Below, piece after piece: positions 1 to 64,000 of a stretch of DNA of 64,000 bases. The notes below the pieces were generated by a model. It was given only the letters and a program-made list of their open reading frames with translations, was not told where the DNA came from and made no database searches. Made by a program: the position numbers and the translations under genes. Position 1 is the first letter of the stretch; every line of letters begins with the position of its first letter. Source of the stretch: Bacteroidota bacterium (GTDB lineage: Bacteria; Bacteroidota; Bacteroidia; B-17B0; Aurantibacillaceae); the NCBI GenBank assembly GCA_030692515.1, contig JAUXZS010000024.1:372001-436000 (forward strand), given 5' to 3'.

Positions 1-1605
1 ACTTATAGTGGTAGATTTAGTGTGGGTGGTAAATTAAATGCTAATCTTGAACCAGATCCGGTTGAAGGAAAATATAACGAAGACGTTTATATTGCATACA
101 GAAGACCTGATGGTAAATTTTCAGAGCCAATTGGTATTGATGCAATAAATACTAAAGGTAATGACGCAGCAATTGCTATTTCACCCAATGGACAAACGTT
201 ATTTACTTTTTATAGCGATGCAAAAAACTCAGGCGATATTGCATATAGCAAATTAGTGGGTGACGAGTTTACAAAACCAATACTCTTAAATAAAAATATT
301 AATTCTGAATTTTGGGAGGGTTCGTGCTCTATCTCAGCCGACGGAAGATTTTTATATTTCGCAAGCGAACGCCCAGGCGGACTTGGAGGAAGAGATATTT
401 GGGTGAGCGAAAAAATAGATGGTGATTGGGGTCCTGCAAAAAACATGGGGCCAAACATAAACACAGTTTATGATGATGATGCTCCTTTTATTCATCCTGA
501 TGGTATAACCTTGTTCTTAAGCTCTAAAGGGCATTCAAGTATAGGAGGCTATGATATTATGTTTTCGATTAAAAAAGACGGTGAGTGGGCAATCCCAAAA
601 AGTATGGGTTTACCGTTAAATACAACAGAAGATGACCGCTTTTATGTTATTAATTCAAAAGGAGACAGAGGTTATTTTAGTAGTAACCGTGCATCTTCCG
701 GTGGCAAAGGGAAAAACGATATTTATTATGTTGAACCGGGAATTTTGGGCGAAAAACCAGTAATTGCTTTATTAAAAGGAACTGTTTATGGTAACGACCA
801 ACCTCTTGAAGCAAAAATTGAAATTATTAGAAACATTAAAAAAGACCAATTTACGCCAGAGGAACTAGAAATATTATCTGGAAACGAAATATCAAGCGAT
901 GGTAAACTCATTGTTGGCACTTATTTTTCTAACTCAAAAACCGGTAAATATCTAACAACACTTAACCCAGGTGCAAGATATAGAATAAAAGTTTCTGCCG
1001 ATGATTACGAATCGGTGGAAGAAGATGTTGATATCGAAAACTTAAAGGAGTACATGGAAACAACTAAAGACTTTTATTTAGTTAGTACCCATACTGTTGC
1101 TGGCACACCAACTGTTGCTGTAGTTATGCCAACTACAGAAGTTATAACGCCAACTGTAGCTGTTATTACTCCAACTTCAGAAATTACCCCAACGGTTGCT
1201 GTAACAACTTCTCCATGTTCGGGAAATACTTTACCAGATTTTGGCCCACTTAAAGGAAAATCTTTAAATGACATACAATATTACAAGCAACTATTAAATA
1301 TGGCCGGTGATTATTGTGCAGGAGATTTAATTTTCAAAGTTCAGATTGGCGCCTACCGAAAACCTGAAAATTTTAAGTATCCTAAATTACAAGTTTTTGG
1401 TAAAGCTGAAGTTGTTAATTATCCAGATGGCATTACACGCTTTACTCAAAAAGAATTTAAAACCATTAAAGAAGCAGAAGTGCAAAGACAAAAAGCTATG
1501 GCCAAAGGGCAAACAGATGCTTGGATAGTTGCCTTTGTTGATGGAAAACGTTACACCCTTGAAGATTTAATTATGCTTGATTTTTTAGGCAAAGCAATAA
1601 ATTAA
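1..1605 (+). CDS. PD40-repeat (WD40-like propeller) protein with C-terminal SPOR-like domain, 5' partial
   Basis: The frame is open from the first base (TYSGRFSVGG...), so the true start lies left of the window; the first possible alternative start, GTG at 22, encodes an ordinary Val inside a repeat. At least four PD40-type propeller blades are visible, with cores such as ISPNGQTLFTFYSD, ISADGRFLYFASERPGG, IHPDGITLFLSSKG and INSKGDRGYFSSNRASSGG. A carboxypeptidase-regulatory-like beta domain follows (about residues 245-340 of the visible part, LKGTVYGNDQPLEAKIEII). Then comes a low-complexity Thr/Pro/Val linker. The last 90 residues (FKVQIGAYRKPENF ... DAWIVAFVDGKR) look like a SPOR-type peptidoglycan-binding domain. 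In Bacteroidota, PD40 proteins with a wall-binding C-terminus sit in the periplasm or outer membrane, and some (PorE-like) are T9SS-associated. That role here is inference only. The gene converges on the next one, with a shared terminator between them. Confidence 0.8.
   Translation, partial: TYSGRFSVGGKLNANLEPDPVEGKYNEDVYIAYRRPDGKFSEPIGIDAINTKGNDAAIAISPNGQTLFTFYSDAKNSGDIAYSKLVGDEFTKPILLNKNINSEFWEGSCSISADGRFLYFASERPGGLGGRDIWVSEKIDGDWGPAKNMGPNINTVYDDDAPFIHPDGITLFLSSKGHSSIGGYDIMFSIKKDGEWAIPKSMGLPLNTTEDDRFYVINSKGDRGYFSSNRASSGGKGKNDIYYVEPGILGEKPVIALLKGTVYGNDQPLEAKIEIIRNIKKDQFTPEELEILSGNEISSDGKLIVGTYFSNSKTGKYLTTLNPGARYRIKVSADDYESVEEDVDIENLKEYMETTKDFYLVSTHTVAGTPTVAVVMPTTEVITPTVAVITPTSEITPTVAVTTSPCSGNTLPDFGPLKGKSLNDIQYYKQLLNMAGDYCAGDLIFKVQIGAYRKPENFKYPKLQVFGKAEVVNYPDGITRFTQKEFKTIKEAEVQRQKAMAKGQTDAWIVAFVDGKRYTLEDLIMLDFLGKAIN
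1093..1215 (+). repeat. In-gene TPTVAV-type short tandem repeat (linker)
   Basis: Degenerate repeats encode the units GTPTVAVVMPTTEV, ITPTVAVITPTSE and ITPTVAVTTSP. They form a flexible Thr/Pro-rich linker between the propeller/beta-domain part and the SPOR-like domain. The repeated codons for TPTVAV make the DNA repetitive, so this is a place where copy number may vary between strains. Confidence 0.7.
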
Positions 1606-1623
1606 ATTACTAATCTTTCAGAT

Positions 1624-1658
1624 AAAAAATCCTTTTACTTAAAGTAAAAGGATTTTTT
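1624..1658. terminator. Bidirectional intrinsic terminator
   Basis: A perfect inverted repeat has arms AAAAAATCCTTTTACTT and AAGTAAAAGGATTTTTT around a 1-base centre. It is flanked by A-rich sequence on the left and a T run on the right. It lies 19 bases after the PD40 gene stop and between two convergent genes, so it can serve both strands. Confidence 0.8.
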
Positions 1659-1843
1659 ATTTAGATAGGTTTCTATTTTATTAAGAAAATTTAAATACAC
1701 TAATTGCAACGCCAAATTAATAAAGGCATAACTAGGCAAACAAACTTTTTTTATTCAATAAACCTCTTCTTGAAAATTTAAAAAAATGATTTGTAATATC
1801 GCCGTGCCTATAAAACTAACTTGTCTTTCAAAAAAGCAAAAAA

Positions 1844-3370
1844 TTATAGTTTTAAAAGCTTAAATACCTTTTCCGATTTTTCGGAACTGGTGGCTTTTAA
1901 AATATAAATACCATTAGAATAATTTGACAAATTAATTTTCGTCTTGTTACTATTAATATTATCAAGATTTAGAATTAAATTCCCTGCAATATCAAATACT
2001 TGTAAAGCTTTTATTGTTGAGCTAGTGGCAGAAATCAAATAATCTGAAGAGCTTAATTGACCTACAGTAAATACTTCTTCTGCATGTTTTACAAAATCAG
2101 CTACCCCTACGCTTATACATGAAATAGTGTGAGAGTATACGCTGCTAGAATAACTTTGAATAGAAGTGTTAGCATATGAAACAAAGGAAGAAATTGTTGC
2201 TGTAATACTTGAAACTAAAGAATCAACCAGTAATAAAGTAGAAAAAGAAGGCAATGTTGTTGTACCCGTGCAATTTAAACTTCCAAAATTATTACTTTTT
2301 GAAATTGTTAAGTTGTTACTATTATGATAAGCGAAATATACATTGCCGCCGCTGCATGAAACTTTAAAGTCTCTGTTTGGATAGGTGGCTGTGCCCGTAT
2401 TTGTTATTGGAATAGGTGGATAACTTACAGTTTGTACGGTTGTGAAATTATTATTTACAGAACTAAGAATGGGTACACAAGTAATTGAACTAGTAACATT
2501 ATAAACCCCTGAGTAGAGTGCGCCATTTTTGTAGGCAACATGCGAAACAAAATTATTATTAATTGGCCTTGTAAACGAGGTAAAACTACTCAAACTAGTG
2601 TCAGTTTTTACATATGTATAAGTATTGTTATTTCTAAACAATGCAAAAATTGTACTACCAACAGTGTCAACATCCGTTCCAAAATCGGGATCAAGATCAA
2701 ATGGCAACTGTTTTTTAAGGATGTGGATACCAGTATTTGCCATCGTTACCGGGTTAGTAATTTTAACAAAAAACATAAGGTTTGTTGAAGACATGCGACC
2801 ATATAAAATAACACTATTTGGTCCAGACTTTGCGATGCGAGCAGCTCCTATAGAACCTATGTTAGTTGGCGTAGTTATGCTCATTGCAGCAATGGTACTG
2901 CCAGTTATAGAATTTGTTGTGTAAATGGTTTGCTGTAGAGTCATAGGATTACATCCCAGCTTTACAACTACCCCGTTATTCAAGGCAATTACCCTATCCG
3001 ATTTGTTTTGAGGGTTTGGTGGGCAGGGAAAAAAAGCATATTGGGTACTTATAGAACCATTAAGGGTATCAATAGAAATAAAAGGAGTTGTACTTCCTCC
3101 AGTATGTGTAATACTAATCTTGCCCGCATTTACAGTCAAAAAAAGTCCGCCACCTACAGTTGTAAAGCCAAACTTTTTCGACCAAATGATGTTACCTTCC
3201 AAATCTTTTTTAACAACACAGTGTTTTGCCCCTGAGTCTCTTACTAGTACATATAACCTATTCTTGTATATTGTTGCATCGGTATAAGTTGCAGCAAACG
3301 ATTTTTGAAAAGACTGTCCAAAAGAAAATAGAAAACTAAAAAACAGTATTGAAAATAAAAAATGCTTCAT
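1844..3370 (-). CDS. Secreted protein with T9SS type A sorting domain
   Basis: The 508-residue protein starts with a clear signal peptide (MKHFLFSILFFSFLFSFGQ). Its last 85 or so residues form a Por-secretion (type A) sorting domain: a VFTVGQL... strand, then IKALQVFDIAGNLIL, INLSNYSNGIYILKA and a terminal EKVFKLLKL. Type A domains send cargo through the outer-membrane T9SS channel and are cleaved by PorU, which is encoded further right in this window. The middle is Ser/Thr/Asn-rich beta sequence with no catalytic motif I recognise, similar to propeller-like surface proteins. It stands alone, converging with the PD40 gene. The cargo function is unknown; export by T9SS is well supported. Confidence 0.85.
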   Translation of the reverse strand: MKHFLFSILFFSFLFSFGQSFQKSFAATYTDATIYKNRLYVLVRDSGAKHCVVKKDLEGNIIWSKKFGFTTVGGGLFLTVNAGKISITHTGGSTTPFISIDTLNGSISTQYAFFPCPPNPQNKSDRVIALNNGVVVKLGCNPMTLQQTIYTTNSITGSTIAAMSITTPTNIGSIGAARIAKSGPNSVILYGRMSSTNLMFFVKITNPVTMANTGIHILKKQLPFDLDPDFGTDVDTVGSTIFALFRNNNTYTYVKTDTSLSSFTSFTRPINNNFVSHVAYKNGALYSGVYNVTSSITCVPILSSVNNNFTTVQTVSYPPIPITNTGTATYPNRDFKVSCSGGNVYFAYHNSNNLTISKSNNFGSLNCTGTTTLPSFSTLLLVDSLVSSITATISSFVSYANTSIQSYSSSVYSHTISCISVGVADFVKHAEEVFTVGQLSSSDYLISATSSTIKALQVFDIAGNLILNLDNINSNKTKINLSNYSNGIYILKATSSEKSEKVFKLLKL

Positions 3371-3508
3371 GGTTGTTTTGTTTTCCTACCATAGCACAAA
3401 CTTCATACCAAAATTTGTTAAAAACACTGCGTTCAGAATTGAAAACGCAGAAAAACATAAGTTAATTCTAAGGAGAGAATTTACGGCGAAATGTTTGTAA
3501 TAAATTCT

Positions 3509-3844
3509 TTAGAAAAATCGAGAATTTAATTCGAATAAAGGAGGGCCTCTAGTAGTAAATATAAATTTTTTCGAAACAAATAAATGGCATGCTATTATCG
3601 AGAAAATTATAATTATAAAATGGTGAAACAATGTATTACTATCGAGTGCAGAAAGCAGATTTGATTCTGAAGCAAACATATATGCACATAAATAACATTC
3701 ATGTTCAGCTTTACAATAGTGTTTAACTTTTAAAGCGCAATGATTTTCATTAAAATGTTCAATAGCATGTAACGCTTTTTCCCCAATTGGAAAAACGATT
3801 GATACAAGCATAAACACTAAAATATATTTGCGAATTAATTTCAC
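3509..3844 (-). CDS. Small membrane/periplasmic protein resembling the HYC_CC_PP family
   Basis: The 111-residue protein has an N-terminal hydrophobic segment (YILVFMLVSIVFPIG), then a His/Cys-rich stretch (HAIEHF..NHCALKVKHYCKAEHECYLCAYMF) and a second membrane segment (HHFIIIIFSIIACHLFV). It ends with RGPPLFEL. The HYC tripeptide, the CxxC pair and the PP near the C-terminus match what I remember as the pattern that gives the HYC_CC_PP family its name. Such genes are commonly found next to TonB receptors in Bacteroidota. The Cys/His residues suggest metal binding, which is inference. It lies 21 bases downstream of the lipoprotein gene on the same strand, so it is the last gene of the receptor locus. 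A distant relative sits at the other end of the locus. Confidence 0.7.
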   Translation of the reverse strand: MKLIRKYILVFMLVSIVFPIGEKALHAIEHFNENHCALKVKHYCKAEHECYLCAYMFASESNLLSALDSNTLFHHFIIIIFSIIACHLFVSKKFIFTTRGPPLFELNSRFF

Positions 3845-3865
3845 TTTTTAATACAGTCGCAATTT

Positions 3866-4525
3866 TTAATTAATTTTTATTTTAAAAGGTACAGCAACAT
3901 CCACATCTCCTGGAGCATAGGTGCCATCCTTAACGCCTGGTTGATGTTTTAACTCAATGTTTAACTCCTTTTTTGTTGCTGTCATTGCACCTGTCATCCA
4001 CTCTGTAAATAACCCTATTGGCTTAGGTGTTGCGGCGCCATCTGAATCTTTATAAGTGATAGTTAAATTAGTACCGCTTATAGTAACAGAAGCACTCGGT
4101 AAAGCAGAAGGACTTTGTTGATTAAAAAAGAACATATGATCAGCTGCTTCTGCTAAAACCTCGTTGCTTATTGTATCAATTGGGTTTTTAGTTTCATCTA
4201 ATAACAAAAGATTAACTGTATAATTTTTATTTGCCAATAAATTTATTACAGAATCTGTTTGTGCCGACGCTGTTGTTGTGCCTGGCCCATAAAACCCAGT
4301 AATACCGCCGTCACCATCAGGGTCTTTGTAAAAATAAGTTGCAGTAGTTGTCCCGTCATTAATCATTACTTTCATTGTAGTAATTACCTCTTGTGCATTT
4401 GGAGGAGGGTTACCGGTTGTTGTTGTTGGCGTTGGTTTAGGATCATCATCCTTTTTTTTACACGATACACCTACTAAGGCTATTGCTACAGCAGCACTTA
4501 GAATCATTTTTGTTGTTGTTTTCAT
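3866..4525 (-). CDS. Conserved lipoprotein downstream of a TonB receptor
   Basis: The 219-residue protein begins with a lipoprotein signal ending in VGVSCKKKDDD (lipid-anchored Cys22), followed by a Pro/Thr-rich tether. The body is beta-rich: ITTMKVMINDG, YFYKDPDGDGG and LLANKNYTVNLLLLDETKNP. It ends in a distinctive HQPGVKDGTYAPGDVDVAVPFKIKIN. Proteins of this type are found directly downstream of small-ligand TonB receptors in Flavobacteriia, sometimes annotated as a type 1 periplasmic-binding fold. They are thought to act as surface or periplasmic partners of the receptor. The start lies 6 bases after the receptor stop, so the two are almost certainly co-transcribed. The ligand cannot be read from the sequence; metal is the best guess from the neighbours. 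Confidence 0.65.
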   Translation of the reverse strand: MKTTTKMILSAAVAIALVGVSCKKKDDDPKPTPTTTTGNPPPNAQEVITTMKVMINDGTTTATYFYKDPDGDGGITGFYGPGTTTASAQTDSVINLLANKNYTVNLLLLDETKNPIDTISNEVLAEAADHMFFFNQQSPSALPSASVTISGTNLTITYKDSDGAATPKPIGLFTEWMTGAMTATKKELNIELKHQPGVKDGTYAPGDVDVAVPFKIKIN

Positions 4526-4531
4526 TTGTTT

Positions 4532-6892
4532 TTATTTTTCATGTTTTGATTGTTTGTTTTTATTATATAAAGTAAAGGGCATGCGTAATCTGAAAGTTAT
4601 ATTTGTTCCCGCCGCATCATTATAATACCTGAACCTATCTAAATAATCTCTATAAATTGTATTTAAACCATTTGTAACAGATAGTGTAAAAATTAATGGT
4701 CGACGTTTTAATAAAAGTGTTGTGCTTAAATTTCCACCGAGTAAAAAATATTTTTCAGGCGGTGGTGCAAAATCTGAATTTACTGGCACACGAATTTGTT
4801 TATTTACTAATTGAGATACCACTTCAATATAACTCTCTTTTAAATATTTTTTATCCTTAAAAGTATAACCAACGGTTCCTTCTATCCTATCGGCAGGCAT
4901 GTAAATTAATGGTTGTTTATTGTCAATGTTATATCCTCGAACTATCATTCCTCTAGCTTTTAGGTATAAATTAAAAATAAACGAGTATTTCGTTGAGCCA
5001 TCCACACCAAAAATATTAGCATTATTTTGTGTGTAGTTAAAAACCGGAAAAGCACCGCGAATAGTCAGTTCAGGTCTATCGGCTGGAACGTAATAAATAA
5101 AGTTGCTGAAATAATAATTATAAATAGTAAGCTCAGTTTCAAACTTTTTAAACTTATGTTGGGTATTACTAATAAGGTTAAGAGACCTTTCAGTTTTTAA
5201 ATTTTTATTCCCGCGCTCAATTGCAGCAGAACCTTGATGAAGCCCATTTGTATATAGCTCATTTACCGAAGGTGAACGCCATCCATTTGCAGCATAAAAA
5301 CTTGTTTTTAAATTCGTAATTGGTTTGTAAATAAAACCAGTATTAACACTTAAGCCGCTAAATGAATTGTGGTAACGCACAAATTCATTTAACTCTAAAA
5401 CATATGGTGTTATATATCTTTCATCATATCGGGCACCGATTTCAAATTCAATTTTTGGCAATATATATTTTTCGATTGCAAAAACACCCCATGTACCACT
5501 AAAAAATCCAGGCAACAAATATCTACCTGTGTAGGCATTTTCTTGATACATTCCTTGCGCCCCAAATTTTCCACTGAAACGATTAATGTAATCATGCTCC
5601 CATAAAACTTCTCCGTAATGTGTAGTTAACCTAAAGTCATAATCTGGTAAATTAAGCTCAGCTAATGCATTGTTACGTGGTTTATGTTTATCATACTCTT
5701 GCCGTTTATTATATTGATATGCATAATTAGCGTAAAACCTTGAACGTAACCCCGTGTGAAAATGAAAATTAAATTTTATTAATTCGTGTTCAGAAACTTG
5801 CTTAGGCCTATCTATATTATAACTAAAAGTTGCCGAAGAGTCCGCTGGATTTGAGCGATTAAAAGCCGCTTGCAAGTCTGTTAAATTTCCAATATGTGCG
5901 CTAGAAAAAATACCAATTTCGGAGTTAAATTGACTATAAAATATTTCGGCATTAAATTTTTTACCATGATACGCCAATGTATATGAGAAATTTTTTTCTT
6001 GAACACCAGTATTTTTTAGATAATAAGTTGGAGTTTTCATACTGCCTGCTTGCTTAACGGTTCCTTGCACACGCCAACTAAAGCCTTTTATTTTATCAAA
6101 GTAGCCCTGCAATTGTCCAGATACAATTCCGGACCTACCATTGGTTGCGCCAACAGTATTTAACTCCCCTGTAACCGATGCAGAATCAGGGAGTGTGGCG
6201 GGTTCAATTAAAACAACACCTCCAATAGCATCGCTACCATAACGCACTGTTGAGGTACCTCGTATTACAGTAATTTTCTGTGCTATAAATGGATCAATTT
6301 CTGGTGCATGTTCGTTCCCCCAATTTTGTCCCTCTTGTCGTATCCCATTATTTAAAGTCATAATACGATAGCCTTGCATCCCATTTATCATTGGTTTACT
6401 GATTGTTGCGCCATTATTAAATGTGGTTATTCCATTTAAGTTTTTTAAAACCTCGCCCAATGGTAAACCTTTGCTTTTATCGAGTTCCTTCATTTTTAAG
6501 GTTTCAAATGCTTGTGGTAAAACCTCATCTGCTTTCTTTTCTACAATTTCAATATCTTTTAATAGATTAAAAGTATGAGGTAGTTTAAAAATTATTTTTT
6601 TAGATTTTAATAGGTCAAATGAAAAAATTGTATCCTTACATCCTACATGCTGAATTAAGACTTTGTAATTACCATTACATAAATTATCAAAAACAAATTC
6701 CCCTCGCTCATTAGTTTGAATTATTTTTTCGGGAGATAGCAATTTTACAACAGCAAAACCTAAATGTTCACTATTATCTTCATCCCTTACTATTCCTTTT
6801 AGTTGCAAGCTGCAATTTTGAGAACGGCATAATGAACTTAGAAATAATATTATAAAAACTAATATTTGTTTATTTATAAACATAAAAATCAA
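4532..6892 (-). CDS. TonB-dependent outer-membrane receptor (CarboxypepD_reg-like N-terminus)
   Basis: The 786-residue protein carries a signal peptide (about residues 1-24) and a CarboxypepD_reg-like domain (about 30-110; LKGIVRDEDNSEHLGFAVVKL). A plug domain follows (about 130-235) with INGMQGYRIMTLNNGIRQEG and VIRGTSTVRYGSDAIGGVVL. A 22-strand-type barrel runs to the C-terminus, including WRSPSVNELYTNGLHQGSAA and YRDYLDRFRYY. The plug and barrel motifs resemble zinc/iron/copper receptors of the ZnuD/FecA-like group more than SusC, and no SusD gene is present. The receptor lies between two small His/Cys membrane-protein genes, with a lipoprotein gene directly downstream, which also points to a metal or metal-chelate substrate (inference). 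The alternative start 3 codons in (MFINK) is equally plausible. Confidence 0.85.
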   Translation of the reverse strand: MIFMFINKQILVFIILFLSSLCRSQNCSLQLKGIVRDEDNSEHLGFAVVKLLSPEKIIQTNERGEFVFDNLCNGNYKVLIQHVGCKDTIFSFDLLKSKKIIFKLPHTFNLLKDIEIVEKKADEVLPQAFETLKMKELDKSKGLPLGEVLKNLNGITTFNNGATISKPMINGMQGYRIMTLNNGIRQEGQNWGNEHAPEIDPFIAQKITVIRGTSTVRYGSDAIGGVVLIEPATLPDSASVTGELNTVGATNGRSGIVSGQLQGYFDKIKGFSWRVQGTVKQAGSMKTPTYYLKNTGVQEKNFSYTLAYHGKKFNAEIFYSQFNSEIGIFSSAHIGNLTDLQAAFNRSNPADSSATFSYNIDRPKQVSEHELIKFNFHFHTGLRSRFYANYAYQYNKRQEYDKHKPRNNALAELNLPDYDFRLTTHYGEVLWEHDYINRFSGKFGAQGMYQENAYTGRYLLPGFFSGTWGVFAIEKYILPKIEFEIGARYDERYITPYVLELNEFVRYHNSFSGLSVNTGFIYKPITNLKTSFYAANGWRSPSVNELYTNGLHQGSAAIERGNKNLKTERSLNLISNTQHKFKKFETELTIYNYYFSNFIYYVPADRPELTIRGAFPVFNYTQNNANIFGVDGSTKYSFIFNLYLKARGMIVRGYNIDNKQPLIYMPADRIEGTVGYTFKDKKYLKESYIEVVSQLVNKQIRVPVNSDFAPPPEKYFLLGGNLSTTLLLKRRPLIFTLSVTNGLNTIYRDYLDRFRYYNDAAGTNITFRLRMPFTLYNKNKQSKHEK

Positions 6893-6947
6893 TGCATAAG
6901 CATTGCGGTAAAATAAAATGTAAAAAAAAGAAAATTAAGCCGGGATA

Positions 6948-7286
6948 TTATTGGCTTATTGGAGGTGCTCGCAATAATGATATTGCATAGGAAATAGTTG
7001 AAAATTTAAAAGCGGAAATTTCTGTAGACACAGAACTTTTCGGCTTTAAGGGAATGAAATTATTTACAAATTTAAAAATGTTGAAATAAACTGGCTTATT
7101 GTATTCGTCAAAATTACAGTCGTCAGATGATTGAGAAGATTGCACCTTGGTTTCTGAATCGAACGAAATAACTGAATGATCATGATGAAATAAATCATGT
7201 ATATAAACTTTAGGAGTTGCGACCCAAAGCGCCATTAGCACTAAAAAAGTAGACACAACTATTTTAAAAAATTTATTTTTAATCAT
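6948..7286 (-). CDS. Small membrane protein, divergent relative of the HYC_CC_PP-like protein
   Basis: The 112-residue protein has an N-terminal membrane segment (IVVSTFLVLMALWVATPKVYI) followed by a short His motif (HDLFHHDHSV), a single Cys in DDCNFDEY and a C-terminal LRAPPISQ. It shares size, architecture, an N-terminal His cluster and the terminal PP with the protein at 3509-3844. It lacks the HYC tripeptide and the CxxC pair. It is the first gene of the receptor locus, 55 bases upstream of the TonB receptor. A role in handling the receptor's ligand, probably a metal, is inferred only from composition and position. This stop-to-start distance and the shared strand favour one operon of four genes (7286 down to 3509). 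Confidence 0.6.
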   Translation of the reverse strand: MIKNKFFKIVVSTFLVLMALWVATPKVYIHDLFHHDHSVISFDSETKVQSSQSSDDCNFDEYNKPVYFNIFKFVNNFIPLKPKSSVSTEISAFKFSTISYAISLLRAPPISQ

Positions 7287-7351
7287 TTCAAATATAAAAG
7301 TAATACAATTCTTTTAAAATCAATTAAATTCATTAAAAATTAACAAATCAA

Positions 7352-9229
7352 CTACTTTTTCTTAGTGCCTATTTGCTCCCTTTGTTTAGCCATATCGGCC
7401 AACTTTTTTTGGAAATTAGAAACTTTAGCGGGTTTTTTCATGTTTGCTTCTAATTGCTCTCTAATTTTAGAATCACTAATAATTTTCTTCATTATCCAAT
7501 TTTGTAAAAAAGTAAACATGTTAGCTAAAAAATAATACCAGCTTAAACCCGCCGCATAATCATTCATTACCGCTAAAAAAATAACAGGCATAAAGTACAT
7601 CATAAATTTCATGCCCGGCATTTGATTATTTTGCTGCGGCATCATGCTACTGTTCATGTATGTGTAAACGAGTGTACTCACAAACATTAATAAAGCAAAT
7701 AAACTTACATGGTCGCCATAAGCCCAGTTAATAAATGGTACATAACCAAAATTCCAAATTGTATCGTAAGTACTTAAATCTTCTGCCCATAAAAAAGCTT
7801 GCTGACGTAACTCAATAGCAGCAGGCAAAAAAGCAAACAAAGCAATTAAAATAGGGAACTGCAATAATAAAGGGAAACAACCAGACAATGGATTAACACC
7901 GGCCTTTCGATACAAGGCCATTTGCTCTTGTTGTTTTTTCATTGGGTCGGGGCTTTTCTCGAACTTAGCGTTTAAAGCATCTGTCTCCGGCTTTAAAACA
8001 CGCATACGCGCTCCGCTCATATATGTTTTATAAGCAATTGGTAATAACAATATTTTAACGATTAAGGTTAAAATTAAAATTACAATACCAATATTTAAAA
8101 AGCTCAAAGCATCAAATAATGGAATAATCATCCACTTATTAATGTAACTAAATATGCTCCATCCTGTTGGCACAATGTATTCCATTTCGTAACCATAGTT
8201 TTTTAAAACTTTGTAATCGTTTGGTCCAAAATATAATTTGAAAGCGAATTTTTCGTTTGGTAAATGTGAGTAGGGAATTCCAAGTTCGCTCGAAACAGCT
8301 TTTACAATAGTAGTTGAATTAGGACGTAAACTAGTTTTAATAAAACTTCCGGTCTTTACAAAAGCGTTTTCGGCAATAATTGTAGAATTAAAATACTGTT
8401 GCTTAAAGCTTACCCATTTTATATCAGCATCATTTAATTCCTTTTCTTCCTCCTTCATTGGATTAATATAATCAGGACTATTTAATGTTTGCTTGTAATA
8501 TATAGTGGCTGCTTGTTTTTCCTTTTTAATATATTTTTCTTGACTTGGATAAAGCATTTTCCATGCTAACTGTAATTGATCTTCTGTTTGAGAAATAATA
8601 CTTTCCATCCCAACAAAACGAATTTCAGAATTAACAATATAATCGTTAGGCTTTAATGAATAAGAAAATTCAATATAACTACCGGGCTTTGAAGTTTCTA
8701 ATTTTAAATCGATACTTGTAGCTGTTTGTTTTGCAGATGTAAAGTAAAAACTATCTGTTGAAAAAATACGAGAACGATCGTAAGCATTTAATTTTAATGA
8801 AAAATTTAGGGAATCTCTATCAAATAAAACAAGAGGTTCAGTTTGACCCGAACGTTGGTATTTTTTTAATTCAACTTTAATTATTTGCGCACCTTTATTT
8901 AAAATAGTGGCTTTGATATTTTCATTCTCTATAACAAAAAATTCTTCCTTACCTTTAGTTGCAGGAGTAAAATCACGGTATTGATCATTTAATAAAACAG
9001 TTTTAGCAGAATCGTTTAAAACAACTTGTTCTTTAATTGTATCGGCAACTTTTTGAGTAATGGCTTGGCTTGCTATTAATTCAGCTTCTGCTTTTTGTTG
9101 AACAAGAGCAATTGAATCTTTTATTTCCTTATTACGAAGGAGAGTTTCTTTTGACGGTCCACTAACATACAACCAAATACCTAAAATTGCTGCAATTATA
9201 CCCAGACCTATTAACGAATTTTTATCCAC
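7352..9229 (-). CDS. yidC: Membrane protein insertase YidC
   Basis: The 625-residue protein has the usual length and layout of Bacteroidota YidC. An N-terminal membrane anchor (LIGLGIIAAILGIWLYVSGP) is followed by a large periplasmic beta domain (about residues 60-350). The conserved insertase core comes next, starting at WSIFSYINKWMIIPLFDALS, with the cytoplasmic hairpin YKTYMSGARMRVLKPETDAL and the downstream helices MYFMPVIFLAVMNDYAAGLSWYY. The C-terminal tail is Lys-rich (KKPAKVSNFQKKLADMAKQ), as expected for ribosome contact. YidC inserts and folds inner-membrane proteins with or without SecYEG. It is transcribed alone, 86 bases downstream of the symporter gene on the same strand. Confidence 0.96.
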   Translation of the reverse strand: MDKNSLIGLGIIAAILGIWLYVSGPSKETLLRNKEIKDSIALVQQKAEAELIASQAITQKVADTIKEQVVLNDSAKTVLLNDQYRDFTPATKGKEEFFVIENENIKATILNKGAQIIKVELKKYQRSGQTEPLVLFDRDSLNFSLKLNAYDRSRIFSTDSFYFTSAKQTATSIDLKLETSKPGSYIEFSYSLKPNDYIVNSEIRFVGMESIISQTEDQLQLAWKMLYPSQEKYIKKEKQAATIYYKQTLNSPDYINPMKEEEKELNDADIKWVSFKQQYFNSTIIAENAFVKTGSFIKTSLRPNSTTIVKAVSSELGIPYSHLPNEKFAFKLYFGPNDYKVLKNYGYEMEYIVPTGWSIFSYINKWMIIPLFDALSFLNIGIVILILTLIVKILLLPIAYKTYMSGARMRVLKPETDALNAKFEKSPDPMKKQQEQMALYRKAGVNPLSGCFPLLLQFPILIALFAFLPAAIELRQQAFLWAEDLSTYDTIWNFGYVPFINWAYGDHVSLFALLMFVSTLVYTYMNSSMMPQQNNQMPGMKFMMYFMPVIFLAVMNDYAAGLSWYYFLANMFTFLQNWIMKKIISDSKIREQLEANMKKPAKVSNFQKKLADMAKQREQIGTKKK

Positions 9230-9315
9230 TATTTAATAATTTAAAACGTGGCAAATTTAGCATTTTTTGAAAGATAACTTAGAGAAAAAATCATAAAATG
9301 AAGGCAAAAGAGGAA

Positions 9316-10653
9316 TTAAAACTTCTCCCCTTCTAACCTAGCTACAACGGCACTTGCAACAGCATTACCAACTACATTAGTAGCGCTTCGTCCCATATCT
9401 AATAATTGATCTACCGCCAAAAGTAATAATAGTCCTTCGCCGGGAATTTTAAACATACTTAACATACCAGCAATAACCACTAAAGAAGCACGAGGTACAC
9501 CTGCCATTCCTTTACTAGTAATTAATAATATCAACATCATTTTAATTTGATCTGCCATTCCAATATCCATCCCGTAACTCTGTGCAATAAATACTGTTGC
9601 AAAGGTCATATACATAATACTACCATCTAAATTAAAAGAATAACCCAATGGTAAAACAAAACTAACAATACGATTACTAATGCCATGTTTTTCTAAAGCC
9701 TCAATTGTTTGTGGCATGGCGCTTTCGCTGCTTGCTGTGCTAAAAGCCAACAAAATTGGTTCTTTAATATCTCTTAAGAGTTTAAAATAATTTATTTTAA
9801 ATGAATAACAAATAATTAATAGTACCACAAAAACAAAGAAAAGTAAACCACCAAAGAAACAAAGAATAAGATAAAGATAACCACCCAACACATCTAAGCC
9901 TTGCTGAATAACCACCGCAGCAATGGCTCCAAACACACCTATTGGAGCAAAATTCATTACAAAATTGGTTACCTTAAACATAATATCGCTTAAACTTTCA
10001 AAAGCTTTAATAATTGGCTTGCCTTTATCGCCAATGCTTGCAGCGGCAACACCAAAAAACAAGGCAAAAACAACGATTGGCAAAATATCATTAGCAGCCA
10101 TAGAGCGCATAATACTTTCTGGAATAACATGATCAATAAAATTAGACGGACTTTGTTTGGTGATTGTAACGCCAGTTTCAACATTAGCTTCTGGACGGTC
10201 GAGATGCATTACTTTTCCGGGTTCAAAAATATTTACAATTACTAAACCAATTGCCAAAGCAATTAAAGTAGCAGAGGTGAAATAAATAAGAGTTTTTAAT
10301 CCTATACGACCAACACTTTTAAAATCGCCCACCTTTGCCACCCCAATAACTAAAACAGCGAGTACTAACGGCGCAATAATCATTTTAATAAGATGCAAAA
10401 ATATATCGCTTAAAATAGAATAATTAGAAGCTACGATTTTTTTAGATTCCTTAAAAATCTTTTCCTCATACTTAATAATTGCTGCAGTAACTTGTTTTTT
10501 TATTTCAGGATTTGAAATTGAACTTAAGTTACTTTTATCATATTCAAACTTATTATTGGTGAGTGATAAATTAATTGCGTAGCCAACAACGATTCCTATT
10601 AGCATGGCAATTAGAATTAAAGTAATTAATTTATTTTTTTTAAAATAGCTCAT
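9316..10653 (-). CDS. Dicarboxylate/amino acid:cation symporter (DAACS family)
   Basis: The 445-residue protein is an eight-helix GltP/DctA-type symporter. The signature Ser-rich re-entrant loop is visible as FSTASSESAMPQTIEAL. The TM7 motif appears as SFNLDGSIMYMTFATVFIAQ (NLDGS in place of the usual NMDGT), and the second re-entrant loop as KGMAGVPRASLVVIAG. The TM8 ligand motif is DQLLDMGRSATNVVGNAVAS. A long hydrophilic insert (about residues 30-70, NNKFEYDKSNLSS...) between TM1 and TM2 is typical of the Bacteroidota members. Transport of glutamate, aspartate or C4-dicarboxylates with Na+ or H+ is expected from the family; the exact substrate is not decidable here. It begins 2 bases after murF, so it is probably translated from the murF transcript. 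Confidence 0.9.
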   Translation of the reverse strand: MSYFKKNKLITLILIAMLIGIVVGYAINLSLTNNKFEYDKSNLSSISNPEIKKQVTAAIIKYEEKIFKESKKIVASNYSILSDIFLHLIKMIIAPLVLAVLVIGVAKVGDFKSVGRIGLKTLIYFTSATLIALAIGLVIVNIFEPGKVMHLDRPEANVETGVTITKQSPSNFIDHVIPESIMRSMAANDILPIVVFALFFGVAAASIGDKGKPIIKAFESLSDIMFKVTNFVMNFAPIGVFGAIAAVVIQQGLDVLGGYLYLILCFFGGLLFFVFVVLLIICYSFKINYFKLLRDIKEPILLAFSTASSESAMPQTIEALEKHGISNRIVSFVLPLGYSFNLDGSIMYMTFATVFIAQSYGMDIGMADQIKMMLILLITSKGMAGVPRASLVVIAGMLSMFKIPGEGLLLLLAVDQLLDMGRSATNVVGNAVASAVVARLEGEKF

Positions 10654-10655
10654 AA

Positions 10656-11975
10656 TTATAATACCTCTTGTAAAACTTCCATTTTCATGCCACGTGAACC
10701 CTTAATTAATATGGTGCTTTCAGACACGTGCAAATTTTTTAAATAACTTAAACATTCCTGAGTAGTTTTAAATTTTTGGAAATGTTTTGTATCCAATTTA
10801 AAAAACTCATCACCAACTAAAACAACCTGCTCTAATTTTTTTTCTTCGAGCAAGTTAAGAATTTTTTGGTGTTCATCCTTGCTATATTCTCCTAATTCGA
10901 ACATATCTCCTAGAAGTAGTAATTTTTTTTCTGAATTATAGTTTGCAAAATTTTCAATAGCCGCAGTCATACTATCCGGATTTGCGTTATAAGCATCTAG
11001 CAAAATTGTATTACGAGAAGTTTTTATCAGCTGCGAACGATTCATGTTTGGTAAATAATTTTCGAGTGTTTCTTTAATTAAAGTATCCTCCACCTTAAAA
11101 TAATTTCCAATACATGTTGCAGCTAAACAATTAATAAAGTTATACGACCCAACAATTTGAGTATTTATTAATGGTAATTTACTCCAGTCTTTTTCTCCAT
11201 AGCGCGTGGTGTATTTCATACTCACCATTTCTGAAGAGGAACAATCTTTTCCAATTACGTCGTATATTTTTTTACAACCGTAAGTCACTTTATCATTATT
11301 ATTTGCCAATTCGTTCAAAACCGAATCATCACCGTTAATAAACACCTTTCCTGATTTAGATTTAATGTATTTATATAATTCGCTTTTTCCTTTTTTAATT
11401 CCTTCAATGCCACCAAACCCTTCCATGTGTGCTTTTCCGATATTAGTGATCAAACCAAAATCGGGCTCTGCAATTTGACACAATTCATTTATTTCACCCT
11501 GATGATTTGCTCCCATTTCTATTATTGCAAATTCATGTTGTGAATTAATATTTAATAATGTTAGAGGAACGCCTATGTGATTATTTAAATTACCAACTGT
11601 TGCCAGCGTTTTATACTTTTTGGAAAGCACAGCATTAATTAATTCTTTGTTGGTGGTTTTTCCGTTACTGCCAGTAATTGCTAAAAATGGAAATTTAAAT
11701 TGTTTACGATGATGATTTGCCAATGCTTGTAAAGCACTTAAAACATTTTCTACTAAAACAATTTTAGAATCTAATACAAATTTTTCTTCATCTACTACTG
11801 CTATACTGCAACCGGCATCAATTGCTTTTTGCGCAAATTCGTTTGCGTTATAATTTCCTCCTTTGAGTGCAAAAAAAACAGAACCTTCTTCTATCTTTCG
11901 CGTATCGGTACAAATTTTTTGATTGGCTTTTAAATAAACGCCGTACAATTCTTCAGTTGAAATGTGTTTTGACAT
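10656..11975 (-). CDS. murF: UDP-N-acetylmuramoyl-tripeptide--D-alanyl-D-alanine ligase
   Basis: The 439-residue protein is a Mur ligase. The N-terminal UDP-substrate domain carries DTRKIEEGSVFFALKGGNYNAN. The ATP-binding loop is TGSNGKTT (residues 101-108), and the central domain has VGNLNNHIGVPLTLL, EMGANHQGEI and ITNIGKAHMEGFGG. The C-terminal domain has LLDAYNANPDSMTAAIENF and LLLGDMFELGEYS. MurF adds D-Ala-D-Ala to the UDP-MurNAc-tripeptide in the cytoplasm, the last soluble step of precursor synthesis. Linkage of murF to gldJ is also known in Flavobacterium. A strong terminator separates it from gldJ upstream, so it either has its own promoter or depends on read-through. Confidence 0.96.
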   Translation of the reverse strand: MSKHISTEELYGVYLKANQKICTDTRKIEEGSVFFALKGGNYNANEFAQKAIDAGCSIAVVDEEKFVLDSKIVLVENVLSALQALANHHRKQFKFPFLAITGSNGKTTNKELINAVLSKKYKTLATVGNLNNHIGVPLTLLNINSQHEFAIIEMGANHQGEINELCQIAEPDFGLITNIGKAHMEGFGGIEGIKKGKSELYKYIKSKSGKVFINGDDSVLNELANNNDKVTYGCKKIYDVIGKDCSSSEMVSMKYTTRYGEKDWSKLPLINTQIVGSYNFINCLAATCIGNYFKVEDTLIKETLENYLPNMNRSQLIKTSRNTILLDAYNANPDSMTAAIENFANYNSEKKLLLLGDMFELGEYSKDEHQKILNLLEEKKLEQVVLVGDEFFKLDTKHFQKFKTTQECLSYLKNLHVSESTILIKGSRGMKMEVLQEVL

Positions 11976-11980
11976 ATCAC

Positions 11981-12017
11981 AAAATAAAAAACCCTCGAGT
12001 AGTTTACTCGAGGGTTT
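11981..12017 (-). terminator. Intrinsic terminator of gldJ
   Basis: The 13-bp arms AAACCCTCGAGTA and TACTCGAGGGTTT enclose a 3-base loop. Read on the minus strand, the stem is followed by TTTTTATTTT. It starts 22 bases beyond the gldJ stop and ends 6 bases before the murF start codon. Confidence 0.88.
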
Positions 12018-12038
12018 ATAGTTTTTTTATTAACAATA

Positions 12039-13709
12039 TTATTTTCCTAATCCAACTGGGCTACCGACACGTGTCATAGCACAACGGAAGCCTAACCAAG
12101 CATTTGCCTGGCGTTGATCTAAATATCTACGAACACCAGGATTTAAGAAATAAGCGCGATCTCTCCAGCTACCTCCTTTAAACACCCTTGACTTATCATT
12201 TACTAAAGATGTTTTAGCGTACTCATACATCATTTTATCAGCTTTATCAGTATATGCATCTTCGCCCTGCTCATAGAAAATACTCGACATAACATCACCA
12301 TCCATATAATTAATATAATCGGCCGTTTTATAATTTCTACGCTCATCTAAGTTATCAGTTGATACAGCACTTGAAACCTCTCTCCACTGGACACGTCCAG
12401 GAATATCAGATTTACCTTCTTGAGTAGCGTTATTATTACCATTAATAACATCATTTGTCATAATAGTTAACACGCTATCAATTACTTCTTCAGGCTCTCC
12501 AACTGTGGTACCATGAGCACCAGGAACACTAACTTTATGTTTGAATTTTTGATAAACCGGTCCATCAACGTTAGTTAAGATTTCTCCACCTAAACCGCCA
12601 ATTAAAGTAGTACTATCACGTTTTTGTGTAGTAAATACATTACCACGGAAAGGGCGGAACTCATCAGCATCTTGTAAAGTATTTGGACGATAAACGTCCA
12701 TTACCCACTCACAAACATTACCTGCCATATTATATAAGCCATAATCATTTGGCCAATAACTATAAACAGGGGCGGTAACATCGGCATTATCATTTAAGAA
12801 ACCTGCAGTACCCATATAATCACCAGCACCACGAACAAAGTTGGCATTAATTTGACCCAAATAGCTATCAGTTGCGTTACGAACACCATGTCCGTTCCAA
12901 GGATAAATACGACGGTCAGTAATTCGCTCACCAATTGTATTACCAATTAAACCATAAGCAGCATATTCCCATTCAGCTTCAGTCGGTAAACGGTATTTTG
13001 GTAAAAAGATTCCATCCTCCATACGTACATCACGCTCTGGATTTTGTTCATCAAAAGAAGGTAATTTTTGCTTCAACTGTCCTTGCCATTTTCCAGACAA
13101 ATAAGCTTCAGTACTAAAATAATCTTGGTCTGAAGGGCTAGGAACGTGATCTAATAAACCTTCGCGAATCAAAATAAACTCATTAACACGGTCAGTTCTC
13201 CAAGCACAAAAATCATTTGCTTGTAACCAGTTAACACCAACAACAGGATAATCTCTGTAAGCAGGATGGCGTAAATAATATTCTACGTAAGGCTCGTTAT
13301 AAGCAAGTTTTTCACGCCAAACTAATGTATCTGGCAATGCTTTATAGTATATATCGGGAAAAGTTGGTCCAAAAACGCGACTAGTCCAAAACAAGTACTC
13401 TAAATATGAGAAATTGCTTACTTCTGTTTCGTCCATATAAAAAGAAGAAATTGTAACTCTACGAGAAACATTATTCCATTCATAAGTTACATCAGTTTCT
13501 GTACGCCCCATAGAAAAGGTACCGCCTTCAATAAGAACTAATCCTGGCCCTGTTTCTTGCTCCTCATAAGGTGGTTTTTCGAAACCTCCATTAGTTGGGT
13601 CGTTGTATGCCCATCCTGTAACAGGAGAACGTTCTTGCGAACATGAAACCAAAATAGCTGCCATTACAAAGGCTAGCGATTTACGATTTTTTATCCATTT
13701 TATATTCAT
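12039..13709 (-). CDS. gldJ: Gliding motility / T9SS lipoprotein GldJ
   Basis: The 556-residue protein has a lipoprotein signal ending in AAILVSCSQE (Cys23). Its body is an FGE-sulfatase (SUMF1-like) fold, with VLIEGGTFSMGRTETD, SSFYMDETEVSNFSYLEYL, YPVVGVNWLQANDFCAWRT, YRLPTEAEWEYAAYGL and the C-terminal SRVFKGGSWRDRAYFLNPG ... GFRCAMTRVG. The length is close to the roughly 560 residues of Flavobacterium GldJ and well above GldK. An extra segment around residues 370-450 (DGPVYQKFKHKVSVPGAHG) is also typical of GldJ. GldJ is needed for gliding and for stability of other Gld/T9SS proteins in the periplasm. It lies directly downstream of a PorP/SprF-like gene and close to porU and porV, the linkage known from Flavobacterium johnsoniae. 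Confidence 0.92.
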   Translation of the reverse strand: MNIKWIKNRKSLAFVMAAILVSCSQERSPVTGWAYNDPTNGGFEKPPYEEQETGPGLVLIEGGTFSMGRTETDVTYEWNNVSRRVTISSFYMDETEVSNFSYLEYLFWTSRVFGPTFPDIYYKALPDTLVWREKLAYNEPYVEYYLRHPAYRDYPVVGVNWLQANDFCAWRTDRVNEFILIREGLLDHVPSPSDQDYFSTEAYLSGKWQGQLKQKLPSFDEQNPERDVRMEDGIFLPKYRLPTEAEWEYAAYGLIGNTIGERITDRRIYPWNGHGVRNATDSYLGQINANFVRGAGDYMGTAGFLNDNADVTAPVYSYWPNDYGLYNMAGNVCEWVMDVYRPNTLQDADEFRPFRGNVFTTQKRDSTTLIGGLGGEILTNVDGPVYQKFKHKVSVPGAHGTTVGEPEEVIDSVLTIMTNDVINGNNNATQEGKSDIPGRVQWREVSSAVSTDNLDERRNYKTADYINYMDGDVMSSIFYEQGEDAYTDKADKMMYEYAKTSLVNDKSRVFKGGSWRDRAYFLNPGVRRYLDQRQANAWLGFRCAMTRVGSPVGLGK

Positions 13710-13766
13710 AGTATTAACTATTGTTAAACGCTATAACGTTATTTTATTTAAAAGGTTACAAAAAAA

Positions 13767-14714
13767 TTAAAATGATGGGCAACTAATTGTACGATATTTT
13801 TTACGTTTAGGCTTACACTCAAATTGAATTTGAAGCGAAATTTCGTGTGAACCAGCAGTGTTACCACTTAATTTTGAGACAGTTATGTCATAACTATACC
13901 CAAATTTAAAATTTGCATTTTGAACACCAACTAAAGCTATAACAGCATCAGCATTTCTGTACCACAAACCTGCAACAAAAGCTCCCTTAACATAATATAA
14001 ACCTAAATTTAACTGGCTAAACTTTTGTTGTTGTTGAAATAAAATATTAGGAGAAAGATAGCTTGCATTTCCTTTTTCTAAAGGGATAATAGCACCGGCA
14101 TGACCGGTAAATTTGGCAGGTAATTTAGAAGAACCTAATAAACCTTCGTCTGGTTGATTAATATGGTGTGCGGCAAAACCAAAGAAATAGAATTTACTAT
14201 AGCCTAATATACCAGCAGAAAAATCCGCATTACGCTTAGTAAGTGATGGTACAGTTTCAGCAGTATTCCAAACAAAACCTCTTCTAGCGTCAATCATGTC
14301 GCCAAAATTTAATTTTGTTTTATCTAATGATTTTTGAAGATAGGTAGCTTGAATGCCAAATTTTAATGAAAATTCTCTAGTAACAGCAGCATGATATGCG
14401 TATAAAATACTAGCATTTGTTGTTTTTAAAGTTCCATGAGCTTGATCGTCTGTAGTAACTAACGCGCCAATTCCACCAGCTAAAGCATCTAAATGCATGT
14501 CATAAGACGCAGAGTAAGTTACGTAAGTACCAGATAAATTTGGCCACTGATTACGGTAGTTTAGACATATTCTAGGGCATCTTGCTGTTCCTGTAAATGC
14601 AGGGTTCAAGTACAACGGATTTGCGTAAAATTGAGTAAATTGTGGATCCTGCGCTTTTAATTCTAATAAAAACACTGAGAACACTAATAATGGTAACAGT
14701 ATGCGTCGATTCAT
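13767..14714 (-). CDS. PorP/SprF family outer-membrane protein
   Basis: The 315-residue protein has a signal peptide (about residues 1-21). The diagnostic family N-terminus follows: DPQFTQFYANPLYLNPAFTGTA and the nearby CLNYRNQWPNLSGTYVTYSASYD. The rest alternates beta strands expected of an outer-membrane barrel and ends with an unusual basic, Cys-containing tail (CKPKRKKYRTISCPSF). Members of the family either belong to the T9SS core or act as partners that anchor type B-sorted cargo such as SprB. Here the gene is 57 bases upstream of gldJ on the same strand and divergent from porU, so a core T9SS role is likely. I leave the symbol open because PorP and SprF cannot be told apart from sequence alone. 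Confidence 0.88.
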   Translation of the reverse strand: MNRRILLPLLVFSVFLLELKAQDPQFTQFYANPLYLNPAFTGTARCPRICLNYRNQWPNLSGTYVTYSASYDMHLDALAGGIGALVTTDDQAHGTLKTTNASILYAYHAAVTREFSLKFGIQATYLQKSLDKTKLNFGDMIDARRGFVWNTAETVPSLTKRNADFSAGILGYSKFYFFGFAAHHINQPDEGLLGSSKLPAKFTGHAGAIIPLEKGNASYLSPNILFQQQQKFSQLNLGLYYVKGAFVAGLWYRNADAVIALVGVQNANFKFGYSYDITVSKLSGNTAGSHEISLQIQFECKPKRKKYRTISCPSF

Positions 14715-14841
14715 AAAATTTGTTAACCTAACCTATTCCACAAATATATAAAATCCTTTTTAATATCAAAAATAAAATCCAAACAATATTTTATTCTCTT
14801 AGTCGTTTATATACTGATATTCAGTTAATTTTACCAAATAT

Positions 14842-17800
14842 ATGAAATTTCTTATAAATACAATTTTTCTGGTGTTTTTTGTTTTTTGTGGCGCTATTTA
14901 TGGTCAAAAAAACTTAAACGAAACTCAAAATATTACTAAAGTAGCTAAAAACAAAAGTTCCAACATTATTTCTTCAACTCAAATAGATTCTGTTTTAATA
15001 AAAGTTGAACTAAATAATGCTCATTATGATTTCTCTAAAAATAACCTTCCATTTTTTATAGTTTCAAAAATCACTCCTTATAATCAAAATGCAAGTCCAT
15101 CATTAATAATAAAAAAAATCGAAATAGTTAGTGAACCTCATGCTAGCCATATTAAAAAACAGTTTTCAAAATTCCTCACAAAAAATTTTGAAATTATTTC
15201 TATTGCAAGTTTGGCAAAAAACGAGAATTTAAATCATCATCAACTTATCCCGTTTAGATTAAATAATTTAAATCAAATTGAAGAATTAGTTGATTACGAA
15301 ATTAATTGGCAAACATCTATCGATAACAATAGAAAACTAACTAACGTTTCTACTTTCAAAAATAATTCTGTTTTAGCTACGGGCGAATGGTATAAAATTG
15401 CGATAACAAAAACAGGATTTCATAAAATAGATAAAGCATTTTTAGCGAAAATAGGAATGAATTTTAGCAACCTAAATCCAAAAAACATTAGGATATATGG
15501 TAATGGCGGAAGAATGTTGCCAGAGTTAAATGCTGCTTTTAGATATGATGATTTGGAAGAAAACGCTATTCAAGTTATTGGCGAGGGTGATGGAAGTTTT
15601 GATGATACTGATTACATTTTGTTTTACGCAAAAGATGCAACCGGTTGGACCCATACTAAATCGGTTAACGGCTTAAAATTTAGACACGATAAAAATATTT
15701 ATAGCGACACCAGTTTTTATTTTATCAATACTAATCTTGGCGCAGGAAAACGAGTAAGTTCCCCTCCTCTAATTTCAAATGTTCCAAATGTTACTACATC
15801 TTCTTACGATTATTATAACTATACCGAAAAAAATATCGTGAATTTTGTAAAAAGTGGAAGGCAGTTTTATGGCGAGTATTTTGATATCACCACTAGTTTT
15901 GGTTTTAACTGGAATGATGGTGACTTTTTTGTAAATGACACCATTATTTCTGAAGTAACAATGGCCGGAAGAGGATCGAACGGCGGAACATATTTGGTTA
16001 ATGGTTCAGGATTAAATTATACTTTAAGCACAGCAGCCGTTAATATTACTAACTATTTAGCTGATTATGTTGATGTACAAACATCTATAGGTAAGGGTTT
16101 ACTTAATGATCCAAATAGTATTAATTTAACAATCTCAAAACAAACTTCTAATTGTATTGCTTGGTTAGATAAGATCACAATTAATGCTCGCAGAAAATTA
16201 AATATCAACATAAAGCAATTTGAATTTAGAGATACGAGAATTTCAAAACTTGGAAATATTTGTAGCTATAATTTTATAAACACCACAAGCACAAATCCAA
16301 TTATTTGGAATGTTACTGATCCAATTAATCCATATAACCAACAATACACAACTGCGGGTTCAAACATTACTTTTACAGCAAATGCAGACTCCTTGAACGT
16401 TTACGCAGTTTTACCTAACACAGATTTTTTCTCGCCTACTTTTGTATCTAAAGTCGCAAATCAAAACCTACACAATATTCAGCAGGCAGATTATGTTTTA
16501 ATTACTCACCCTCTTTTTATTTCGCAAGCTCAGCGTTTGGCAGCAATTCATCAGCAACACGAAGGCTTAACATACGCTATTGCTACTATTGACGATATAT
16601 ATAATGAATTTAGTAGTGGTCGTCCAGATATTTGCGGTATTAGAGATTTTATCAGAATGATATATAGTAGAAATATTGCAAGTGGTAAAGAAGTTAGATA
16701 TGTGATTTTAATTGGTGATGGTTCTTACAATAATATTAATAGAAACATTTACAGTAACAGTAATTTAATTCCAACCTATCAAACATATGATTCAAAATCA
16801 TTTTTAAATAGTACTGCTACTGATGATTTTTACGGCCTGATGGACCCAAATGAAGGCGCTACAGCCGAAGGTGTTGGTTTATTAGATATTGGCATTGGCA
16901 GATTAACCTGCAAAAACCTTCCAGAAGTAACCAACGTGGTAAATAAGATTGAAAATTATTACAGAAAAGATCCTGATTTTAAAATTCAAGAATCTACTCC
17001 AGAAAATTGTAACTCATTAACCGAGCCTCCCTTAGGCGACTGGCGAAATTGGGCAGTTTTTATAGGGGATGATGAAGATCAAGCTACCCACATGTCTCAA
17101 GCCGACCAGCTTTCAAATATTGTTCAATCGGGTCACCCAAGTTATAATATTGATAAAATTTATTTAGATGCTTACCAACAATTTTCAACGCCTGGTGGAC
17201 AAAGAATACCAGATGCTGCTGCTGATCTTTTAAGAAGATTTAAAAAAGGCGCTTTGATTTTTAATTATACCGGGCACGGTGGCGAAATAGGTATTACTGG
17301 TGAGAGAATTTTAGATGTTCCAACAATTAACGCATTAGATAATTTTAATAAACTTCCACTTTTTGTGACTGCCACTTGTGAGTTTAGTCGATACGATGAT
17401 CCAGGTAGAACTTCGGCTGGTGAACTATGTTTATTAAATCCAAAAGGTGGAGCAATTGCATTGTTAACAACCTGTAGGTTAGCATTTTCGTCAACTAACT
17501 TTGTCTTAAACACAAATCTTTACAGTCACCTTTTTAAAAAACTTCCTAATGGCAGAATGCCCGCTTTAGGGGATATAATTCAAAGAACAAAAGCCGGAAT
17601 AACCCAATCAATTTATTATGCTAATTTTCATTTATTAGGCGACCCAGCAATGCCCTTAGCATATCCACAACAAAAAGTAATTACATCAAAAATTAATAAT
17701 AGCCTTGTTACGCCAACAAGTATTGATACAATATCTGCGCTGGCAAAAATAACGGTTTCGGGTTTTGTTGCTGATACTATGGGTAATAAATTATCAAACT

Positions 17801-18771
17801 TTAATGGTATCGTCTATCCAACAGTTTTTGATAAAGAAGAAAGCCTTACATGTTTATTAAATGATGGAGATTCTTACTACGGAACACCGGGAAATCCGTT
17901 TACTTTCAATCTTCAAAAAAATATTTTATTTCGTGGCAAAGCCCAAGTTACCAATGGTGATTTTTCGTTTACTTTTATTGTTCCAAAAGATATCAGTTTC
18001 TCGATCGGACCAGGGAAAATAAGTTATTATGCTACAAATGGTTTAATTGATGCTGCTGGGTATACTAAAAATGTTAAAGTTGGAGGAGGTGCAAAAAATC
18101 CGATAATTGATAATGATGGTCCGCAACTTAGTATTTATTTAAATGATAAAGGTTTTGTAAGTGGCGGTACAACAAATGAAAAGCCTATCTTATATGCAAA
18201 TTTAACTGACTCAAGCGGTATTAATACTGTTGGCTCAAGTATTGGGCACGATATTTCGGTTATTTTAGATCAAAATTCCAGTAAACCAACTATATTAAAT
18301 GACTATTACGAAGCGGATTTAAACAGTTATCAAAGCGGTAAAGTAAGATTCCCGTTTGAAGAATTAACCGAAGGAAGTCATCGCTTAACTTTTAAAGCAT
18401 GGGATATTCAAAACAACTCTAGCATAACAAGTACCGACTTTGTTGTAGCGCATAGTGCAGAATTGGCGTTAACGCACGTTTTAAATTACCCTAACCCATT
18501 TACCACTAATACAAAATTCTTTCTTGAGCACAATCAAGCCTGTAATCCACTAAAAATTACTATCCAAATATTTACCATTAGTGGCAAAATTGTAAAAACA
18601 ATTCAAAAATCAGTTACCTGCGAAGGATTTAGACCCGAAGGGGTTGATTGGGATGGAAAAGATGAGTTTGGCGACAAGTTAGGAAGAGGCGTTTATATCT
18701 ATAAATTAGCAATTATTAATACCGAAAATCAAAAAGCTGAAAAAACTGAGAAATTAGTAATACTAAATTAG
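14842..18771 (+). CDS. porU: T9SS C-terminal signal peptidase/sortase PorU (family C25)
   Basis: The 1309-residue protein has a signal peptide (about 1-20), a long N-terminal beta region and a gingipain-type C25 peptidase domain. The catalytic His is in YTGHGGE (His812) and the catalytic Cys in TATCEFSRYDDPGR (Cys846). Other family motifs are RYVILIGDGSYN and HLLGDPAMPLAYP. The C-terminus carries a FlgD-like Ig domain with LNYPNPFTTNT and VDWDGKDEFGDKLGRGVYIYKL. PorU sits at the cell surface, removes the sorting domain from T9SS cargo and links the cargo to its anchor. The length is in the family range (about 1150-1300). Its partner porV follows 47 bases later on the same strand. Confidence 0.96.
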   Translation: MKFLINTIFLVFFVFCGAIYGQKNLNETQNITKVAKNKSSNIISSTQIDSVLIKVELNNAHYDFSKNNLPFFIVSKITPYNQNASPSLIIKKIEIVSEPHASHIKKQFSKFLTKNFEIISIASLAKNENLNHHQLIPFRLNNLNQIEELVDYEINWQTSIDNNRKLTNVSTFKNNSVLATGEWYKIAITKTGFHKIDKAFLAKIGMNFSNLNPKNIRIYGNGGRMLPELNAAFRYDDLEENAIQVIGEGDGSFDDTDYILFYAKDATGWTHTKSVNGLKFRHDKNIYSDTSFYFINTNLGAGKRVSSPPLISNVPNVTTSSYDYYNYTEKNIVNFVKSGRQFYGEYFDITTSFGFNWNDGDFFVNDTIISEVTMAGRGSNGGTYLVNGSGLNYTLSTAAVNITNYLADYVDVQTSIGKGLLNDPNSINLTISKQTSNCIAWLDKITINARRKLNINIKQFEFRDTRISKLGNICSYNFINTTSTNPIIWNVTDPINPYNQQYTTAGSNITFTANADSLNVYAVLPNTDFFSPTFVSKVANQNLHNIQQADYVLITHPLFISQAQRLAAIHQQHEGLTYAIATIDDIYNEFSSGRPDICGIRDFIRMIYSRNIASGKEVRYVILIGDGSYNNINRNIYSNSNLIPTYQTYDSKSFLNSTATDDFYGLMDPNEGATAEGVGLLDIGIGRLTCKNLPEVTNVVNKIENYYRKDPDFKIQESTPENCNSLTEPPLGDWRNWAVFIGDDEDQATHMSQADQLSNIVQSGHPSYNIDKIYLDAYQQFSTPGGQRIPDAAADLLRRFKKGALIFNYTGHGGEIGITGERILDVPTINALDNFNKLPLFVTATCEFSRYDDPGRTSAGELCLLNPKGGAIALLTTCRLAFSSTNFVLNTNLYSHLFKKLPNGRMPALGDIIQRTKAGITQSIYYANFHLLGDPAMPLAYPQQKVITSKINNSLVTPTSIDTISALAKITVSGFVADTMGNKLSNFNGIVYPTVFDKEESLTCLLNDGDSYYGTPGNPFTFNLQKNILFRGKAQVTNGDFSFTFIVPKDISFSIGPGKISYYATNGLIDAAGYTKNVKVGGGAKNPIIDNDGPQLSIYLNDKGFVSGGTTNEKPILYANLTDSSGINTVGSSIGHDISVILDQNSSKPTILNDYYEADLNSYQSGKVRFPFEELTEGSHRLTFKAWDIQNNSSITSTDFVVAHSAELALTHVLNYPNPFTTNTKFFLEHNQACNPLKITIQIFTISGKIVKTIQKSVTCEGFRPEGVDWDGKDEFGDKLGRGVYIYKLAIINTENQKAEKTEKLVILN

Positions 18772-18818
18772 TAAATTTACCGTTTACTTTTGTTTACTGA
18801 ATAAGCTAGAATTTGTTA

Positions 18819-20051
18819 ATGAATAAACATATTATAATATTATCGAGTGCTCTTATTTCCAAATCAATATTTGGTCAAATTAGCAATACTCAACAATTAA
18901 ATGGTCAAACCATCAATCCAATTACTACAGCCGTTCCTTTTTTATTAATTAGTCCTGATAGTAGACAAGGCGGCATGGGCGATGTGGGTGCAGCAACAGA
19001 TCCTGATATTAACTCTATTCATTGGAATGGTAGCAAATTAGCATTTTCTGAAAAGAAATTTGGTGTTGGATTTACAGTTACGCCCTGGTTAAGATTATTG
19101 GTGCCAGATATTAATTTATATTATTTAGGTGGTTATGCTAAGATAAATAAAAGAACAACTGTTGGTGGTTCGTTGCGTTATTTTAGTTTAGGAAATATTG
19201 AATTAACTAATGCTACAGGCGTAAAAACTGGTGATTTTAAACCAAACGAATTTGCTATTGATGTAGCCGTTTCACAAAAATTATCCGATCATTTTGCATT
19301 AGGAGTTGCAACTCGTTTTATTAACTCAAGTATTAGCCGAGTTTATTTTAATGGCAGTCAAGGTAATGCTGCAAGTACTGTTGCTGTTGATTTAAGCATG
19401 TATTACAAAAGTGATAAATTTAAATTAGGAGAGAAAAAAGCAATTTATACTGCTGGCTTAGCGTTTACAAATATTGGCGCCAAAATAAAATACTCTAACG
19501 ACCAAAATTTTATACCAATGAATTTACGTTTGGGTAATGGCTTAAAAACAGAAATTGATGAATTCAACACAATTGGTTTTTATCTTGATTTTAATAAACT
19601 TCTTGTCCCTACTCCTCCAGTTTATAAATATAAAAAGGATGCAAACGGTAATCCTACAGCAGAAATAGAAATTGATCCAGCAACTGGTGCTAAAGTTATC
19701 GAAAAAGGAAAAGATCCTAATGTTCCGGTAGCTCAAGGTATATTACAATCATTCAATGATGCGCCCGATGGATTTAAGGAAGAATTACAAGAGATAAATA
19801 TTGCTACTGGCTTAGAGTACTGGTATAACAATACATTTGCTGTGAGAACTGGTTATTTCTACGAACCAAAAACCAAAGGTTCTCGTCAGTTTTTTACTGT
19901 TGGTATGGGCTTTAAGTTTAAAGTTATTAATGTTGATGGTTCATACTTAATCCCAACTTTATTAAATAACCCATTACAACGGACCTGGAGAATTACCTTA
20001 AGCTTTAATTTTGATGCCGCAAGCAAAGAAAAAGAAGTTATCCAGCCATAA
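18819..20051 (+). CDS. porV: T9SS outer-membrane protein PorV (LptO)
   Basis: I place the start at the ATG at 18819 (MNKHIIILSSALI) rather than the in-frame TTG two codons earlier; this gives 410 residues. A signal peptide ends near FGQISN. The PorV core motif is PFLLISPDSRQGGMGDVGAATDPDINSIHWN, broken here by the usual Ala/Gly-rich strand, followed by beta strands of a FadL-like barrel. The C-terminus ends in a strand with FNFD. PorV is the T9SS shuttle that takes cargo from the translocon to PorU; the adjacent porU fits this. A PKTKGSRQFFTVGMGFKF strand near the end is typical of the family. Confidence 0.94.
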   Translation: MNKHIIILSSALISKSIFGQISNTQQLNGQTINPITTAVPFLLISPDSRQGGMGDVGAATDPDINSIHWNGSKLAFSEKKFGVGFTVTPWLRLLVPDINLYYLGGYAKINKRTTVGGSLRYFSLGNIELTNATGVKTGDFKPNEFAIDVAVSQKLSDHFALGVATRFINSSISRVYFNGSQGNAASTVAVDLSMYYKSDKFKLGEKKAIYTAGLAFTNIGAKIKYSNDQNFIPMNLRLGNGLKTEIDEFNTIGFYLDFNKLLVPTPPVYKYKKDANGNPTAEIEIDPATGAKVIEKGKDPNVPVAQGILQSFNDAPDGFKEELQEINIATGLEYWYNNTFAVRTGYFYEPKTKGSRQFFTVGMGFKFKVINVDGSYLIPTLLNNPLQRTWRITLSFNFDAASKEKEVIQP

Positions 20052-20132
20052 AATTCTCTCTTCACAACTCTTTGTGCATAATTGCCTTATTACCTTGTAA
20101 TATAAAGGTCTTTCATTTGAGATATTTGTGTT

Positions 20133-21779
20133 ATGCGCATATTTAAAATCTCATTCACATTCATTTGTTTATCCCTTATCTTTTCTTGCACGAATAAAGA
20201 AAAAGAAAAAGACGAGAGAACAATTTTTAGCTATAACGAAATGGCAGGCGTAACATCGCTCGACCCTGCTGCTGCAATAAGCTTTGAAAACATTTGGCCT
20301 GTTAATCAAATATTTAATGGCTTGGTACAAATGGATGATAAATTGAATGTTATTCCCTCAATTTCAAAAAATCATTCCATAAGTAATGATGGTCTCGTTT
20401 ACACTTTTAATTTAAGAAGCGACGTCTATTTTCAAGATAATGTGTGCTTCGAAAGCGGAAGAGGCAGAAGAGTTATTGCCCAAGACTTTGAATACAGCTT
20501 TAACCGCTTATTTGACAGTAGAGTAAGTAGCGCGTTAACCTTATTAACCAATATAGATAGAAGCGAAAAAACAGAATACAAAGGCTTTCAGGCAATCAAC
20601 GACTCTACTCTTGAAATAAGATTGAAAGAGCCTTTTAGTGCTTTTATAAATATCTTAACAATGAAATTTTTTAGTGTTATTCCTTTTGAAGCCATTGAAT
20701 ATTACAAACAAGATTTTAGAAGGAATCCGGTTGGTACAGGTCCATTTGAATTTAAATTATGGGAAGAAGGAACAAAACTTATCTTAATTAAAAACCCAAA
20801 TTATTTTGAGCGCGATGCGAATGGCACTCGTTTACCATACTTAGATGCTGTATCTATTTCTTTTGTAAAAGATAGAGAAACCGCCTTTATGGAGTTACTA
20901 AATGGTAAGTTTGATATGCTAAGTGGAGCTGATGCGTTTAACATTAATGAAGTGTTAGATAAAGATGGTGACTTGAGAGATATTTACATGAGCAAGTTTT
21001 ACCTTCAAAAACAAGATTTTTTAAAAACAGATTATATCGGAATTTTAATTGACGAAAAAATTGAATCTGTTCGTAATTCACCGCTTCGCTTAAAATCAAT
21101 TCGTAAAGCCATTAATTATGCTTTTGATAGAGATAAATTAATTAAATATTTAAGAAATAATATTGGTTACGCTGCGCACGCAGGATTTATTCCAAAAGGT
21201 ATGAAAAGCTATGACCCAGAAAAAGTTAAAGGTTATAATTATAATCCCGATTTTGCAAAAGAATTATTAAAGGATGCTGGTTTTCCAGGAGGTAAAGGTT
21301 TACCCGAAATTACTTTACACACTACCGACAATTATAAAGAGCAAGTTGAATTTATTCAATCTCAACTTGCAGAGTGTAATATTAATTTACAAATAAGCAT
21401 CGAAAAAACTTCGGTGTTACGTCAATCCGTTAATAATTGCGAGTACAATTTATTTAAAAAATCTTGGGTGGGCGATTATCCAGATGAAGAAAATTTTATG
21501 AGTTTATTTTACAGCAAAAATTTCTCGCCAGAAGGTGTGAATTATTTTCACTACAAAAACCCCGACTTTGATGCCGCATTCGAAAAAGCACAACACGAAA
21601 CTAACGAAGCTGCCAAAATAGAATTGTATCAAAAAATGGACAGAATGGTTATTGATGATGCACCTATTATTCCACTTTATTACGATCAGGTAATTCGTTT
21701 AGTAAGCCATAAAATAAAAGGTTTAGGTAACAACTCTATGAATCTTTTAAATTTAAAAACTGTAGTAAAACAAAAATAA
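20133..21779 (+). CDS. Peptide/nickel-type ABC transporter substrate-binding lipoprotein (SBP family 5)
   Basis: The 548-residue protein has a lipoprotein signal ending in LSLIFSCTNKEK (Cys19). It shows the family-5 solute-binding pattern: GVTSLDPAAAISFENIWPVNQIFNGLVQMD, YTFNLRSDVYFQDN near the N-terminus, the hinge motif NPVGTGPFEFKLWEEG, INYAFDRDKLIKYL, and the C-terminal DDAPIIPLYYDQVIRLV. The family binds oligopeptides or related ligands and delivers them to an ABC permease. No permease or ATPase gene is adjacent, which is common for the Bacteroidota members. It is 81 bases after porV and 14 bases before the phosphatase gene, so it shares a transcript with the latter. Confidence 0.9.
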   Translation: MRIFKISFTFICLSLIFSCTNKEKEKDERTIFSYNEMAGVTSLDPAAAISFENIWPVNQIFNGLVQMDDKLNVIPSISKNHSISNDGLVYTFNLRSDVYFQDNVCFESGRGRRVIAQDFEYSFNRLFDSRVSSALTLLTNIDRSEKTEYKGFQAINDSTLEIRLKEPFSAFINILTMKFFSVIPFEAIEYYKQDFRRNPVGTGPFEFKLWEEGTKLILIKNPNYFERDANGTRLPYLDAVSISFVKDRETAFMELLNGKFDMLSGADAFNINEVLDKDGDLRDIYMSKFYLQKQDFLKTDYIGILIDEKIESVRNSPLRLKSIRKAINYAFDRDKLIKYLRNNIGYAAHAGFIPKGMKSYDPEKVKGYNYNPDFAKELLKDAGFPGGKGLPEITLHTTDNYKEQVEFIQSQLAECNINLQISIEKTSVLRQSVNNCEYNLFKKSWVGDYPDEENFMSLFYSKNFSPEGVNYFHYKNPDFDAAFEKAQHETNEAAKIELYQKMDRMVIDDAPIIPLYYDQVIRLVSHKIKGLGNNSMNLLNLKTVVKQK

Positions 21780-21793
21780 TATCTACACTGTTA

Positions 21794-22249
21794 ATGCAAA
21801 AAATTTTGTTTGTTTGTTTGGGTAATATTTGTCGCTCGCCTTTGGCAGAAGGTATTTTATTGCACCTAAAAGAAAAACACAAATTAAATTTAGAAATAGA
21901 TTCTGCCGGAACATCTCATTATCATATTGGCGAAGCCCCAGATAAAAGAACTATAGCCAACGCTAAAAAAAATGGTGTCGATCTTTCTTTTTTAAGAGCC
22001 CGTCAATTTAACGTAAATGATTTTGATGCTTTTGATAAAATTTATGTTATGGACAAAAGCAATCTTACTAATGTAGTTGCACTTGCTAAAAATCAAACCC
22101 ACAAAAATAAAGTCAGTCTTTTTTTAAATGAAGTTTATCCTAACACAAATCTAGAAGTTCCCGACCCATATTATGGCACCGAAAAAGACTTTGAAGATGT
22201 TTTTCAACTAGTTTATAAAGCAAGTGAATTATTTATTAAGCAATTTTAG
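21794..22249 (+). CDS. Low-molecular-weight protein tyrosine phosphatase
   Basis: The 151-residue protein starts with the complete LMW-PTPase loop FVCLGNICRSP, a C-x5-R motif with nucleophile Cys8 and Arg14. It carries the general acid Asp124 in VPDPYYG. Length and both catalytic motifs match the family, which removes phosphate from tyrosine residues in the cytoplasm. In many bacteria the enzyme is paired with a tyrosine kinase of polysaccharide export, but no such kinase gene is present here. Its start follows the binding-protein stop by 14 bases, suggesting co-transcription by convenience rather than pathway. Confidence 0.94.
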   Translation: MQKILFVCLGNICRSPLAEGILLHLKEKHKLNLEIDSAGTSHYHIGEAPDKRTIANAKKNGVDLSFLRARQFNVNDFDAFDKIYVMDKSNLTNVVALAKNQTHKNKVSLFLNEVYPNTNLEVPDPYYGTEKDFEDVFQLVYKASELFIKQF

Positions 22250-22360
22250 CTTTTGCTTCTAAATTTAAACCGTATTTTTTATTTACTTTCGTTGCTAACA
22301 TGCCAACAAAAAAATTGTTTTTAATTTTAAACTATTCACTAATTCTTTAGTCTGTAAGTA

Positions 22361-23068
22361 ATGCGGTTTTTACTTTCAGTCATATCTCTTCTTTTTGTTT
22401 TTCAATTTTCTTTTGCCCAACAATATTTTCGCTCGAAAATAATGATAGACTCCTTAACAAAAAAACTTGAAGAAGATTCGGCTCACACCTATCGTTTTAA
22501 AAAATTAAGACCTTATTTAAATATCGATAGTAGAAACTCTTTTAACCGTGTAAATCCAACAAGTTTTAGTGGTCTTCAATATGGTGTACGAGTAAATGAA
22601 TTTCACACCTTTGGCATGGGTCTTTATACTTTAACTAAATTTTCATTCAACAACACGCCCATTGATGCAATATTAAAAATTAACCGTTTAGGATACATTA
22701 ATGTTTTTTATGAATACATGTTATTAAATAAAAAATATTTTAGAATAACCTTTCCATTCGAGATTGGTGTTGGCGGGTTTCAGGGTCAATTGCAAGATAC
22801 ATTATCTCAGGGTATAAATATTTCAAAATTAATTATGCCAATGGGCGCAAGTGCAAAATTTATAGTTAAACCAGTTAGATGGTTCGGCATTTCTTCTATG
22901 ATTGGTTACCAATATATCCCCTACCGACAAACGCTAATAAATTACGATGGCTTGTATTATTCACTTGGAATATGGATAGATTTTAGGTTGATATACAGAG
23001 ACGTTAAGTATTTTAAATTTCAGAAAAAAAAGTACAGAAGAGCTGTAAAATCGGTACTTGCGACCTAA
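22361..23068 (+). CDS. Uncharacterised secreted protein, probable outer-membrane barrel
   Basis: I do not recognise this 235-residue protein. It has a clear signal peptide (MRFLLSVISLLFVFQFSFAQ). Alternating-residue strands rich in aromatic residues follow, for example FNRVNPTSFSGLQYGVRVNE, YINVFYEYMLLNKKYFRITF and YSLGIWIDFRLIYRDV. The tail is basic (FQKKKYRRAVKSVLAT). The strand pattern suggests a small beta-barrel in the outer membrane. It stands as a single gene between the phosphatase (112 bases upstream) and the deoxyhypusine-synthase-like gene. A perfect 10-bp AT-only hairpin (23069-23095) follows its stop but lacks a T run, so I do not call a terminator. Confidence 0.6.
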   Translation: MRFLLSVISLLFVFQFSFAQQYFRSKIMIDSLTKKLEEDSAHTYRFKKLRPYLNIDSRNSFNRVNPTSFSGLQYGVRVNEFHTFGMGLYTLTKFSFNNTPIDAILKINRLGYINVFYEYMLLNKKYFRITFPFEIGVGGFQGQLQDTLSQGINISKLIMPMGASAKFIVKPVRWFGISSMIGYQYIPYRQTLINYDGLYYSLGIWIDFRLIYRDVKYFKFQKKKYRRAVKSVLAT

Positions 23069-23114
23069 ATTATTATTTTAATCTTAAATAATAATCTCTT
23101 TACCATAAAAATTT

Positions 23115-23122
23115 TATCTTTG
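23115..23122 (+). promoter_or_regulatory. Bacteroidota-type -7 promoter element
   Basis: TATCTTTG matches the consensus TAnnTTTG exactly and ends 18 bases before the next start codon. I see no good -33 TTG at the usual distance, so this is a partial match. Confidence 0.45.
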
Positions 23123-23140
23123 CCTTTCAAAATTTAAATT

Positions 23141-24124
23141 ATGTCAGCAATAAATAAAGGTCCAATTTCAAAATTTGTAGAAACTCATTACAAACATTTT
23201 AATGCAGCAGCTCTAGTTGATGCTGCTATTGGCTACGAAAAACATTTAACCGAAGGTGGTAAAATGATGATTACGTTGGGTGGCGCAATGAGTACTGCAG
23301 AATTAGGGAAATCCTTGGCAGAAATGATTCGTCAGGGAAAAGTGGATATTATTTCTTGTACTGGTGCAAACTTAGAGGAAGATATCATGAATTTAGTGGC
23401 ACATAGCCATTATAAGCGCGTTCCAAACTACCGCGACCTTTCTCCTCAAGATGAGTGGGATTTATTAGAGAATCACTATAATCGTGTTACAGATACTTGT
23501 ATTCCAGAGGAAGAAGCTTTCCGTCGCTTACAAAAACATATTCATAAAATTTGGAAAGATGCAGATACTGCAGGTGAACGTTATTTTCCGCATGAATACA
23601 TGTACAAAATTTTATTGAGTGGCGAATTAAAACAATATTACGAAATTGACCCAAAAGATAGTTGGATGTTAGCAGCGGCCGAAAAAAATTTACCAATAGT
23701 AGTGCCAGGTTGGGAAGATAGTACGATGGGAAATATTTTTGCTTCTTATGTAATTAAAGGAGAAATTAAAGCAAGCACCATGAAAAGTGGTATTGAATAT
23801 ATGACTTGGTTGGCAGATTGGTATCCAAAAAATAGTGGCGGTAAAGGTGTAGGCTTTTTTCAGATTGGTGGTGGTATTGCAGGCGATTTTCCTATTTGTG
23901 TTGTACCAATGTTATATCAAGATATGGAAATGCACGATGTTCCCTTTTGGAGTTATTTCTGTCAGATTTCTGATTCAACAACTTCGTATGGCTCTTATTC
24001 TGGAGCAGTGCCAAACGAAAAAATTACCTGGGGTAAATTAGATATTACTACACCTAAGTTTATTGTAGAAAGTGATGCAACCATAGTGGCGCCATTAATT
24101 TTCGCGTGGATATTGGGTTGGTAA
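23141..24124 (+). CDS. Deoxyhypusine synthase-like protein
   Basis: The 327-residue protein belongs to the deoxyhypusine synthase fold. The visible motifs are the NAD-binding KMMITLGGAMSTAELGKSLAEMI, DIISCTGANLEEDIMNL, the DSTMGNIFASY segment, GGKGVGFFQIGGGIAGDFP, and the C-terminal KITWGKLDITTPKF ... ESDATIVAPL. Lys299 in WGK aligns with the catalytic lysine of eukaryotic enzymes, which carries the enzyme-imine intermediate. Bacteria have no hypusinated eIF5A, so the substrate is more likely a free polyamine (for example homospermidine formation); that is inference from the family. It is transcribed alone and followed by a 500-base repeat island. Confidence 0.88.
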   Translation: MSAINKGPISKFVETHYKHFNAAALVDAAIGYEKHLTEGGKMMITLGGAMSTAELGKSLAEMIRQGKVDIISCTGANLEEDIMNLVAHSHYKRVPNYRDLSPQDEWDLLENHYNRVTDTCIPEEEAFRRLQKHIHKIWKDADTAGERYFPHEYMYKILLSGELKQYYEIDPKDSWMLAAAEKNLPIVVPGWEDSTMGNIFASYVIKGEIKASTMKSGIEYMTWLADWYPKNSGGKGVGFFQIGGGIAGDFPICVVPMLYQDMEMHDVPFWSYFCQISDSTTSYGSYSGAVPNEKITWGKLDITTPKFIVESDATIVAPLIFAWILGW

Positions 24125-24340
24125 ACTAAATATTTCGTCCCTACGGGACTTTGCTTTATATATTTAATTTATTCTAGAATATTTAATCCCTAAAGGGATT
24201 AAGAAAAAATCAATTATTCAAAAAAATACATTATTTGCAAAAAAAAAATCGCTTTGTTTGCTACATGATTGTTATTTGTGAAGGATATAATTAGTCCCGT
24301 TAGGGACTCAATATCGAAAGAAAAAAACAGATATTTTTAT

Positions 24341-24421
24341 AGTCCCATCGGGACGATATCTTTCAATAATAATTATATAAAATTAAAATCCATAGTTCAT
24401 GTTTTGGATGCGGGATTTTTA
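24341..24421 (+). repeat. 80-bp diverged direct duplication, copy 1
   Basis: The segment starts with AGTCCCATCGGGACGATATC, continues TTTCAATAATAATTATATAA and ends with a terminator-like GGATGCGGGATTTTT. It aligns along its whole length with 24522-24603, where the corresponding 3' part is a working terminator. The 5' 26 bases are identical between the copies. Confidence 0.7.
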
Positions 24422-24521
24422 TCTGTTCTTCGCTTTCCGACTCCTAAAGAAGTCTTAATTAAATTTTTATTTGAAAGTCCCGGAGGGACTTAATAATATA
24501 GCAAACAATTATTATTTTTTA

Positions 24522-24603
24522 AGTCCCATCGGGACGATATCTTTCAAAAATAATTACATAAAAATAAAAATCCCTCGTTTCAAATTTTGGAAGAGGGATT
24601 TTT
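24522..24603 (+). repeat. 80-bp diverged direct duplication, copy 2
   Basis: This is the second copy of the unit at 24341-24421. It begins with the same AGTCCCATCGGGACGATATC, continues TTTCAAAAATAATTACATAA and ends in the TCCCTC/GAGGGA hairpin plus T run. Confidence 0.7.
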
Positions 24604-24605
24604 TT
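24566..24605. terminator. Intrinsic terminator (ispG, bidirectional)
   Basis: The arms AAAAATCCCTC and GAGGGATTTTT enclose a 16-base loop. The A and T runs on either side allow use on both strands. It lies 20 bases beyond the ispG stop on the minus strand. Confidence 0.8.
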
Positions 24606-24624
24606 AAATAATTAATAGAATATT

Positions 24625-26565
24625 CTAACTCAGCTTCTCAACCCAATCGCCATGCTCTTTAATTAAACCAATTAATTCATCTACCGCTGTTTCTGAAGTC
24701 ACGTTTTTCTTTACAACCTCTTTACCTTTGTATAAACTAATTTTTCCAACGCCTGTGCCAACGTAACCGTAATCGGCATCAGCCATTTCGCCCGGACCAT
24801 TTACAATGCAGCCCATAATACCAATTTTTATTCCTTTTAAATGATCGGTGCGTTCTCTAATTTTTTGTGTGGTTTCCTGTAAATCAAATAATGTTCTACC
24901 ACAACTTGGGCAACTAATGTATTCTGTTTTACTAATACGACTGCGTGTTGCTTGCAAAATACCAAAAGCCGTTGAGTTACAAATTTGTGTGCTCACACAT
25001 TCTTTCTGCTTAATCCAAATACCATCACCAAAGCCATCTAAAAATAAACCGCCAATATCTGTGCTACTATATAATTGAAATTTTTCTTCGCTTAAATTAT
25101 TGTAATTACACTTTACAACAAAAGGAAGTTTACATTCATTCAACTTTAAATCTATTGCCATTCGTCGTAACTCAGGCATAGTATGTTTATTAAAAGAATC
25201 TAAAACCAAACAAACAGTTTTTTCGTTTTTTATTTTTTGAATAAATTCGTTAGATAAAATATCTATTGTTACAGCAACAAAATTTAATTCAGATGATTTA
25301 TCTTTTGTTTCAAAATATTCTTCGCCACAAAATAAAGGATAACTTCTATTTTTATTTTTCTCAGTTAACCAACTTTGCGAATTATAAATCAATCCTAAGG
25401 TTCCCGGAATTTCAAAGTCAATTTTATTATCTCCTAAAAATAAATAATCAACTGCCATATCCGTTAAATTCCATTTATCTAAAGGCACCGAATAATTATA
25501 ACCAACTCCAAATAAGCTGGCAGCGGTAACTTCGGGCTTCATGCTATAATCAGCAATAACACGCGGTACATTATGATTACCAATATTTATAATTTCATTG
25601 GTAATATTTCTATTAAACTCAAAAGGATTATAAGGCAACTCAGTTGTAATTTCATTAATCGCTTGATGATTTTTTCTTTCAGAATATCTATCTGCCAATA
25701 ATTTCGCAACGGGAATTTCATATTCCGGCTCTTCTGTTAACGACACGCGAATGGTATCCCCTAGCCCATCTTCTAACAAAGTACCAATACCAACAGCAGA
25801 TTTAATCCTTCCGTCTTCACCATCTCCTGCTTCTGTAACTCCTAAATGCAATGGGTAATTACGATTGGTCTCTATCATTTTTGCTACCAACAAACGATAA
25901 GCCTGCACCATCACTTGTGTGTTACTGGCTTTCATTGAAATAACAATATTAAAATAATTATTGTCCTCACAAATACGTAAAAACTCTAATGCGCTTTCAA
26001 CCATTCCTAATGGTGTATCGCCATAACGACTTAAAATTCTATCACTCAAAGAACCATGGTTAGTACCAATTCGCATAGCTGTGCCATACTCTTTGCAAAT
26101 TTTTACTAATGGTGTAAAGCGATTTCTAATTCTTTCGAGTTCAGATTCGTAAGAAGAATCTGTATAATCAATGCTTTCAAATTTTTTCTTATCAGCGTAA
26201 TTTCCTGGATTAACACGCACCTTTTCAATAACTTTTGCTGCAAACTCGGCCGCATTGGGCGTAAAATGAATATCGGCGCAAATAGGCGTATTATATCCAC
26301 GTGCAACTAATTCCTTTTTTATTACTTCTAAATTTTTTGCTTCGTTCATGCTTGGCGCAGTGATACGAACCAACTCGCAACCAGCATTAATCATACGAAT
26401 ACTTTGTTCAACCGTAGCAATAGTATCCATTGTATCGGTGGTTGTCATACTCTGCACTCGAATAGGATTTAAACCACCAATTTTAAGGTCGCCAATGCTT
26501 ACTTCTCTCGTAAGAAAACGAGAATACTTGGTTAAACTATTGCAATATTTATTTATAGAAGTCAT
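24625..26565 (-). CDS. ispG: 4-hydroxy-3-methylbut-2-enyl diphosphate synthase (long three-domain form)
   Basis: The 646-residue protein has the IspG TIM-barrel start VSIGDLKIGGLNPIRVQSMTTTDTMDT and the barrel motifs CELVRITAPSMNEAKNL, PICADIHFTPNAAEFAA and MRIGTNHGSLSDRIL. The C-terminal iron-sulfur domain contains YISCPSCGRTLFDLQ and IGIMGCIVNGPGEMADADYG, which supply the three [4Fe-4S] cysteines and the conserved Glu. A central insert of about 250 residues separates the two domains, as in plant, chlamydial and other Bacteroidota enzymes. The enzyme converts MEcPP to HMBPP in the MEP isoprenoid pathway. It is a single gene with its own terminator. The first methionine (MTSINKYCNSLTKYSRFL) fits the family N-terminus. 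Confidence 0.96.
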   Translation of the reverse strand: MTSINKYCNSLTKYSRFLTREVSIGDLKIGGLNPIRVQSMTTTDTMDTIATVEQSIRMINAGCELVRITAPSMNEAKNLEVIKKELVARGYNTPICADIHFTPNAAEFAAKVIEKVRVNPGNYADKKKFESIDYTDSSYESELERIRNRFTPLVKICKEYGTAMRIGTNHGSLSDRILSRYGDTPLGMVESALEFLRICEDNNYFNIVISMKASNTQVMVQAYRLLVAKMIETNRNYPLHLGVTEAGDGEDGRIKSAVGIGTLLEDGLGDTIRVSLTEEPEYEIPVAKLLADRYSERKNHQAINEITTELPYNPFEFNRNITNEIINIGNHNVPRVIADYSMKPEVTAASLFGVGYNYSVPLDKWNLTDMAVDYLFLGDNKIDFEIPGTLGLIYNSQSWLTEKNKNRSYPLFCGEEYFETKDKSSELNFVAVTIDILSNEFIQKIKNEKTVCLVLDSFNKHTMPELRRMAIDLKLNECKLPFVVKCNYNNLSEEKFQLYSSTDIGGLFLDGFGDGIWIKQKECVSTQICNSTAFGILQATRSRISKTEYISCPSCGRTLFDLQETTQKIRERTDHLKGIKIGIMGCIVNGPGEMADADYGYVGTGVGKISLYKGKEVVKKNVTSETAVDELIGLIKEHGDWVEKLS

Positions 26566-26643
26566 GTTTTAAAAGCTAAGCAAAGATAGGAAAAGAAACT
26601 AGTTTTTATTGAGGCTTAAATAAGAATAAACGCCAATTTTTGA

Positions 26644-29559
26644 TTACCTAATTTCCAATTCATCTACAAAAATAAAAGCTTCACCGCCTTTGCCTTGATG
26701 CCAATCAGGCAGTTCTCCAAAATTTTTGGCAACAACTTTTAAATAACGTAAAGGAAATTTAGTTTCGAACTTTTTTTCAAATTTCTGAATTTGATTCGTA
26801 TAATCCTCAGCACTAATTAAATTCTGAACGGTCCCAATTAAACTATAATTTTCATTATCTAATGATCCATAATAAGAAACAGTAGTTGGAAATAAAATCC
26901 ATGAACGTGTATCTTGCAAACAATTTAAACTTAAATAATTAATTTCTTTTTGTTCTTTTAAATCAATTATGCATTCAAAATCTTGGGGCTGAAATCCTAG
27001 CCAATTTCCTTTCCGCCAATCAATATCGCCATAAACCCCATCAATTAAAGGCTGTGAGCCATCAGCAGAATATTGAGCATTTGGTTTTGATATTAAAGTA
27101 ACATCATAATTATATTTTAGCTTGAAAAAGTTTCCTTCAGTTATAACACTATTTTCAGTATTTGAAAAAGATTTTGCTTTAACAGAACAATTTTCCTTAA
27201 TAAAAAAAGGTTTCGAATAAACTAAGGATTTATTAGTAGGTTCTTTTCCATCTAACGTATAATATAGCTTAGAAGTTTTTGGATGGATTGAAAAAATACT
27301 TACTTCCATTGAATCCTTAAAAACCTGAGAAACAGAATTTATGATTGGAGCGGCAACAACTGAAACGCCAGTTATTTTTGATTCAGGAGCGTTTAGTCCT
27401 GTTCCGTAACTATTTGTTACATCTGATTCGTAGTTGTAATTCATACCGCCTCCTGCCATTAAAACACTATGGGTAATAAACGATTGTTTTGTATTTTTTT
27501 TATTTAAAGTAAAGCCGTTTATTTTTTCGGTATTTATTTTTTCATTTGTAATCGAAAACGTTTTTTCATTTTCTAAATTTATTTTTACTTTTTCGAAAAT
27601 AGACTTTCCTAAAATGTATTGGTCGGAGCCAGGACAAACAGGATAAAAACCCATAGCACTAAAAATATACCAAGCACTCATTTGTCCACAATCTTCATTT
27701 CCAATTAATCCATCGGGCGAATTTTTATAAAAATCATTACAAATTTGTTGAACACGTTCATTTGTTTTTTGTGGTTTATCTACAAAATTATATAAATATG
27801 CCATGTGATGGCTTGGCTCATTACCGTGAGCATATTGACCTATCAATCCTGTTACATCCGACTGTTCTCTTCCTCTAGTTTTTTCTTGAGTAGCAAATAA
27901 TTCATCTAATTTATTTTCAAACTTTTGTTTACCACCATGAAGAGCGACTAAACCATTCACATCATGAGGAACATAAAATGAATACTGCCAACTATTTCCC
28001 TCTGTAAAATGATTATTAATTTCATTTGCATAAAATGGCGATAACCAATTTCCATTTTTTCTTGGGCGCATAAAACCCGTTGAGGCATCGAATAAATTTT
28101 TATATGCCAAAGATAATTTTAGGTATTTAGTGTAATCTTCTTTTTTATTTAGTTTTTTAGCGATTTGCGCCACGCACCAATTATCATAACCGTACTCTAA
28201 CGTTTTACTTACACTTTCGCTCTCATCATCAATTTGCAAAAAACCTTTTTTATTAAAATCAGGAATCCCGAAAGAGGAATAAGTTGCGGCTGCAACAGCA
28301 GCTTTGTATGCTAATAAAGAATCAAAACCTTTAATACCTTTTACCATTGCATCTGCTATTACCGAAACAGAATGAAAACCAATCATACAATCTGTTTCGT
28401 TACTAGAAAGTTCCCAAACTGGTAAACGCCCAGAAGTTTTATATTGCACTAAAAAAGTATTTATAAAATCGGTTGTGCGTTTGCGTTCAATAATAGTAAA
28501 TAAAGGATGAAGCGCACGGTAAGTATCCCATAAAGAAAAAACAGAATAATTAGTAAAGCCTTGTGCGGTATAAATTTGCCCATCTCTTCCGCGGTATTGA
28601 TTATCTACATCCATATTTAAAGAAGGATGAATACAACAGTGATACAATGCTGTATAAAAAACAGTTAATTTATCTTTATCACTATCGGTAACTTCAATTT
28701 TTTTCAGCTGTTTATTCCAAGCATTTTCGGCGTCCAATTTATATCTGTCAAAATCCCAATGCATTGCTTCGGCTTCCATATTTTTAATTGCCCCTTCGAC
28801 ACTAACGGGCGAAATAGCCACTTTAATTAATAATGGAGCCTCGTCCAACAAATCAAATTGAAAATAAGCGCCTTGAGCTTTTTCTTTCTTTTTAAAATTT
28901 AAATGAGTTTTGAAAGTATTCTTAAACGTAAACTCCATTTTTTTAAATGGCTTAGAAAAACGCATTACAAAATACACTTCTTGGTTTTTTGCCCAACCCT
29001 CGCTCATCCTAAAACCACCAACGGTAACACTGTCAATAATAGTGATATTACTATTAATTGTTTTATCGCGATGCAATAAATCTAAAATTATATTTGCTTC
29101 TTTTGTTTTAGGAAATGTGTAACGATGAATACCTGTTCTTAAAGTAGTAGTTAGTTCGGCTTTAATATTATCATCATCTAGTTTCACTTCATAAAATCCT
29201 GCACCGGCTTTTTCATTTTTATGATTAAATTTTGAGGAATATATTCTATTATCGCAAGAAGGTAAACCAATAGTGGGCATTACTAAAATATCACCCCAAT
29301 CACTCACTCCTGTTCCACTTAAATGTGTATGAGAAAAACCATATATAATACTATCGCCATAGTGATAGCCGCTACTTCCATCCCAGCTTCCATCAATACG
29401 CGTGTCGGGACTTAATTGCACCATACCAAAAGGCAAAACAGCACCAGGGAAAGTGTGACCATGCCCACCTGTTCCAATAAATGGATTTACATATTGCGAG
29501 AAGTTTTGCGAAAAAATATTTAAACTAATCGCGACAAAAAAAACAAATAAAAATCGCAT
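26644..29559 (-). CDS. GH92 family alpha-mannosidase
   Basis: The 971-residue protein has a signal peptide and a full GH92 unit beginning YVNPFIGTGGHGHTFPGA and VLPFGMVQLSPDTRIDGSWD. Core motifs are FSHTHLSGTGVSDWGDIL, YRALHPLFTIIE, NHFTEGNSWQYSFYVPHDV (the Glu is the expected general acid), GLIGQYAHGNEPSHHMAYLY and GLIGNEDCGQMSAWYIFSAM. Downstream are a chitobiase-like beta domain (PKTSKLYYTLDGKEPTNKS) and an F5/8 type C-like carbohydrate-binding module (about residues 835-971). GH92 enzymes are Ca2+-dependent exo-mannosidases that trim N-glycan or yeast mannan. No T9SS sorting domain is present, so it probably acts in the periplasm. It lies 15 bases downstream of a sugar transporter gene on the same strand, consistent with uptake of the released sugar. 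Confidence 0.94.
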   Translation of the reverse strand: MRFLFVFFVAISLNIFSQNFSQYVNPFIGTGGHGHTFPGAVLPFGMVQLSPDTRIDGSWDGSSGYHYGDSIIYGFSHTHLSGTGVSDWGDILVMPTIGLPSCDNRIYSSKFNHKNEKAGAGFYEVKLDDDNIKAELTTTLRTGIHRYTFPKTKEANIILDLLHRDKTINSNITIIDSVTVGGFRMSEGWAKNQEVYFVMRFSKPFKKMEFTFKNTFKTHLNFKKKEKAQGAYFQFDLLDEAPLLIKVAISPVSVEGAIKNMEAEAMHWDFDRYKLDAENAWNKQLKKIEVTDSDKDKLTVFYTALYHCCIHPSLNMDVDNQYRGRDGQIYTAQGFTNYSVFSLWDTYRALHPLFTIIERKRTTDFINTFLVQYKTSGRLPVWELSSNETDCMIGFHSVSVIADAMVKGIKGFDSLLAYKAAVAAATYSSFGIPDFNKKGFLQIDDESESVSKTLEYGYDNWCVAQIAKKLNKKEDYTKYLKLSLAYKNLFDASTGFMRPRKNGNWLSPFYANEINNHFTEGNSWQYSFYVPHDVNGLVALHGGKQKFENKLDELFATQEKTRGREQSDVTGLIGQYAHGNEPSHHMAYLYNFVDKPQKTNERVQQICNDFYKNSPDGLIGNEDCGQMSAWYIFSAMGFYPVCPGSDQYILGKSIFEKVKINLENEKTFSITNEKINTEKINGFTLNKKNTKQSFITHSVLMAGGGMNYNYESDVTNSYGTGLNAPESKITGVSVVAAPIINSVSQVFKDSMEVSIFSIHPKTSKLYYTLDGKEPTNKSLVYSKPFFIKENCSVKAKSFSNTENSVITEGNFFKLKYNYDVTLISKPNAQYSADGSQPLIDGVYGDIDWRKGNWLGFQPQDFECIIDLKEQKEINYLSLNCLQDTRSWILFPTTVSYYGSLDNENYSLIGTVQNLISAEDYTNQIQKFEKKFETKFPLRYLKVVAKNFGELPDWHQGKGGEAFIFVDELEIR

Positions 29560-29574
29560 GTTTAAAGATACAAA

Positions 29575-31005
29575 TTAATGCGTTAAAGATTCTTGAGTAT
29601 TATAATTGCTATTTTGTTTTTTTAATATTCCCGCAACTTTCCAACCATAATAAACAAGATAAATAAAACATAAAACACCAACCACATAACTGGCCTTTAT
29701 TCCAATAACTTCTGGACCGGCCAGCCAACCCTGTAACCAGCTGATTAATCCTCCACCCATTATCATCATAATTAAATAACTAGCGCCTTGATTGGTGTGT
29801 TTTCCTAAACCCGAAATGGCTAGTGTAAAAATACAAGGCCAAAGTGTAGAACAAAACAAACCAACACTTATAAAAGCATAAACACTCACTAAACCGCTTG
29901 TTAACATTCCGAAAATTAATGCCGCAATGCCACAGCAAGAAAAAATAACTAATTGTCTTGCAGGATTTCCTTTACTAAAAATATCAGCAACAATCAATAT
30001 TAATATTACGAAAGCATATGGATAAAAAACTGCTAAATCACTTTTTGCAATAGCGTTTACTAATAAAAAAACACCGAAGGCAAGATAGGGCATTAAAAAA
30101 CGAAGCACTTGTTTAAACGTCGAAGGAACATTAAATGCACCTGCAGAGCTTGTCCAGCGACCTATCATTAAACTTGCCCAAAACAAAGAAACATAAGGCG
30201 CTGCATCGCTTGTATCAATATTAATGCATTGTTTCATATACTCAGGTAAATTAGAAGCTGTTGCAACTTCAACACCTACATAAACAAAAATGGCAATCAT
30301 TCCTAAAACAAGTTGAGGATAATTTAATGCACTTTTTTTACTGGATGCATCTATATCAGAAGTAGCTGCATCTTCCACATTAATTTTATTAGGAAGAGAA
30401 GAAAAAATAAAAATTAATGCAACAACTAAAAAAGCAGCACCCAAAATTAAATAGGGGAATTTTACCGCACCAATATCGTCTAACTTATTACCGCTACCTA
30501 TGGCTCCAAAAATGGCATAACTTATTACTAATGGGCCTATTGTTGTGCCAATATTATTTACACCACCCGCAAGACTTAATCGTTGAGACGCCTGTTTAGG
30601 GTCGCCCATAACAATTGCCAATGGGTTTGCCGCAGTTTGTTGTAAAGAAAAACCAAGAGCAACAATAAACAAACCGGTAATCATTAAATTAAATGAAACC
30701 AATTCTGCCGCAGGATAAAAAAGTAAAGTTCCTATTGCGGAAATTCCCAAACCAAGAGCAATCCCATTTTTGTATCCTATTTTATTTAAAATATCACTCC
30801 CATAAATTTTAGAAATGCCAATGTAAATAATTGAGCCAACGGTATAAGCCAAATAAAAAGCAACAGAAATAAGTTGACTTTGCCATTGCTCTAAATTTAA
30901 TTTTTCTTTAAAAACAGGAATTAAAATGTCGTTACTTGCCGCAACAAAGCCCCAAAAAAAGAAAACAGAAATAAGTGTAACTAAAGCCGATTTGTTAGTT
31001 TGCAT
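29575..31005 (-). CDS. Sugar MFS transporter (FucP/GluP type)
   Basis: The 476-residue protein is a 12-helix major facilitator of the fucose:H+ symporter group. It begins ALVTLISVFFFWGFVAASND, continues with FYLAYTVGSIIYIGISKIYG and has the diagnostic LGFSLQQTAANPLAIVMGDP and LSLAGGVNNIGTTIGPLVIS motifs. The C-terminal half includes FCSTLWPCIFTLAISGLGKHT. Substrates in this group are fucose, glucose, galactose or mannose; the downstream mannosidase gene makes mannose an attractive guess (inference). It is the first gene of a two-gene unit. Two TTATCGA boxes 18 bases apart (31024 and 31042) lie just upstream and could be part of its control region. Confidence 0.93.
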   Translation of the reverse strand: MQTNKSALVTLISVFFFWGFVAASNDILIPVFKEKLNLEQWQSQLISVAFYLAYTVGSIIYIGISKIYGSDILNKIGYKNGIALGLGISAIGTLLFYPAAELVSFNLMITGLFIVALGFSLQQTAANPLAIVMGDPKQASQRLSLAGGVNNIGTTIGPLVISYAIFGAIGSGNKLDDIGAVKFPYLILGAAFLVVALIFIFSSLPNKINVEDAATSDIDASSKKSALNYPQLVLGMIAIFVYVGVEVATASNLPEYMKQCINIDTSDAAPYVSLFWASLMIGRWTSSAGAFNVPSTFKQVLRFLMPYLAFGVFLLVNAIAKSDLAVFYPYAFVILILIVADIFSKGNPARQLVIFSCCGIAALIFGMLTSGLVSVYAFISVGLFCSTLWPCIFTLAISGLGKHTNQGASYLIMMIMGGGLISWLQGWLAGPEVIGIKASYVVGVLCFIYLVYYGWKVAGILKKQNSNYNTQESLTH

Positions 31006-31074
31006 GTTTTGAGAATTAAATTTTTATCGAATATATTTTAATTATCGATAGTTTCTATTTCAAAAAAATCTAAG

Positions 31075-31107
31075 TTGTTAACGTTCTTGTTTTAATTTGT
31101 AAATTTG
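31075..31107 (+). promoter_or_regulatory. Promoter of Bacteroidota type (TTG ... TAAATTTG)
   Basis: TAAATTTG at 31100-31107 matches the -7 consensus TAnnTTTG. A TTG at 31075-31077 lies 22 bases upstream, within the 17-23 range reported for Flavobacterium. It is followed after 20 bases by the methyltransferase start codon. Confidence 0.55.
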
Positions 31108-31127
31108 CGCCTACCAAAAACCACAAA

Positions 31128-31991
31128 ATGCAACTACTTACACCTACCAATTTTGCCGATTATGAATTAATTGATTGTGGCGACTTTGAAAAACTTGAAC
31201 GTTTTGGTAAATACATTACCATTAGACCAGAGCCACAGGCGGTATGGCCAAAAATATATTCGAATCAAGATTGGGAAAAACAAGCCCATGTTAAATTTAT
31301 TTCCAAATCATCCAGCAGCGGAGAATGGAAGAAATTTAAACAAATGCCCGACCAATGGACAATTGAATATGCTCCTTTAAAACTTACCTTTCGCTTAGGC
31401 TTAACCTCTTTTAAACATGTTGGCATTTTTCCTGAGCAAGCAGTTAATTGGGATAAAATTTATTCTTTTTTAAAAGATAAACCAAAAGCAAAATTTTTAA
31501 ATCTGTTTGCCTATACCGGTGGCGCTTCAATAGCAGCAAAAGCAGCTGGAGCAGATGTTACACATGTAGATAGTATAAAACAAGTGGTTACATGGGCAAA
31601 CGAAAACATGAAAAACTCTAACCTAGATAATATTCGTTGGTTAGTAGATGATGCTTTAAAATTTGTAAATAAAGAAGTTAGAAGAGGAAATTTTTATCAA
31701 GGAATTATATTGGACCCACCAGCTTTTGGCCATGGACCAAACGGTGAAAAATGGAAATTAGAAGACAATATTTCTGAAATGATAAATGGTGTGTTACAGA
31801 TTTTAGACCCAAAGGAGCATCTTTTGATTTTAAATGCCTATTCGTTAGGATTCTCTGCCTTAGTGCCGGAAAATTTATTAAATCCTTTTGCTCAAAAAAA
31901 TAAATCTGAATTAACTATTGGTGAGTTATTTTTAAATGCTAAAAGCGGAATTAAATTACCATTAGGGGTTTGGGGAAGCTTACACAAATAA
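31128..31991 (+). CDS. Class I SAM-dependent (rRNA-type) methyltransferase
   Basis: The 287-residue protein is related to the RlmI/RlmK (COG1092) methyltransferase group but lacks their N-terminal PUA domain. It shows the SAM-binding motif I LNLFAYTGGASIAAKAAGA, motif II VTHVDSIKQVVTWANENM, and the catalytic-loop region GIILDPPAFGHGPNGEKW (DPPAFG in place of the DPP(A/K)F of the family). The N-terminal half begins NFADYELIDCGDFEKLERFG, the standard start of the short Bacteroidota version. Methylation of a base in 23S rRNA is likely by family, but the target cannot be read. It is a single gene, divergent from the sugar transporter. Confidence 0.85.
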   Translation: MQLLTPTNFADYELIDCGDFEKLERFGKYITIRPEPQAVWPKIYSNQDWEKQAHVKFISKSSSSGEWKKFKQMPDQWTIEYAPLKLTFRLGLTSFKHVGIFPEQAVNWDKIYSFLKDKPKAKFLNLFAYTGGASIAAKAAGADVTHVDSIKQVVTWANENMKNSNLDNIRWLVDDALKFVNKEVRRGNFYQGIILDPPAFGHGPNGEKWKLEDNISEMINGVLQILDPKEHLLILNAYSLGFSALVPENLLNPFAQKNKSELTIGELFLNAKSGIKLPLGVWGSLHK

Positions 31992-32022
31992 AAGTCCTTG
32001 AAGAATCTAAATAACTTGTTTC

Positions 32023-34194
32023 TTAAAACCGTACACAAATAACGCAAACATCATCAACTTGCTCTAAATTACCTTTCCATTTTTGAAATTCGTTATTTAA
32101 AAATCTTTCTTTTTCATCCATTTTTAAGTTAAGCGTTTCAACGAGCCAATTTTTAAAACGCGAAATCATTAACTTTTTACCTAAAGAATTCATATTTGTT
32201 TCGCTTAATCCACCAAATTGATCAGCAAAGCCGTCAGAGAATAAATAAAACTCCTTAATATCACTTACGTTTAATTTACTTTGAGATATATCAACACTTA
32301 ATATATGAGAACCTCCTATAGGTGTTTTTGTGGGTTTAATTTCACATAACTCATTTAATTTATTAAAATAAAGTAATGAACGATTAGCCCCAGCGTAATA
32401 CAAATTGCCATCTTTAACAACAACTATTGCTGCATCCATACCATCTCGGTTTTGGGAATCATTTTGATCTTGTTTTAAAGCTTGCCTTAATTCTATATGA
32501 AGTGTTTGAAGTATTTCTTTGGGCTCAAAAATTTCATTTTCGTGAATTATTTTATGAATTAAATTGCTGCCAACCATGCTCATTAAAGCACCAGGCACAC
32601 CATGTCCAGTACAATCAGCAATAAATAAAAATTTCAAATTATTTATTTCGGTTACATAATAAAAATCGCCACTAACTATATCGCGTGGATGATAAATAAC
32701 AAACGAATTATTAAAAACAGATTTAAAATAATTCATTTCCGGTAAAATGGCCGTTTGAATTCGTTTAGCGTAATTAATACTGTCAATAATATCTTTATTT
32801 TTTTCTTCAATAATTTTTTTCTGATCGGTTATTTCTAAAGTTCTTTCTAGCACTTGTTCTTCTAATAAACTTTTTTGATTGAGTAGAATCTTTTGCTTTT
32901 CTTTTTCTTGTTCGATGGTTTGTTTAGAAAGCTCTTCTACTTCATTTAATTTTTGAGAAAGTGAACGATTTGTTAGAGAAATTTGATAGGATAAAAAAAT
33001 TGTAATACTAATTGGAATACTAAAAATACACAATAAAATAATAGACAAAAACAAAAAGCCCATTGTATAATTATTATTTGCACCTCCTATATGAAAAATC
33101 ATAAAATATAAAATCGCAATTACAAACACCAAGAAAAATGACGTTCCTAAACCTATTATTTTAACACCTTTAATTTTCTCTCTAAAAGCAATAAAAATAG
33201 CTCGAATGGTTTCAACAACAGCGCAAACCACCAATAAAACATATGAGATTTCAAGAAAAGGAAATTCAAATTGTAATTGAATAAAAACAAAAACGAAAAA
33301 TAAAATAAAAAGAAAATACCATTTAGGAAACTTTAGTTTAAAAAAAGACCTGATCATAAATGAAAGGTTCGCAAATATTATTGCTGGAGAAAGGGCAATT
33401 ATATAATTTAAAACCCTATCTGTTCCGTCGTTCAGAGATATTGTTTTGAACACCAAAGAAAAAACTAATGCAGAAACTGTAAAACAAAAAAAAGCGTAAT
33501 AAGCGTTTGCTTTTTCCTCTTTGTAAAACAAAAAAATGATAAAATGAACAAAAGCCAATGAAAAAAAGAAGGCGAATGTTACTAATCCAAACGAAAAAAC
33601 AACAACGGTCTGCATGAAAAAAGTAGCAAACAAGTTATTCGTTTCTTCAAGTTTTATTTTTAATCCTAAAATTCTATCCCCTCCCTTACTATAACTGTGC
33701 TCCGAACGATGGTTACTAAATTTAATGGCAATTAAATACTCTTTATTTGGAACAAACGGGTAAGAAATTATTTGAGAAGTTCCGGCAACAACAATTTCTT
33801 CCTCATCTTTTGTTGAAACAACGCCAAATTTTTTTACTAATTTCTGATTTATATATATTTCAGCGGCTCCAATTATCTCAACATTTAATGAAAATGATTT
33901 GTCTCTCTGAGAAGAATCTATCATGATGTTCTTCCTGAACCAAATTATCTTCCTAAAATCTCCGGTTTTTGAACTATCGGTTTTGAAATAAATGGATTTA
34001 ACGATTTTTTTTGATGAGGGAAATGCTGTATCAATAATTGATGGGTTATCTTCACTAAACAATTCCCAATTTGTGATGAATTTCCCAGGCTTTATGAATA
34101 ACAAACTATCTTGAAGGACCTGTGAAGATAGATTGCAATTAAAGAATATTAATAATGCAATTAGTTTATAAAAATATCCTTTGTTAGAATTCAT
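32023..34194 (-). CDS. 7TM sensor (7TMR-DISM) with C-terminal SpoIIE/PP2C phosphatase
   Basis: The 723-residue protein has a signal peptide (about 1-24) and an extracellular beta-sandwich sensory domain (about 30-185; IIGAAEIYINQKLVKKFGVV). Seven membrane helices follow (about 195-415), then a coiled coil (about 420-470; LSQKLNEVEELSKQTIEQEK). A SpoIIE-type serine phosphatase domain closes the protein: DSINYAKRIQTAILP, YHPRDIVSGDFYY, ADCTGHGVPGALMSM, LYYAGANRSLLYF, YLFSDGFADQFGG and QVDDVCVICVRF. The acidic metal ligands in SGDF, DCTGHG and DDVC are present. It should convert an external signal into dephosphorylation of a partner, often an anti-sigma antagonist; no partner gene is adjacent. 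A second phosphatase with the same catalytic domain lies at 53419. Confidence 0.9.
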   Translation of the reverse strand: MNSNKGYFYKLIALLIFFNCNLSSQVLQDSLLFIKPGKFITNWELFSEDNPSIIDTAFPSSKKIVKSIYFKTDSSKTGDFRKIIWFRKNIMIDSSQRDKSFSLNVEIIGAAEIYINQKLVKKFGVVSTKDEEEIVVAGTSQIISYPFVPNKEYLIAIKFSNHRSEHSYSKGGDRILGLKIKLEETNNLFATFFMQTVVVFSFGLVTFAFFFSLAFVHFIIFLFYKEEKANAYYAFFCFTVSALVFSLVFKTISLNDGTDRVLNYIIALSPAIIFANLSFMIRSFFKLKFPKWYFLFILFFVFVFIQLQFEFPFLEISYVLLVVCAVVETIRAIFIAFREKIKGVKIIGLGTSFFLVFVIAILYFMIFHIGGANNNYTMGFLFLSIILLCIFSIPISITIFLSYQISLTNRSLSQKLNEVEELSKQTIEQEKEKQKILLNQKSLLEEQVLERTLEITDQKKIIEEKNKDIIDSINYAKRIQTAILPEMNYFKSVFNNSFVIYHPRDIVSGDFYYVTEINNLKFLFIADCTGHGVPGALMSMVGSNLIHKIIHENEIFEPKEILQTLHIELRQALKQDQNDSQNRDGMDAAIVVVKDGNLYYAGANRSLLYFNKLNELCEIKPTKTPIGGSHILSVDISQSKLNVSDIKEFYLFSDGFADQFGGLSETNMNSLGKKLMISRFKNWLVETLNLKMDEKERFLNNEFQKWKGNLEQVDDVCVICVRF

Positions 34195-34374
34195 TTATTT
34201 AAAAATACATAAAAATGCTCATAATCAACAAATAATAAAATAGACCCAAAAAAGAAAATTAAAATGACAGTAGACAACTAGTATATTAATAAAAATCTGC
34301 ATTAGCAATGATAAATGTCATTCTAAAACAAACAAATAAGTTCTACCTTGAGTATCAATCTAAAATCAAAAAAT

Positions 34375-34785
34375 ATGACTATGACCCCTACCCAAAATTT
34401 ACATTATGCCATAGGTGAATTGGCCTATGCGGTTGCTCAAGCAGATGGAGCAGTTCAAAAAGAAGAACGTCAAAAGTTTCACGATATGGTTGAAGCAGGG
34501 CTCCGGTGTCAGGATTATGACTTCAATATTTCCGACATTATTTTTAAAATAATGGATAAAGACAAAACATCCACAGAAGACGCTTATAACGGAGCTATGA
34601 AACAAATAAGAACTAATAGTCATTATTTAAGTCCTGAATTAAAAGCAACCTTTATTAAGGTAATGGAGAAAGTTGCAATGTCTTATGCGCCAGTAACAAT
34701 AGATGAAATGAGCTTAATTGATAAATTTAAAGCTGAAATTGCTCCGTTAAAAGGCGATCCTATTTATTACGAAAAGAGATCTTAA
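34375..34785 (+). CDS. TerB-like small helical protein
   Basis: I choose the ATG at 34375 (MTMTPTQNLHYAIGELAYAV), giving 136 residues; an in-frame TTG nine codons earlier is less likely. The sequence GELAYAVAQADGAVQKEERQKFHDMVEAG is the N-terminal TerB/DjlA helix pattern, with the acidic D-G-x-x-x-x-E-E site. The second half contains a matching helix bundle (TFIKVMEKVAMSYAPVTIDEMSLIDKF). TerB-like domains occur in tellurite-resistance and membrane-stress proteins, but the standalone versions are uncharacterised. It sits between two minus-strand genes and appears to be transcribed alone. Confidence 0.6.
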   Translation: MTMTPTQNLHYAIGELAYAVAQADGAVQKEERQKFHDMVEAGLRCQDYDFNISDIIFKIMDKDKTSTEDAYNGAMKQIRTNSHYLSPELKATFIKVMEKVAMSYAPVTIDEMSLIDKFKAEIAPLKGDPIYYEKRS

Positions 34786-34838
34786 TTATTTTCATGATAA
34801 AGAGTTTTTTGCTTCGAGACGAAATTATCAGGTAAACA

Positions 34839-35516
34839 TCAACACTTTAGTGAACAAAAAAGTAATGACTCTAAAAATAAAATAATTTTTTTATCATCAG
34901 TTTCATTAGCAAAATCAGTCAAAGACGGAAGGTTTTGTTTGAAAAATTTTTGTGAGTGGGCCATCTCCAAAATTGTGCTTGCTAAAGAATGTGGATATTT
35001 GTATTTAGGATTGTACTCTTTTATAATGGATGAAAACCGTTCACATAAATCTTTATACGGCTTAAATAAACGGTCTTTATTGTCCTTACTAATATGTCTT
35101 GTTAAATAAGACTTTGCTCCCTCATAAATAACTAATTTATAGCTTTCGTATTCAGAAATAAAATCAGTTTTTTCCGACACATTAGATGGTTCTTCGGTAA
35201 TTAGCTTTATTATAGTCTTGAGTTTAAGTTCTGAATTTGTAATGTTATTTACACTAAAAATGACTTTATACTCCAAAAAACTCCAATACCAAGTAATTAA
35301 GTAAAGAAGTAACTTATGTTTATTTTCAAAATACCGGTAAATACTGGCTTCCGTAGTATCTATCTCTACAGACAGTTTTTTAAAAGTAAAAGTCTCAAAA
35401 CCAATTTTGTTTATTAAACTTAAGCCTTGTTTAACTATTTTCTTTCCTAAGGCTGATTCTTCGGGATTTCGGAGAAACAACTTATCGTTCATTTTAATAC
35501 GTACCTCTAAATGCAT
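34839..35516 (-). CDS. TetR/AcrR family transcriptional regulator
   Basis: The 225-residue protein has an N-terminal TetR helix-turn-helix (about residues 25-75; GKKIVKQGLSLINKIGFETF, FKKLSVEIDTTEASIYRYFE and NKHKLLLYLITWYW). A helical ligand domain follows. The upstream ATG (MHLEVRIKMNDKLFLRNPEE) fits the N-terminal extension typical of this Bacteroidota subgroup; the internal MNDKLF is an alternative start. It is divergent from an efflux-type operon at 35629, and a palindrome in the shared 112-base gap is a candidate operator. The likely role is a repressor of that operon that responds to an exported compound (inference). Confidence 0.9.
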   Translation of the reverse strand: MHLEVRIKMNDKLFLRNPEESALGKKIVKQGLSLINKIGFETFTFKKLSVEIDTTEASIYRYFENKHKLLLYLITWYWSFLEYKVIFSVNNITNSELKLKTIIKLITEEPSNVSEKTDFISEYESYKLVIYEGAKSYLTRHISKDNKDRLFKPYKDLCERFSSIIKEYNPKYKYPHSLASTILEMAHSQKFFKQNLPSLTDFANETDDKKIILFLESLLFCSLKC

Positions 35517-35574
35517 ACTTACTTGTTTTGTTAAAAGTACAAATATAATAAATATTAAATAAAACTTTTTTATG

Positions 35575-35587
35575 ATAGTGTTACTAT
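35575..35587. promoter_or_regulatory. Candidate TetR operator palindrome
   Basis: ATAGT-GTT-ACTAT is a perfect inverted repeat in the gap between the divergent TetR and efflux genes. It lies 19 bases upstream of a -7 box, where it would cover the -33 region and block transcription when bound. Confidence 0.45.
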
Positions 35588-35606
35588 TTTTTTAATCAAA
35601 TATTGC

Positions 35607-35614
35607 TACATTTG
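35607..35614 (+). promoter_or_regulatory. -7 promoter element of the efflux operon
   Basis: TACATTTG matches TAnnTTTG exactly, 15 bases before the start codon at 35629. Confidence 0.5.
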
Positions 35615-35628
35615 CTAAAATAATTTTT

Positions 35629-37872
35629 ATGACTAAACCTCAATTGCTTTTTAAGTGGTTATATAAGGAAAAAACCATTATATATAAAATTTACCTTTTA
35701 GCTATTTTACAGGGCTTAATGTATCTTGCAATTCCTTTGGGCATTCAGGGTATTGTTACCTTTATAATGGCCGGAAGTTTCTCGGCCTCACTAATTTTAC
35801 TAAGTTGTATAACGATTGTAGTAATAATTTTTATCGGAATTTTTCAATTGTGGCAAATGCGAATTAACGAAACTCTACACCAAAAAATTTTTGGCGACTT
35901 AGTTAGCAAGATTAATGGCTTTATAGAAAAAAATGAGCCTTCACCCCAAATGCTCACAAAGCTCAATAAATTTTTTGAAGTTGTTATCCTCCAAAAGGGG
36001 ATTAGTAAAATATTACTAGACTTTTCCTTTTCAATCATAAGCATCATTTTTGGTTTGCTATTACTGTCTGCATACAGCACATGGTTTTTAATTTTCACTA
36101 TTTTATTATGCGCCACCTTCTATTTTATCATTAGATATTATGGTAAGAAAGGGGTTGAAACAAACGTTCAGACATCCAATGAAAAGTATAAATTAATAGA
36201 ATGGTTTCAGGAAAATTCTATCGGGAAACAAAACCAAAATGTAACCGATGGAACAGATATAAACTTAAAAAATTATTTTACTAACAGAAAAAATCATTAC
36301 GCCATTTTAGAAACGCAGTTTAAGGGGATAATTATATTTAAGATTGTTTTTATTGGCTTACTCTTGTTCTTTGGTGCTTACCTTGTACAAAATGGAGACT
36401 TAAATATTGGGCAATTTATCTCGTCAGAAATCATCATCTTTTTGGTAATTAATTCTGTAGAAAAATTAGTTGGAAGCTTAAACATATTTTATGATATCAT
36501 TACTGCTCTATATAAAATCGAAAGCATTTTTGGAGGTAATAAGGAGTTTTCTATTCTTGAATCTAAAAATGGGGGCTTAAAAAGTTTATCTCATATATAT
36601 GTAAAACCGTATTCCAAAAAAATAAAAAAATCTTTAGCTGCATTGTTTATTACTGGTTTTATTATACTTCTAATGCCCTGGACACAAAACGTAAGTTCAG
36701 ATGGTAACGTAAGCACCCTTAATCCAGAAAACAGGCCTCAGGCAATTACCTCACGTATAGCGGGTAGGATTGAAAAATGGTATATTCATGAGGGAGATTT
36801 TGTTCACAAAAATGATACTATTGCATTTATATCCGAAATAAAGGATGACTATGTAGATCCACAATTAATTAGCCGTTCTGAATCTATTATCAAAGCGAAA
36901 GAAACAACCATAAAATCTTACGAGGATAAAATAAATGCTGTTGATTCTCAAATTGACGCATTAAATAAATCCCTATTATTAAAAATGGCTCAAGGACGAA
37001 ATAAAATAATTCAAGCTAAAATAAAAATAACAACAGATAGTATTGAGGCAAATACATCAACTAGTAATTTTAAAGTTGCAGAAGAGCAATTAAGGCGCTA
37101 TGAAGAATTAATGAGTAAGGGTGTTATTTCTAAAACAGAACTTGAAAATAGACGAGTAAAAGTACAGGATGCATTGGCTAGCAAAGCGTCTGCAGATAAT
37201 AAATATATCTCCTCGAAAAATGAATTACTGAATTATGAAATAGAATTAAACTCAATTCAACAAGATTTTCAGGAAAAGTTAATGAAAACTGAGTCAGATA
37301 AATTCTCATCACTTTCGCTTTTATATGAAGGTGAAGGATCATTAACAAAATTACAAAATCAACTCGCAAATTACAGTATGCGAAAAGGTTTTTATTATGT
37401 TTTAGCGCCACAAGATGGGTATATTGCAAAAACAAACGTTCAGGGAATTGGCGAAATAGTAAAAGAAGGTGCGGCTTTGTGCAGTATTGTTCCAATACAA
37501 GATGAACAAGCGGTGGAACTATATGTTAGCCCTGTTGATTTACCGCTTATTCAAAAAGGGCAAAAAGTTCAATTGCAGTTTGATGGTTGGCCAGCATTTG
37601 TTTTTTCTGGGTGGCCCGGGATAAGCTATGGCACATATTCAGCAGAAATTGTAGCATTTGACAAAGTACTTTCTGACAATAAAAAATTTAGGGTACTTGC
37701 AAAGAATGTTGGTGAAAAATGGCCAGAAGCCATCCAAATTGGTGGTGGTGTTAAAGGCTTTGCACTCCTAAAAAATGTTCCCCTGTTTTATGAATTGTGG
37801 CGAATAGTTAACGGTTTTCCACCTGAGTTTTACAAAAGCGATAATTCTAAAAAGGAAGAAACTAAAAAATAA
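35629..37872 (+). CDS. ABC exporter membrane domain fused to HlyD-type adaptor, ATPase domain absent
   Basis: The 747-residue protein is continuous and combines two normally separate genes. Residues 1-300 are a type 1 ABC exporter transmembrane domain: five or six helices, LQGLMYLAIPLGIQGIVTFI, GDLNIGQFISSEIIIFLVIN and NIFYDIITALYKIESIF. At the point where the nucleotide-binding domain should begin (about residue 303), the sequence passes within 20 residues into the start of an HlyD-type membrane-fusion protein: LKSLSHIYVKPYSKKIKKSL, a membrane helix LFITGFIILLMPWTQNV, the lipoyl/hairpin region ITSRIAGRIEKWYIHEGDF, a long coiled coil (about 400-560), and FYYVLAPQDGYIAKTNVQGI. No Walker A, signature LSGGQ or Walker B motif exists anywhere in it. 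TolC follows 1 base after its stop. Either a deletion joined two genes or this is an unusual ATPase-less component. Confidence 0.85.
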   Translation: MTKPQLLFKWLYKEKTIIYKIYLLAILQGLMYLAIPLGIQGIVTFIMAGSFSASLILLSCITIVVIIFIGIFQLWQMRINETLHQKIFGDLVSKINGFIEKNEPSPQMLTKLNKFFEVVILQKGISKILLDFSFSIISIIFGLLLLSAYSTWFLIFTILLCATFYFIIRYYGKKGVETNVQTSNEKYKLIEWFQENSIGKQNQNVTDGTDINLKNYFTNRKNHYAILETQFKGIIIFKIVFIGLLLFFGAYLVQNGDLNIGQFISSEIIIFLVINSVEKLVGSLNIFYDIITALYKIESIFGGNKEFSILESKNGGLKSLSHIYVKPYSKKIKKSLAALFITGFIILLMPWTQNVSSDGNVSTLNPENRPQAITSRIAGRIEKWYIHEGDFVHKNDTIAFISEIKDDYVDPQLISRSESIIKAKETTIKSYEDKINAVDSQIDALNKSLLLKMAQGRNKIIQAKIKITTDSIEANTSTSNFKVAEEQLRRYEELMSKGVISKTELENRRVKVQDALASKASADNKYISSKNELLNYEIELNSIQQDFQEKLMKTESDKFSSLSLLYEGEGSLTKLQNQLANYSMRKGFYYVLAPQDGYIAKTNVQGIGEIVKEGAALCSIVPIQDEQAVELYVSPVDLPLIQKGQKVQLQFDGWPAFVFSGWPGISYGTYSAEIVAFDKVLSDNKKFRVLAKNVGEKWPEAIQIGGGVKGFALLKNVPLFYELWRIVNGFPPEFYKSDNSKKEETKK

Positions 37873-37873
37873 T

Positions 37874-39268
37874 ATGAAAAAGCTTTTTTTAAATTTTGTG
37901 CTTTTTTGCACCTCAGTCAGTTTTAGTCAAACTACTTTGCTGCCAGAATATAATGATTTTATTTCAGGAATATTACAGCACAATCCATTAGCTAAACGAG
38001 CAAATAACGAAAAGAAATACGCTGAACTTCAATTAAGGTCGTCCAGAGGAAATTACGATCCGATAGTAAGTGGAAATTACGATCAAAAACAATTTAACGG
38101 ATTAAACTATTTTACAACATTAAGTAGCGAAATAAAGCAACCAATATTTACCAACCAGTATCTGAAATTTGGATATGATTATGGTATTGGGCCATTCATT
38201 AATCCAGATCTTTACACTACCCCTCAGGGCTTGCCTTATTTGGGTTTAGAGGTTGGCGTTTTGCAAGGATTGGTTATTGATAAGAGACGAGCAGACGTAT
38301 TAAAATCTAAAGCATACTTAAATTACTATTCCGCAGAGCAACAAATTCAACTTAACAACCTTTTATTCGAATCCTCTCAACTTTATTTTGAATGGTTGTT
38401 TAGCGCAAAACAAATATCCTTAAATAACTACTTTATGACCGCCGCTAGAAAAAGATTAGAGGGTATAGAGCAACTAGCTATTGTTGGCGAGCGAGCAATT
38501 GTAGATACTATTGAAGCAGCCATATTTTACCAAACTCGATTATTGGATCTGCAAACTGCCTTAATGGATAATCAGAAAAGCAGCAACGACTTGTCAAGCT
38601 ATATATGGCAGAATGGTAATCCTTCTTTATTAAATAATAATTATAAGGCTATTGATAGTCTTGAAACATACTACAATAAAGCCAAAGTCGCATTGGCTGA
38701 AAACTTAAACTTGGCTAACGCACAAAATCCAATTTTATCGAAATATAATGCATTGCAAAATGTTTTAAATGTTGATGTAAGATTAAAAAGGGAAATGATT
38801 AAGCCAATTTTAAATGTTAAGTATAATTTTCTATCCAATAGTACTTCGGCAATTAATCCTGTGTTTACAAATAACAATTATAAATGGGGTTTAAACATGT
38901 CGTTTCCTTTGTTTCTAAGAAATTCGACCAATGATTACAAAATGGCAAATGTAATCTCTCAAAATAATAGTTTAGAACTTACAAATAAAACCAATGAATT
39001 AAATTTTAAAATAAATGCTCTGCAGCAAAACATTTCTATTTTAGCACAGCAACTTCTAAATTCAGAACGATCCGTAAATTATAGCAAAATTTTGTTAGAG
39101 GCCGAAAAACTAAAATTTGATAATGGCGAAAGCTCTTTATTTATGCTTAATACACGTGAGAATAAGTTATTAGAAACTGAATTAAAATTGGCTGAATACA
39201 AGTTAAAATTCATAAAAACAACTCTAAATATTATTTACTTAAATGGAAATTTGAATTATAAACTATGA
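37874..39268 (+). CDS. TolC family outer-membrane efflux protein
   Basis: The 464-residue protein has a signal peptide (MKKLFLNFVLFCTSVSFSQ) and the TolC pattern of two helical repeats. The first begins GILQHNPLAKRANNEKKYAELQLRSSRGNYDP. The second runs from NAQNPILSKYNALQNVLNVD to LEAEKLKFDNGESSLFMLNTREN, the conserved G-E-S-S-x-F motif. Strands such as WGLNMSFPLFLRN would form the outer-membrane barrel. It should form the exit duct for the adaptor half of the preceding protein. It starts 1 base after that gene and overlaps the next by 4 bases (ATGA), so translation is coupled across the operon. Confidence 0.9.
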   Translation: MKKLFLNFVLFCTSVSFSQTTLLPEYNDFISGILQHNPLAKRANNEKKYAELQLRSSRGNYDPIVSGNYDQKQFNGLNYFTTLSSEIKQPIFTNQYLKFGYDYGIGPFINPDLYTTPQGLPYLGLEVGVLQGLVIDKRRADVLKSKAYLNYYSAEQQIQLNNLLFESSQLYFEWLFSAKQISLNNYFMTAARKRLEGIEQLAIVGERAIVDTIEAAIFYQTRLLDLQTALMDNQKSSNDLSSYIWQNGNPSLLNNNYKAIDSLETYYNKAKVALAENLNLANAQNPILSKYNALQNVLNVDVRLKREMIKPILNVKYNFLSNSTSAINPVFTNNNYKWGLNMSFPLFLRNSTNDYKMANVISQNNSLELTNKTNELNFKINALQQNISILAQQLLNSERSVNYSKILLEAEKLKFDNGESSLFMLNTRENKLLETELKLAEYKLKFIKTTLNIIYLNGNLNYKL

Positions 39269-39564
39269 TTTTATTAGATATTATTTTAAGCGATGGGAAA
39301 AAAGCTGAAGAAATTTCTGCTTTTCTTATCGAAAAAAAATATGCGATGCAAACGCACATTGACACAAACACGATTTTAACGACCGATGGACAAAAGAAAA
39401 CTATCAGGTTATTTTTTATTACAAAAGCATTATTATATAGTACTATTGAACACGAAGTAAAAAAGAATTTTTATTTAGAAGGAATGATCATTTACGCATC
39501 ACCGATAAGCCATATCAACATTGAGTTTGCTGAGATGTTGCGAACCAATATTAAAGCCATATAA
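39265..39564 (+). CDS. CutA-like small protein (ferredoxin-like fold)
   Basis: The 99-residue protein shows the spacing of CutA1/PII-like trimers: MILLDIILSDGKKAEEISAF LIEKKYA for strand-helix, RLFFITKALLYSTIEHEVKK for the central strand-helix, and GMIIYASPISHINIEFAEML at the end. CutA1 normally carries W and E/H residues for metal response that I cannot place here, so I treat it as a distant relative. It overlaps the tolC stop by 4 bases. Such genes recur downstream of HlyD-TolC pairs in Bacteroidota as far as I remember. Function is unknown. Confidence 0.55.
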   Translation: MILLDIILSDGKKAEEISAFLIEKKYAMQTHIDTNTILTTDGQKKTIRLFFITKALLYSTIEHEVKKNFYLEGMIIYASPISHINIEFAEMLRTNIKAI

Positions 39565-39565
39565 A

Positions 39566-40150
39566 ATGAATAAACTATTTATAATTTTTCTAATTAGCGC
39601 TTTGAGCGCAACTGCTCAGGATGTGCATTCATCAAAAACGTATATCCAAACCTGTTATCATAATCAGCAATGCTTCTCACTTAATAATACAGCGTTAATT
39701 TTTTATAAACCCGATCAACATGAATTGATTATAGTAGTTGATTTCGCGAAATTTAAAATCGGGAACGATACTCTTGATGAATGGCTAGATGACTTGGATG
39801 ATTCAAAGCTTATTTTTAAGGGGCACTTAAATGCAGATAATCTTTTAAGCCTTACGCAACATAATTCTAAAGCCCAACTTGTTAATGGTATGATTAGTTT
39901 TAATGGGGTTACACATGCGCACACTATTGAATTAACACTATTTGAAATACCGAGAGAAGGAATGTTATTTAAAGACAATCAAAACGACTATTTTGATAGA
40001 ATAAATGCTAACCTACAATTTGGATTTTACCCAAAGGAGTTTAAAATAAATAAAAAACCTCATCATTTAAAGAAAAAAATAACACTGGCAGTATACAGAG
40101 GATACGTAAATCCTTTTAAGCAGGGCATGGAACACTGGATAACTAACTGA
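39566..40150 (+). CDS. YceI-like secreted protein
   Basis: The start is the ATG at 39566 (MNKLFIIFLISALSATAQ), 1 base after the preceding stop; the longer frame starting at 39521 would put 15 polar residues before the signal peptide and is rejected. The 194-residue product is beta-rich, with LIFYKPDQHELIIVVDFAKF, SKLIFKGHLNADN and MISFNGVTHAHTIELTLFEI. This matches the YceI lipocalin-like sequence rhythm (F-x-G-x-L ... G-x-x-x-x-x-G-x-T). YceI-like proteins bind isoprenoid or amphiphilic molecules in the periplasm. As the last gene of the efflux operon it may handle the exported compound (inference). Confidence 0.6.
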   Translation: MNKLFIIFLISALSATAQDVHSSKTYIQTCYHNQQCFSLNNTALIFYKPDQHELIIVVDFAKFKIGNDTLDEWLDDLDDSKLIFKGHLNADNLLSLTQHNSKAQLVNGMISFNGVTHAHTIELTLFEIPREGMLFKDNQNDYFDRINANLQFGFYPKEFKINKKPHHLKKKITLAVYRGYVNPFKQGMEHWITN

Positions 40151-40340
40151 TGAAAGTAATAAGTAAAGATTAACCTTTATGAGCACAAAATCACACTTTT
40201 GTCATTTTCCAACAACTCATTAAAATAGAAAATAAACCTTGTATTAGATTACATGAATATCAGCCAGAATTTCATATCTAAAATAACACCATTGAAATAT
40301 CTAATAAATTTAAATCCGACCTGACTAAAACTAATTAATA

Positions 40341-41264
40341 TTAATACTTATCGAACCAATCAAACTTTTCTTTAATAATTCTATGTTTTTCAGTTTTCAC
40401 GTATTTTAAATAAGCTTCAGCAACAGGCGAAAATTTTTTGTTCTTAAGCCAAATCAAATGCCAAGTAGTTTTTATGGGGAAATCCTTTAAGTTAACAATC
40501 TGCAAATCTTTATTTAATAGTTCATTTTTAATGCCAATTAGCGGCATAATAGAAAATCCCAAGCCTGCTATTACAGCTTGCTTTACGGCCTCGTTGGATG
40601 TTAATTCCATTTTTTTATGAATTGGCAATTTATTTTTTGCTATAAATTTTTCCATTACCACACGAGTACCAGAACCTTCTTCTCTAAAAATAATAGGTAG
40701 TTCATTAAATATTTTTTTATCATAAATACCTTTTTTAAATTTCCTCTCCATATTCCCAACCACATATAATTTATTTGGCATCAAATCTATTTTCTCAATT
40801 GGTAATTTTTTGGGTAAAACTGATACCAACGCAAAATCCACCTCATTATTTTCAAGGCTATTTATCACTTTACTCTTATTTGTTACATCAAGAATCAATT
40901 CAATCCCCGCCTGATTTTTTATAAATTCCGAAAGAAAATAAGGTATAATGTATTTTCCTGTAGAGACTGAAGAAATTTTTAATCTACCAGATAGATATCC
41001 TTTATGAGCCATTGTTTTGTTGTTGATTGCCGACATCTCGTTAACAATCCTTTCAGCCATTTCCAAAATTTCTTTTCCAAAATCAGTCACATAAAGCTGT
41101 CTTCCCTGAACTTCCGTTATAGGGATATCAAACTGATTCTGCAAGTTTTTTAGTTGAATTGAAACTGCCGGCTGTGTCATATTTAACTCCTCCGAAGCTT
41201 TAGTTATGCTTTTAAATTGTGCTACTTTTAAAAAAACCTGTAACTGATGTAAAGTGTAATGCAT
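40341..41264 (-). CDS. LysR family regulator, CbbR/CmpR-like
   Basis: The 307-residue protein has the LysR helix-turn-helix at its N-terminus (LHQLQVFLKVAQFKSITKAS, EELNMTQPAVSIQLKNLQNQ), followed by the two-lobed effector domain. GRLKISSVSTGKYIIPYFLS, IIFREEGSGTRVVMEKFI and VIAGLGFSIMPL resemble CbbR and CmpR regulators of CO2-fixation and bicarbonate genes more than the BenM/OxyR types. It is divergent from a nine-gene cluster that ends in a bicarbonate transporter, and a perfect palindrome lies in the 111-base gap. LysR proteins usually activate the divergent operon in response to a metabolite. The effector could be 2-oxoglutarate or another carbon signal, which is inference. Confidence 0.9.
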   Translation of the reverse strand: MHYTLHQLQVFLKVAQFKSITKASEELNMTQPAVSIQLKNLQNQFDIPITEVQGRQLYVTDFGKEILEMAERIVNEMSAINNKTMAHKGYLSGRLKISSVSTGKYIIPYFLSEFIKNQAGIELILDVTNKSKVINSLENNEVDFALVSVLPKKLPIEKIDLMPNKLYVVGNMERKFKKGIYDKKIFNELPIIFREEGSGTRVVMEKFIAKNKLPIHKKMELTSNEAVKQAVIAGLGFSIMPLIGIKNELLNKDLQIVNLKDFPIKTTWHLIWLKNKKFSPVAEAYLKYVKTEKHRIIKEKFDWFDKY

Positions 41265-41326
41265 TGATGATAGATATGTATTTTATTAATATGTAAATAT
41301 AACAATTATTAATTTTCTATTATTTT

Positions 41327-41349
41327 TTACATAAAAAATATTTATGTAA
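41327..41349. promoter_or_regulatory. Candidate LysR operator palindrome
   Basis: The arms TTACATAAA and TTTATGTAA form a perfect 9-bp inverted repeat around 5 bases. It fits the T-N11-A class of LysR sites and lies 27 bases before the start of the first gene of the divergent operon. The surrounding gap is nearly all A and T, so part of the symmetry could be chance. Confidence 0.5.
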
Positions 41350-41375
41350 TATATAAAATATATAAATAAAAATTA

Positions 41376-41636
41376 ATGAATTCAAATGCTGAATTTTGTA
41401 ATGTGAAAAGTAAAATACCACAAAACACAAAAACAATATTGAAGATATTTGTTTTAATATTAGGAGTTCTCGTCTCTTCTATCTTAATGCTTTTAAATTA
41501 TTTCAGTATTCTTAATATAAATCTTGAAGTTGTTTTTGCTCCTCTTGTAGTTATTGCTTTTCTAACCTATGGCGGTAAACTCTTCATTTATCTTTTAGTA
41601 AGCCCAATAACTAAATTAATTACAATTAAACCTTAA
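41376..41636 (+). CDS. Small two-helix membrane protein, first gene of the carbon-linked cluster
   Basis: I do not recognise this 86-residue protein. It has a polar N-terminus with one Cys (NSNAEFCNVKSKIPQ) and two hydrophobic helices (ILKIFVLILGVLVSSILMLL and VVFAPLVVIAFLTYGGKLFI), then a short basic tail. It opens the plus-strand cluster and ends 11 bases before the next membrane-protein gene, so the two may act together. No catalytic or binding motif is visible. Confidence 0.6.
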   Translation: MNSNAEFCNVKSKIPQNTKTILKIFVLILGVLVSSILMLLNYFSILNINLEVVFAPLVVIAFLTYGGKLFIYLLVSPITKLITIKP

Positions 41637-41647
41637 AACATACAATT

Positions 41648-42262
41648 ATGTCAAACTCAGAGCAAAAAACCATCACCCGATTAAATGCGTTACTAATAAT
41701 TTTAGCTACTATATCTGCTTGTATCATACTATTAAGTATTATCCTACATGTAAAACTAGTTGAATTAGAACATGATCTTGAGGATTTTGCTACTCATCAT
41801 TATTTTTTAACCGGATTTATTTCCTTGACCGTAATGTTAGTTTGCATTAGGCTTTATAATGATACCCCTGATAAAGTTTCATCATTTAATATATTAAAAA
41901 AACAAACACGTAACAAAAGGTTATTAAAAAAAATTGAACGTATTGAACAGTATAAAAAACAATTAAGATCTAAAATAGAAAATGCAAAGAGTAAAATTAT
42001 TGAGAAAGAAAATGTTGGTTCATTATCTTTTTTGCCAGATGATGTTCTTTTAACATTAGACGACTTGAAGCAACGCGAAAGCGATTTAAACAACGCCCTC
42101 AAATTAGGAAATACGTATAAGCATAAAGTCAAAATTTATTTTAAAGATACTGAGTCAAACAAACATTTAGAAACAACTATATGGCAAGTAGACAATCAAA
42201 ACATTGTATTAAAAAGCGGAATAGTCCTACCAGTTAAGAGTATTTATAAAGTTGAAATATAA
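41648..42262 (+). CDS. Membrane protein with cytoplasmic coiled coil
   Basis: The 204-residue protein has two N-terminal membrane helices (ALLIILATISACIILLSIIL and YFLTGFISLTVMLVCIRLY) separated by a short acidic loop with two His (LEDFATHHYF). A highly charged coiled coil follows (about residues 85-120; KQTRNKRLLKKIERIEQYKK). The C-terminal 45 residues form a small beta domain (YKHKVKIYFKDTESNKHLET, VLPVKSIYKVEI). I recognise no family. Its position between the LysR-facing end of the cluster and isocitrate dehydrogenase suggests a membrane-bound accessory role, but nothing in the sequence shows which. Confidence 0.6.
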   Translation: MSNSEQKTITRLNALLIILATISACIILLSIILHVKLVELEHDLEDFATHHYFLTGFISLTVMLVCIRLYNDTPDKVSSFNILKKQTRNKRLLKKIERIEQYKKQLRSKIENAKSKIIEKENVGSLSFLPDDVLLTLDDLKQRESDLNNALKLGNTYKHKVKIYFKDTESNKHLETTIWQVDNQNIVLKSGIVLPVKSIYKVEI

Positions 42263-42336
42263 TAACCAAACTAAAACCTAAACGCTTTAAAACACAAAAT
42301 AGATTCATTAATAAACAATAATTAAAAATAAAAAAT

Positions 42337-43773
42337 ATGACAAAAATCACAGTTGCAAAAGGAGATGGTATTGGTCCTGAAATAATGGACGCTACTCTAG
42401 AAATTATTTTAGCTGCAGGTGCTAAAATCGAAATTGATGAAATTGAAGTTGGTGAAAAAGTATACTTGGCAGGAAACACATCTGGTATCGCAAAAGAATC
42501 TTGGGATATTATTCGCAAAAACAAAGTATTCTTAAAAGCACCAATTACTACTCCACAAGGCGGTGGCTATAAAAGTTTAAATGTAACTACTCGCAAGTTT
42601 TTAGGTCTTTACTCCAATGTTCGTCCTTGCATGAGTCTTCATCCATTTGTAAAAACTAAACATCCCATAATGGATATAGTTATGATACGTGAGAATGAAG
42701 AAGATTTATATGCTGGTATTGAACACCAACAGACAGATGAAGTAGTGCAATGCTTAAAACTTATTAGCAGACCAGGTTGTGAAAAAATTATTCGTTATGC
42801 TTTTGAGTATGCAAAACAATACGGAAGAAAAAAAGTGACCTGCTTCACTAAAGATAATATTATGAAACAAACCGATGGTTTATTCCATCAAGTGTTTGAT
42901 GAGATAGCTTTACAATATCCTGAAATTGAAAACGAACATTGGATTATAGATATTGGTGCTGCAAAAATGGCGGATACTCCTGAGGTGTTTGATGTTATTG
43001 TTACTTTGAATTTATATGGTGATGTATTATCTGATGTGGCTGCTCAAATTGCAGGCTCTGTTGGATTAGCAGGCTCTGCAAACATTGGAGAAGAGTGCGC
43101 CATGTTTGAAGCCATTCATGGTTCAGCGCCAAGAAGGGCAAATCAAAATTTAGCAAATCCTTCTGGATTGTTACAAGGTGCTATTATGATGTTAAATCAT
43201 ATCGGTCAAACAGAGGTTGCAGAGAAAATCCAAAATGCTTGGTTAAAAACTATTGAAGATGGAATTCACACTTACGACATCTATAAAGATGGAATAAGTA
43301 AACAAAAAGTAGGAACCAAAGAATTTGCTCAAGCTATTATAAAAAACCTAGGCCATAAACCGCAAACATTAAAATCGGTTTCTTATGCTAAGGGCAAAGC
43401 CTTGAATTTACCTAAATATATAAGAAAGGAAGCTTCTAAAAAAGATTTATTAGGAGTTGATTTGTTTGTGCATTGGACAGGAACAGACCCAAATCAATTA
43501 GCTGAGAAAATTAAAGTGGTAGAGAATAACGGCATAAAATTGTCTATGATTACAAATAGAGGAATTAAAGTTTGGCCTGATGGTTTTAATGAAACTTTTT
43601 GCACCGATCATTGGAGATGCAGATTTAAACCAATGAATGATGCAGGAATTACTAAAGCGAATATTATTGAACTTTTAAAAATGGCCTTAAATGAAAATAT
43701 AGACGTGATAAAAACAGAAAATTTATATGCGTTTGATGGAAAGCCTGCGTATTCTTTAGGTCAGGGTCAATAA
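42337..43773 (+). CDS. icd: NADP-type isocitrate dehydrogenase with C-terminal domain
   Basis: The 478-residue protein is an isocitrate/isopropylmalate dehydrogenase fold of the Thermus/alpha-proteobacterial-type isocitrate group, which carries an extra C-terminal domain. Visible are VAKGDGIGPEIMDATLEI, the substrate loop QGGGYKSLNVTTRK (Ser80, Asn82, Arg86), SNVRP (Arg96), IREN (Arg118), EDLYAG (Tyr125), the metal-binding NLYGDVLSDVAAQIAGSVGL and the coenzyme loop EAIHGSAPRRANQNLANPSG. The C-terminal domain (about 365-478) begins KDLLGVDLFVHWTG and includes NRGIKVWPDG. It oxidatively decarboxylates isocitrate to 2-oxoglutarate in the TCA cycle and, in principle, can run in the carboxylating direction. 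It lies in a cluster with a bicarbonate transporter and a CbbR-like regulator, which makes a link to CO2 supply worth testing. Confidence 0.92.
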   Translation: MTKITVAKGDGIGPEIMDATLEIILAAGAKIEIDEIEVGEKVYLAGNTSGIAKESWDIIRKNKVFLKAPITTPQGGGYKSLNVTTRKFLGLYSNVRPCMSLHPFVKTKHPIMDIVMIRENEEDLYAGIEHQQTDEVVQCLKLISRPGCEKIIRYAFEYAKQYGRKKVTCFTKDNIMKQTDGLFHQVFDEIALQYPEIENEHWIIDIGAAKMADTPEVFDVIVTLNLYGDVLSDVAAQIAGSVGLAGSANIGEECAMFEAIHGSAPRRANQNLANPSGLLQGAIMMLNHIGQTEVAEKIQNAWLKTIEDGIHTYDIYKDGISKQKVGTKEFAQAIIKNLGHKPQTLKSVSYAKGKALNLPKYIRKEASKKDLLGVDLFVHWTGTDPNQLAEKIKVVENNGIKLSMITNRGIKVWPDGFNETFCTDHWRCRFKPMNDAGITKANIIELLKMALNENIDVIKTENLYAFDGKPAYSLGQGQ

Positions 43774-43799
43774 TTACTAACAATAAAAATAGTTAAAGC

Positions 43800-44042
43800 A
43801 TGAAAATACATTTAATTAAAGGGCAATTTACAAGCAAAGATGCCATTACAATTATTACTAAAATGATAGATGTAAAAATAAAATTTCAAGAAGAAAAAAT
43901 AAAGAGCTCCGATAACGAGGAGGATATAAAAATGCGTGAGAATCGAATCAAAACTTTACAGAAAGAATTATATGAATCTCGTAAACTCATCGAATTGAAG
44001 GGAGATACAGTTTCTATTGAAAGTGAAGTAAACTTAAATTAA
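43800..44042 (+). CDS. Small protein, paralogue of the next gene (80 aa)
   Basis: The sequence MKIHLIKGQFTSKDAITIIT KMIDVKIKFQEEKIKSS is followed by a charged helix (EEDIKMRENRIKTLQKELYE). It shares with the next protein the pattern L-I-x-G-x-F-x-x-x-x-A-x-x-I/L-x-x-x-I/V-x-x-KI-x-F, an overall length of 80-99 residues and a predicted helical hairpin. I recognise no named family. It follows isocitrate dehydrogenase by 26 bases and its stop overlaps the next start (TAATG), so the two are translationally coupled and may form a heteromer. Confidence 0.65.
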   Translation: MKIHLIKGQFTSKDAITIITKMIDVKIKFQEEKIKSSDNEEDIKMRENRIKTLQKELYESRKLIELKGDTVSIESEVNLN

Positions 44043-44341
44043 TGTATATGAAAACAAAACATAAATACAAATTAATAGACGGTGAATTCGATCCTTGCGA
44101 AGCCAGGAGCGTTTTGCTTACACTAGTAAATAGTAAGATAAATTTTCATTCCATGCAGTCTTTTGGCCTCACGGTAAGAACAAGTGGTGACACTTCTTTT
44201 CATGACAAACGGATACTGGAATTGACGCAAACTAATACTGATATTAGAGCGCTTATTGATTATGCAGAAAAAAATAAACTTCATCTGAGTGTTGATGGAA
44301 CTATAGAGATTAAAATAATAGATGCCTCAAAGCAAAAATAG
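44042..44341 (+). CDS. Small protein, paralogue of the previous gene (99 aa)
   Basis: The core YKLIDGEFDPCEARSVLLTL and VNSKINFHSMQSFG aligns with the previous protein over about 35 residues, then HDKRILELTQTNTDIRALID forms the same second helix. Unlike the shorter paralogue it contains one Cys and a short insert (LTVRTSGDTSF). Its last 20 bases overlap the start of the DUF6671 gene in another frame. Function is unknown; the conserved coupling within this cluster suggests a subunit or regulator of a neighbouring enzyme. Confidence 0.65.
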   Translation: MYMKTKHKYKLIDGEFDPCEARSVLLTLVNSKINFHSMQSFGLTVRTSGDTSFHDKRILELTQTNTDIRALIDYAEKNKLHLSVDGTIEIKIIDASKQK

Positions 44342-45182
44342 AAACTTGTTTGCTGGGCGAAAATTAATTATTGCCACTAAACATAATAAAGAGTTAGTTA
44401 TTTCGCCTATTCTAACAAAAAAATTAGCTGTAGAGTGCTTTATTAACAAAAATCTCGACACAGATAGCCTTGGGACTTTTACTGGAGAAATAGAACGTTT
44501 AGATGATGTTTTAGAAACTGCCAGAAAAAAATGTCTTATGGCAATGAAAATTTCGAATTGCGATATGGCTGTTGCTAGTGAGGGCTCTTTTGGTCCGCAT
44601 CCAACGCTAGGATTCATTAATGCAAATGATGAAATATTGCTTTTTATTGATAAAAAAAACGACTTGGAAATAGTAATCAGAGAACGCAGTTTCAAAACAA
44701 ATTTTAATGGGCAAGAAATTAAATCAGTTGAGCAATTAAATATTTTCGCTACCAAAGCTCAATTTCCAAGTCACGGCTTAATAATACGTAAAGCCTATGG
44801 CGATAATTCTGAAATTATTAAAGGTATTATAGATTCCAATGTCTTAAAAAAATCTTTTGAATCGTTAAAAAATAAATACGGATCGGTATATATTGAAACC
44901 GATATGCGAGCTATGTTTAATCCCACCCGAATGAAGGTAATAAAAAAAGCAGCGCAGAAATTGGTAGATAAGATTACATCTTTTTGCCCGCAATGTTATA
45001 CGCCTGGTTTTGGCATCACTAATGCCAACGCAGGATTACCCTGCAGTTTATGCAGCTTCCCAACAAGAACAATTCTATCTTACGAATACAAATGCATTAA
45101 GTGTCAATATAAAGAGGATAAGAAATATCCTCACAACAAAACAACCGAAGAACCAACCTTTTGCGATAACTGTAACCCCTGA
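44322..45182 (+). CDS. DUF6671 family protein with C-terminal zinc-ribbon pairs
   Basis: The 286-residue protein begins FAGRKLIIATKHNKELVISP and contains DTDSLGTFTGEIERLDDVLE, CLMAMKISNCDMAVASEGSF GPHPTLGF and YIETDMRAMFNPTRMKVIKK. Its C-terminal 70 residues hold four C-x2-C pairs (CPQC, CSLC, CIKC, CDNC), enough for two zinc ribbons. I recall this pattern as DUF6671, a family of unknown function; the conserved acidic and Ser/Thr residues in DTDSLGTFTGE and the GSFGPHP loop look like an active site. It overlaps the previous gene by 20 bases, and the dihydroorotase-like gene starts 7 bases after its stop, so it is in the core of the operon. Confidence 0.75.
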   Translation: MPQSKNRNLFAGRKLIIATKHNKELVISPILTKKLAVECFINKNLDTDSLGTFTGEIERLDDVLETARKKCLMAMKISNCDMAVASEGSFGPHPTLGFINANDEILLFIDKKNDLEIVIRERSFKTNFNGQEIKSVEQLNIFATKAQFPSHGLIIRKAYGDNSEIIKGIIDSNVLKKSFESLKNKYGSVYIETDMRAMFNPTRMKVIKKAAQKLVDKITSFCPQCYTPGFGITNANAGLPCSLCSFPTRTILSYEYKCIKCQYKEDKKYPHNKTTEEPTFCDNCNP

Positions 45183-45189
45183 TTATACA

Positions 45190-46542
45190 ATGAAGAAACT
45201 TTTAATAAAAAATGCGACACTGGTTAACGAGGGCTCTATCTTTATTTCAGATGTATTAATTTCTAATAACCGTATTGAAAGGATTGCAAAATCCATAACA
45301 TTGGAACATAAAAACAATGAGGTGATTGAAGCTGAAGGTCTTTACCTTCTTCCTGGAATGATAGATGATCAAGTACATTTTAGAGAACCTGGCTTAACAT
45401 ATAAAGCATCTCTCTATTCTGAATCAAAGGCAGCAATTGCCGGTGGAATTACCTCTTTTATGGATATGCCAAACACAATTCCAAATACATTAACGCTCGA
45501 ATTGTTAGAGGAAAAATATCAGCTAGCTCAAAAAAATTCCTTAGCTAATTACTCTTTTTTTATGGGTATTAACAAATTTAATTTAGAAGAGGCATTAAGA
45601 ATTAATAATGAAACTGTTTGTGGATTAAGCGATGATGGTTTATATTTTGACAACGATGAAGGAATACTTGCAAATTACCCCGATTTTCTAGCTGAATTAT
45701 TTAGTAAAACAAATTCATTAGTTGCCCTACATTGTGAAGACGATGCTATAATAAAATCCGCATTTAATTTTTATGATAAATTACATGAAGGAGATATTTC
45801 AGTAAAATATCATCCGCTAATCCGTTCTAATAACGCATGTGTTACCGCCACAAAGAGAGTTATTCTTTTGGCTGAAAAGTTTAATACGCGACTGCATATT
45901 TTACATGTTTCTACTTTAAATGAAACAGATTTTTTTAGAACAGATCTACCTTTAAGAGAAAAAAGGATAACTGGCGAAGCTTGCGTCCATCATTTGTGGT
46001 TTTCAGATGAAGACTACTTGAAACTTGGGAATAAAATAAAATGGAATCCTTCCATTAAAACTCGTGAGGATAAAGATGGTCTTTTAAAAGCACTCAAAGA
46101 AAAAAAACTAGACATTATCGCCACAGATCATGCTCCGCATACTTTATCAGAAAAAGAGGGGAAATATATTAACGCAAAGTCTGGTGGACCCTTAGTACAA
46201 CACGCACTACCTTTAATGTTGGAACTATATCATCAGGGTAAAATATCTTTAGAGGACATTGTTGAAAAAACCAGCCACAATGTAGCGGAAATTTATCGCA
46301 TTAAAGATCGTGGATATCTTCGCGAGGGTTATTTCGCCGATATGGTAATTGTAGATTTAAATAAATCATGGATATCATCCCAAGATGCTATTCTATATAA
46401 ATGTGAATGGTCACCTTTTGATAACGTATTGTTTAAAAGTAAAATCATAAAAACTTTCGTTAACGGCAATTTAATATTTGATAATGGAACATTTAATGAA
46501 AATATAAAAGGTAAACGATTGGCTTTTGAAAAGGAAAGATAA
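45190..46542 (+). CDS. Dihydroorotase-like amidohydrolase lacking canonical metal ligands
   Basis: I start at the ATG at 45190 (MKKLLIKNATLVNEG), 7 bases after the DUF6671 stop; the longer frame opening at 45010 would overlap that gene by 170 bases. The 450-residue product is clearly related to Bacteroidota PyrC: GMIDDQVHFREPGLT, GGITSFMDMPNTIPNTLT, VALHCEDD (His181), LHILHVST (His239), ATDHAPHTLSEKEGK (Asp313) and FNENIKGKRLAFEKE. Two canonical features differ. The HxH of the metal site is Q61-V-H63. The segment that should read GIKLFxGSSTGN, with the carboxylated lysine that bridges the two zincs, is GLSDDGLYFDNDEG, with Ser147 at the Lys position. It may be an inactive or re-purposed paralogue; a normal pyrC would then be elsewhere in the genome. 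Confidence 0.85.
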   Translation: MKKLLIKNATLVNEGSIFISDVLISNNRIERIAKSITLEHKNNEVIEAEGLYLLPGMIDDQVHFREPGLTYKASLYSESKAAIAGGITSFMDMPNTIPNTLTLELLEEKYQLAQKNSLANYSFFMGINKFNLEEALRINNETVCGLSDDGLYFDNDEGILANYPDFLAELFSKTNSLVALHCEDDAIIKSAFNFYDKLHEGDISVKYHPLIRSNNACVTATKRVILLAEKFNTRLHILHVSTLNETDFFRTDLPLREKRITGEACVHHLWFSDEDYLKLGNKIKWNPSIKTREDKDGLLKALKEKKLDIIATDHAPHTLSEKEGKYINAKSGGPLVQHALPLMLELYHQGKISLEDIVEKTSHNVAEIYRIKDRGYLREGYFADMVIVDLNKSWISSQDAILYKCEWSPFDNVLFKSKIIKTFVNGNLIFDNGTFNENIKGKRLAFEKER

Positions 46543-46630
46543 ATCAAAAAAAAACTTATAACAGAATAACCAAATTAAAAAAAACACAAGTCAATTTAAA
46601 TAATAATAAACAACCTAATACTTTAAACCC

Positions 46631-47104
46631 ATGAAAAAAACACTATGCTTTATTTGCCCAGACTGCCACTTGGAGCAATTCATTACTAACAAATATGGCG
46701 AAAACATATTTTTTGCTACAGCTCTAGGTGCTGTTTTTAATTTTGATGATATAAATTTTTCTAAATCTTTAAATGATCTTATAGTTAGAGAGTCAATTAC
46801 TGAAATATTTATAATCAATGATACCTCTTGTCGTTTTATAAACGATGTTTTAAATAAAGGTGAAGGATTTGGCTCCTGTTCTGAATATGCTCTGAATAAA
46901 CTATTAATTTGTAATAATTCAATTGCAGCTAATAATGAGACAATAATTTTCAAAAAGAAAGCTTTAGCAGAACTTAATATTAAAAGACAAATCAATGAAA
47001 TAAGAAAAGATAAAATATTTTTACCGCAAAATATTGAAAATAAAATTAACATAAAAGGGATTGTTTTTACTAAAGCAGAGAACATTGCAATTGAATTAAA
47101 TTAA
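46631..47104 (+). CDS. Beta-carbonic-anhydrase-like protein with altered metal motif
   Basis: The 157-residue protein starts with CFICPDCHLEQF (Cys6, Cys9, Cys12). It then shows a pattern resembling the core of beta carbonic anhydrases: ENIFFATALGAVF for the strand before the first helix, FSKSLNDLIVRESITEIFII for the S-L-x-x-A-V/L helix and strand, then NDTSCRFINDVL where the family has G-H-x-x-C-G. Cys67 is in place but the His is replaced by Asn/Asp. The C-terminal half has LLICNNSIAANNET and a Lys-rich helix. The relationship is remote and rests on pattern matching, not on overall identity. It lies 14 bases upstream of the SbtA bicarbonate transporter, which supports a role in handling CO2/HCO3-. 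Confidence 0.5.
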   Translation: MKKTLCFICPDCHLEQFITNKYGENIFFATALGAVFNFDDINFSKSLNDLIVRESITEIFIINDTSCRFINDVLNKGEGFGSCSEYALNKLLICNNSIAANNETIIFKKKALAELNIKRQINEIRKDKIFLPQNIENKINIKGIVFTKAENIAIELN

Positions 47105-47118
47105 AAAAAATCATTAAA

Positions 47119-48078
47119 ATGAATTTAGAATTATTAATAGAGAATCTTACAAACCCGGCTTTTTTATTCTTTATTTTAGGAATAATAGCTGTAAAATTAA
47201 AAAGCGATCTTGAAATCCCTCAAAACTCATCAAAGTTTATTTCTTTGTATTTACTTTTCTCAATTGGGTTTAAAGGAGGACAGGAATTATCGCACGAAAC
47301 TTTTTCTGTTGAAATTTTCTGGTCTATGCTCTTCGGAATTATTATTTCATTAATAATTCCAATATACACGTTTTTTATTCTAAAAAAGAAAATGAACATT
47401 TATGATGCAGGCGCTATCGCTGCAGCTTATGGCTCAGTAAGTGCAGTTACATTTGTTACGGCGGTTTCATATCTTGAATTTCAAAAAATGGAGTTTCAAG
47501 GACACATGGTGGCTATAATGGCATTAATGGAATCACCAGCCATAATCGCCGGATTAATACTCATGTCTGTTTTTAATAAAGAAAAAACATTGCAGGTTAA
47601 TAAAATGTCAGTCATAAAACACTCGTTGACGAATGGAAGCGTATTACTTATTCTGGGTAGTTTAATAATTGGTTTGTTAGCAAATGCAAAGCAAGCAGAA
47701 GGTATAAAACCATTTACAAACGATATTTTTAAGGGCTTTCTAGCAATTTTTTTATTAGACATGGGGATAACAAGTGGGCGAAAACTCAGTTCTTTTTTTT
47801 CTAATGGTTGGTTTCCCACTATATTCGCAATGATTATCCCATTAATCAATGGCTCCGCTGTTGCTTTATTAAGTGGATTTGTGACACAGGATGTAAGTAG
47901 TCGCTTTATTTTTGCTGTATTAGCAGCAAGTGCTTCTTACATTGCGGTTCCAGCGGCAATGAAACTAGCAGCCCCAAAAGCTAACGAGGGTCTATATATC
48001 CCTATGGCACTTGCAATCACATTTCCGTTTAATATCACATTTGGAATGCCACTTTATTTATCGATTGTGTTATTATAA
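47119..48078 (+). CDS. sbtA: SbtA-type sodium-dependent bicarbonate transporter
   Basis: The 319-residue protein is a ten-helix membrane protein of the SbtA (DUF897) family. Motifs are LLFSIGFKGGQELSHETF, YGSVSAVTFVTAVSYLE, HMVAIMALMESPAIIAGLIL, FKGFLAIFLLDMGITSGRKL, SASYIAVPAAMKLAAPKANE GLYIPMALAITFPFNITFG. The two inverted five-helix repeats meet at the central hydrophilic stretch MSVFNKEKTLQVNKMSVIK. SbtA imports HCO3- with Na+ in cyanobacteria, and genomic studies of marine flavobacteria have linked SbtA plus carbonic anhydrase to anaplerotic carbon fixation. No PII-like SbtB partner is adjacent; the carbonic-anhydrase-like gene takes that position. It ends the cluster and is followed by 200 bases of non-coding DNA. 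Confidence 0.93.
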   Translation: MNLELLIENLTNPAFLFFILGIIAVKLKSDLEIPQNSSKFISLYLLFSIGFKGGQELSHETFSVEIFWSMLFGIIISLIIPIYTFFILKKKMNIYDAGAIAAAYGSVSAVTFVTAVSYLEFQKMEFQGHMVAIMALMESPAIIAGLILMSVFNKEKTLQVNKMSVIKHSLTNGSVLLILGSLIIGLLANAKQAEGIKPFTNDIFKGFLAIFLLDMGITSGRKLSSFFSNGWFPTIFAMIIPLINGSAVALLSGFVTQDVSSRFIFAVLAASASYIAVPAAMKLAAPKANEGLYIPMALAITFPFNITFGMPLYLSIVLL

Positions 48079-48281
48079 CACAGCTAAATGAATTTAAACT
48101 ACCCAGATTTATAGCTAAAACTAAATGAAAGACCTATAAAATTTAATTACGTAAATCAAGCAAGGTACAATCAAGAATTTTAAAGGCTACTCTAGAATCT
48201 TAAATTATTGACTAGAATTAAAATAGTAATGCTCGTTTTTACAATTTCTCTAATCTAATAGTAATAATATTCAGGATTAAC
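48079..48281. other. Non-coding stretch between sbtA and the tRNA terminator
   Basis: The gap between sbtA and the next protein gene is 411 bases. Its right half holds a tRNA gene and its terminator (48282-48413). In the left 200 bases I see only AT-rich sequence with no open frame of note, no hairpin with a T run for sbtA and no repeat. Confidence 0.5.
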
Positions 48282-48322
48282 AAAAAACCCGAAACCATTA
48301 ATAACACAATGATTTCGGGTTT
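48282..48322 (-). terminator. Intrinsic terminator of tRNA-Ser
   Basis: The arms AAACCCGAAA and TTTCGGGTTT enclose an 18-base loop, and on the minus strand the stem is followed by TTTTTTG. It lies 3 bases beyond the 3' CCA of the tRNA. Confidence 0.85.
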
Positions 48323-48325
48323 AGT

Positions 48326-48413
48326 TGGCGGAGAAATAGGGATTCGAACCCCAGGTACCTCGCGGTACAACAGTTTTCAAGACTGCCGCAATCGACCACT
48401 CTGCCATTTCTCC
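48326..48413 (-). tRNA. tRNA-Ser (anticodon UGA)
   Basis: Read on the minus strand, the gene begins GGAGAAATGGCAGAGTGG and ends with TTTCTCC, discriminator G and an encoded CCA. The anticodon loop is CTTGAAA on a GCAGT stem, so the anticodon is TGA. A long variable arm (TGTACCGCGAGGTACC region) identifies a class II tRNA, and the T loop GGTTCGAATCC is canonical. The total of 88 bases with CCA is right for tRNA-Ser reading UCA. Confidence 0.95.
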
Positions 48414-48489
48414 GTGCGCAAAATTACAATTTTTTTTAATTTCTCAAACCAATTTCGAAAAAAAAATCGATAACTTTATGTTTTAATAC

Positions 48490-49995
48490 ATGATTAAACC
48501 TCAATATATTCAAAAACAGCTATTTATTCTTTTGCTAGCGGCTATTTTATCATTACAAGTTAATGGGCAAATTATCGCTTACTATAACATTGGAGCCTTT
48601 AACACACCTTCAAATCAACCCTATTTAGAAACTTATCTCACAATTGTAGGAAACTCCTTATCTTCTAAACTAATTGATGGAAAACATCAAAATTCAGTAA
48701 ATATTGAGGTTAAAATCTTAAAAGATTCCACAATCGTAAAAGCCAATAAGTATAATTTAATTGGCCCAACATTTTCAGACACCTTAAATCCTCCCGCCTT
48801 TATCGACAATCAAAGGTACTCTCTTCCCAACGGCATATATACATTACACATGACGCTTACTGATAAGAATCAGCCTTCATCAAAACCAACCCAAATAAAA
48901 CAAGCTATAGTTATTTCATTTAACCAAACTCAAATTCAATCCTCAAGCATACAAGCTTTAGAATATTATAAAAAAACAACTATCCCAACTTCTATCTCAA
49001 AAAGTGGATACGACTTAATACCCTACAACATAAATTATTATCCAGAATCCACTAAAGAACTTAATTTTTATTTTGAAACTTATAATACCGATACAGTTTT
49101 AGGAATAAATAAACCTTTCTTATACGTTTATTATTTAGAAAATAGTGACAATCTTTTTAAATTAAATAGTTACGGCGATTTTAGAAAACAAAAAACTGCG
49201 AAAGTAAATCCTCTCCTAGCAAAAATAAACATTAGTAATTTAGGGAGCGGTAATTATAATTTAGTAATTGAAGCAAAAGACGAAAATAACATTACACATA
49301 TCCAGAAAAAGTATTTTTTTCAGCGATTAAATAAATCAGTTGATATTGTTGCTTTATCGAAATACAGTGAAAAGAAAACGGTTTCAGAATATTTTGGATC
49401 ATGCAACAATATAGATACTTTGAAAATGTTTGTTGAATGTTTATGGCCTATAGCTAATGGATTAGATAAAGAAAGAATTATTAATCAAGCGGTTAAAAAA
49501 GACCCAGAACTGATGAAAAATTTTGTGGTTGATTTTTGGCAACGCAGAGCTGCAGATACAGGCAATGCTTTAAAAATGTGGGCAGATTATTATAAAAGTG
49601 TTCAAGAGGTAATGGTGCTTTTTAAATGCGGAAAACAACAAGGATATTATTCTGAGCGTGGTAGAGTTTATTTGCAATATGGCAAACCAAGTCAACGGAG
49701 TATGCAATATGCTGAAGAAAATACATTTCCATATGAAATATGGCAGTATTATACCTTAAATGATAAAGCTACCAACCACAACTTTAGTAACAGAAAATTT
49801 GTTTTCGTAAATAAAAATATTGGCGACGACTGTCATGTTCTTGTACATAGTGATATGAGAGGTGAGCTTTATAACGACAGATGGCGTTTTGAAGTTACTC
49901 GAAGAAATAATAATGGTATTGGAAACCCGGATAACGTTAATCCTGCAGGCATTCAAGACAATCAGTTTAACGAAATATATAACAACCCACGGTAA
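48490..49995 (+). CDS. Secreted GWxTD domain-containing protein
   Basis: The 501-residue protein has a signal peptide (LFILLLAAILSLQVNGQ) and an N-terminal beta-rich part (IIAYYNIGAFNTPSNQPYLE, NIEVKILKDSTIVKANKYN). The C-terminal 190 residues form a GWxTD-type domain: FVVDFWQRRAADTGNALKMW, YSERGRVYLQYGKPSQRSMQ, PYEIWQYYTLNDKATNHNFS and FVFVNKNIGDDCHVLVHSDM. The GWxTD tetrapeptide itself is replaced (GYYSERGR), but the following RGRVYLQYGKP and PYEIWQYY are diagnostic. Function of the domain is unknown; such proteins are widespread in Bacteroidota. Its stop is 5 bases before the glycosyltransferase start, so the two are co-transcribed. Confidence 0.82.
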   Translation: MIKPQYIQKQLFILLLAAILSLQVNGQIIAYYNIGAFNTPSNQPYLETYLTIVGNSLSSKLIDGKHQNSVNIEVKILKDSTIVKANKYNLIGPTFSDTLNPPAFIDNQRYSLPNGIYTLHMTLTDKNQPSSKPTQIKQAIVISFNQTQIQSSSIQALEYYKKTTIPTSISKSGYDLIPYNINYYPESTKELNFYFETYNTDTVLGINKPFLYVYYLENSDNLFKLNSYGDFRKQKTAKVNPLLAKINISNLGSGNYNLVIEAKDENNITHIQKKYFFQRLNKSVDIVALSKYSEKKTVSEYFGSCNNIDTLKMFVECLWPIANGLDKERIINQAVKKDPELMKNFVVDFWQRRAADTGNALKMWADYYKSVQEVMVLFKCGKQQGYYSERGRVYLQYGKPSQRSMQYAEENTFPYEIWQYYTLNDKATNHNFSNRKFVFVNKNIGDDCHVLVHSDMRGELYNDRWRFEVTRRNNNGIGNPDNVNPAGIQDNQFNEIYNNPR

Positions 49996-50000
49996 ATAAA

Positions 50001-51044
50001 ATGTATATACCTAGTGTAGCTGTTGTAATTTTAAATTTTAATGGAAAAGATTTTTTAGAAAAATTTTTACCCAGCGTTCTCGAAAATTCGCAAAGTCATT
50101 CTATTTACGTAGCCGATAACGGCAGTAATGACGATTCAGTTTCCTATTTAAAAACTTATTTTCCGCAGGTTAAACTTATAGAAATTGAAATAAATTGCGG
50201 CTTTGCAAAAGGTTATAATACGGCATTAAAACAAATAACGACAGATTATTACGTTTTGCTAAATAGTGATGTTGAAGCAACACAAAATTGGATAGCACCG
50301 ATAATTAATTTAATGCAGAGCGATGAGAAAATTGCTGCATGTCAACCAAAATTACTCGATTTTAAAAATAAAAATTTCTTTGAATATGCCGGTGCATCTG
50401 GCGGATACATTGATAAATACGGTTATCCATTTTGCAGAGGTAGAATTTTTAATTCTCTTGAAAAAGATGTCAATCAATATGATGACACTAGAGAAATTTT
50501 TTGGGCAACTGGCGCCTGCCTTTTTGTTAAAGCAAAAGCGTTTTGGGAAGTTAATGGTTTAGATGATGATTATTTTGCCCACATGGAAGAAATAGATCTT
50601 TGTTGGCGTTTAAAAAACGTAGGTTATTCTATATTCGTTGAACCAAAATCAATTGTGTATCACGTTGGTGGTGGCACATTAAATAAAATATCGTCGCGCA
50701 AAACTTTTTTAAATTTTAGAAACAATTTAATCACTTTAACAAAAAACGATTCGTCAAATTTTTTATTCTTTAAGTTAATTTATAGACTTAAACTAGATGC
50801 AATTGCCGCATTTAAATTTTTAGTTGATGGGCAACCGAAACATTTTTTTGCTGTAATAAGAGCGCATTTCGCTTATTATAGTGAACTTCCCAAAACATTA
50901 TCAAAAAGAAAAAAATTAAAACAACAACCCACTTTTAAATTTAATAAATCATCTATTTACAACGGAAATATTGTTTTTGATTACTTTTTAAAAAAGAAGA
51001 AAAAATTTAGCGACTTAGAAAAATCAAATTTCTTTTCTAATTAA
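50001..51044 (+). CDS. Family 2 glycosyltransferase (rhamnosyltransferase-like)
   Basis: The 347-residue protein is a GT-A fold enzyme. It has VAVVILNFNGKDFLEKFLPS, the nucleotide-sugar pocket YVADNGSNDDSVSYLKTYFP and NCGFAKGYNTALKQ. The DxD-like site is LLNSDVEATQNWIAPIINLM, and the acceptor side has EIFWATGACLFVKAKAFWEV and DDYFAHMEEIDLCWRLKNVG (the E-x-D-x-x-W-R motif). The C-terminal 100 residues are basic and contain one weak hydrophobic segment. It transfers a sugar, often rhamnose, to a surface polysaccharide or lipid, at the inner membrane. Its 3' end overlaps the convergent sodium symporter gene by 8 bases. Confidence 0.92.
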   Translation: MYIPSVAVVILNFNGKDFLEKFLPSVLENSQSHSIYVADNGSNDDSVSYLKTYFPQVKLIEIEINCGFAKGYNTALKQITTDYYVLLNSDVEATQNWIAPIINLMQSDEKIAACQPKLLDFKNKNFFEYAGASGGYIDKYGYPFCRGRIFNSLEKDVNQYDDTREIFWATGACLFVKAKAFWEVNGLDDDYFAHMEEIDLCWRLKNVGYSIFVEPKSIVYHVGGGTLNKISSRKTFLNFRNNLITLTKNDSSNFLFFKLIYRLKLDAIAAFKFLVDGQPKHFFAVIRAHFAYYSELPKTLSKRKKLKQQPTFKFNKSSIYNGNIVFDYFLKKKKKFSDLEKSNFFSN

Positions 51045-52572
51045 TTTCTTTTACTATTTCAATCTTAGATTTTGGTGTTTTTACCGAAATTAAAAACAAC
51101 CCTACAAAAGTTAGAATTCCATTTATTAAAATTAATTCAGTTCCAATTTTATATCCGCTAAAAATAGATTCTGAAACTGAGTTTAAACCTAACGAAATAT
51201 GTAATTTTTTCTCGTACCACTCCGGACTACAAAGAACATCTAAACTCAAAGCTATAAGAGGTGCTATAATGCATACCGTCCAAATTAACTTATCTTTTAG
51301 CTTTTTATTTGTAAGAATACCGAAAGAAAACAAACCTAACAATGGGCCATAAGTAATACTTGCAAACTTTAAAATAAAATCAACAATAAGCTTATCATTA
51401 ATAGCTTTAAAAATTAAAACCATTATAAAAAAAATAACGGCAAATGTAAAATGTACTTTTAAGCGAGTTTGCCTTTTTTGTTTTTCAGTTCTAGAACTTT
51501 TATCCATGCTTAAAATATCAATACAAAAACAAGATGTGATTGAAGTAATAGCTCCATCAACACTTGGAAATAACGCTGATATCAACGCTATAATAAAAAC
51601 AATACCAATAACTCCACTAAAGGTATCACTTAATGCAATGCTTGGAAAGAGATCGTCTGGAGGAACAGAAATTGAGTTTTGGCTAGCGTATAAATATAAA
51701 ATCCCGCCTAAAAACAAAAACATTAAATTAACAATTACTAAAATAAACGAAAAGGATACAATATTTTTTTGAGAATCTTTAATGTTTTTAACGCTAATGT
51801 TTTTTTGCATCATCTCTTGATCAAGACCAGTCATGGCAATTGCAATAAACATACCGCCAATAATATGCTTTAAAAAATAAGAACCAGCCTTTACATCAGT
51901 ATTAAATATCTTGGTATACCCTTTTTCATTCATTAATGATAAAGCACCAGAAAAATCCAATCCCATGGCATTTACAATAACAAAAATGCAAATAACCAAT
52001 CCGCATAGCATCCCAGTCGTTTGCAAGGTATCAGTGTAAATAATTGTTTTTACACCCCCTTCAAAAGTGTAAAGCAAAATAAGTATAAGAATAACAAAAG
52101 TTGTAAGTTCAAATGGAATATGTAATTTATCAAATATAAAAACCTGAAGTACACTAACAACTAAATATAAACGAGCCGTTGCACCAATTAATCGAGATAA
52201 AATAAAGAAGAAAGCACCTGCTTTATGAGCATTTACCCCAAAACGCTTTTCGAGATAAGTATAAATAGAAGTTAAATTTAATTTGTAATACAAAGGAATT
52301 AATACAAAGGCTATTACCATGTAACCCAATAAATACCCTAGTACTATTTGAAAATAAAAAAAATTGCCGCTCCCTACTCCGCCAGGAACGCTCACAAAAG
52401 TAACGCCACTTAAACTGGTGCCAATCATTCCAAATGCAACCAACATCCAATTGCTATTTTTATTCCCAATAAAAAAAGACTCATTAGTCGAATTTCTTCC
52501 AGTTACCCATGCAACAGCAAGCAAGATTAAAAAATAAGAAATAACAAATATAAACAGTAAGGTAGGCGACAT
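51037..52572 (-). CDS. Sodium:solute symporter (SSS family)
   Basis: The 511-residue protein is a 13-helix SSS transporter. It begins LLFIFVISYFLILLAVAWVTG, and shows GRNSTNESFFIGNKNSNWML (the ES-[FY]-F-x-G motif), GTSLSGVTFVSVPGGVGSGN, YTFEGGVKTIIYTDTLQTTG, GGMFIAIAMTGLDQEMMQKN (the G-x-D-Q signature) and SALFPSVDGAITSITSCFCI. The family takes up sugars, proline, sialic acid, pantothenate and others with Na+; the substrate is not visible. It is a single gene, convergent with the glycosyltransferase (8-base overlap) and divergent from recR. Confidence 0.92.
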   Translation of the reverse strand: MSPTLLFIFVISYFLILLAVAWVTGRNSTNESFFIGNKNSNWMLVAFGMIGTSLSGVTFVSVPGGVGSGNFFYFQIVLGYLLGYMVIAFVLIPLYYKLNLTSIYTYLEKRFGVNAHKAGAFFFILSRLIGATARLYLVVSVLQVFIFDKLHIPFELTTFVILILILLYTFEGGVKTIIYTDTLQTTGMLCGLVICIFVIVNAMGLDFSGALSLMNEKGYTKIFNTDVKAGSYFLKHIIGGMFIAIAMTGLDQEMMQKNISVKNIKDSQKNIVSFSFILVIVNLMFLFLGGILYLYASQNSISVPPDDLFPSIALSDTFSGVIGIVFIIALISALFPSVDGAITSITSCFCIDILSMDKSSRTEKQKRQTRLKVHFTFAVIFFIMVLIFKAINDKLIVDFILKFASITYGPLLGLFSFGILTNKKLKDKLIWTVCIIAPLIALSLDVLCSPEWYEKKLHISLGLNSVSESIFSGYKIGTELILINGILTFVGLFLISVKTPKSKIEIVKEIN

Positions 52573-52758
52573 TTTTAGTTTTAAGAAAAATAATTATAGT
52601 TTTTTAATTTACTAAATAAACAGATGCTTAAATTTATTGGCATTTACAAAGATTTATTTTTTTGGATATTAAGTAACTTTAGGTCAAAATAGTTCTAAAC
52701 AATCATAAGGTGAATAAGTAAAGCAAATATTAATAATAGAATAATTAATTTTACGCTA

Positions 52759-53376
52759 ATGGAATTTAGCTCCAAAATAATAGAACAAGCTGTTGAAGCC
52801 TTTGCACAACTGCCAGGCGTTGGAAAAAAAACAGCATTGCGATATGTATTACATGTTATTAAACAAGACAAGAGCGAAATTGAATTATTAGCTAAACTTT
52901 TATTACAACTTAAAACCGATCTTAAGTATTGCCAAAAATGCCATAATATTTCAGAACAAAATATATGTGAAATATGCTTAAATCCTTTACGCGACGAAAC
53001 AACAATTTGTGTTGTACAAGATTATAGAGATGTAATGGCCATAGAAAATACTGGATTATACAAAGGCCATTACCATGTTTTGGGTGGTATAATTTCTCCT
53101 TTAGATGGCATAACCCCATCGAGTTTAAATATCGAAACATTAGTAAATAAAGTTAGTACAGGAAATATTGTGGAAGTAATTCTAGCCTTAAACGCAACTA
53201 TGGAAGGCGAAACTACTTCTTTTTATATTTTCAGAAAACTTGCGCCTTATAAAACTAAATTAAGTGCAATTGCACGTGGTATAGCGGTTGGTGATGAATT
53301 AGAATATGCTGACGAAGTTACGCTTGGTCGGTCAATCACAAACAGAATTCCTTTTGATTCTTTAATGAAAAAATAA
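52759..53376 (+). CDS. recR: Recombination mediator RecR
   Basis: The 205-residue protein has all RecR parts. A helix-hairpin-helix ([20 protein letters not shown]) is followed by a C4 zinc finger (CQKC-x8-CEIC, Cys58/61/70/73) and a Toprim domain with [40 protein letters not shown] and [18 protein letters not shown]. The C-terminal Walker-B-like part is [20 protein letters not shown] and [13 protein letters not shown]. RecR works with RecO and RecF to load RecA on single-stranded DNA gaps. It is a single gene, 186 bases from the divergent symporter. Confidence 0.97.
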
Positions 53377-53418
53377 TAAAATCCTTTGGACTTAATTTTT
53401 TTGTAAATTAGGCATTAA

Positions 53419-55617
53419 ATGTTTCTTAGAAAATCACTCATACTTTTTCTGTTTTTTTTTAGCTTAAAAAATCATGCTCAATTTTTAGATAAAACATTTT
53501 ATTTGGTTGATTCAATAGAAAAAAAAGAATCTAATAAAAATGATTTTGTACTAATTGAAGCTAATCTAAAATTGTACAAAGAGGCGAACTCGGATACCTT
53601 AAAACTTCGACTGTTGAATCAAATAGTTGAAAATTGCTATGATGAAACTATCTGGCCAAAATACAATAGGTTAATGTACAACATAGCCAATGATTTAGTT
53701 TTAAAAGAAAAAGACCCAGTTATAAAAAATAAATATCTTAATTCAAAAGCTCTAGCAATAAATAACTTTGGATATTACATTCAAAACTATACTAAAAATC
53801 CAGATAAATCCTTAGCGCTTTACCGTGAATCCGCAAAAATTTTTAAAGAAACAGGATTTAATACTGGATTAGTTACTTCTAATAATAATATTGCTAATCA
53901 ATTATACAATAACGGTAAAATTCTTGAGGCATTGGATATTTATCATGAAACAATAAAAATTCAGCAACAGTTAAAAAATGTAGCTGGTCTAACTCCCCTT
54001 CTCAATAATATTGCAGAAACCTACATCTTTATTGGCGATTCGGCAAAAGCATATGTTTATTTGAAAAGAGCATTAGCAAGTGCCTTACAGGTTGGAGATA
54101 AACATATGATTGCGCAAGAGCTTCAAAATGTTGGTGTACTTGCAAACTACAGAGGTCAAAAGGATTATGCAATTGCCTGTATGAAAAAGGCCTTGTCCAT
54201 TAGGGAACAGATTGGAGATTTGAATGGCGTAAGTAAATCAAAAATAAATTTATCAACCTGGCTATTAAAAGAAAAAAAATATACTACATCAAAACAATAT
54301 TTAGATGAAGTTACCCCCTATGTAACTAATACAGATAATTTAGCACTAAAATATTTATTTTTTTCTGGCTATGGGCAATACTACATTGCAATAGAAGAAC
54401 CTGAAAAAGCGGAATATTACCTTGAGCAAAGTTTAAAATATACGCGTGCCAATAAATCAATTCAAGACGAACATAAAATTATAGCCCTGCTACTTGAACT
54501 TTACAAAACTTACAAAAACGATAATAAAGAACTCGAATTGCATAGGAAAAACGCAGAACTTAATAAAATTTTAAATGGCTCAGAATTAAAACGTAATACC
54601 CTTCGCAAAAATTACGAATTTGAGTACGCCAAAAAAGAACAAGAGTATAAAATTGAACAAGCTATCAAAGATGAAAAATCAAAATCCGAAAAACGCCGTC
54701 AACAATTTATCACTTATGGAATTCTTGTTTTTCTATTGTTAGCCCTTATTTTTTCTTTCTTTATTTTTAAAGCTTTTAAAATTACAAAACAAAAAAACAA
54801 TATTATTTCAACTCAAAAACAAGAGGTAGAAAAACAAAAGCATCTTATAGAAGAAAAACAAAAAGAAATTGTTGATTCTATTAATTACGCAAAACGAATA
54901 CAAACTACTTTACTTGCGAATGATGATGTTTTAAAGGAAAATCTAGCTCACCATTTTATTTTATTTAAACCAAAAGATATTGTTAGTGGTGATTTTTATT
55001 GGGCTAATTCAATCAAAACTAATAGCACTAATTTGTTTTTTCTTGCTGTATGCGACTCCACCGGGCATGGCGTGCCAGGTGCTTTTATGAGTTTATTAAA
55101 TACTAATTTTTTAAATGAGGCTATTAACGAAAAACACATTTACGAACCTAACAACGTTTTTAATTATGTACGTGAGCGATTAATAAATTCAATTAGTAAG
55201 GAAAGTCAAAAAGATGGTTTTGACGGTATTTTACTTTGCATTGATAAGCAAACAAATAAAATCACCTACTCAGCGGCAAACAACTCTCCAATATTAATAA
55301 AACAAAATAAAGAAATAATCAAACTTACTTGTGATAAAATGCCAGTTGGAAAAGGAGAAATAAACACAGCTTTTAATCTCTTTGCAGTAAACTATGAAAA
55401 AGGAGATACTCTTTATTTGTATACCGATGGTTTCGCTGACCAATTTGGTGGTCCTAAAGGAAAAAAATACAAATACAAACCGTTAAACGATTTTATTATC
55501 TCAATAAATAACCTCCCTTTCAATCAACAATGCGAACAACTAAATTCTAAATTTCAGGAATGGAAAGGTGATTTAGAACAGGTGGATGACGTTTGTATTA
55601 TTGGCATTCAGTTATAA
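53419..55617 (+). CDS. TPR sensor with membrane anchor and SpoIIE/PP2C phosphatase
   Basis: The 732-residue protein has a signal peptide (about 1-20) and a periplasmic TPR solenoid (about 60-400, for example NNIANQLYNNGKILEALDIY and YAIACMKKALSIREQIGDLN). One membrane helix follows (FITYGILVFLLLALIFSFFI, about 430-452), then a short coiled coil (KQEVEKQKHLIEEKQKEI). The SpoIIE-type phosphatase domain contains DSINYAKRIQTTLLANDDVL, FKPKDIVSGDFYWAN, CDSTGHGVPGAFMSLLN, LYLYTDGFADQFGG and QVDDVCIIGIQL. All acidic metal ligands are kept. The catalytic domain is close to that of the 7TM protein at 32023, while the input domain differs, so the two may feed one pathway with different signals. It is 42 bases downstream of recR. 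Confidence 0.9.
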   Translation: MFLRKSLILFLFFFSLKNHAQFLDKTFYLVDSIEKKESNKNDFVLIEANLKLYKEANSDTLKLRLLNQIVENCYDETIWPKYNRLMYNIANDLVLKEKDPVIKNKYLNSKALAINNFGYYIQNYTKNPDKSLALYRESAKIFKETGFNTGLVTSNNNIANQLYNNGKILEALDIYHETIKIQQQLKNVAGLTPLLNNIAETYIFIGDSAKAYVYLKRALASALQVGDKHMIAQELQNVGVLANYRGQKDYAIACMKKALSIREQIGDLNGVSKSKINLSTWLLKEKKYTTSKQYLDEVTPYVTNTDNLALKYLFFSGYGQYYIAIEEPEKAEYYLEQSLKYTRANKSIQDEHKIIALLLELYKTYKNDNKELELHRKNAELNKILNGSELKRNTLRKNYEFEYAKKEQEYKIEQAIKDEKSKSEKRRQQFITYGILVFLLLALIFSFFIFKAFKITKQKNNIISTQKQEVEKQKHLIEEKQKEIVDSINYAKRIQTTLLANDDVLKENLAHHFILFKPKDIVSGDFYWANSIKTNSTNLFFLAVCDSTGHGVPGAFMSLLNTNFLNEAINEKHIYEPNNVFNYVRERLINSISKESQKDGFDGILLCIDKQTNKITYSAANNSPILIKQNKEIIKLTCDKMPVGKGEINTAFNLFAVNYEKGDTLYLYTDGFADQFGGPKGKKYKYKPLNDFIISINNLPFNQQCEQLNSKFQEWKGDLEQVDDVCIIGIQL

Positions 55618-55647
55618 ATTAACAATAACCATTGTTTTTATTGTAAT

Positions 55648-55693
55648 TCCGTCATGTAATTCCCAAAATACTTGACAATCCGTCATAAATTCC
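55648..55693 (+). promoter_or_regulatory. Direct repeat upstream of clpB (candidate stress operator)
   Basis: TCCGTCATGTAATTCC (55648-55663) and TCCGTCATAAATTCC (55679-55693) start 31 bases apart, about three helical turns. A third partial copy, TTCCGACTAT, follows at 55701. They lie 75-120 bases before the clpB start. The arrangement suits a dimeric regulator binding one face of the DNA. No established Bacteroidota heat-shock operator is recognised. Confidence 0.35.
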
Positions 55694-55767
55694 TTCTTTA
55701 TTCCGACTATTTTTCCGAAAAAACAAATGGAACGTTTTGTGTTGCTATTGTATTAAACATATTAACT

Positions 55768-58362
55768 ATGAATTTAAATAATTATACTATAAAATCGCAG
55801 GAAGCTATCCAGCAGGCAATGCAGTTAGCTACCATTAATGGCAATCAAGCAATAGAAACTGCTCATATTCTCAAAGCAATTTTAGAAATAGATGAAAATG
55901 TAACGCCATTTATTTTAAAAAAATTAAATGTAAATCAAGTAACCTTTACCAAGTTAATAGATAGTTTAATTAAATCATACCCAAAGGTTACAGGCGGACA
56001 ACCGTATCTATCAGCTGCAGCAAATCAAGCTTTAGCTAAAGCAGCATCCTATTTGGCTGAATACAAAGATGAATATGTATCGATAGAACATTTATTATTA
56101 GGATTATTAAATGCAGGAGACAATACCTCTAGCTTAATGAAAGACACTGGATTAAAGGAAAAAGAATTAAAAGCTGCAATAAATGAATTAAGAAAAGGCG
56201 AAAGGGTAACAAGTCAATCACAAGAAGAAACTTATAATAGCCTAAATAAATTTGCCGTTAACTTAAACCAGCAAGCTCGTAACGGCAAACTCGATCCCGT
56301 TATTGGTCGTGATGAAGAAATTCGTCGCGTATTACAAATACTTTCACGTCGTTCAAAAAACAATCCAATATTAGTTGGAGAACCAGGGGTAGGTAAAACC
56401 GCTATCGCAGAGGGTTTAGCGCATCGTATTATTAACGGTGATGTTCCTGAAAATTTAAAAACAAAACAGGTTTTTTCTTTAGATATGGGCGCCTTAATTG
56501 CCGGGGCAAAATTTAAAGGCGAATTTGAAGAACGTTTAAAAGCGGTTATTAAAGAGGTAATTAGCAGTAATGGAGAAGTAATTTTATTTATTGACGAAAT
56601 ACACACTTTAGTAGGCGCCGGTGGTGGTGGCGAAGGTGCAATGGATGCGGCAAATATTTTAAAGCCAGCTTTGGCTCGTGGAGAGTTAAGAGCAATTGGT
56701 GCTACAACTTTAAATGAATATCAAAAATATTTTGAAAAAGATAAAGCTCTTGAACGTCGTTTTCAAAAAGTAATGGTAGATGAACCAAGTACCGAAGATG
56801 CCATTTCAATTTTACGTGGAATTAAAGAGAAATACGAAGCTCATCATAAAGTAAGGATTAAAGATGAAGCGATCATTGCCGCTGTTGAGCAAAGTCAGCG
56901 TTATATTAACGATCGTTTTTTACCAGATAAGGCAATTGATTTAATGGATGAGGCCGCTTCAAAATTAAGGATGCAGATAAATTCTATGCCAATTGAATTA
57001 GATGAAGCTGAACGCAAAATAATGCAACTAGAAATAGAACGCGAAGCAATAAAACGGGAAGGTGATGAATCCAAAATAAATTCTTTAAACAAAGATATTG
57101 CAGATTGGCAAGAAAAGAGAACCATTTTACGTGCAAGATGGCAATCAGAAAAAGAAGTTATTGAAGGTGTTCAAAAACTTAAACTCGAAATTGAAGAATT
57201 AAAACAAGAGGCTAACAACTATGAAAAACAAGGCGATTATGGTAAAGTGGCTGAAATACGCTATGGCAAAGTAAAAGAAGCTGAAGCTAAACTATATGAA
57301 TTTGAAACTAAATTATCTGAAGCCAAAGAAGCAGGTTCTCAATTATTAAAGGAAGAAGTAGATAGCGAAGACATTGCATCTGTAGTTAGTGCATGGACAG
57401 GTATTCCAGTTAGTAGAATGCTTCAAAGTGAAAAAGAAAAGTTATTGCACCTCGAAGATGAATTGCATAAACGTGTTGTTGGTCAAGATGAAGCAATTGA
57501 AAGTATAGCTGATGCCGTACGAAGAAGCAAGGCCGGATTACAAGATACTAAGAGACCGATAGGTTCATTTATATTCTTAGGAACAACTGGTGTTGGTAAA
57601 ACAGAATTAGCAAAAGCCTTAGCAGAATTTTTATTTAATAATGAAAATTCGATGACACGAATTGACATGAGCGAGTATCAAGAGCGCCATGCAGTGAGCA
57701 GATTAATTGGTGCGCCTCCGGGTTATGTTGGTTATGATGAAGGAGGACAATTAACTGAGGCAGTTAGAAGAAGACCTTATAGCGTAATTTTATTAGATGA
57801 AATTGAAAAAGCTCACCCAGATGTTTTTAATATCTTACTTCAAGTATTAGATGACGGTAGATTAACAGACAACAAAGGCAGAGTTGTTAACTTTAAGAAC
57901 ACGATTATTATCATGACAAGCAATATGGGTTCTCATATAATTCAAGAAAGTTTTGAAAAAATTACTGAAAAAAATAAAGACGAAATTTTAGCTAAAACTA
58001 AATTGGAAGTATACGAATTGCTAAAAAAATCAATTCGCCCTGAATTTTTAAACAGAATTGATGAAGTAATTATGTTTGAACCTTTAACGAGAGAAAACGT
58101 AACAGAAATTGTTAAAATTCAATTTAATCAAATACAAAAACATTTATTAGAACAACAAGTTCGAATTAAAATTACGGATGAAGCAGTTGAATGGTTAGCT
58201 CAATTAGGTTACGATCCACAATTTGGAGCCAGACCAGTTAAGCGTGTTATCCAAAAACAAGTATTAAACGAATTATCAAAACAAATTCTTTCAGGAAAGA
58301 TTAATAAAGAGAAAGAAATAATTTTGGATGTGTTTGATAACGTGTTTGTTTTCAGAAACTAA
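55768..58362 (+). CDS. clpB: ATP-dependent disaggregase ClpB
   Basis: I start at the ATG at 55768 ([20 protein letters not shown]), giving 864 residues, the usual ClpB length; an upstream in-frame start at 55672 would add 32 residues with no family match. The Clp N-domain (1-140) is followed by AAA1 with Walker [10 protein letters not shown] (about 204-212) and [20 protein letters not shown]. The long M-domain coiled coil (about 400-525; [20 protein letters not shown]) separates ClpB from ClpA/C. AAA2 has [14 protein letters not shown] (about 605-618) and the C-terminal D2-small domain [20 protein letters not shown]. ClpB works with DnaK to recover aggregated proteins. A strong terminator follows. 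Confidence 0.97.
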
Positions 58363-58384
58363 TTTTTTAACATATCACTAATAT

Positions 58385-58430
58385 AAAAGAGGATTTGGGC
58401 CAAAAAATTTGGTTCTGCTCCTCTTTTTTT
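58385..58430 (+). terminator. Intrinsic terminator of clpB
   Basis: The arms AAAAGAGGA and TCCTCTTTT enclose a 25-base loop and are followed by an uninterrupted T run. It begins 22 bases after the clpB stop. Confidence 0.75.
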
Positions 58431-58439
58431 ATATCTTTA
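58408..58439 (+). promoter_or_regulatory. Promoter of the surface-protein operon (TTTG-N20-TATCTTTA)
   Basis: TTTG at 58408-58411 lies 20 bases upstream of TATCTTTA (58432-58439), one mismatch from the -7 consensus TAnnTTTG. The start codon follows after 19 bases. The -33 box lies inside the clpB terminator loop, an economical overlap. Confidence 0.5.
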
Positions 58440-58458
58440 ATTCATATTAAAATATTTT

Positions 58459-60669
58459 ATGATTAGAGTTTTTACAGTATTTATTTTTGTGTTTGTTTTC
58501 AATGCCGGGGCTCAAACCTCCGCGCCAAAATCAATCAACTATCAAGGCGTTGCAAGAAATGCGGGAGGCGTTCCAATAACAAACCCATTCGATATCCAAT
58601 TTATAATAAAAGACGCTACGACTATTGTTCATGATGAAACGCAGTTTGGTATTCAACCAAATTCTTTGGGATTGTTTTCGACGCTAATTGGTAAAGCCCC
58701 TAATACTTTAACACTTACTACATGGAATACTGGTCCATTTACATTGGATGTTTTAATAAAATCTGGACCCACTTTTACCCTTTTAGGAACTCAACAATTG
58801 GTTAGTGTTCCTTTTGCATTATTTGCGGGGATGGCGGGTAACGTTCCAACCTCATACACAAATAATATTTTAACTATTGGTGCAAGCTCTTATAGTATTT
58901 CTTCCGGTGCTTCAGTTACGCCAACTCTAAATGGTGACGTTACTGGAACCCCCGGAAACAACACCGTTACTGCAATACAAAATTTTCCAGTATCTACAAT
59001 TACACCTACAAATAATCAAATTCTATCTTATATTGGAGGTGCTTGGACGCCAACTACTATGGCAGCATCTTCATTACAGCCTTGGGCAAAAACAGGGAAT
59101 AACGTTTTTTTATCAATTCTTACAGATAAAGTAGGAATAGGAACTAATATTCCAAATGCAAACCTGGATATAATTGGAAACGCAACAACAACAACTTCCA
59201 TTCTACAAATAAACAACAACAACACAACAAACACGTCTCCAGCAATTTTAGTTAATAGTACTGGTGGCTCAGCTATTAGCGCAAATGAAACAAGCGCTAC
59301 AGGAGCAAATGCTGGTTTATTTAATTCTACAAATGGCACTGCAATTTCAGGAATAAATAATTCAAGCACAAAACCAGCAATAATTGGTCAAAATAACTCA
59401 ACGGCTTCAAATCCCGCTGGAAATGGAGTTTATGGTAAAACTTTCAATTCACATACTAATGCTGCGGGAGTTTTAGGAGAAAATGCTGGCGGTGGCCCTG
59501 GAGTATTAGGAATTAACAACTCACCAGTTGCAGCTGTTATGGGAGTTAATCAATTTACTACTTCGATAAATGGATTAGCTCATGGCGTTTATGGTTTAAG
59601 TAATAACTCTTCAGATTTTGCATCTGGTATTTTTGGGGAAAATAAAGGGAAAGGTATTGGGGTATATGGATATAATTCAAATTCAAGTTCAAATAATGCA
59701 ATTGGTGTATATGGATTAGTTTCAAATTTAACTTCTTCTGCAACAGCAGGTGTAAGAGGTGATGCAAGTGGTGTTGGCCCAGCAGTACAAGGTATTGGTT
59801 TTGGTAGTGGTCCGGCTGTTAATGGATTAAAACCTAATACATCAACATCTGGTAATGCCGGTAGATTTGAAATCAACAATTCAAGTAATTCTGCAGATGC
59901 TCTTTTTGCATCTACTATTGGGCCAGGTGCTTCTGTAATTGGAATTGGTTCTGGTAGCGGCCCTGCTGTTTACGGTCAAAAGCCGGGTTCTTCACCTTCT
60001 GGTAATGCAGGTAGATTCGAGATTACTAATCCAAGTAATACTGACCATGCTTTATTAGTTACTACAAACGGCAACGTATCTGGTTTAGGATCTGCTATTC
60101 ATGGTATAGCTTCTGGAAATAGTCCAACAATATATGGACTAAAACCTTCAACAGCTGGTAATGCTGGGAAATTTGAAATAACTAATTCAATAAATCCTTC
60201 ACCTGCACTTCATGCAATAACAGCTGGGTCTGGTGCAGCTATGCGTGCAACAAGTGGAACCGTAACAGCAAGTGCATTAGCCTTATTAATTGAAAATGGT
60301 CATATTAAAGTTACTGGCTCTCCTTCATTTAGCACTTCCGCAGGAACACCAACAGTTATTGGAGGCTTCACATTCCCTGCTGTAACAGTCAATGGTAATG
60401 ATGTAAAAGGAATGATTTCTTTTACTACAGGCGCAACAGGATTTTCACCAACAAATTTTTGTGACATTAAAATTAATTTTGGTAAACCCTATCCAGATAC
60501 ACCAACTATAGTTGTAACGCCCTTGGTTGACCTTCAAGGTTTAAGTTACTTTGTAAAAGATATTCAATCAAGCAGTTTTGTTTTAAGGCTATATCGCCCA
60601 TTCAGTATGTCAGCGCCGGTTACCACTTCAACTTTGCCAAATATTTTTAATTATATTGTTATAGAATAG
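58459..60669 (+). CDS. Secreted Gly/Asn/Ser-rich repeat protein (tail-fibre-like)
   Basis: The 736-residue protein has a signal peptide (MIRVFTVFIFVFVFNAGAQ) and an N-terminal beta domain (PKSINYQGVARNAGGVPITN PFDIQFIIKDATT) common in Bacteroidota surface proteins. A DKVGIGTNIPNANLDIIGN motif resembles phage tail-fibre and Bacteroidota adhesin segments. A long Gly/Ala/Asn/Ser-rich repeat region follows (about residues 260-610), with units of 25-50 residues around GxGSGPAVxGxKP and SGNAGRFEITN. The C-terminal 110 residues form a compact domain ending VTTSTLPNIFNYIVIE. I see no type A or B sorting domain, so export beyond the periplasm is not shown by the sequence. It is the first gene of an operon with two type B-sorted proteins, whose promoter overlaps the clpB terminator. 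Confidence 0.75.
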   Translation: MIRVFTVFIFVFVFNAGAQTSAPKSINYQGVARNAGGVPITNPFDIQFIIKDATTIVHDETQFGIQPNSLGLFSTLIGKAPNTLTLTTWNTGPFTLDVLIKSGPTFTLLGTQQLVSVPFALFAGMAGNVPTSYTNNILTIGASSYSISSGASVTPTLNGDVTGTPGNNTVTAIQNFPVSTITPTNNQILSYIGGAWTPTTMAASSLQPWAKTGNNVFLSILTDKVGIGTNIPNANLDIIGNATTTTSILQINNNNTTNTSPAILVNSTGGSAISANETSATGANAGLFNSTNGTAISGINNSSTKPAIIGQNNSTASNPAGNGVYGKTFNSHTNAAGVLGENAGGGPGVLGINNSPVAAVMGVNQFTTSINGLAHGVYGLSNNSSDFASGIFGENKGKGIGVYGYNSNSSSNNAIGVYGLVSNLTSSATAGVRGDASGVGPAVQGIGFGSGPAVNGLKPNTSTSGNAGRFEINNSSNSADALFASTIGPGASVIGIGSGSGPAVYGQKPGSSPSGNAGRFEITNPSNTDHALLVTTNGNVSGLGSAIHGIASGNSPTIYGLKPSTAGNAGKFEITNSINPSPALHAITAGSGAAMRATSGTVTASALALLIENGHIKVTGSPSFSTSAGTPTVIGGFTFPAVTVNGNDVKGMISFTTGATGFSPTNFCDIKINFGKPYPDTPTIVVTPLVDLQGLSYFVKDIQSSSFVLRLYRPFSMSAPVTTSTLPNIFNYIVIE
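59791..60200 (+). repeat. Three imperfect in-gene repeats of about 150 bp
   Basis: Units begin near 59791, 59941 and 60103 and encode GIGFGSGPAVNGLKP ... SGNAGRFEINNSSN, GIGSGSGPAVYGQKP ... SGNAGRFEITNPSN and GIASGNSPTIYGLKP ... AGNAGKFEITNSIN. The 50-54 residue period suggests successive coils or domains of a fibrous protein, and the copy number may vary. Confidence 0.7.
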
Positions 60670-60670
60670 T

Positions 60671-61528
60671 ATGAGTAAATATTATACTTTAAAAAAAAAT
60701 AAAATTTTACAGCCTATTTTATCAATGAAATTAAAAAAAATAGAGTCGTGTAAAGTAAATGTAAAAACTGCAACATTGCTTTTTTTATTTTCATTTACAC
60801 TAATTTTCGGTCAAATAAATCAACACCATGTAATTAATTCTGCCGGAAATAACTGGACATTACCAAACGGCACAACTATTTCTGATAATGTTGGTGAACC
60901 TTTTGTAAGCACAATTTCAAATTCAGGGAATATGATTACTCAAGGGTTTTTGCAAGAATTTAGAATTAGTCCCTTTTTTACGGTTACTGAATTGCATAAT
61001 GGAGTTAGCTGTAAAGATAAAAATGATGGCAATATTTCATTAGCTATTACTTCAAATGTATCAACCTATACTGCACAGTACTTTTGGTTACCCCAGCAAA
61101 ATTGTGCTACCAATAATTGTTCGGCACTTGACAGTTTAAAAGCAGGTATTTATAACGTAAAAGTAAAAATATTTTATACTGTTAATAGTCAAACTAAAAT
61201 TGATAGCAGTAACACTATTACTATTACAATTAACGATGCTTTAGAGCCGTGTAAAGTAAAAATTTACAAAGGGATTACAGTAAATGGAGATGGCAATAAC
61301 GATGTTCTTACAATTGATAATATTTCTGAATTTCCAAACAACCATATATACATATATAATCGTTGGGGTCAGTTACTTTATGAAGAAACAGGTTACAATA
61401 ACATTACCAAATCCTGGCCACAAAACCAAGATAAAAACAATTTAACCAGCACCACTTATTTTTATATTTTAAATTTAGGAGATGGCTCTAATTCAATTAA
61501 AGGCTGGGTAGAGGTATTAAAAGATTAA
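60671..61528 (+). CDS. Secreted protein with T9SS type B (gliding-associated) sorting domain
   Basis: The 285-residue protein starts 1 base after the previous stop. A second ATG at 60725 (MKLKKIESCKVNVKTATLLF) would give a more standard signal peptide, which ends at LIFGQ in either case. The middle has a beta domain (VINSAGNNWTLPNGTTISDN) followed by a SprB-like repeat segment (LHNGVSCKDKNDGNISLAIT). The C-terminal 85 residues form a type B sorting domain: KIYKGITVNGDGNNDVLTID, NHIYIYNRWGQLLYEETGYN, TTYFYILNLGDGSNSIKGWV. Such proteins leave through the T9SS and usually need a PorP/SprF-like partner. That partner gene is present at the end of this operon. Confidence 0.85.
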   Translation: MSKYYTLKKNKILQPILSMKLKKIESCKVNVKTATLLFLFSFTLIFGQINQHHVINSAGNNWTLPNGTTISDNVGEPFVSTISNSGNMITQGFLQEFRISPFFTVTELHNGVSCKDKNDGNISLAITSNVSTYTAQYFWLPQQNCATNNCSALDSLKAGIYNVKVKIFYTVNSQTKIDSSNTITITINDALEPCKVKIYKGITVNGDGNNDVLTIDNISEFPNNHIYIYNRWGQLLYEETGYNNITKSWPQNQDKNNLTSTTYFYILNLGDGSNSIKGWVEVLKD

Positions 61529-61537
61529 ATTTGCATA

Positions 61538-63802
61538 ATGAACATTAAAAAAATATTAGTCATATTCAGTATCCTTTTTGTATTCGCACAAAGTAATTTT
61601 GCTCAAGGCGTTTTACCTTATACCCAAGATAATATTTGCTTAGATCAATTAATTACAGTTAACAATTCATCAATAGCGCCTTCTTATCCGAAAAATCTTG
61701 TTGTTCAGGATTTAAATAATGATGGAAAAAAAGAAGTAATTGTGGCAGATGCAAATTTAAACGTAATTAAAATTTACAGTTTTAATTCTAGCACAGCAAC
61801 ATTTTCTTTAATGAATTATTTTAACGTACCCGGAAGTGGATTTAGTGCAGGTACCGGAAAATTTCAAGCTATAGGTGTTGGCAATTTTTCGGGTGACGCG
61901 TTACTTGATGTTGTTTTTACAACAAGCGATACTATATTTGTTTTTAAACAAAATGCTACTCCAAGTTTTAATTTTTCTTTGTTAAATCAAATTGGTATTC
62001 CTAGCAATTTTGTTAATCAAGAACACTACTTAGTTACAGATAACATCAACAACAATGGATTTGATGAATTTTATTTAATAAGTTCAAGTACCGCGTTTGG
62101 TCCAGGAGTAACTATTATTCCATACTTAAGTATTTCCAGCAATTTTATCCAAACTACTCCTTATACAATTTTTAAAAGTGCTGGTTCTTTAATAAATCAA
62201 TCGCTCGAAATAAGTATAGGTAATGTTAAAGCGGATGTTGATGGATTAAAAGATTTAATGATAACCTACAGTGCGGTAAAAGACTCTGTCTTTTTTCTAG
62301 ATAATAATTCCGCCATAACTAATATTATTCTTAATCCAATTCCTCTATATATTGCACCAACAATTACTTTAACTCCCGATTTTTCCATTACAAGTTCAGA
62401 AATGGCAGATGTTAATGGCGATAGCAAATTAGATTTTTTATTTTATGGAAATTCTTTATTAAGCGGCGATAAAATGGTTGTTTGTATTGGCTTAAACGCA
62501 TTTTTTTTAACCCCACAAATAACGCTTCAGGCTCCGGGTATTAAAATTAATGATTTTAAAATAAAAGATATTAATAACGATAACATTCCAGATTTTGTTG
62601 CTGTAGGAAATTACACTCTTTCAACATTTTCAGGCATGGTGATTTTTCCGGGAAATTCTACAACTTCATATTTTGATGCACCAACAACAATTACATTTAC
62701 AAATAACAGCTTAAGACCCGACGAATTACAAATTGCAGATCTTGATAACAATGGAGTTAATGATATTTTAATTAAACCTTGGAAAGCAAATTTAGATAAA
62801 ACCTATTTGATCCCTAACTTTTCATTTAAGGTGAATGTTAGCGCAACACCCTCAGTTGTCTGTAGCGCATTAGCTGCAACATTAACTGCTATTAATACTT
62901 CCACTTCAACAAATTATAATTGGGAATTTGTTCCTACCAGTTCCGTTGTATCAACCAGTTCAACTTTCACAACAATTACTACTGGCAATTATGTTGCATC
63001 CCTAGATATTGACATGTATTCAAATTATACATGCACGCAAAAATCAGACACACTAAATATTATTTCTGGCAACCCTGTGATATCAATATCTACTGGAAAT
63101 AATTTAACTGTATGTTATGGCAATACAATTTCTGCGACCGCCGCAGGTGCCGCAACTTATTTATGGACATCGCCAACCAATTCGAATCTATCAACAAGTC
63201 CAACTTTTTCTGACCAAAGCTTATCAGCAGTAACGTATACCGTTGAAGGCACTCTATTAAACGGCTGCAAAGGAACAAACACTTTAAACATAAACTTATT
63301 TCCACCAAACATCGACAACATTTCTGCTTCAAAAAACCCAGCCTGCCCAGGAGATAAAATTACTTTAAGTTTTCCATCGGCTATATCTCACACTTGGAGT
63401 ACAACCGAAATGAGTTCAACAATATCCATAACACCGAGTACTGCCACAGACTATCAATTAAATTTTACAGATATAAATGGCTGCAAATCTTCAAAAAGCA
63501 TAAGAATAGAGGTTGACCCAAATTGTGGCCCAGTAATTTACCATGGCATAACAATAAACGGAGACGGTGTAAATGATGTTTTTACAATTGATAATATTGA
63601 AAATTATAAAGGTAACAGTGTTTCCATTTTTAATCGTTGGGGTAAAGAAATATTTAACACAACTAATTACGATAACAAAAATAATTATTGGCCAACTCAA
63701 GAGCATCTTAAAAATTTAACACCATCAACTTATTTTTATGTGATAAATTTTGGCGACAATAGCGAAATACAAAAAGGCTGGGTTGAATTAATAAAAAACT
63801 AA
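61538..63802 (+). CDS. FG-GAP/VCBS-repeat surface protein with T9SS type B sorting domain
   Basis: The 754-residue protein has a signal peptide (ILVIFSILFVFAQSNFAQ). It carries a seven-bladed propeller-like series of FG-GAP/VCBS units with Ca-binding-type loops (VQDLNNDGKKEVIVADANLN, MADVNGDSKLDFLFYGNSLL, IKDINNDNIPDFVAVGN, IADLDNNGVNDILIKPWKAN). Ig-like/PKD domains follow (about 430-665), then the type B sorting domain: VIYHGITINGDGVNDVFTID, NSVSIFNRWGKEIFNTTNYD, STYFYVINFGDNSEIQKGWV. The sorting domain is close to that of the previous protein, so the two are relatives by tandem duplication of at least this end. It is followed directly (TAATG overlap or 5 bases) by the PorP/SprF-like gene. 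Confidence 0.88.
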   Translation: MNIKKILVIFSILFVFAQSNFAQGVLPYTQDNICLDQLITVNNSSIAPSYPKNLVVQDLNNDGKKEVIVADANLNVIKIYSFNSSTATFSLMNYFNVPGSGFSAGTGKFQAIGVGNFSGDALLDVVFTTSDTIFVFKQNATPSFNFSLLNQIGIPSNFVNQEHYLVTDNINNNGFDEFYLISSSTAFGPGVTIIPYLSISSNFIQTTPYTIFKSAGSLINQSLEISIGNVKADVDGLKDLMITYSAVKDSVFFLDNNSAITNIILNPIPLYIAPTITLTPDFSITSSEMADVNGDSKLDFLFYGNSLLSGDKMVVCIGLNAFFLTPQITLQAPGIKINDFKIKDINNDNIPDFVAVGNYTLSTFSGMVIFPGNSTTSYFDAPTTITFTNNSLRPDELQIADLDNNGVNDILIKPWKANLDKTYLIPNFSFKVNVSATPSVVCSALAATLTAINTSTSTNYNWEFVPTSSVVSTSSTFTTITTGNYVASLDIDMYSNYTCTQKSDTLNIISGNPVISISTGNNLTVCYGNTISATAAGAATYLWTSPTNSNLSTSPTFSDQSLSAVTYTVEGTLLNGCKGTNTLNINLFPPNIDNISASKNPACPGDKITLSFPSAISHTWSTTEMSSTISITPSTATDYQLNFTDINGCKSSKSIRIEVDPNCGPVIYHGITINGDGVNDVFTIDNIENYKGNSVSIFNRWGKEIFNTTNYDNKNNYWPTQEHLKNLTPSTYFYVINFGDNSEIQKGWVELIKN

Positions 63803-63807
63803 TGACA

Positions 63808-64000
63808 ATGAAAAAATATCTTCTACTAATTTTAAGTTTTGTTTTTACACTAGTTTGTAAATCTCAGCAAGACCCACAATACAATCTTTACCAATTTAAT
63901 CAAATGGTTATTAATCCCGCTTATGCCGGAGCCAGAGATGGTCTATCTGTTGTAGCATCGGTTCGTAATCAATGGGCTGGTTTTGATGGCTCACCAAAAA
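63808..64000 (+). CDS. PorP/SprF family outer-membrane protein, 3' partial
   Basis: The frame runs off the right edge. The visible 64 residues start with a signal peptide (MKKYLLLILSFVFTLVCKSQ), then the family hallmark QDPQYNLYQFNQMVINPAYA and SVRNQWAGFDGSPK. An in-frame ATG two codons earlier, at 63802, overlaps the preceding stop as TAATG and would couple translation. A PorP/SprF gene directly after a type B-sorted cargo gene is the arrangement seen for sprB-sprF, where the partner is needed for export or attachment of that cargo. Confidence 0.88.
   Translation, partial: MKKYLLLILSFVFTLVCKSQQDPQYNLYQFNQMVINPAYAGARDGLSVVASVRNQWAGFDGSPK

Follow-up and report, generated by a model that had tools for sequence, protein, structure and literature searches.

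An ABC-exporter membrane domain fused to an HlyD-type adaptor without an ATPase domain: a candidate ATP-independent, TolC-dependent pump in a clade of Bacteroidota

ABC exporters are ATP-driven machines and, amongst the pumps that work with TolC, EmrAB-TolC has a non-ATPase inner-membrane part. SbmA is described as having lost both its nucleotide-binding domain (NBD) and its coupling helices and as being proton-driven via glutamates, and YddA, in which the ATPase is present, already has part of this glutamate ladder (PMC13316013). The HlyB/HlyD complex is made up of three HlyB dimers and six HlyD subunits, a ratio of 1:1 (PMC11026475). We show, by comparison of sequences, that the gene described here is one of a clade in which an ABC exporter is without an ATPase domain and has its membrane domain fused to its own HlyD adaptor.

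The window, by which we mean the whole stretch of 64,000 nucleotides that was analysed, comes from a bacterium of the family Aurantibacillaceae. The frame at 35629..37872 on its forward strand runs over 747 codons without interruption and is separated from a TolC-type gene by a one-base spacer, both as an earlier note on this DNA had stated. That note also took the product to be an exporter membrane domain (residues 1-300) joined to an HlyD adaptor, with the NBD absent, and Pfam and the open frame agree. The exporter-type transmembrane domain, with six TM helices, occupies residues 1-300 (35629..36528) and passes into the adaptor through a linker of about 30 residues (301-329; 36529..36615), which is the site of the ATPase domain in relatives, the switch falling between residues 300 and 318 (36529-36582); the HlyD-type adaptor fills residues 330-747 (36616..37872). 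Pfam places ABC_membrane at residues 22-273 (E 9.9e-8, 32.4 bits against a cut-off of 28) and HlyD_3 at residues 591-653 (E 1.1e-11), and ABC_tran is absent from the Pfam families listed for the protein at E up to 10. The possibility that a Walker motif had been overlooked came to nothing: there is no Walker A pattern in the 23 fused proteins examined, and 36 fused rows show neither this pattern nor anything resembling the signature. No NCBIfam model, those for type 1 secretion (T1SS) included, reaches its cut-off for the window protein, TIGR01843 giving 73 bits against a curated cut-off of 208.65.

Predicted structures, which are of monomers only, reproduce this architecture. In the model of the whole protein (pLDDT 81.2, pTM 0.59), six long TM helices are accompanied by a seventh, belonging to the adaptor (residues 330-348), and by a long hairpin (residues 413-579). 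The membrane part, modelled over 320 residues (pLDDT 88.7, pTM 0.83), has a short helix (residues 3-13) ahead of TM1 and no extra TM helix; PCAT1 and the HlyB of the HlyB/HlyD complex are its first and second Foldseek matches, and VIA-align superposes it on HlyB (8dck_A) with Z 25.3 and an rmsd of 3.0 over 304 residues, a match tied with TmrAB (Z 26.0) and others among the ABC exporters that it resembles. EmrA is the best fold match of the adaptor part (Foldseek; 4tko, E 7.6e-17), with MacA and HlyD also found; by sequence, a PDB search at E up to 0.01 matches the HlyD chain of 8dck alone (E 3.6e-4). Chains of SUR1, a non-transporting ABC protein, are the top structure matches of the full-length model. 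Pfam, the model and the fold matches together give the adaptor the N-terminal TM helix, lipoyl and barrel domains and alpha-hairpin of the HlyD type. At the hairpin tip (residues 490-501; 37096..37131, forward strand) lies the motif R-x3-L-x6-S, which we take to be the TolC-docking motif of such adaptors; it is found in 33 of the 36 fused rows and missed in L056, L113 and L115, the numbering of the first two being shifted. Compared with an ABC exporter of the type IV fold, the protein possesses the six-helix membrane domain and lacks the NBD with its Walker A/B, signature and H-loop motifs; conserved coupling helices are lacking too, these regions being relaxed and shortened relative to unfused relatives.

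The same junction of membrane domain and HlyD, for which the earlier note had advised a search in other genomes, recurs in 22 of the 99 other genomes examined and in 18 of the 80 records of a second collection. Amongst 100 genomes, the window's own included, a full-length fused frame without stops was found in 23, the 22 other frames being 51-82% identical to the window protein and all 23 genomes falling in the window's family, across five genera; three further genomes hold partial frames, two at contig starts and one divided between two contigs. No second membrane-domain match was found in the fused genomes of this search besides fragments of the same gene (G012, G032). The second collection, of 80 loci, comprised 18 fused loci, 59 unfused loci with the domain, one unfused locus without it (L118, Fibrella rubiginis) and two partial loci (L126 and L153), which were dropped as the membrane domain was not on the contig. 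A draw of 247 genomes from the phylum contained relatives in 62, with the window's own genome as the only fused one, and the fusion is therefore a trait of the clade and not of the phylum. The full NBD that close relatives might have revealed between the two parts does not occur in the fused clade, and the earlier impression of a maintained locus holds good: the gene is present in many genomes, has a low dN/dS where this is measurable and is followed by a co-directional TolC gene in 36 of 36 distinct fused loci (five named records identical to loci of the genome search being counted once). The fused gene is a natural architecture, neither an assembly collapse nor a deletion in one genome. The unusual architecture, and the fact that each of the 18 fused records with a name is a metagenome-assembled genome, might speak for a collapse or a decaying pseudogene, but the identical, stop-free junction in dozens of independent assemblies and the low dN/dS in the sole pair with usable dS leave such an artefact next to no likelihood; since the fused frame is so widespread and conserved, we regard it as already refuted.

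Among the titles and abstracts listed from the open-licence literature, none dealt with an ABC membrane domain that lacks its ATPase and is joined to HlyD, which is a weak negative. A search of plasmid proteins returned 25 records, none above 60% identity. In the eight that were listed the match falls into two pieces, and six of these are annotated as an ABC protein next to an HlyD-like or lipoyl protein. Plasmids of Riemerella anatipestifer (~102-105 kb; H1-H4) carry two-piece, apparently unfused relatives of ~41% identity, whose annotations read ABC transporter ATP-binding protein, HlyD and TolC.

Unfused relatives, which are orthologous to the window protein in both the membrane domain (~29-42% identity) and the adaptor (~39-53%), show what has become of the ATPase domain where it is still encoded. 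The motifs were scored in one alignment of the 79 unfused relatives that have the domain and four canonical exporters of the window's genome. None of the 79 has the full motif set: the signature SGG is found in 0/79, the H-loop histidine in 4/79 and the Walker B pair as DE in 5/79 (as ED in 34/79). The Walker A lysine is retained in 67/79, and these proteins may, judging by this residue, still bind ATP. The canonical exporters keep the motifs, with the exception of L079, which has DD for DE in Walker B. The outgroup, 14 proteins of 583-832 aa from outside the class, has the Walker A lysine in 14/14, the last signature glycine in 12/14, the Walker B D and E in 14/14 and 13/14 and the H-loop histidine in 11/14. 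Three outgroup proteins reach 87-93 bits with Pfam ABC_tran; amongst ten unfused relatives the maximum is 69.9 bits, and three have no match. The boundary of this decay is not strictly that of the class, since L200, from an out-of-class genome, has a degenerate domain and nests among class members. One subclade (L039, L042, L044, L046 and L048, four of the five in the window's genus) has ~150 extra N-terminal residues and a degenerate ATPase domain, shortened C-terminally and without a Walker A pattern. Most of the out-of-class Bacteroidota proteins L183-L196, in which the ATPase is near-intact, carry a region of ~140-250 aa ahead of the membrane domain, and in the two of these regions that were scanned (L183, L188) no Pfam model scored above its cut-off.

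In three relatives the membrane domain is a bare protein of 332-337 aa, and the adaptor follows in a gene of its own: L118 (5959-6957), L181 (3491-4504) and L182 (5099-6103). In a tree of 90 rows they group together (support 100) beside an unfused relative (99) and apart from the fused rows, and an AU test on 43 rows rejects a single clade of all ATPase-less rows (dlnL 203, p-AU 9e-6), and with it a single origin of all ATPase-less forms. From this it follows that the domain was lost completely at least twice, once together with the fusion in the window's clade. Trees of 114 and 43 rows unite the fused rows in one group, at supports of 79 and 97.6; in the 90-row tree L115-L117, the main fused clade and two unfused rows meet in an unresolved fork. 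L056, which has an extended start, was omitted from the trees, and L187, L193, L194 and L189, the last with an incomplete membrane-domain match, from the 90-row tree. That the loss in the fused clade came after motif decay in its relatives is supported by the distribution of the forms on the trees. An in-frame deletion leaving an ATPase-less platform, one of two origins considered in the earlier note, is thus upheld as regards the maintained platform and abandoned as regards the deletion, the fused form being the end point of a widespread decay of the ATPase domain among its relatives and no simple local deletion.

The membrane core appears, from the one pair that is usable, to be under strong selection, evolving as slowly as the adaptor, and is no relic. 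dN/dS was calculated for seven pairs, six of which have a saturated dS in one region or more; the remaining fused pair, L104/L114, gives 0.024 for the TM core, 0.025 for the adaptor and 0.185 for the cytoplasmic loops, and in the other six dN follows the same order, with loops at ~1.7-2.8 times the core. Ten polar residues are invariant in all 32 main fused rows (Q122, K123, K127, S183, K186, Q230, K238, E267, E278 and K279), and the core conserves the acidic residues E81, D131, E267 and E278. The TM6 glutamate E267 (codon 36427..36429, forward strand) is found in all 134 family rows, namely 32 + 3 fused, 3 bare, 83 unfused and 13 outgroup, and in none of four canonical exporters; as it is shared with the outgroup, in which the ATPase is near-intact, it is a trait of the family and by itself no sign of proton coupling. 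Inside the TM core, the fused proteins have gained no further invariant acidic residue. Two differences were noticed post hoc: position 228, where TM5 ends on the cytoplasmic side, is E/D in 31/35 fused and V/K/L/M/I in 72/83 unfused rows, and position 298 is E/D in 24/35 fused against G in 68/83 unfused rows.

An ATPase borrowed from elsewhere was the other origin considered in the earlier note, and an orphan ABC ATPase in the window's own genome the check that it advised. The PF00005 scan of that genome gave no stand-alone exporter-type ATPase domain among the best 30 of 44 matches; the genome encodes five complete ABC exporters. A profile of the NBD, built from a 24-row alignment of ATPase domains and searched against 12 of the 23 fused genomes, likewise gave a stand-alone exporter-type domain in 0/12: its 62 matches of at least 165 bits all lie in frames of at least 531 aa, the size of complete exporters (one of them interrupted by a stop codon); below these, the highest score is 125.5 bits, and a piece of 169 aa at a contig end (97.4 bits) is too partial to judge. 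Two of the three genomes that carry the unfused form without an ATPase were searched at E up to 1e-24, and neither has a stand-alone domain. An orphan ATPase was rejected as the main explanation because these scans found no stand-alone exporter-type domain. The two cytoplasmic loops on which an ATPase domain would dock, at residues 84-121 (the coupling-helix region; 35878..35991, forward strand) and 176-228 (36154..36312, forward strand), with borders set from hydropathy and the model after the column table had been seen, are relaxed in the fused clade. In a comparison of 32 main fused and 79 unfused rows binned by TM-core identity, mean loop identity at 50-60% core identity was 0.242 for fused pairs (n = 110) and 0.534 for unfused pairs (n = 1289); at 60-75% the values were 0.317 (n = 307) and 0.599 (n = 776). 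The second loop is also shortened, to 41-55 residues in fused as against 54-56 in unfused proteins, and P100 and R114, present in 81/83 and 82/83 unfused rows, occur in 0/35 and 2/35 fused rows. The three bare-domain rows, unlike the fused proteins, retain the docking-loop motif, and relaxation of the loops is therefore no automatic result of losing the domain.

The genes around the fused loci are variable, apart from a few that recur with the fused gene. Upstream and divergent from it lies a TetR-family regulator (34839..35516, reverse strand; Pfam TetR_N 2.1e-7), and such a gene is found within 2.5 kb, divergent, in 26/36 fused loci; of 83 unfused loci, 57 have a TetR gene nearby, co-directional in 56. 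The TolC-type outer membrane channel gene (37874..39268, forward strand; Pfam OEP 4.1e-22) overlaps by 4 bp at its stop with a gene for a CutA1-like protein of 99 aa (39265..39564, forward strand), with Pfam scores above the cut-off in two homologues and below it in the window protein itself: against the 22.4-bit cut-off of PF03091 the window protein scores 14 and its L059 homologue 15.8, with 35.4 for L046 and 30.1 for L067. Within 5 kb, 18/36 fused and 12/83 unfused loci have a same-strand CutA1-like gene, or 15/24 and 6/50 where both flanks reach 4 kb; these neighbours are co-directional in 30/30, and in L016, L111, L120, L042, L046 and L048 the gene overlaps the membrane-domain gene by 4 bp. 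Besides the operon copy, no CutA1-like match above chance was found in the window's genome with a profile which, being built from 14 proteins adjoining such operons, is biased towards operon neighbours. The CutA1-like gene is a probable member of the operon. CutA1 proteins are trimers of a PII-like fold, and a trimeric protein would suit a three-fold complex, which we offer as a lead. A putative LysR-type regulator (Q11) and a putative isocitrate dehydrogenase (Q13) of the window have homologues near some other fused loci and also near unfused L031, L033 and L043. Past the operon, 39521-40150 (forward strand) encodes a weakly YceI-like protein (E 0.14, under the cut-off) with homologues in fused L059 and L063, and beyond the TetR gene 34348-34785 (forward strand) encodes a TerB-like protein (Pfam TerB 8e-6).

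By analogy with SbmA, we favour ATP-independent, probably proton-driven export of small molecules or peptides under TetR control. There is, in our estimate, an even chance that the protein is a former ABC exporter turned ATP-independent, TolC-dependent pump, probably ion-driven, its energy source and substrate being what we infer. Six copies would form three membrane-domain dimers bearing a six-subunit adaptor ring docked on TolC; given the 1:1 ratio of HlyB to HlyD, the fusion would preserve the stoichiometry, and the topology fits, because the expected exit of the chain from the membrane domain is cytoplasmic, as is the start of HlyD. The membrane domain would keep its inward/outward switching, powered not by ATP but most likely by an ion (proton) gradient through conserved acidic residues, E267 among them. 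A small molecule or a peptide would be exported, its presence being registered by the TetR repressor of the neighbouring gene, and the CutA1-like neighbour may tune the complex from the cytoplasm.

Other readings dispense with export of this kind. The membrane domain might be no transporter and serve to anchor and space the adaptor ring, TolC then being supplied by another inner-membrane transporter or by periplasmic substrates, in keeping with an energy source that is not visible and with the related adaptor pump MacAB-TolC, which can be fed from the periplasm (PMC7943197). A plain anchor, however, needs neither a core that evolves as slowly as the adaptor nor invariant residues such as K123, K127, K186, K238, E267, E278 and K279 in 32/32 main fused rows, and we consider it unlikely. 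A gated channel, through which the substrate flows down its own gradient when the substrate itself or the CutA1-like neighbour opens it, would need no energy coupling; the missing ATPase, the TetR control, the SUR1 matches and the same-strand CutA1-like gene in half of the fused loci are compatible with it, but that gene is not nearby in the other half (some of which are cut by contig ends) and the conserved exporter fold suggests alternating access, so that it strikes us as decidedly improbable. Nor do we expect, other than as a slim prospect, the fused membrane domain to draw on the product of another locus, be it an ATPase domain or a whole ABC exporter. Some YddA relatives have their domains encoded by separate genes (PMC13316013), the window's genome has its five complete exporters and the unfused ATPase-less clade has kept the docking motif; against this stand the 12 of 12 fused genomes searched without a stand-alone exporter-type domain and the less conserved, shorter docking loops, which likewise leave the earlier suggestion of a borrowed ATPase unsupported.

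The system might represent a fourth class of TolC-dependent tripartite pump beside the ABC, RND and MFS classes, and here we are more tentative, holding it possible though somewhat doubtful: an ABC exporter would have become an ATP-independent secondary transporter stepwise, by motif decay, domain loss and, then or at the same time, fusion, with at least two complete losses in Bacteroidota separate from that of SbmA, and the CutA1-like, PII-like trimer may be a cytoplasmic regulator of the three-fold complex. One phylum appears to hold the stages of motor loss as recognisable relatives (near-intact, degenerate, absent, and absent with fusion) and, natural intermediates being thus available, the conversion of a primary into a secondary transporter becomes directly testable by comparing them. 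Bacteroidota genes annotated 'ABC transporter ATP-binding protein' and adjoining HlyD and TolC genes may, moreover, not hydrolyse ATP. The fused form, if it transports, would combine the inner-membrane and periplasmic parts of an ATPase-free TolC pump in one polypeptide.

Compared with HlyB-HlyD-TolC, the window system has the same membrane-domain fold (8dck_A, Z 25.3), an HlyD-type adaptor, a TolC gene and a 1:1 ratio of membrane domain to adaptor, but it has no ATPase domain, consists of one polypeptide in place of two and has a TetR neighbour; of the ATPase-driven exporter, adaptor and TolC that make up type 1 secretion, the adaptor and TolC are present and the ATPase is absent. EmrAB-TolC is alike in its adaptor, EmrA being the best Foldseek match, and differs in its inner-membrane part, EmrB being an MFS protein and the part in question here an ABC-type membrane domain. 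The Aat system was rejected as a comparison, its permease being LolC/E-like and of another family (PMC7943197). The unfused ABC, HlyD and TolC operons of Bacteroidota share an orthologous membrane domain and adaptor, TolC and often TetR, and differ in keeping the ATPase domain, the signature of which is lost in 79/79. With SbmA/BacA (SLiPT) the likeness lies in an ABC-exporter membrane fold without ATPase and without conserved coupling helices, and SLiPTs rely on acidic residues (PMC13316013); E81, E267 and E278, which are conserved in the present family, would be candidates for a comparable glutamate ladder. SLiPTs are importers with an extra TM0 (PMC13316013) and have no adaptor, whereas the window protein has an HlyD fusion with TolC, a PCAT1/HlyB-like membrane fold and no TM0. 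It does not belong to their sequence family, no SbmA/BacA Pfam model being listed at E up to 10, and SbmA is absent among the matches listed by Foldseek and VIA-align, which is neutral evidence either way. SbmA/BacA is nevertheless the closest analogue, in which the loss of the ATPase was a separate event.
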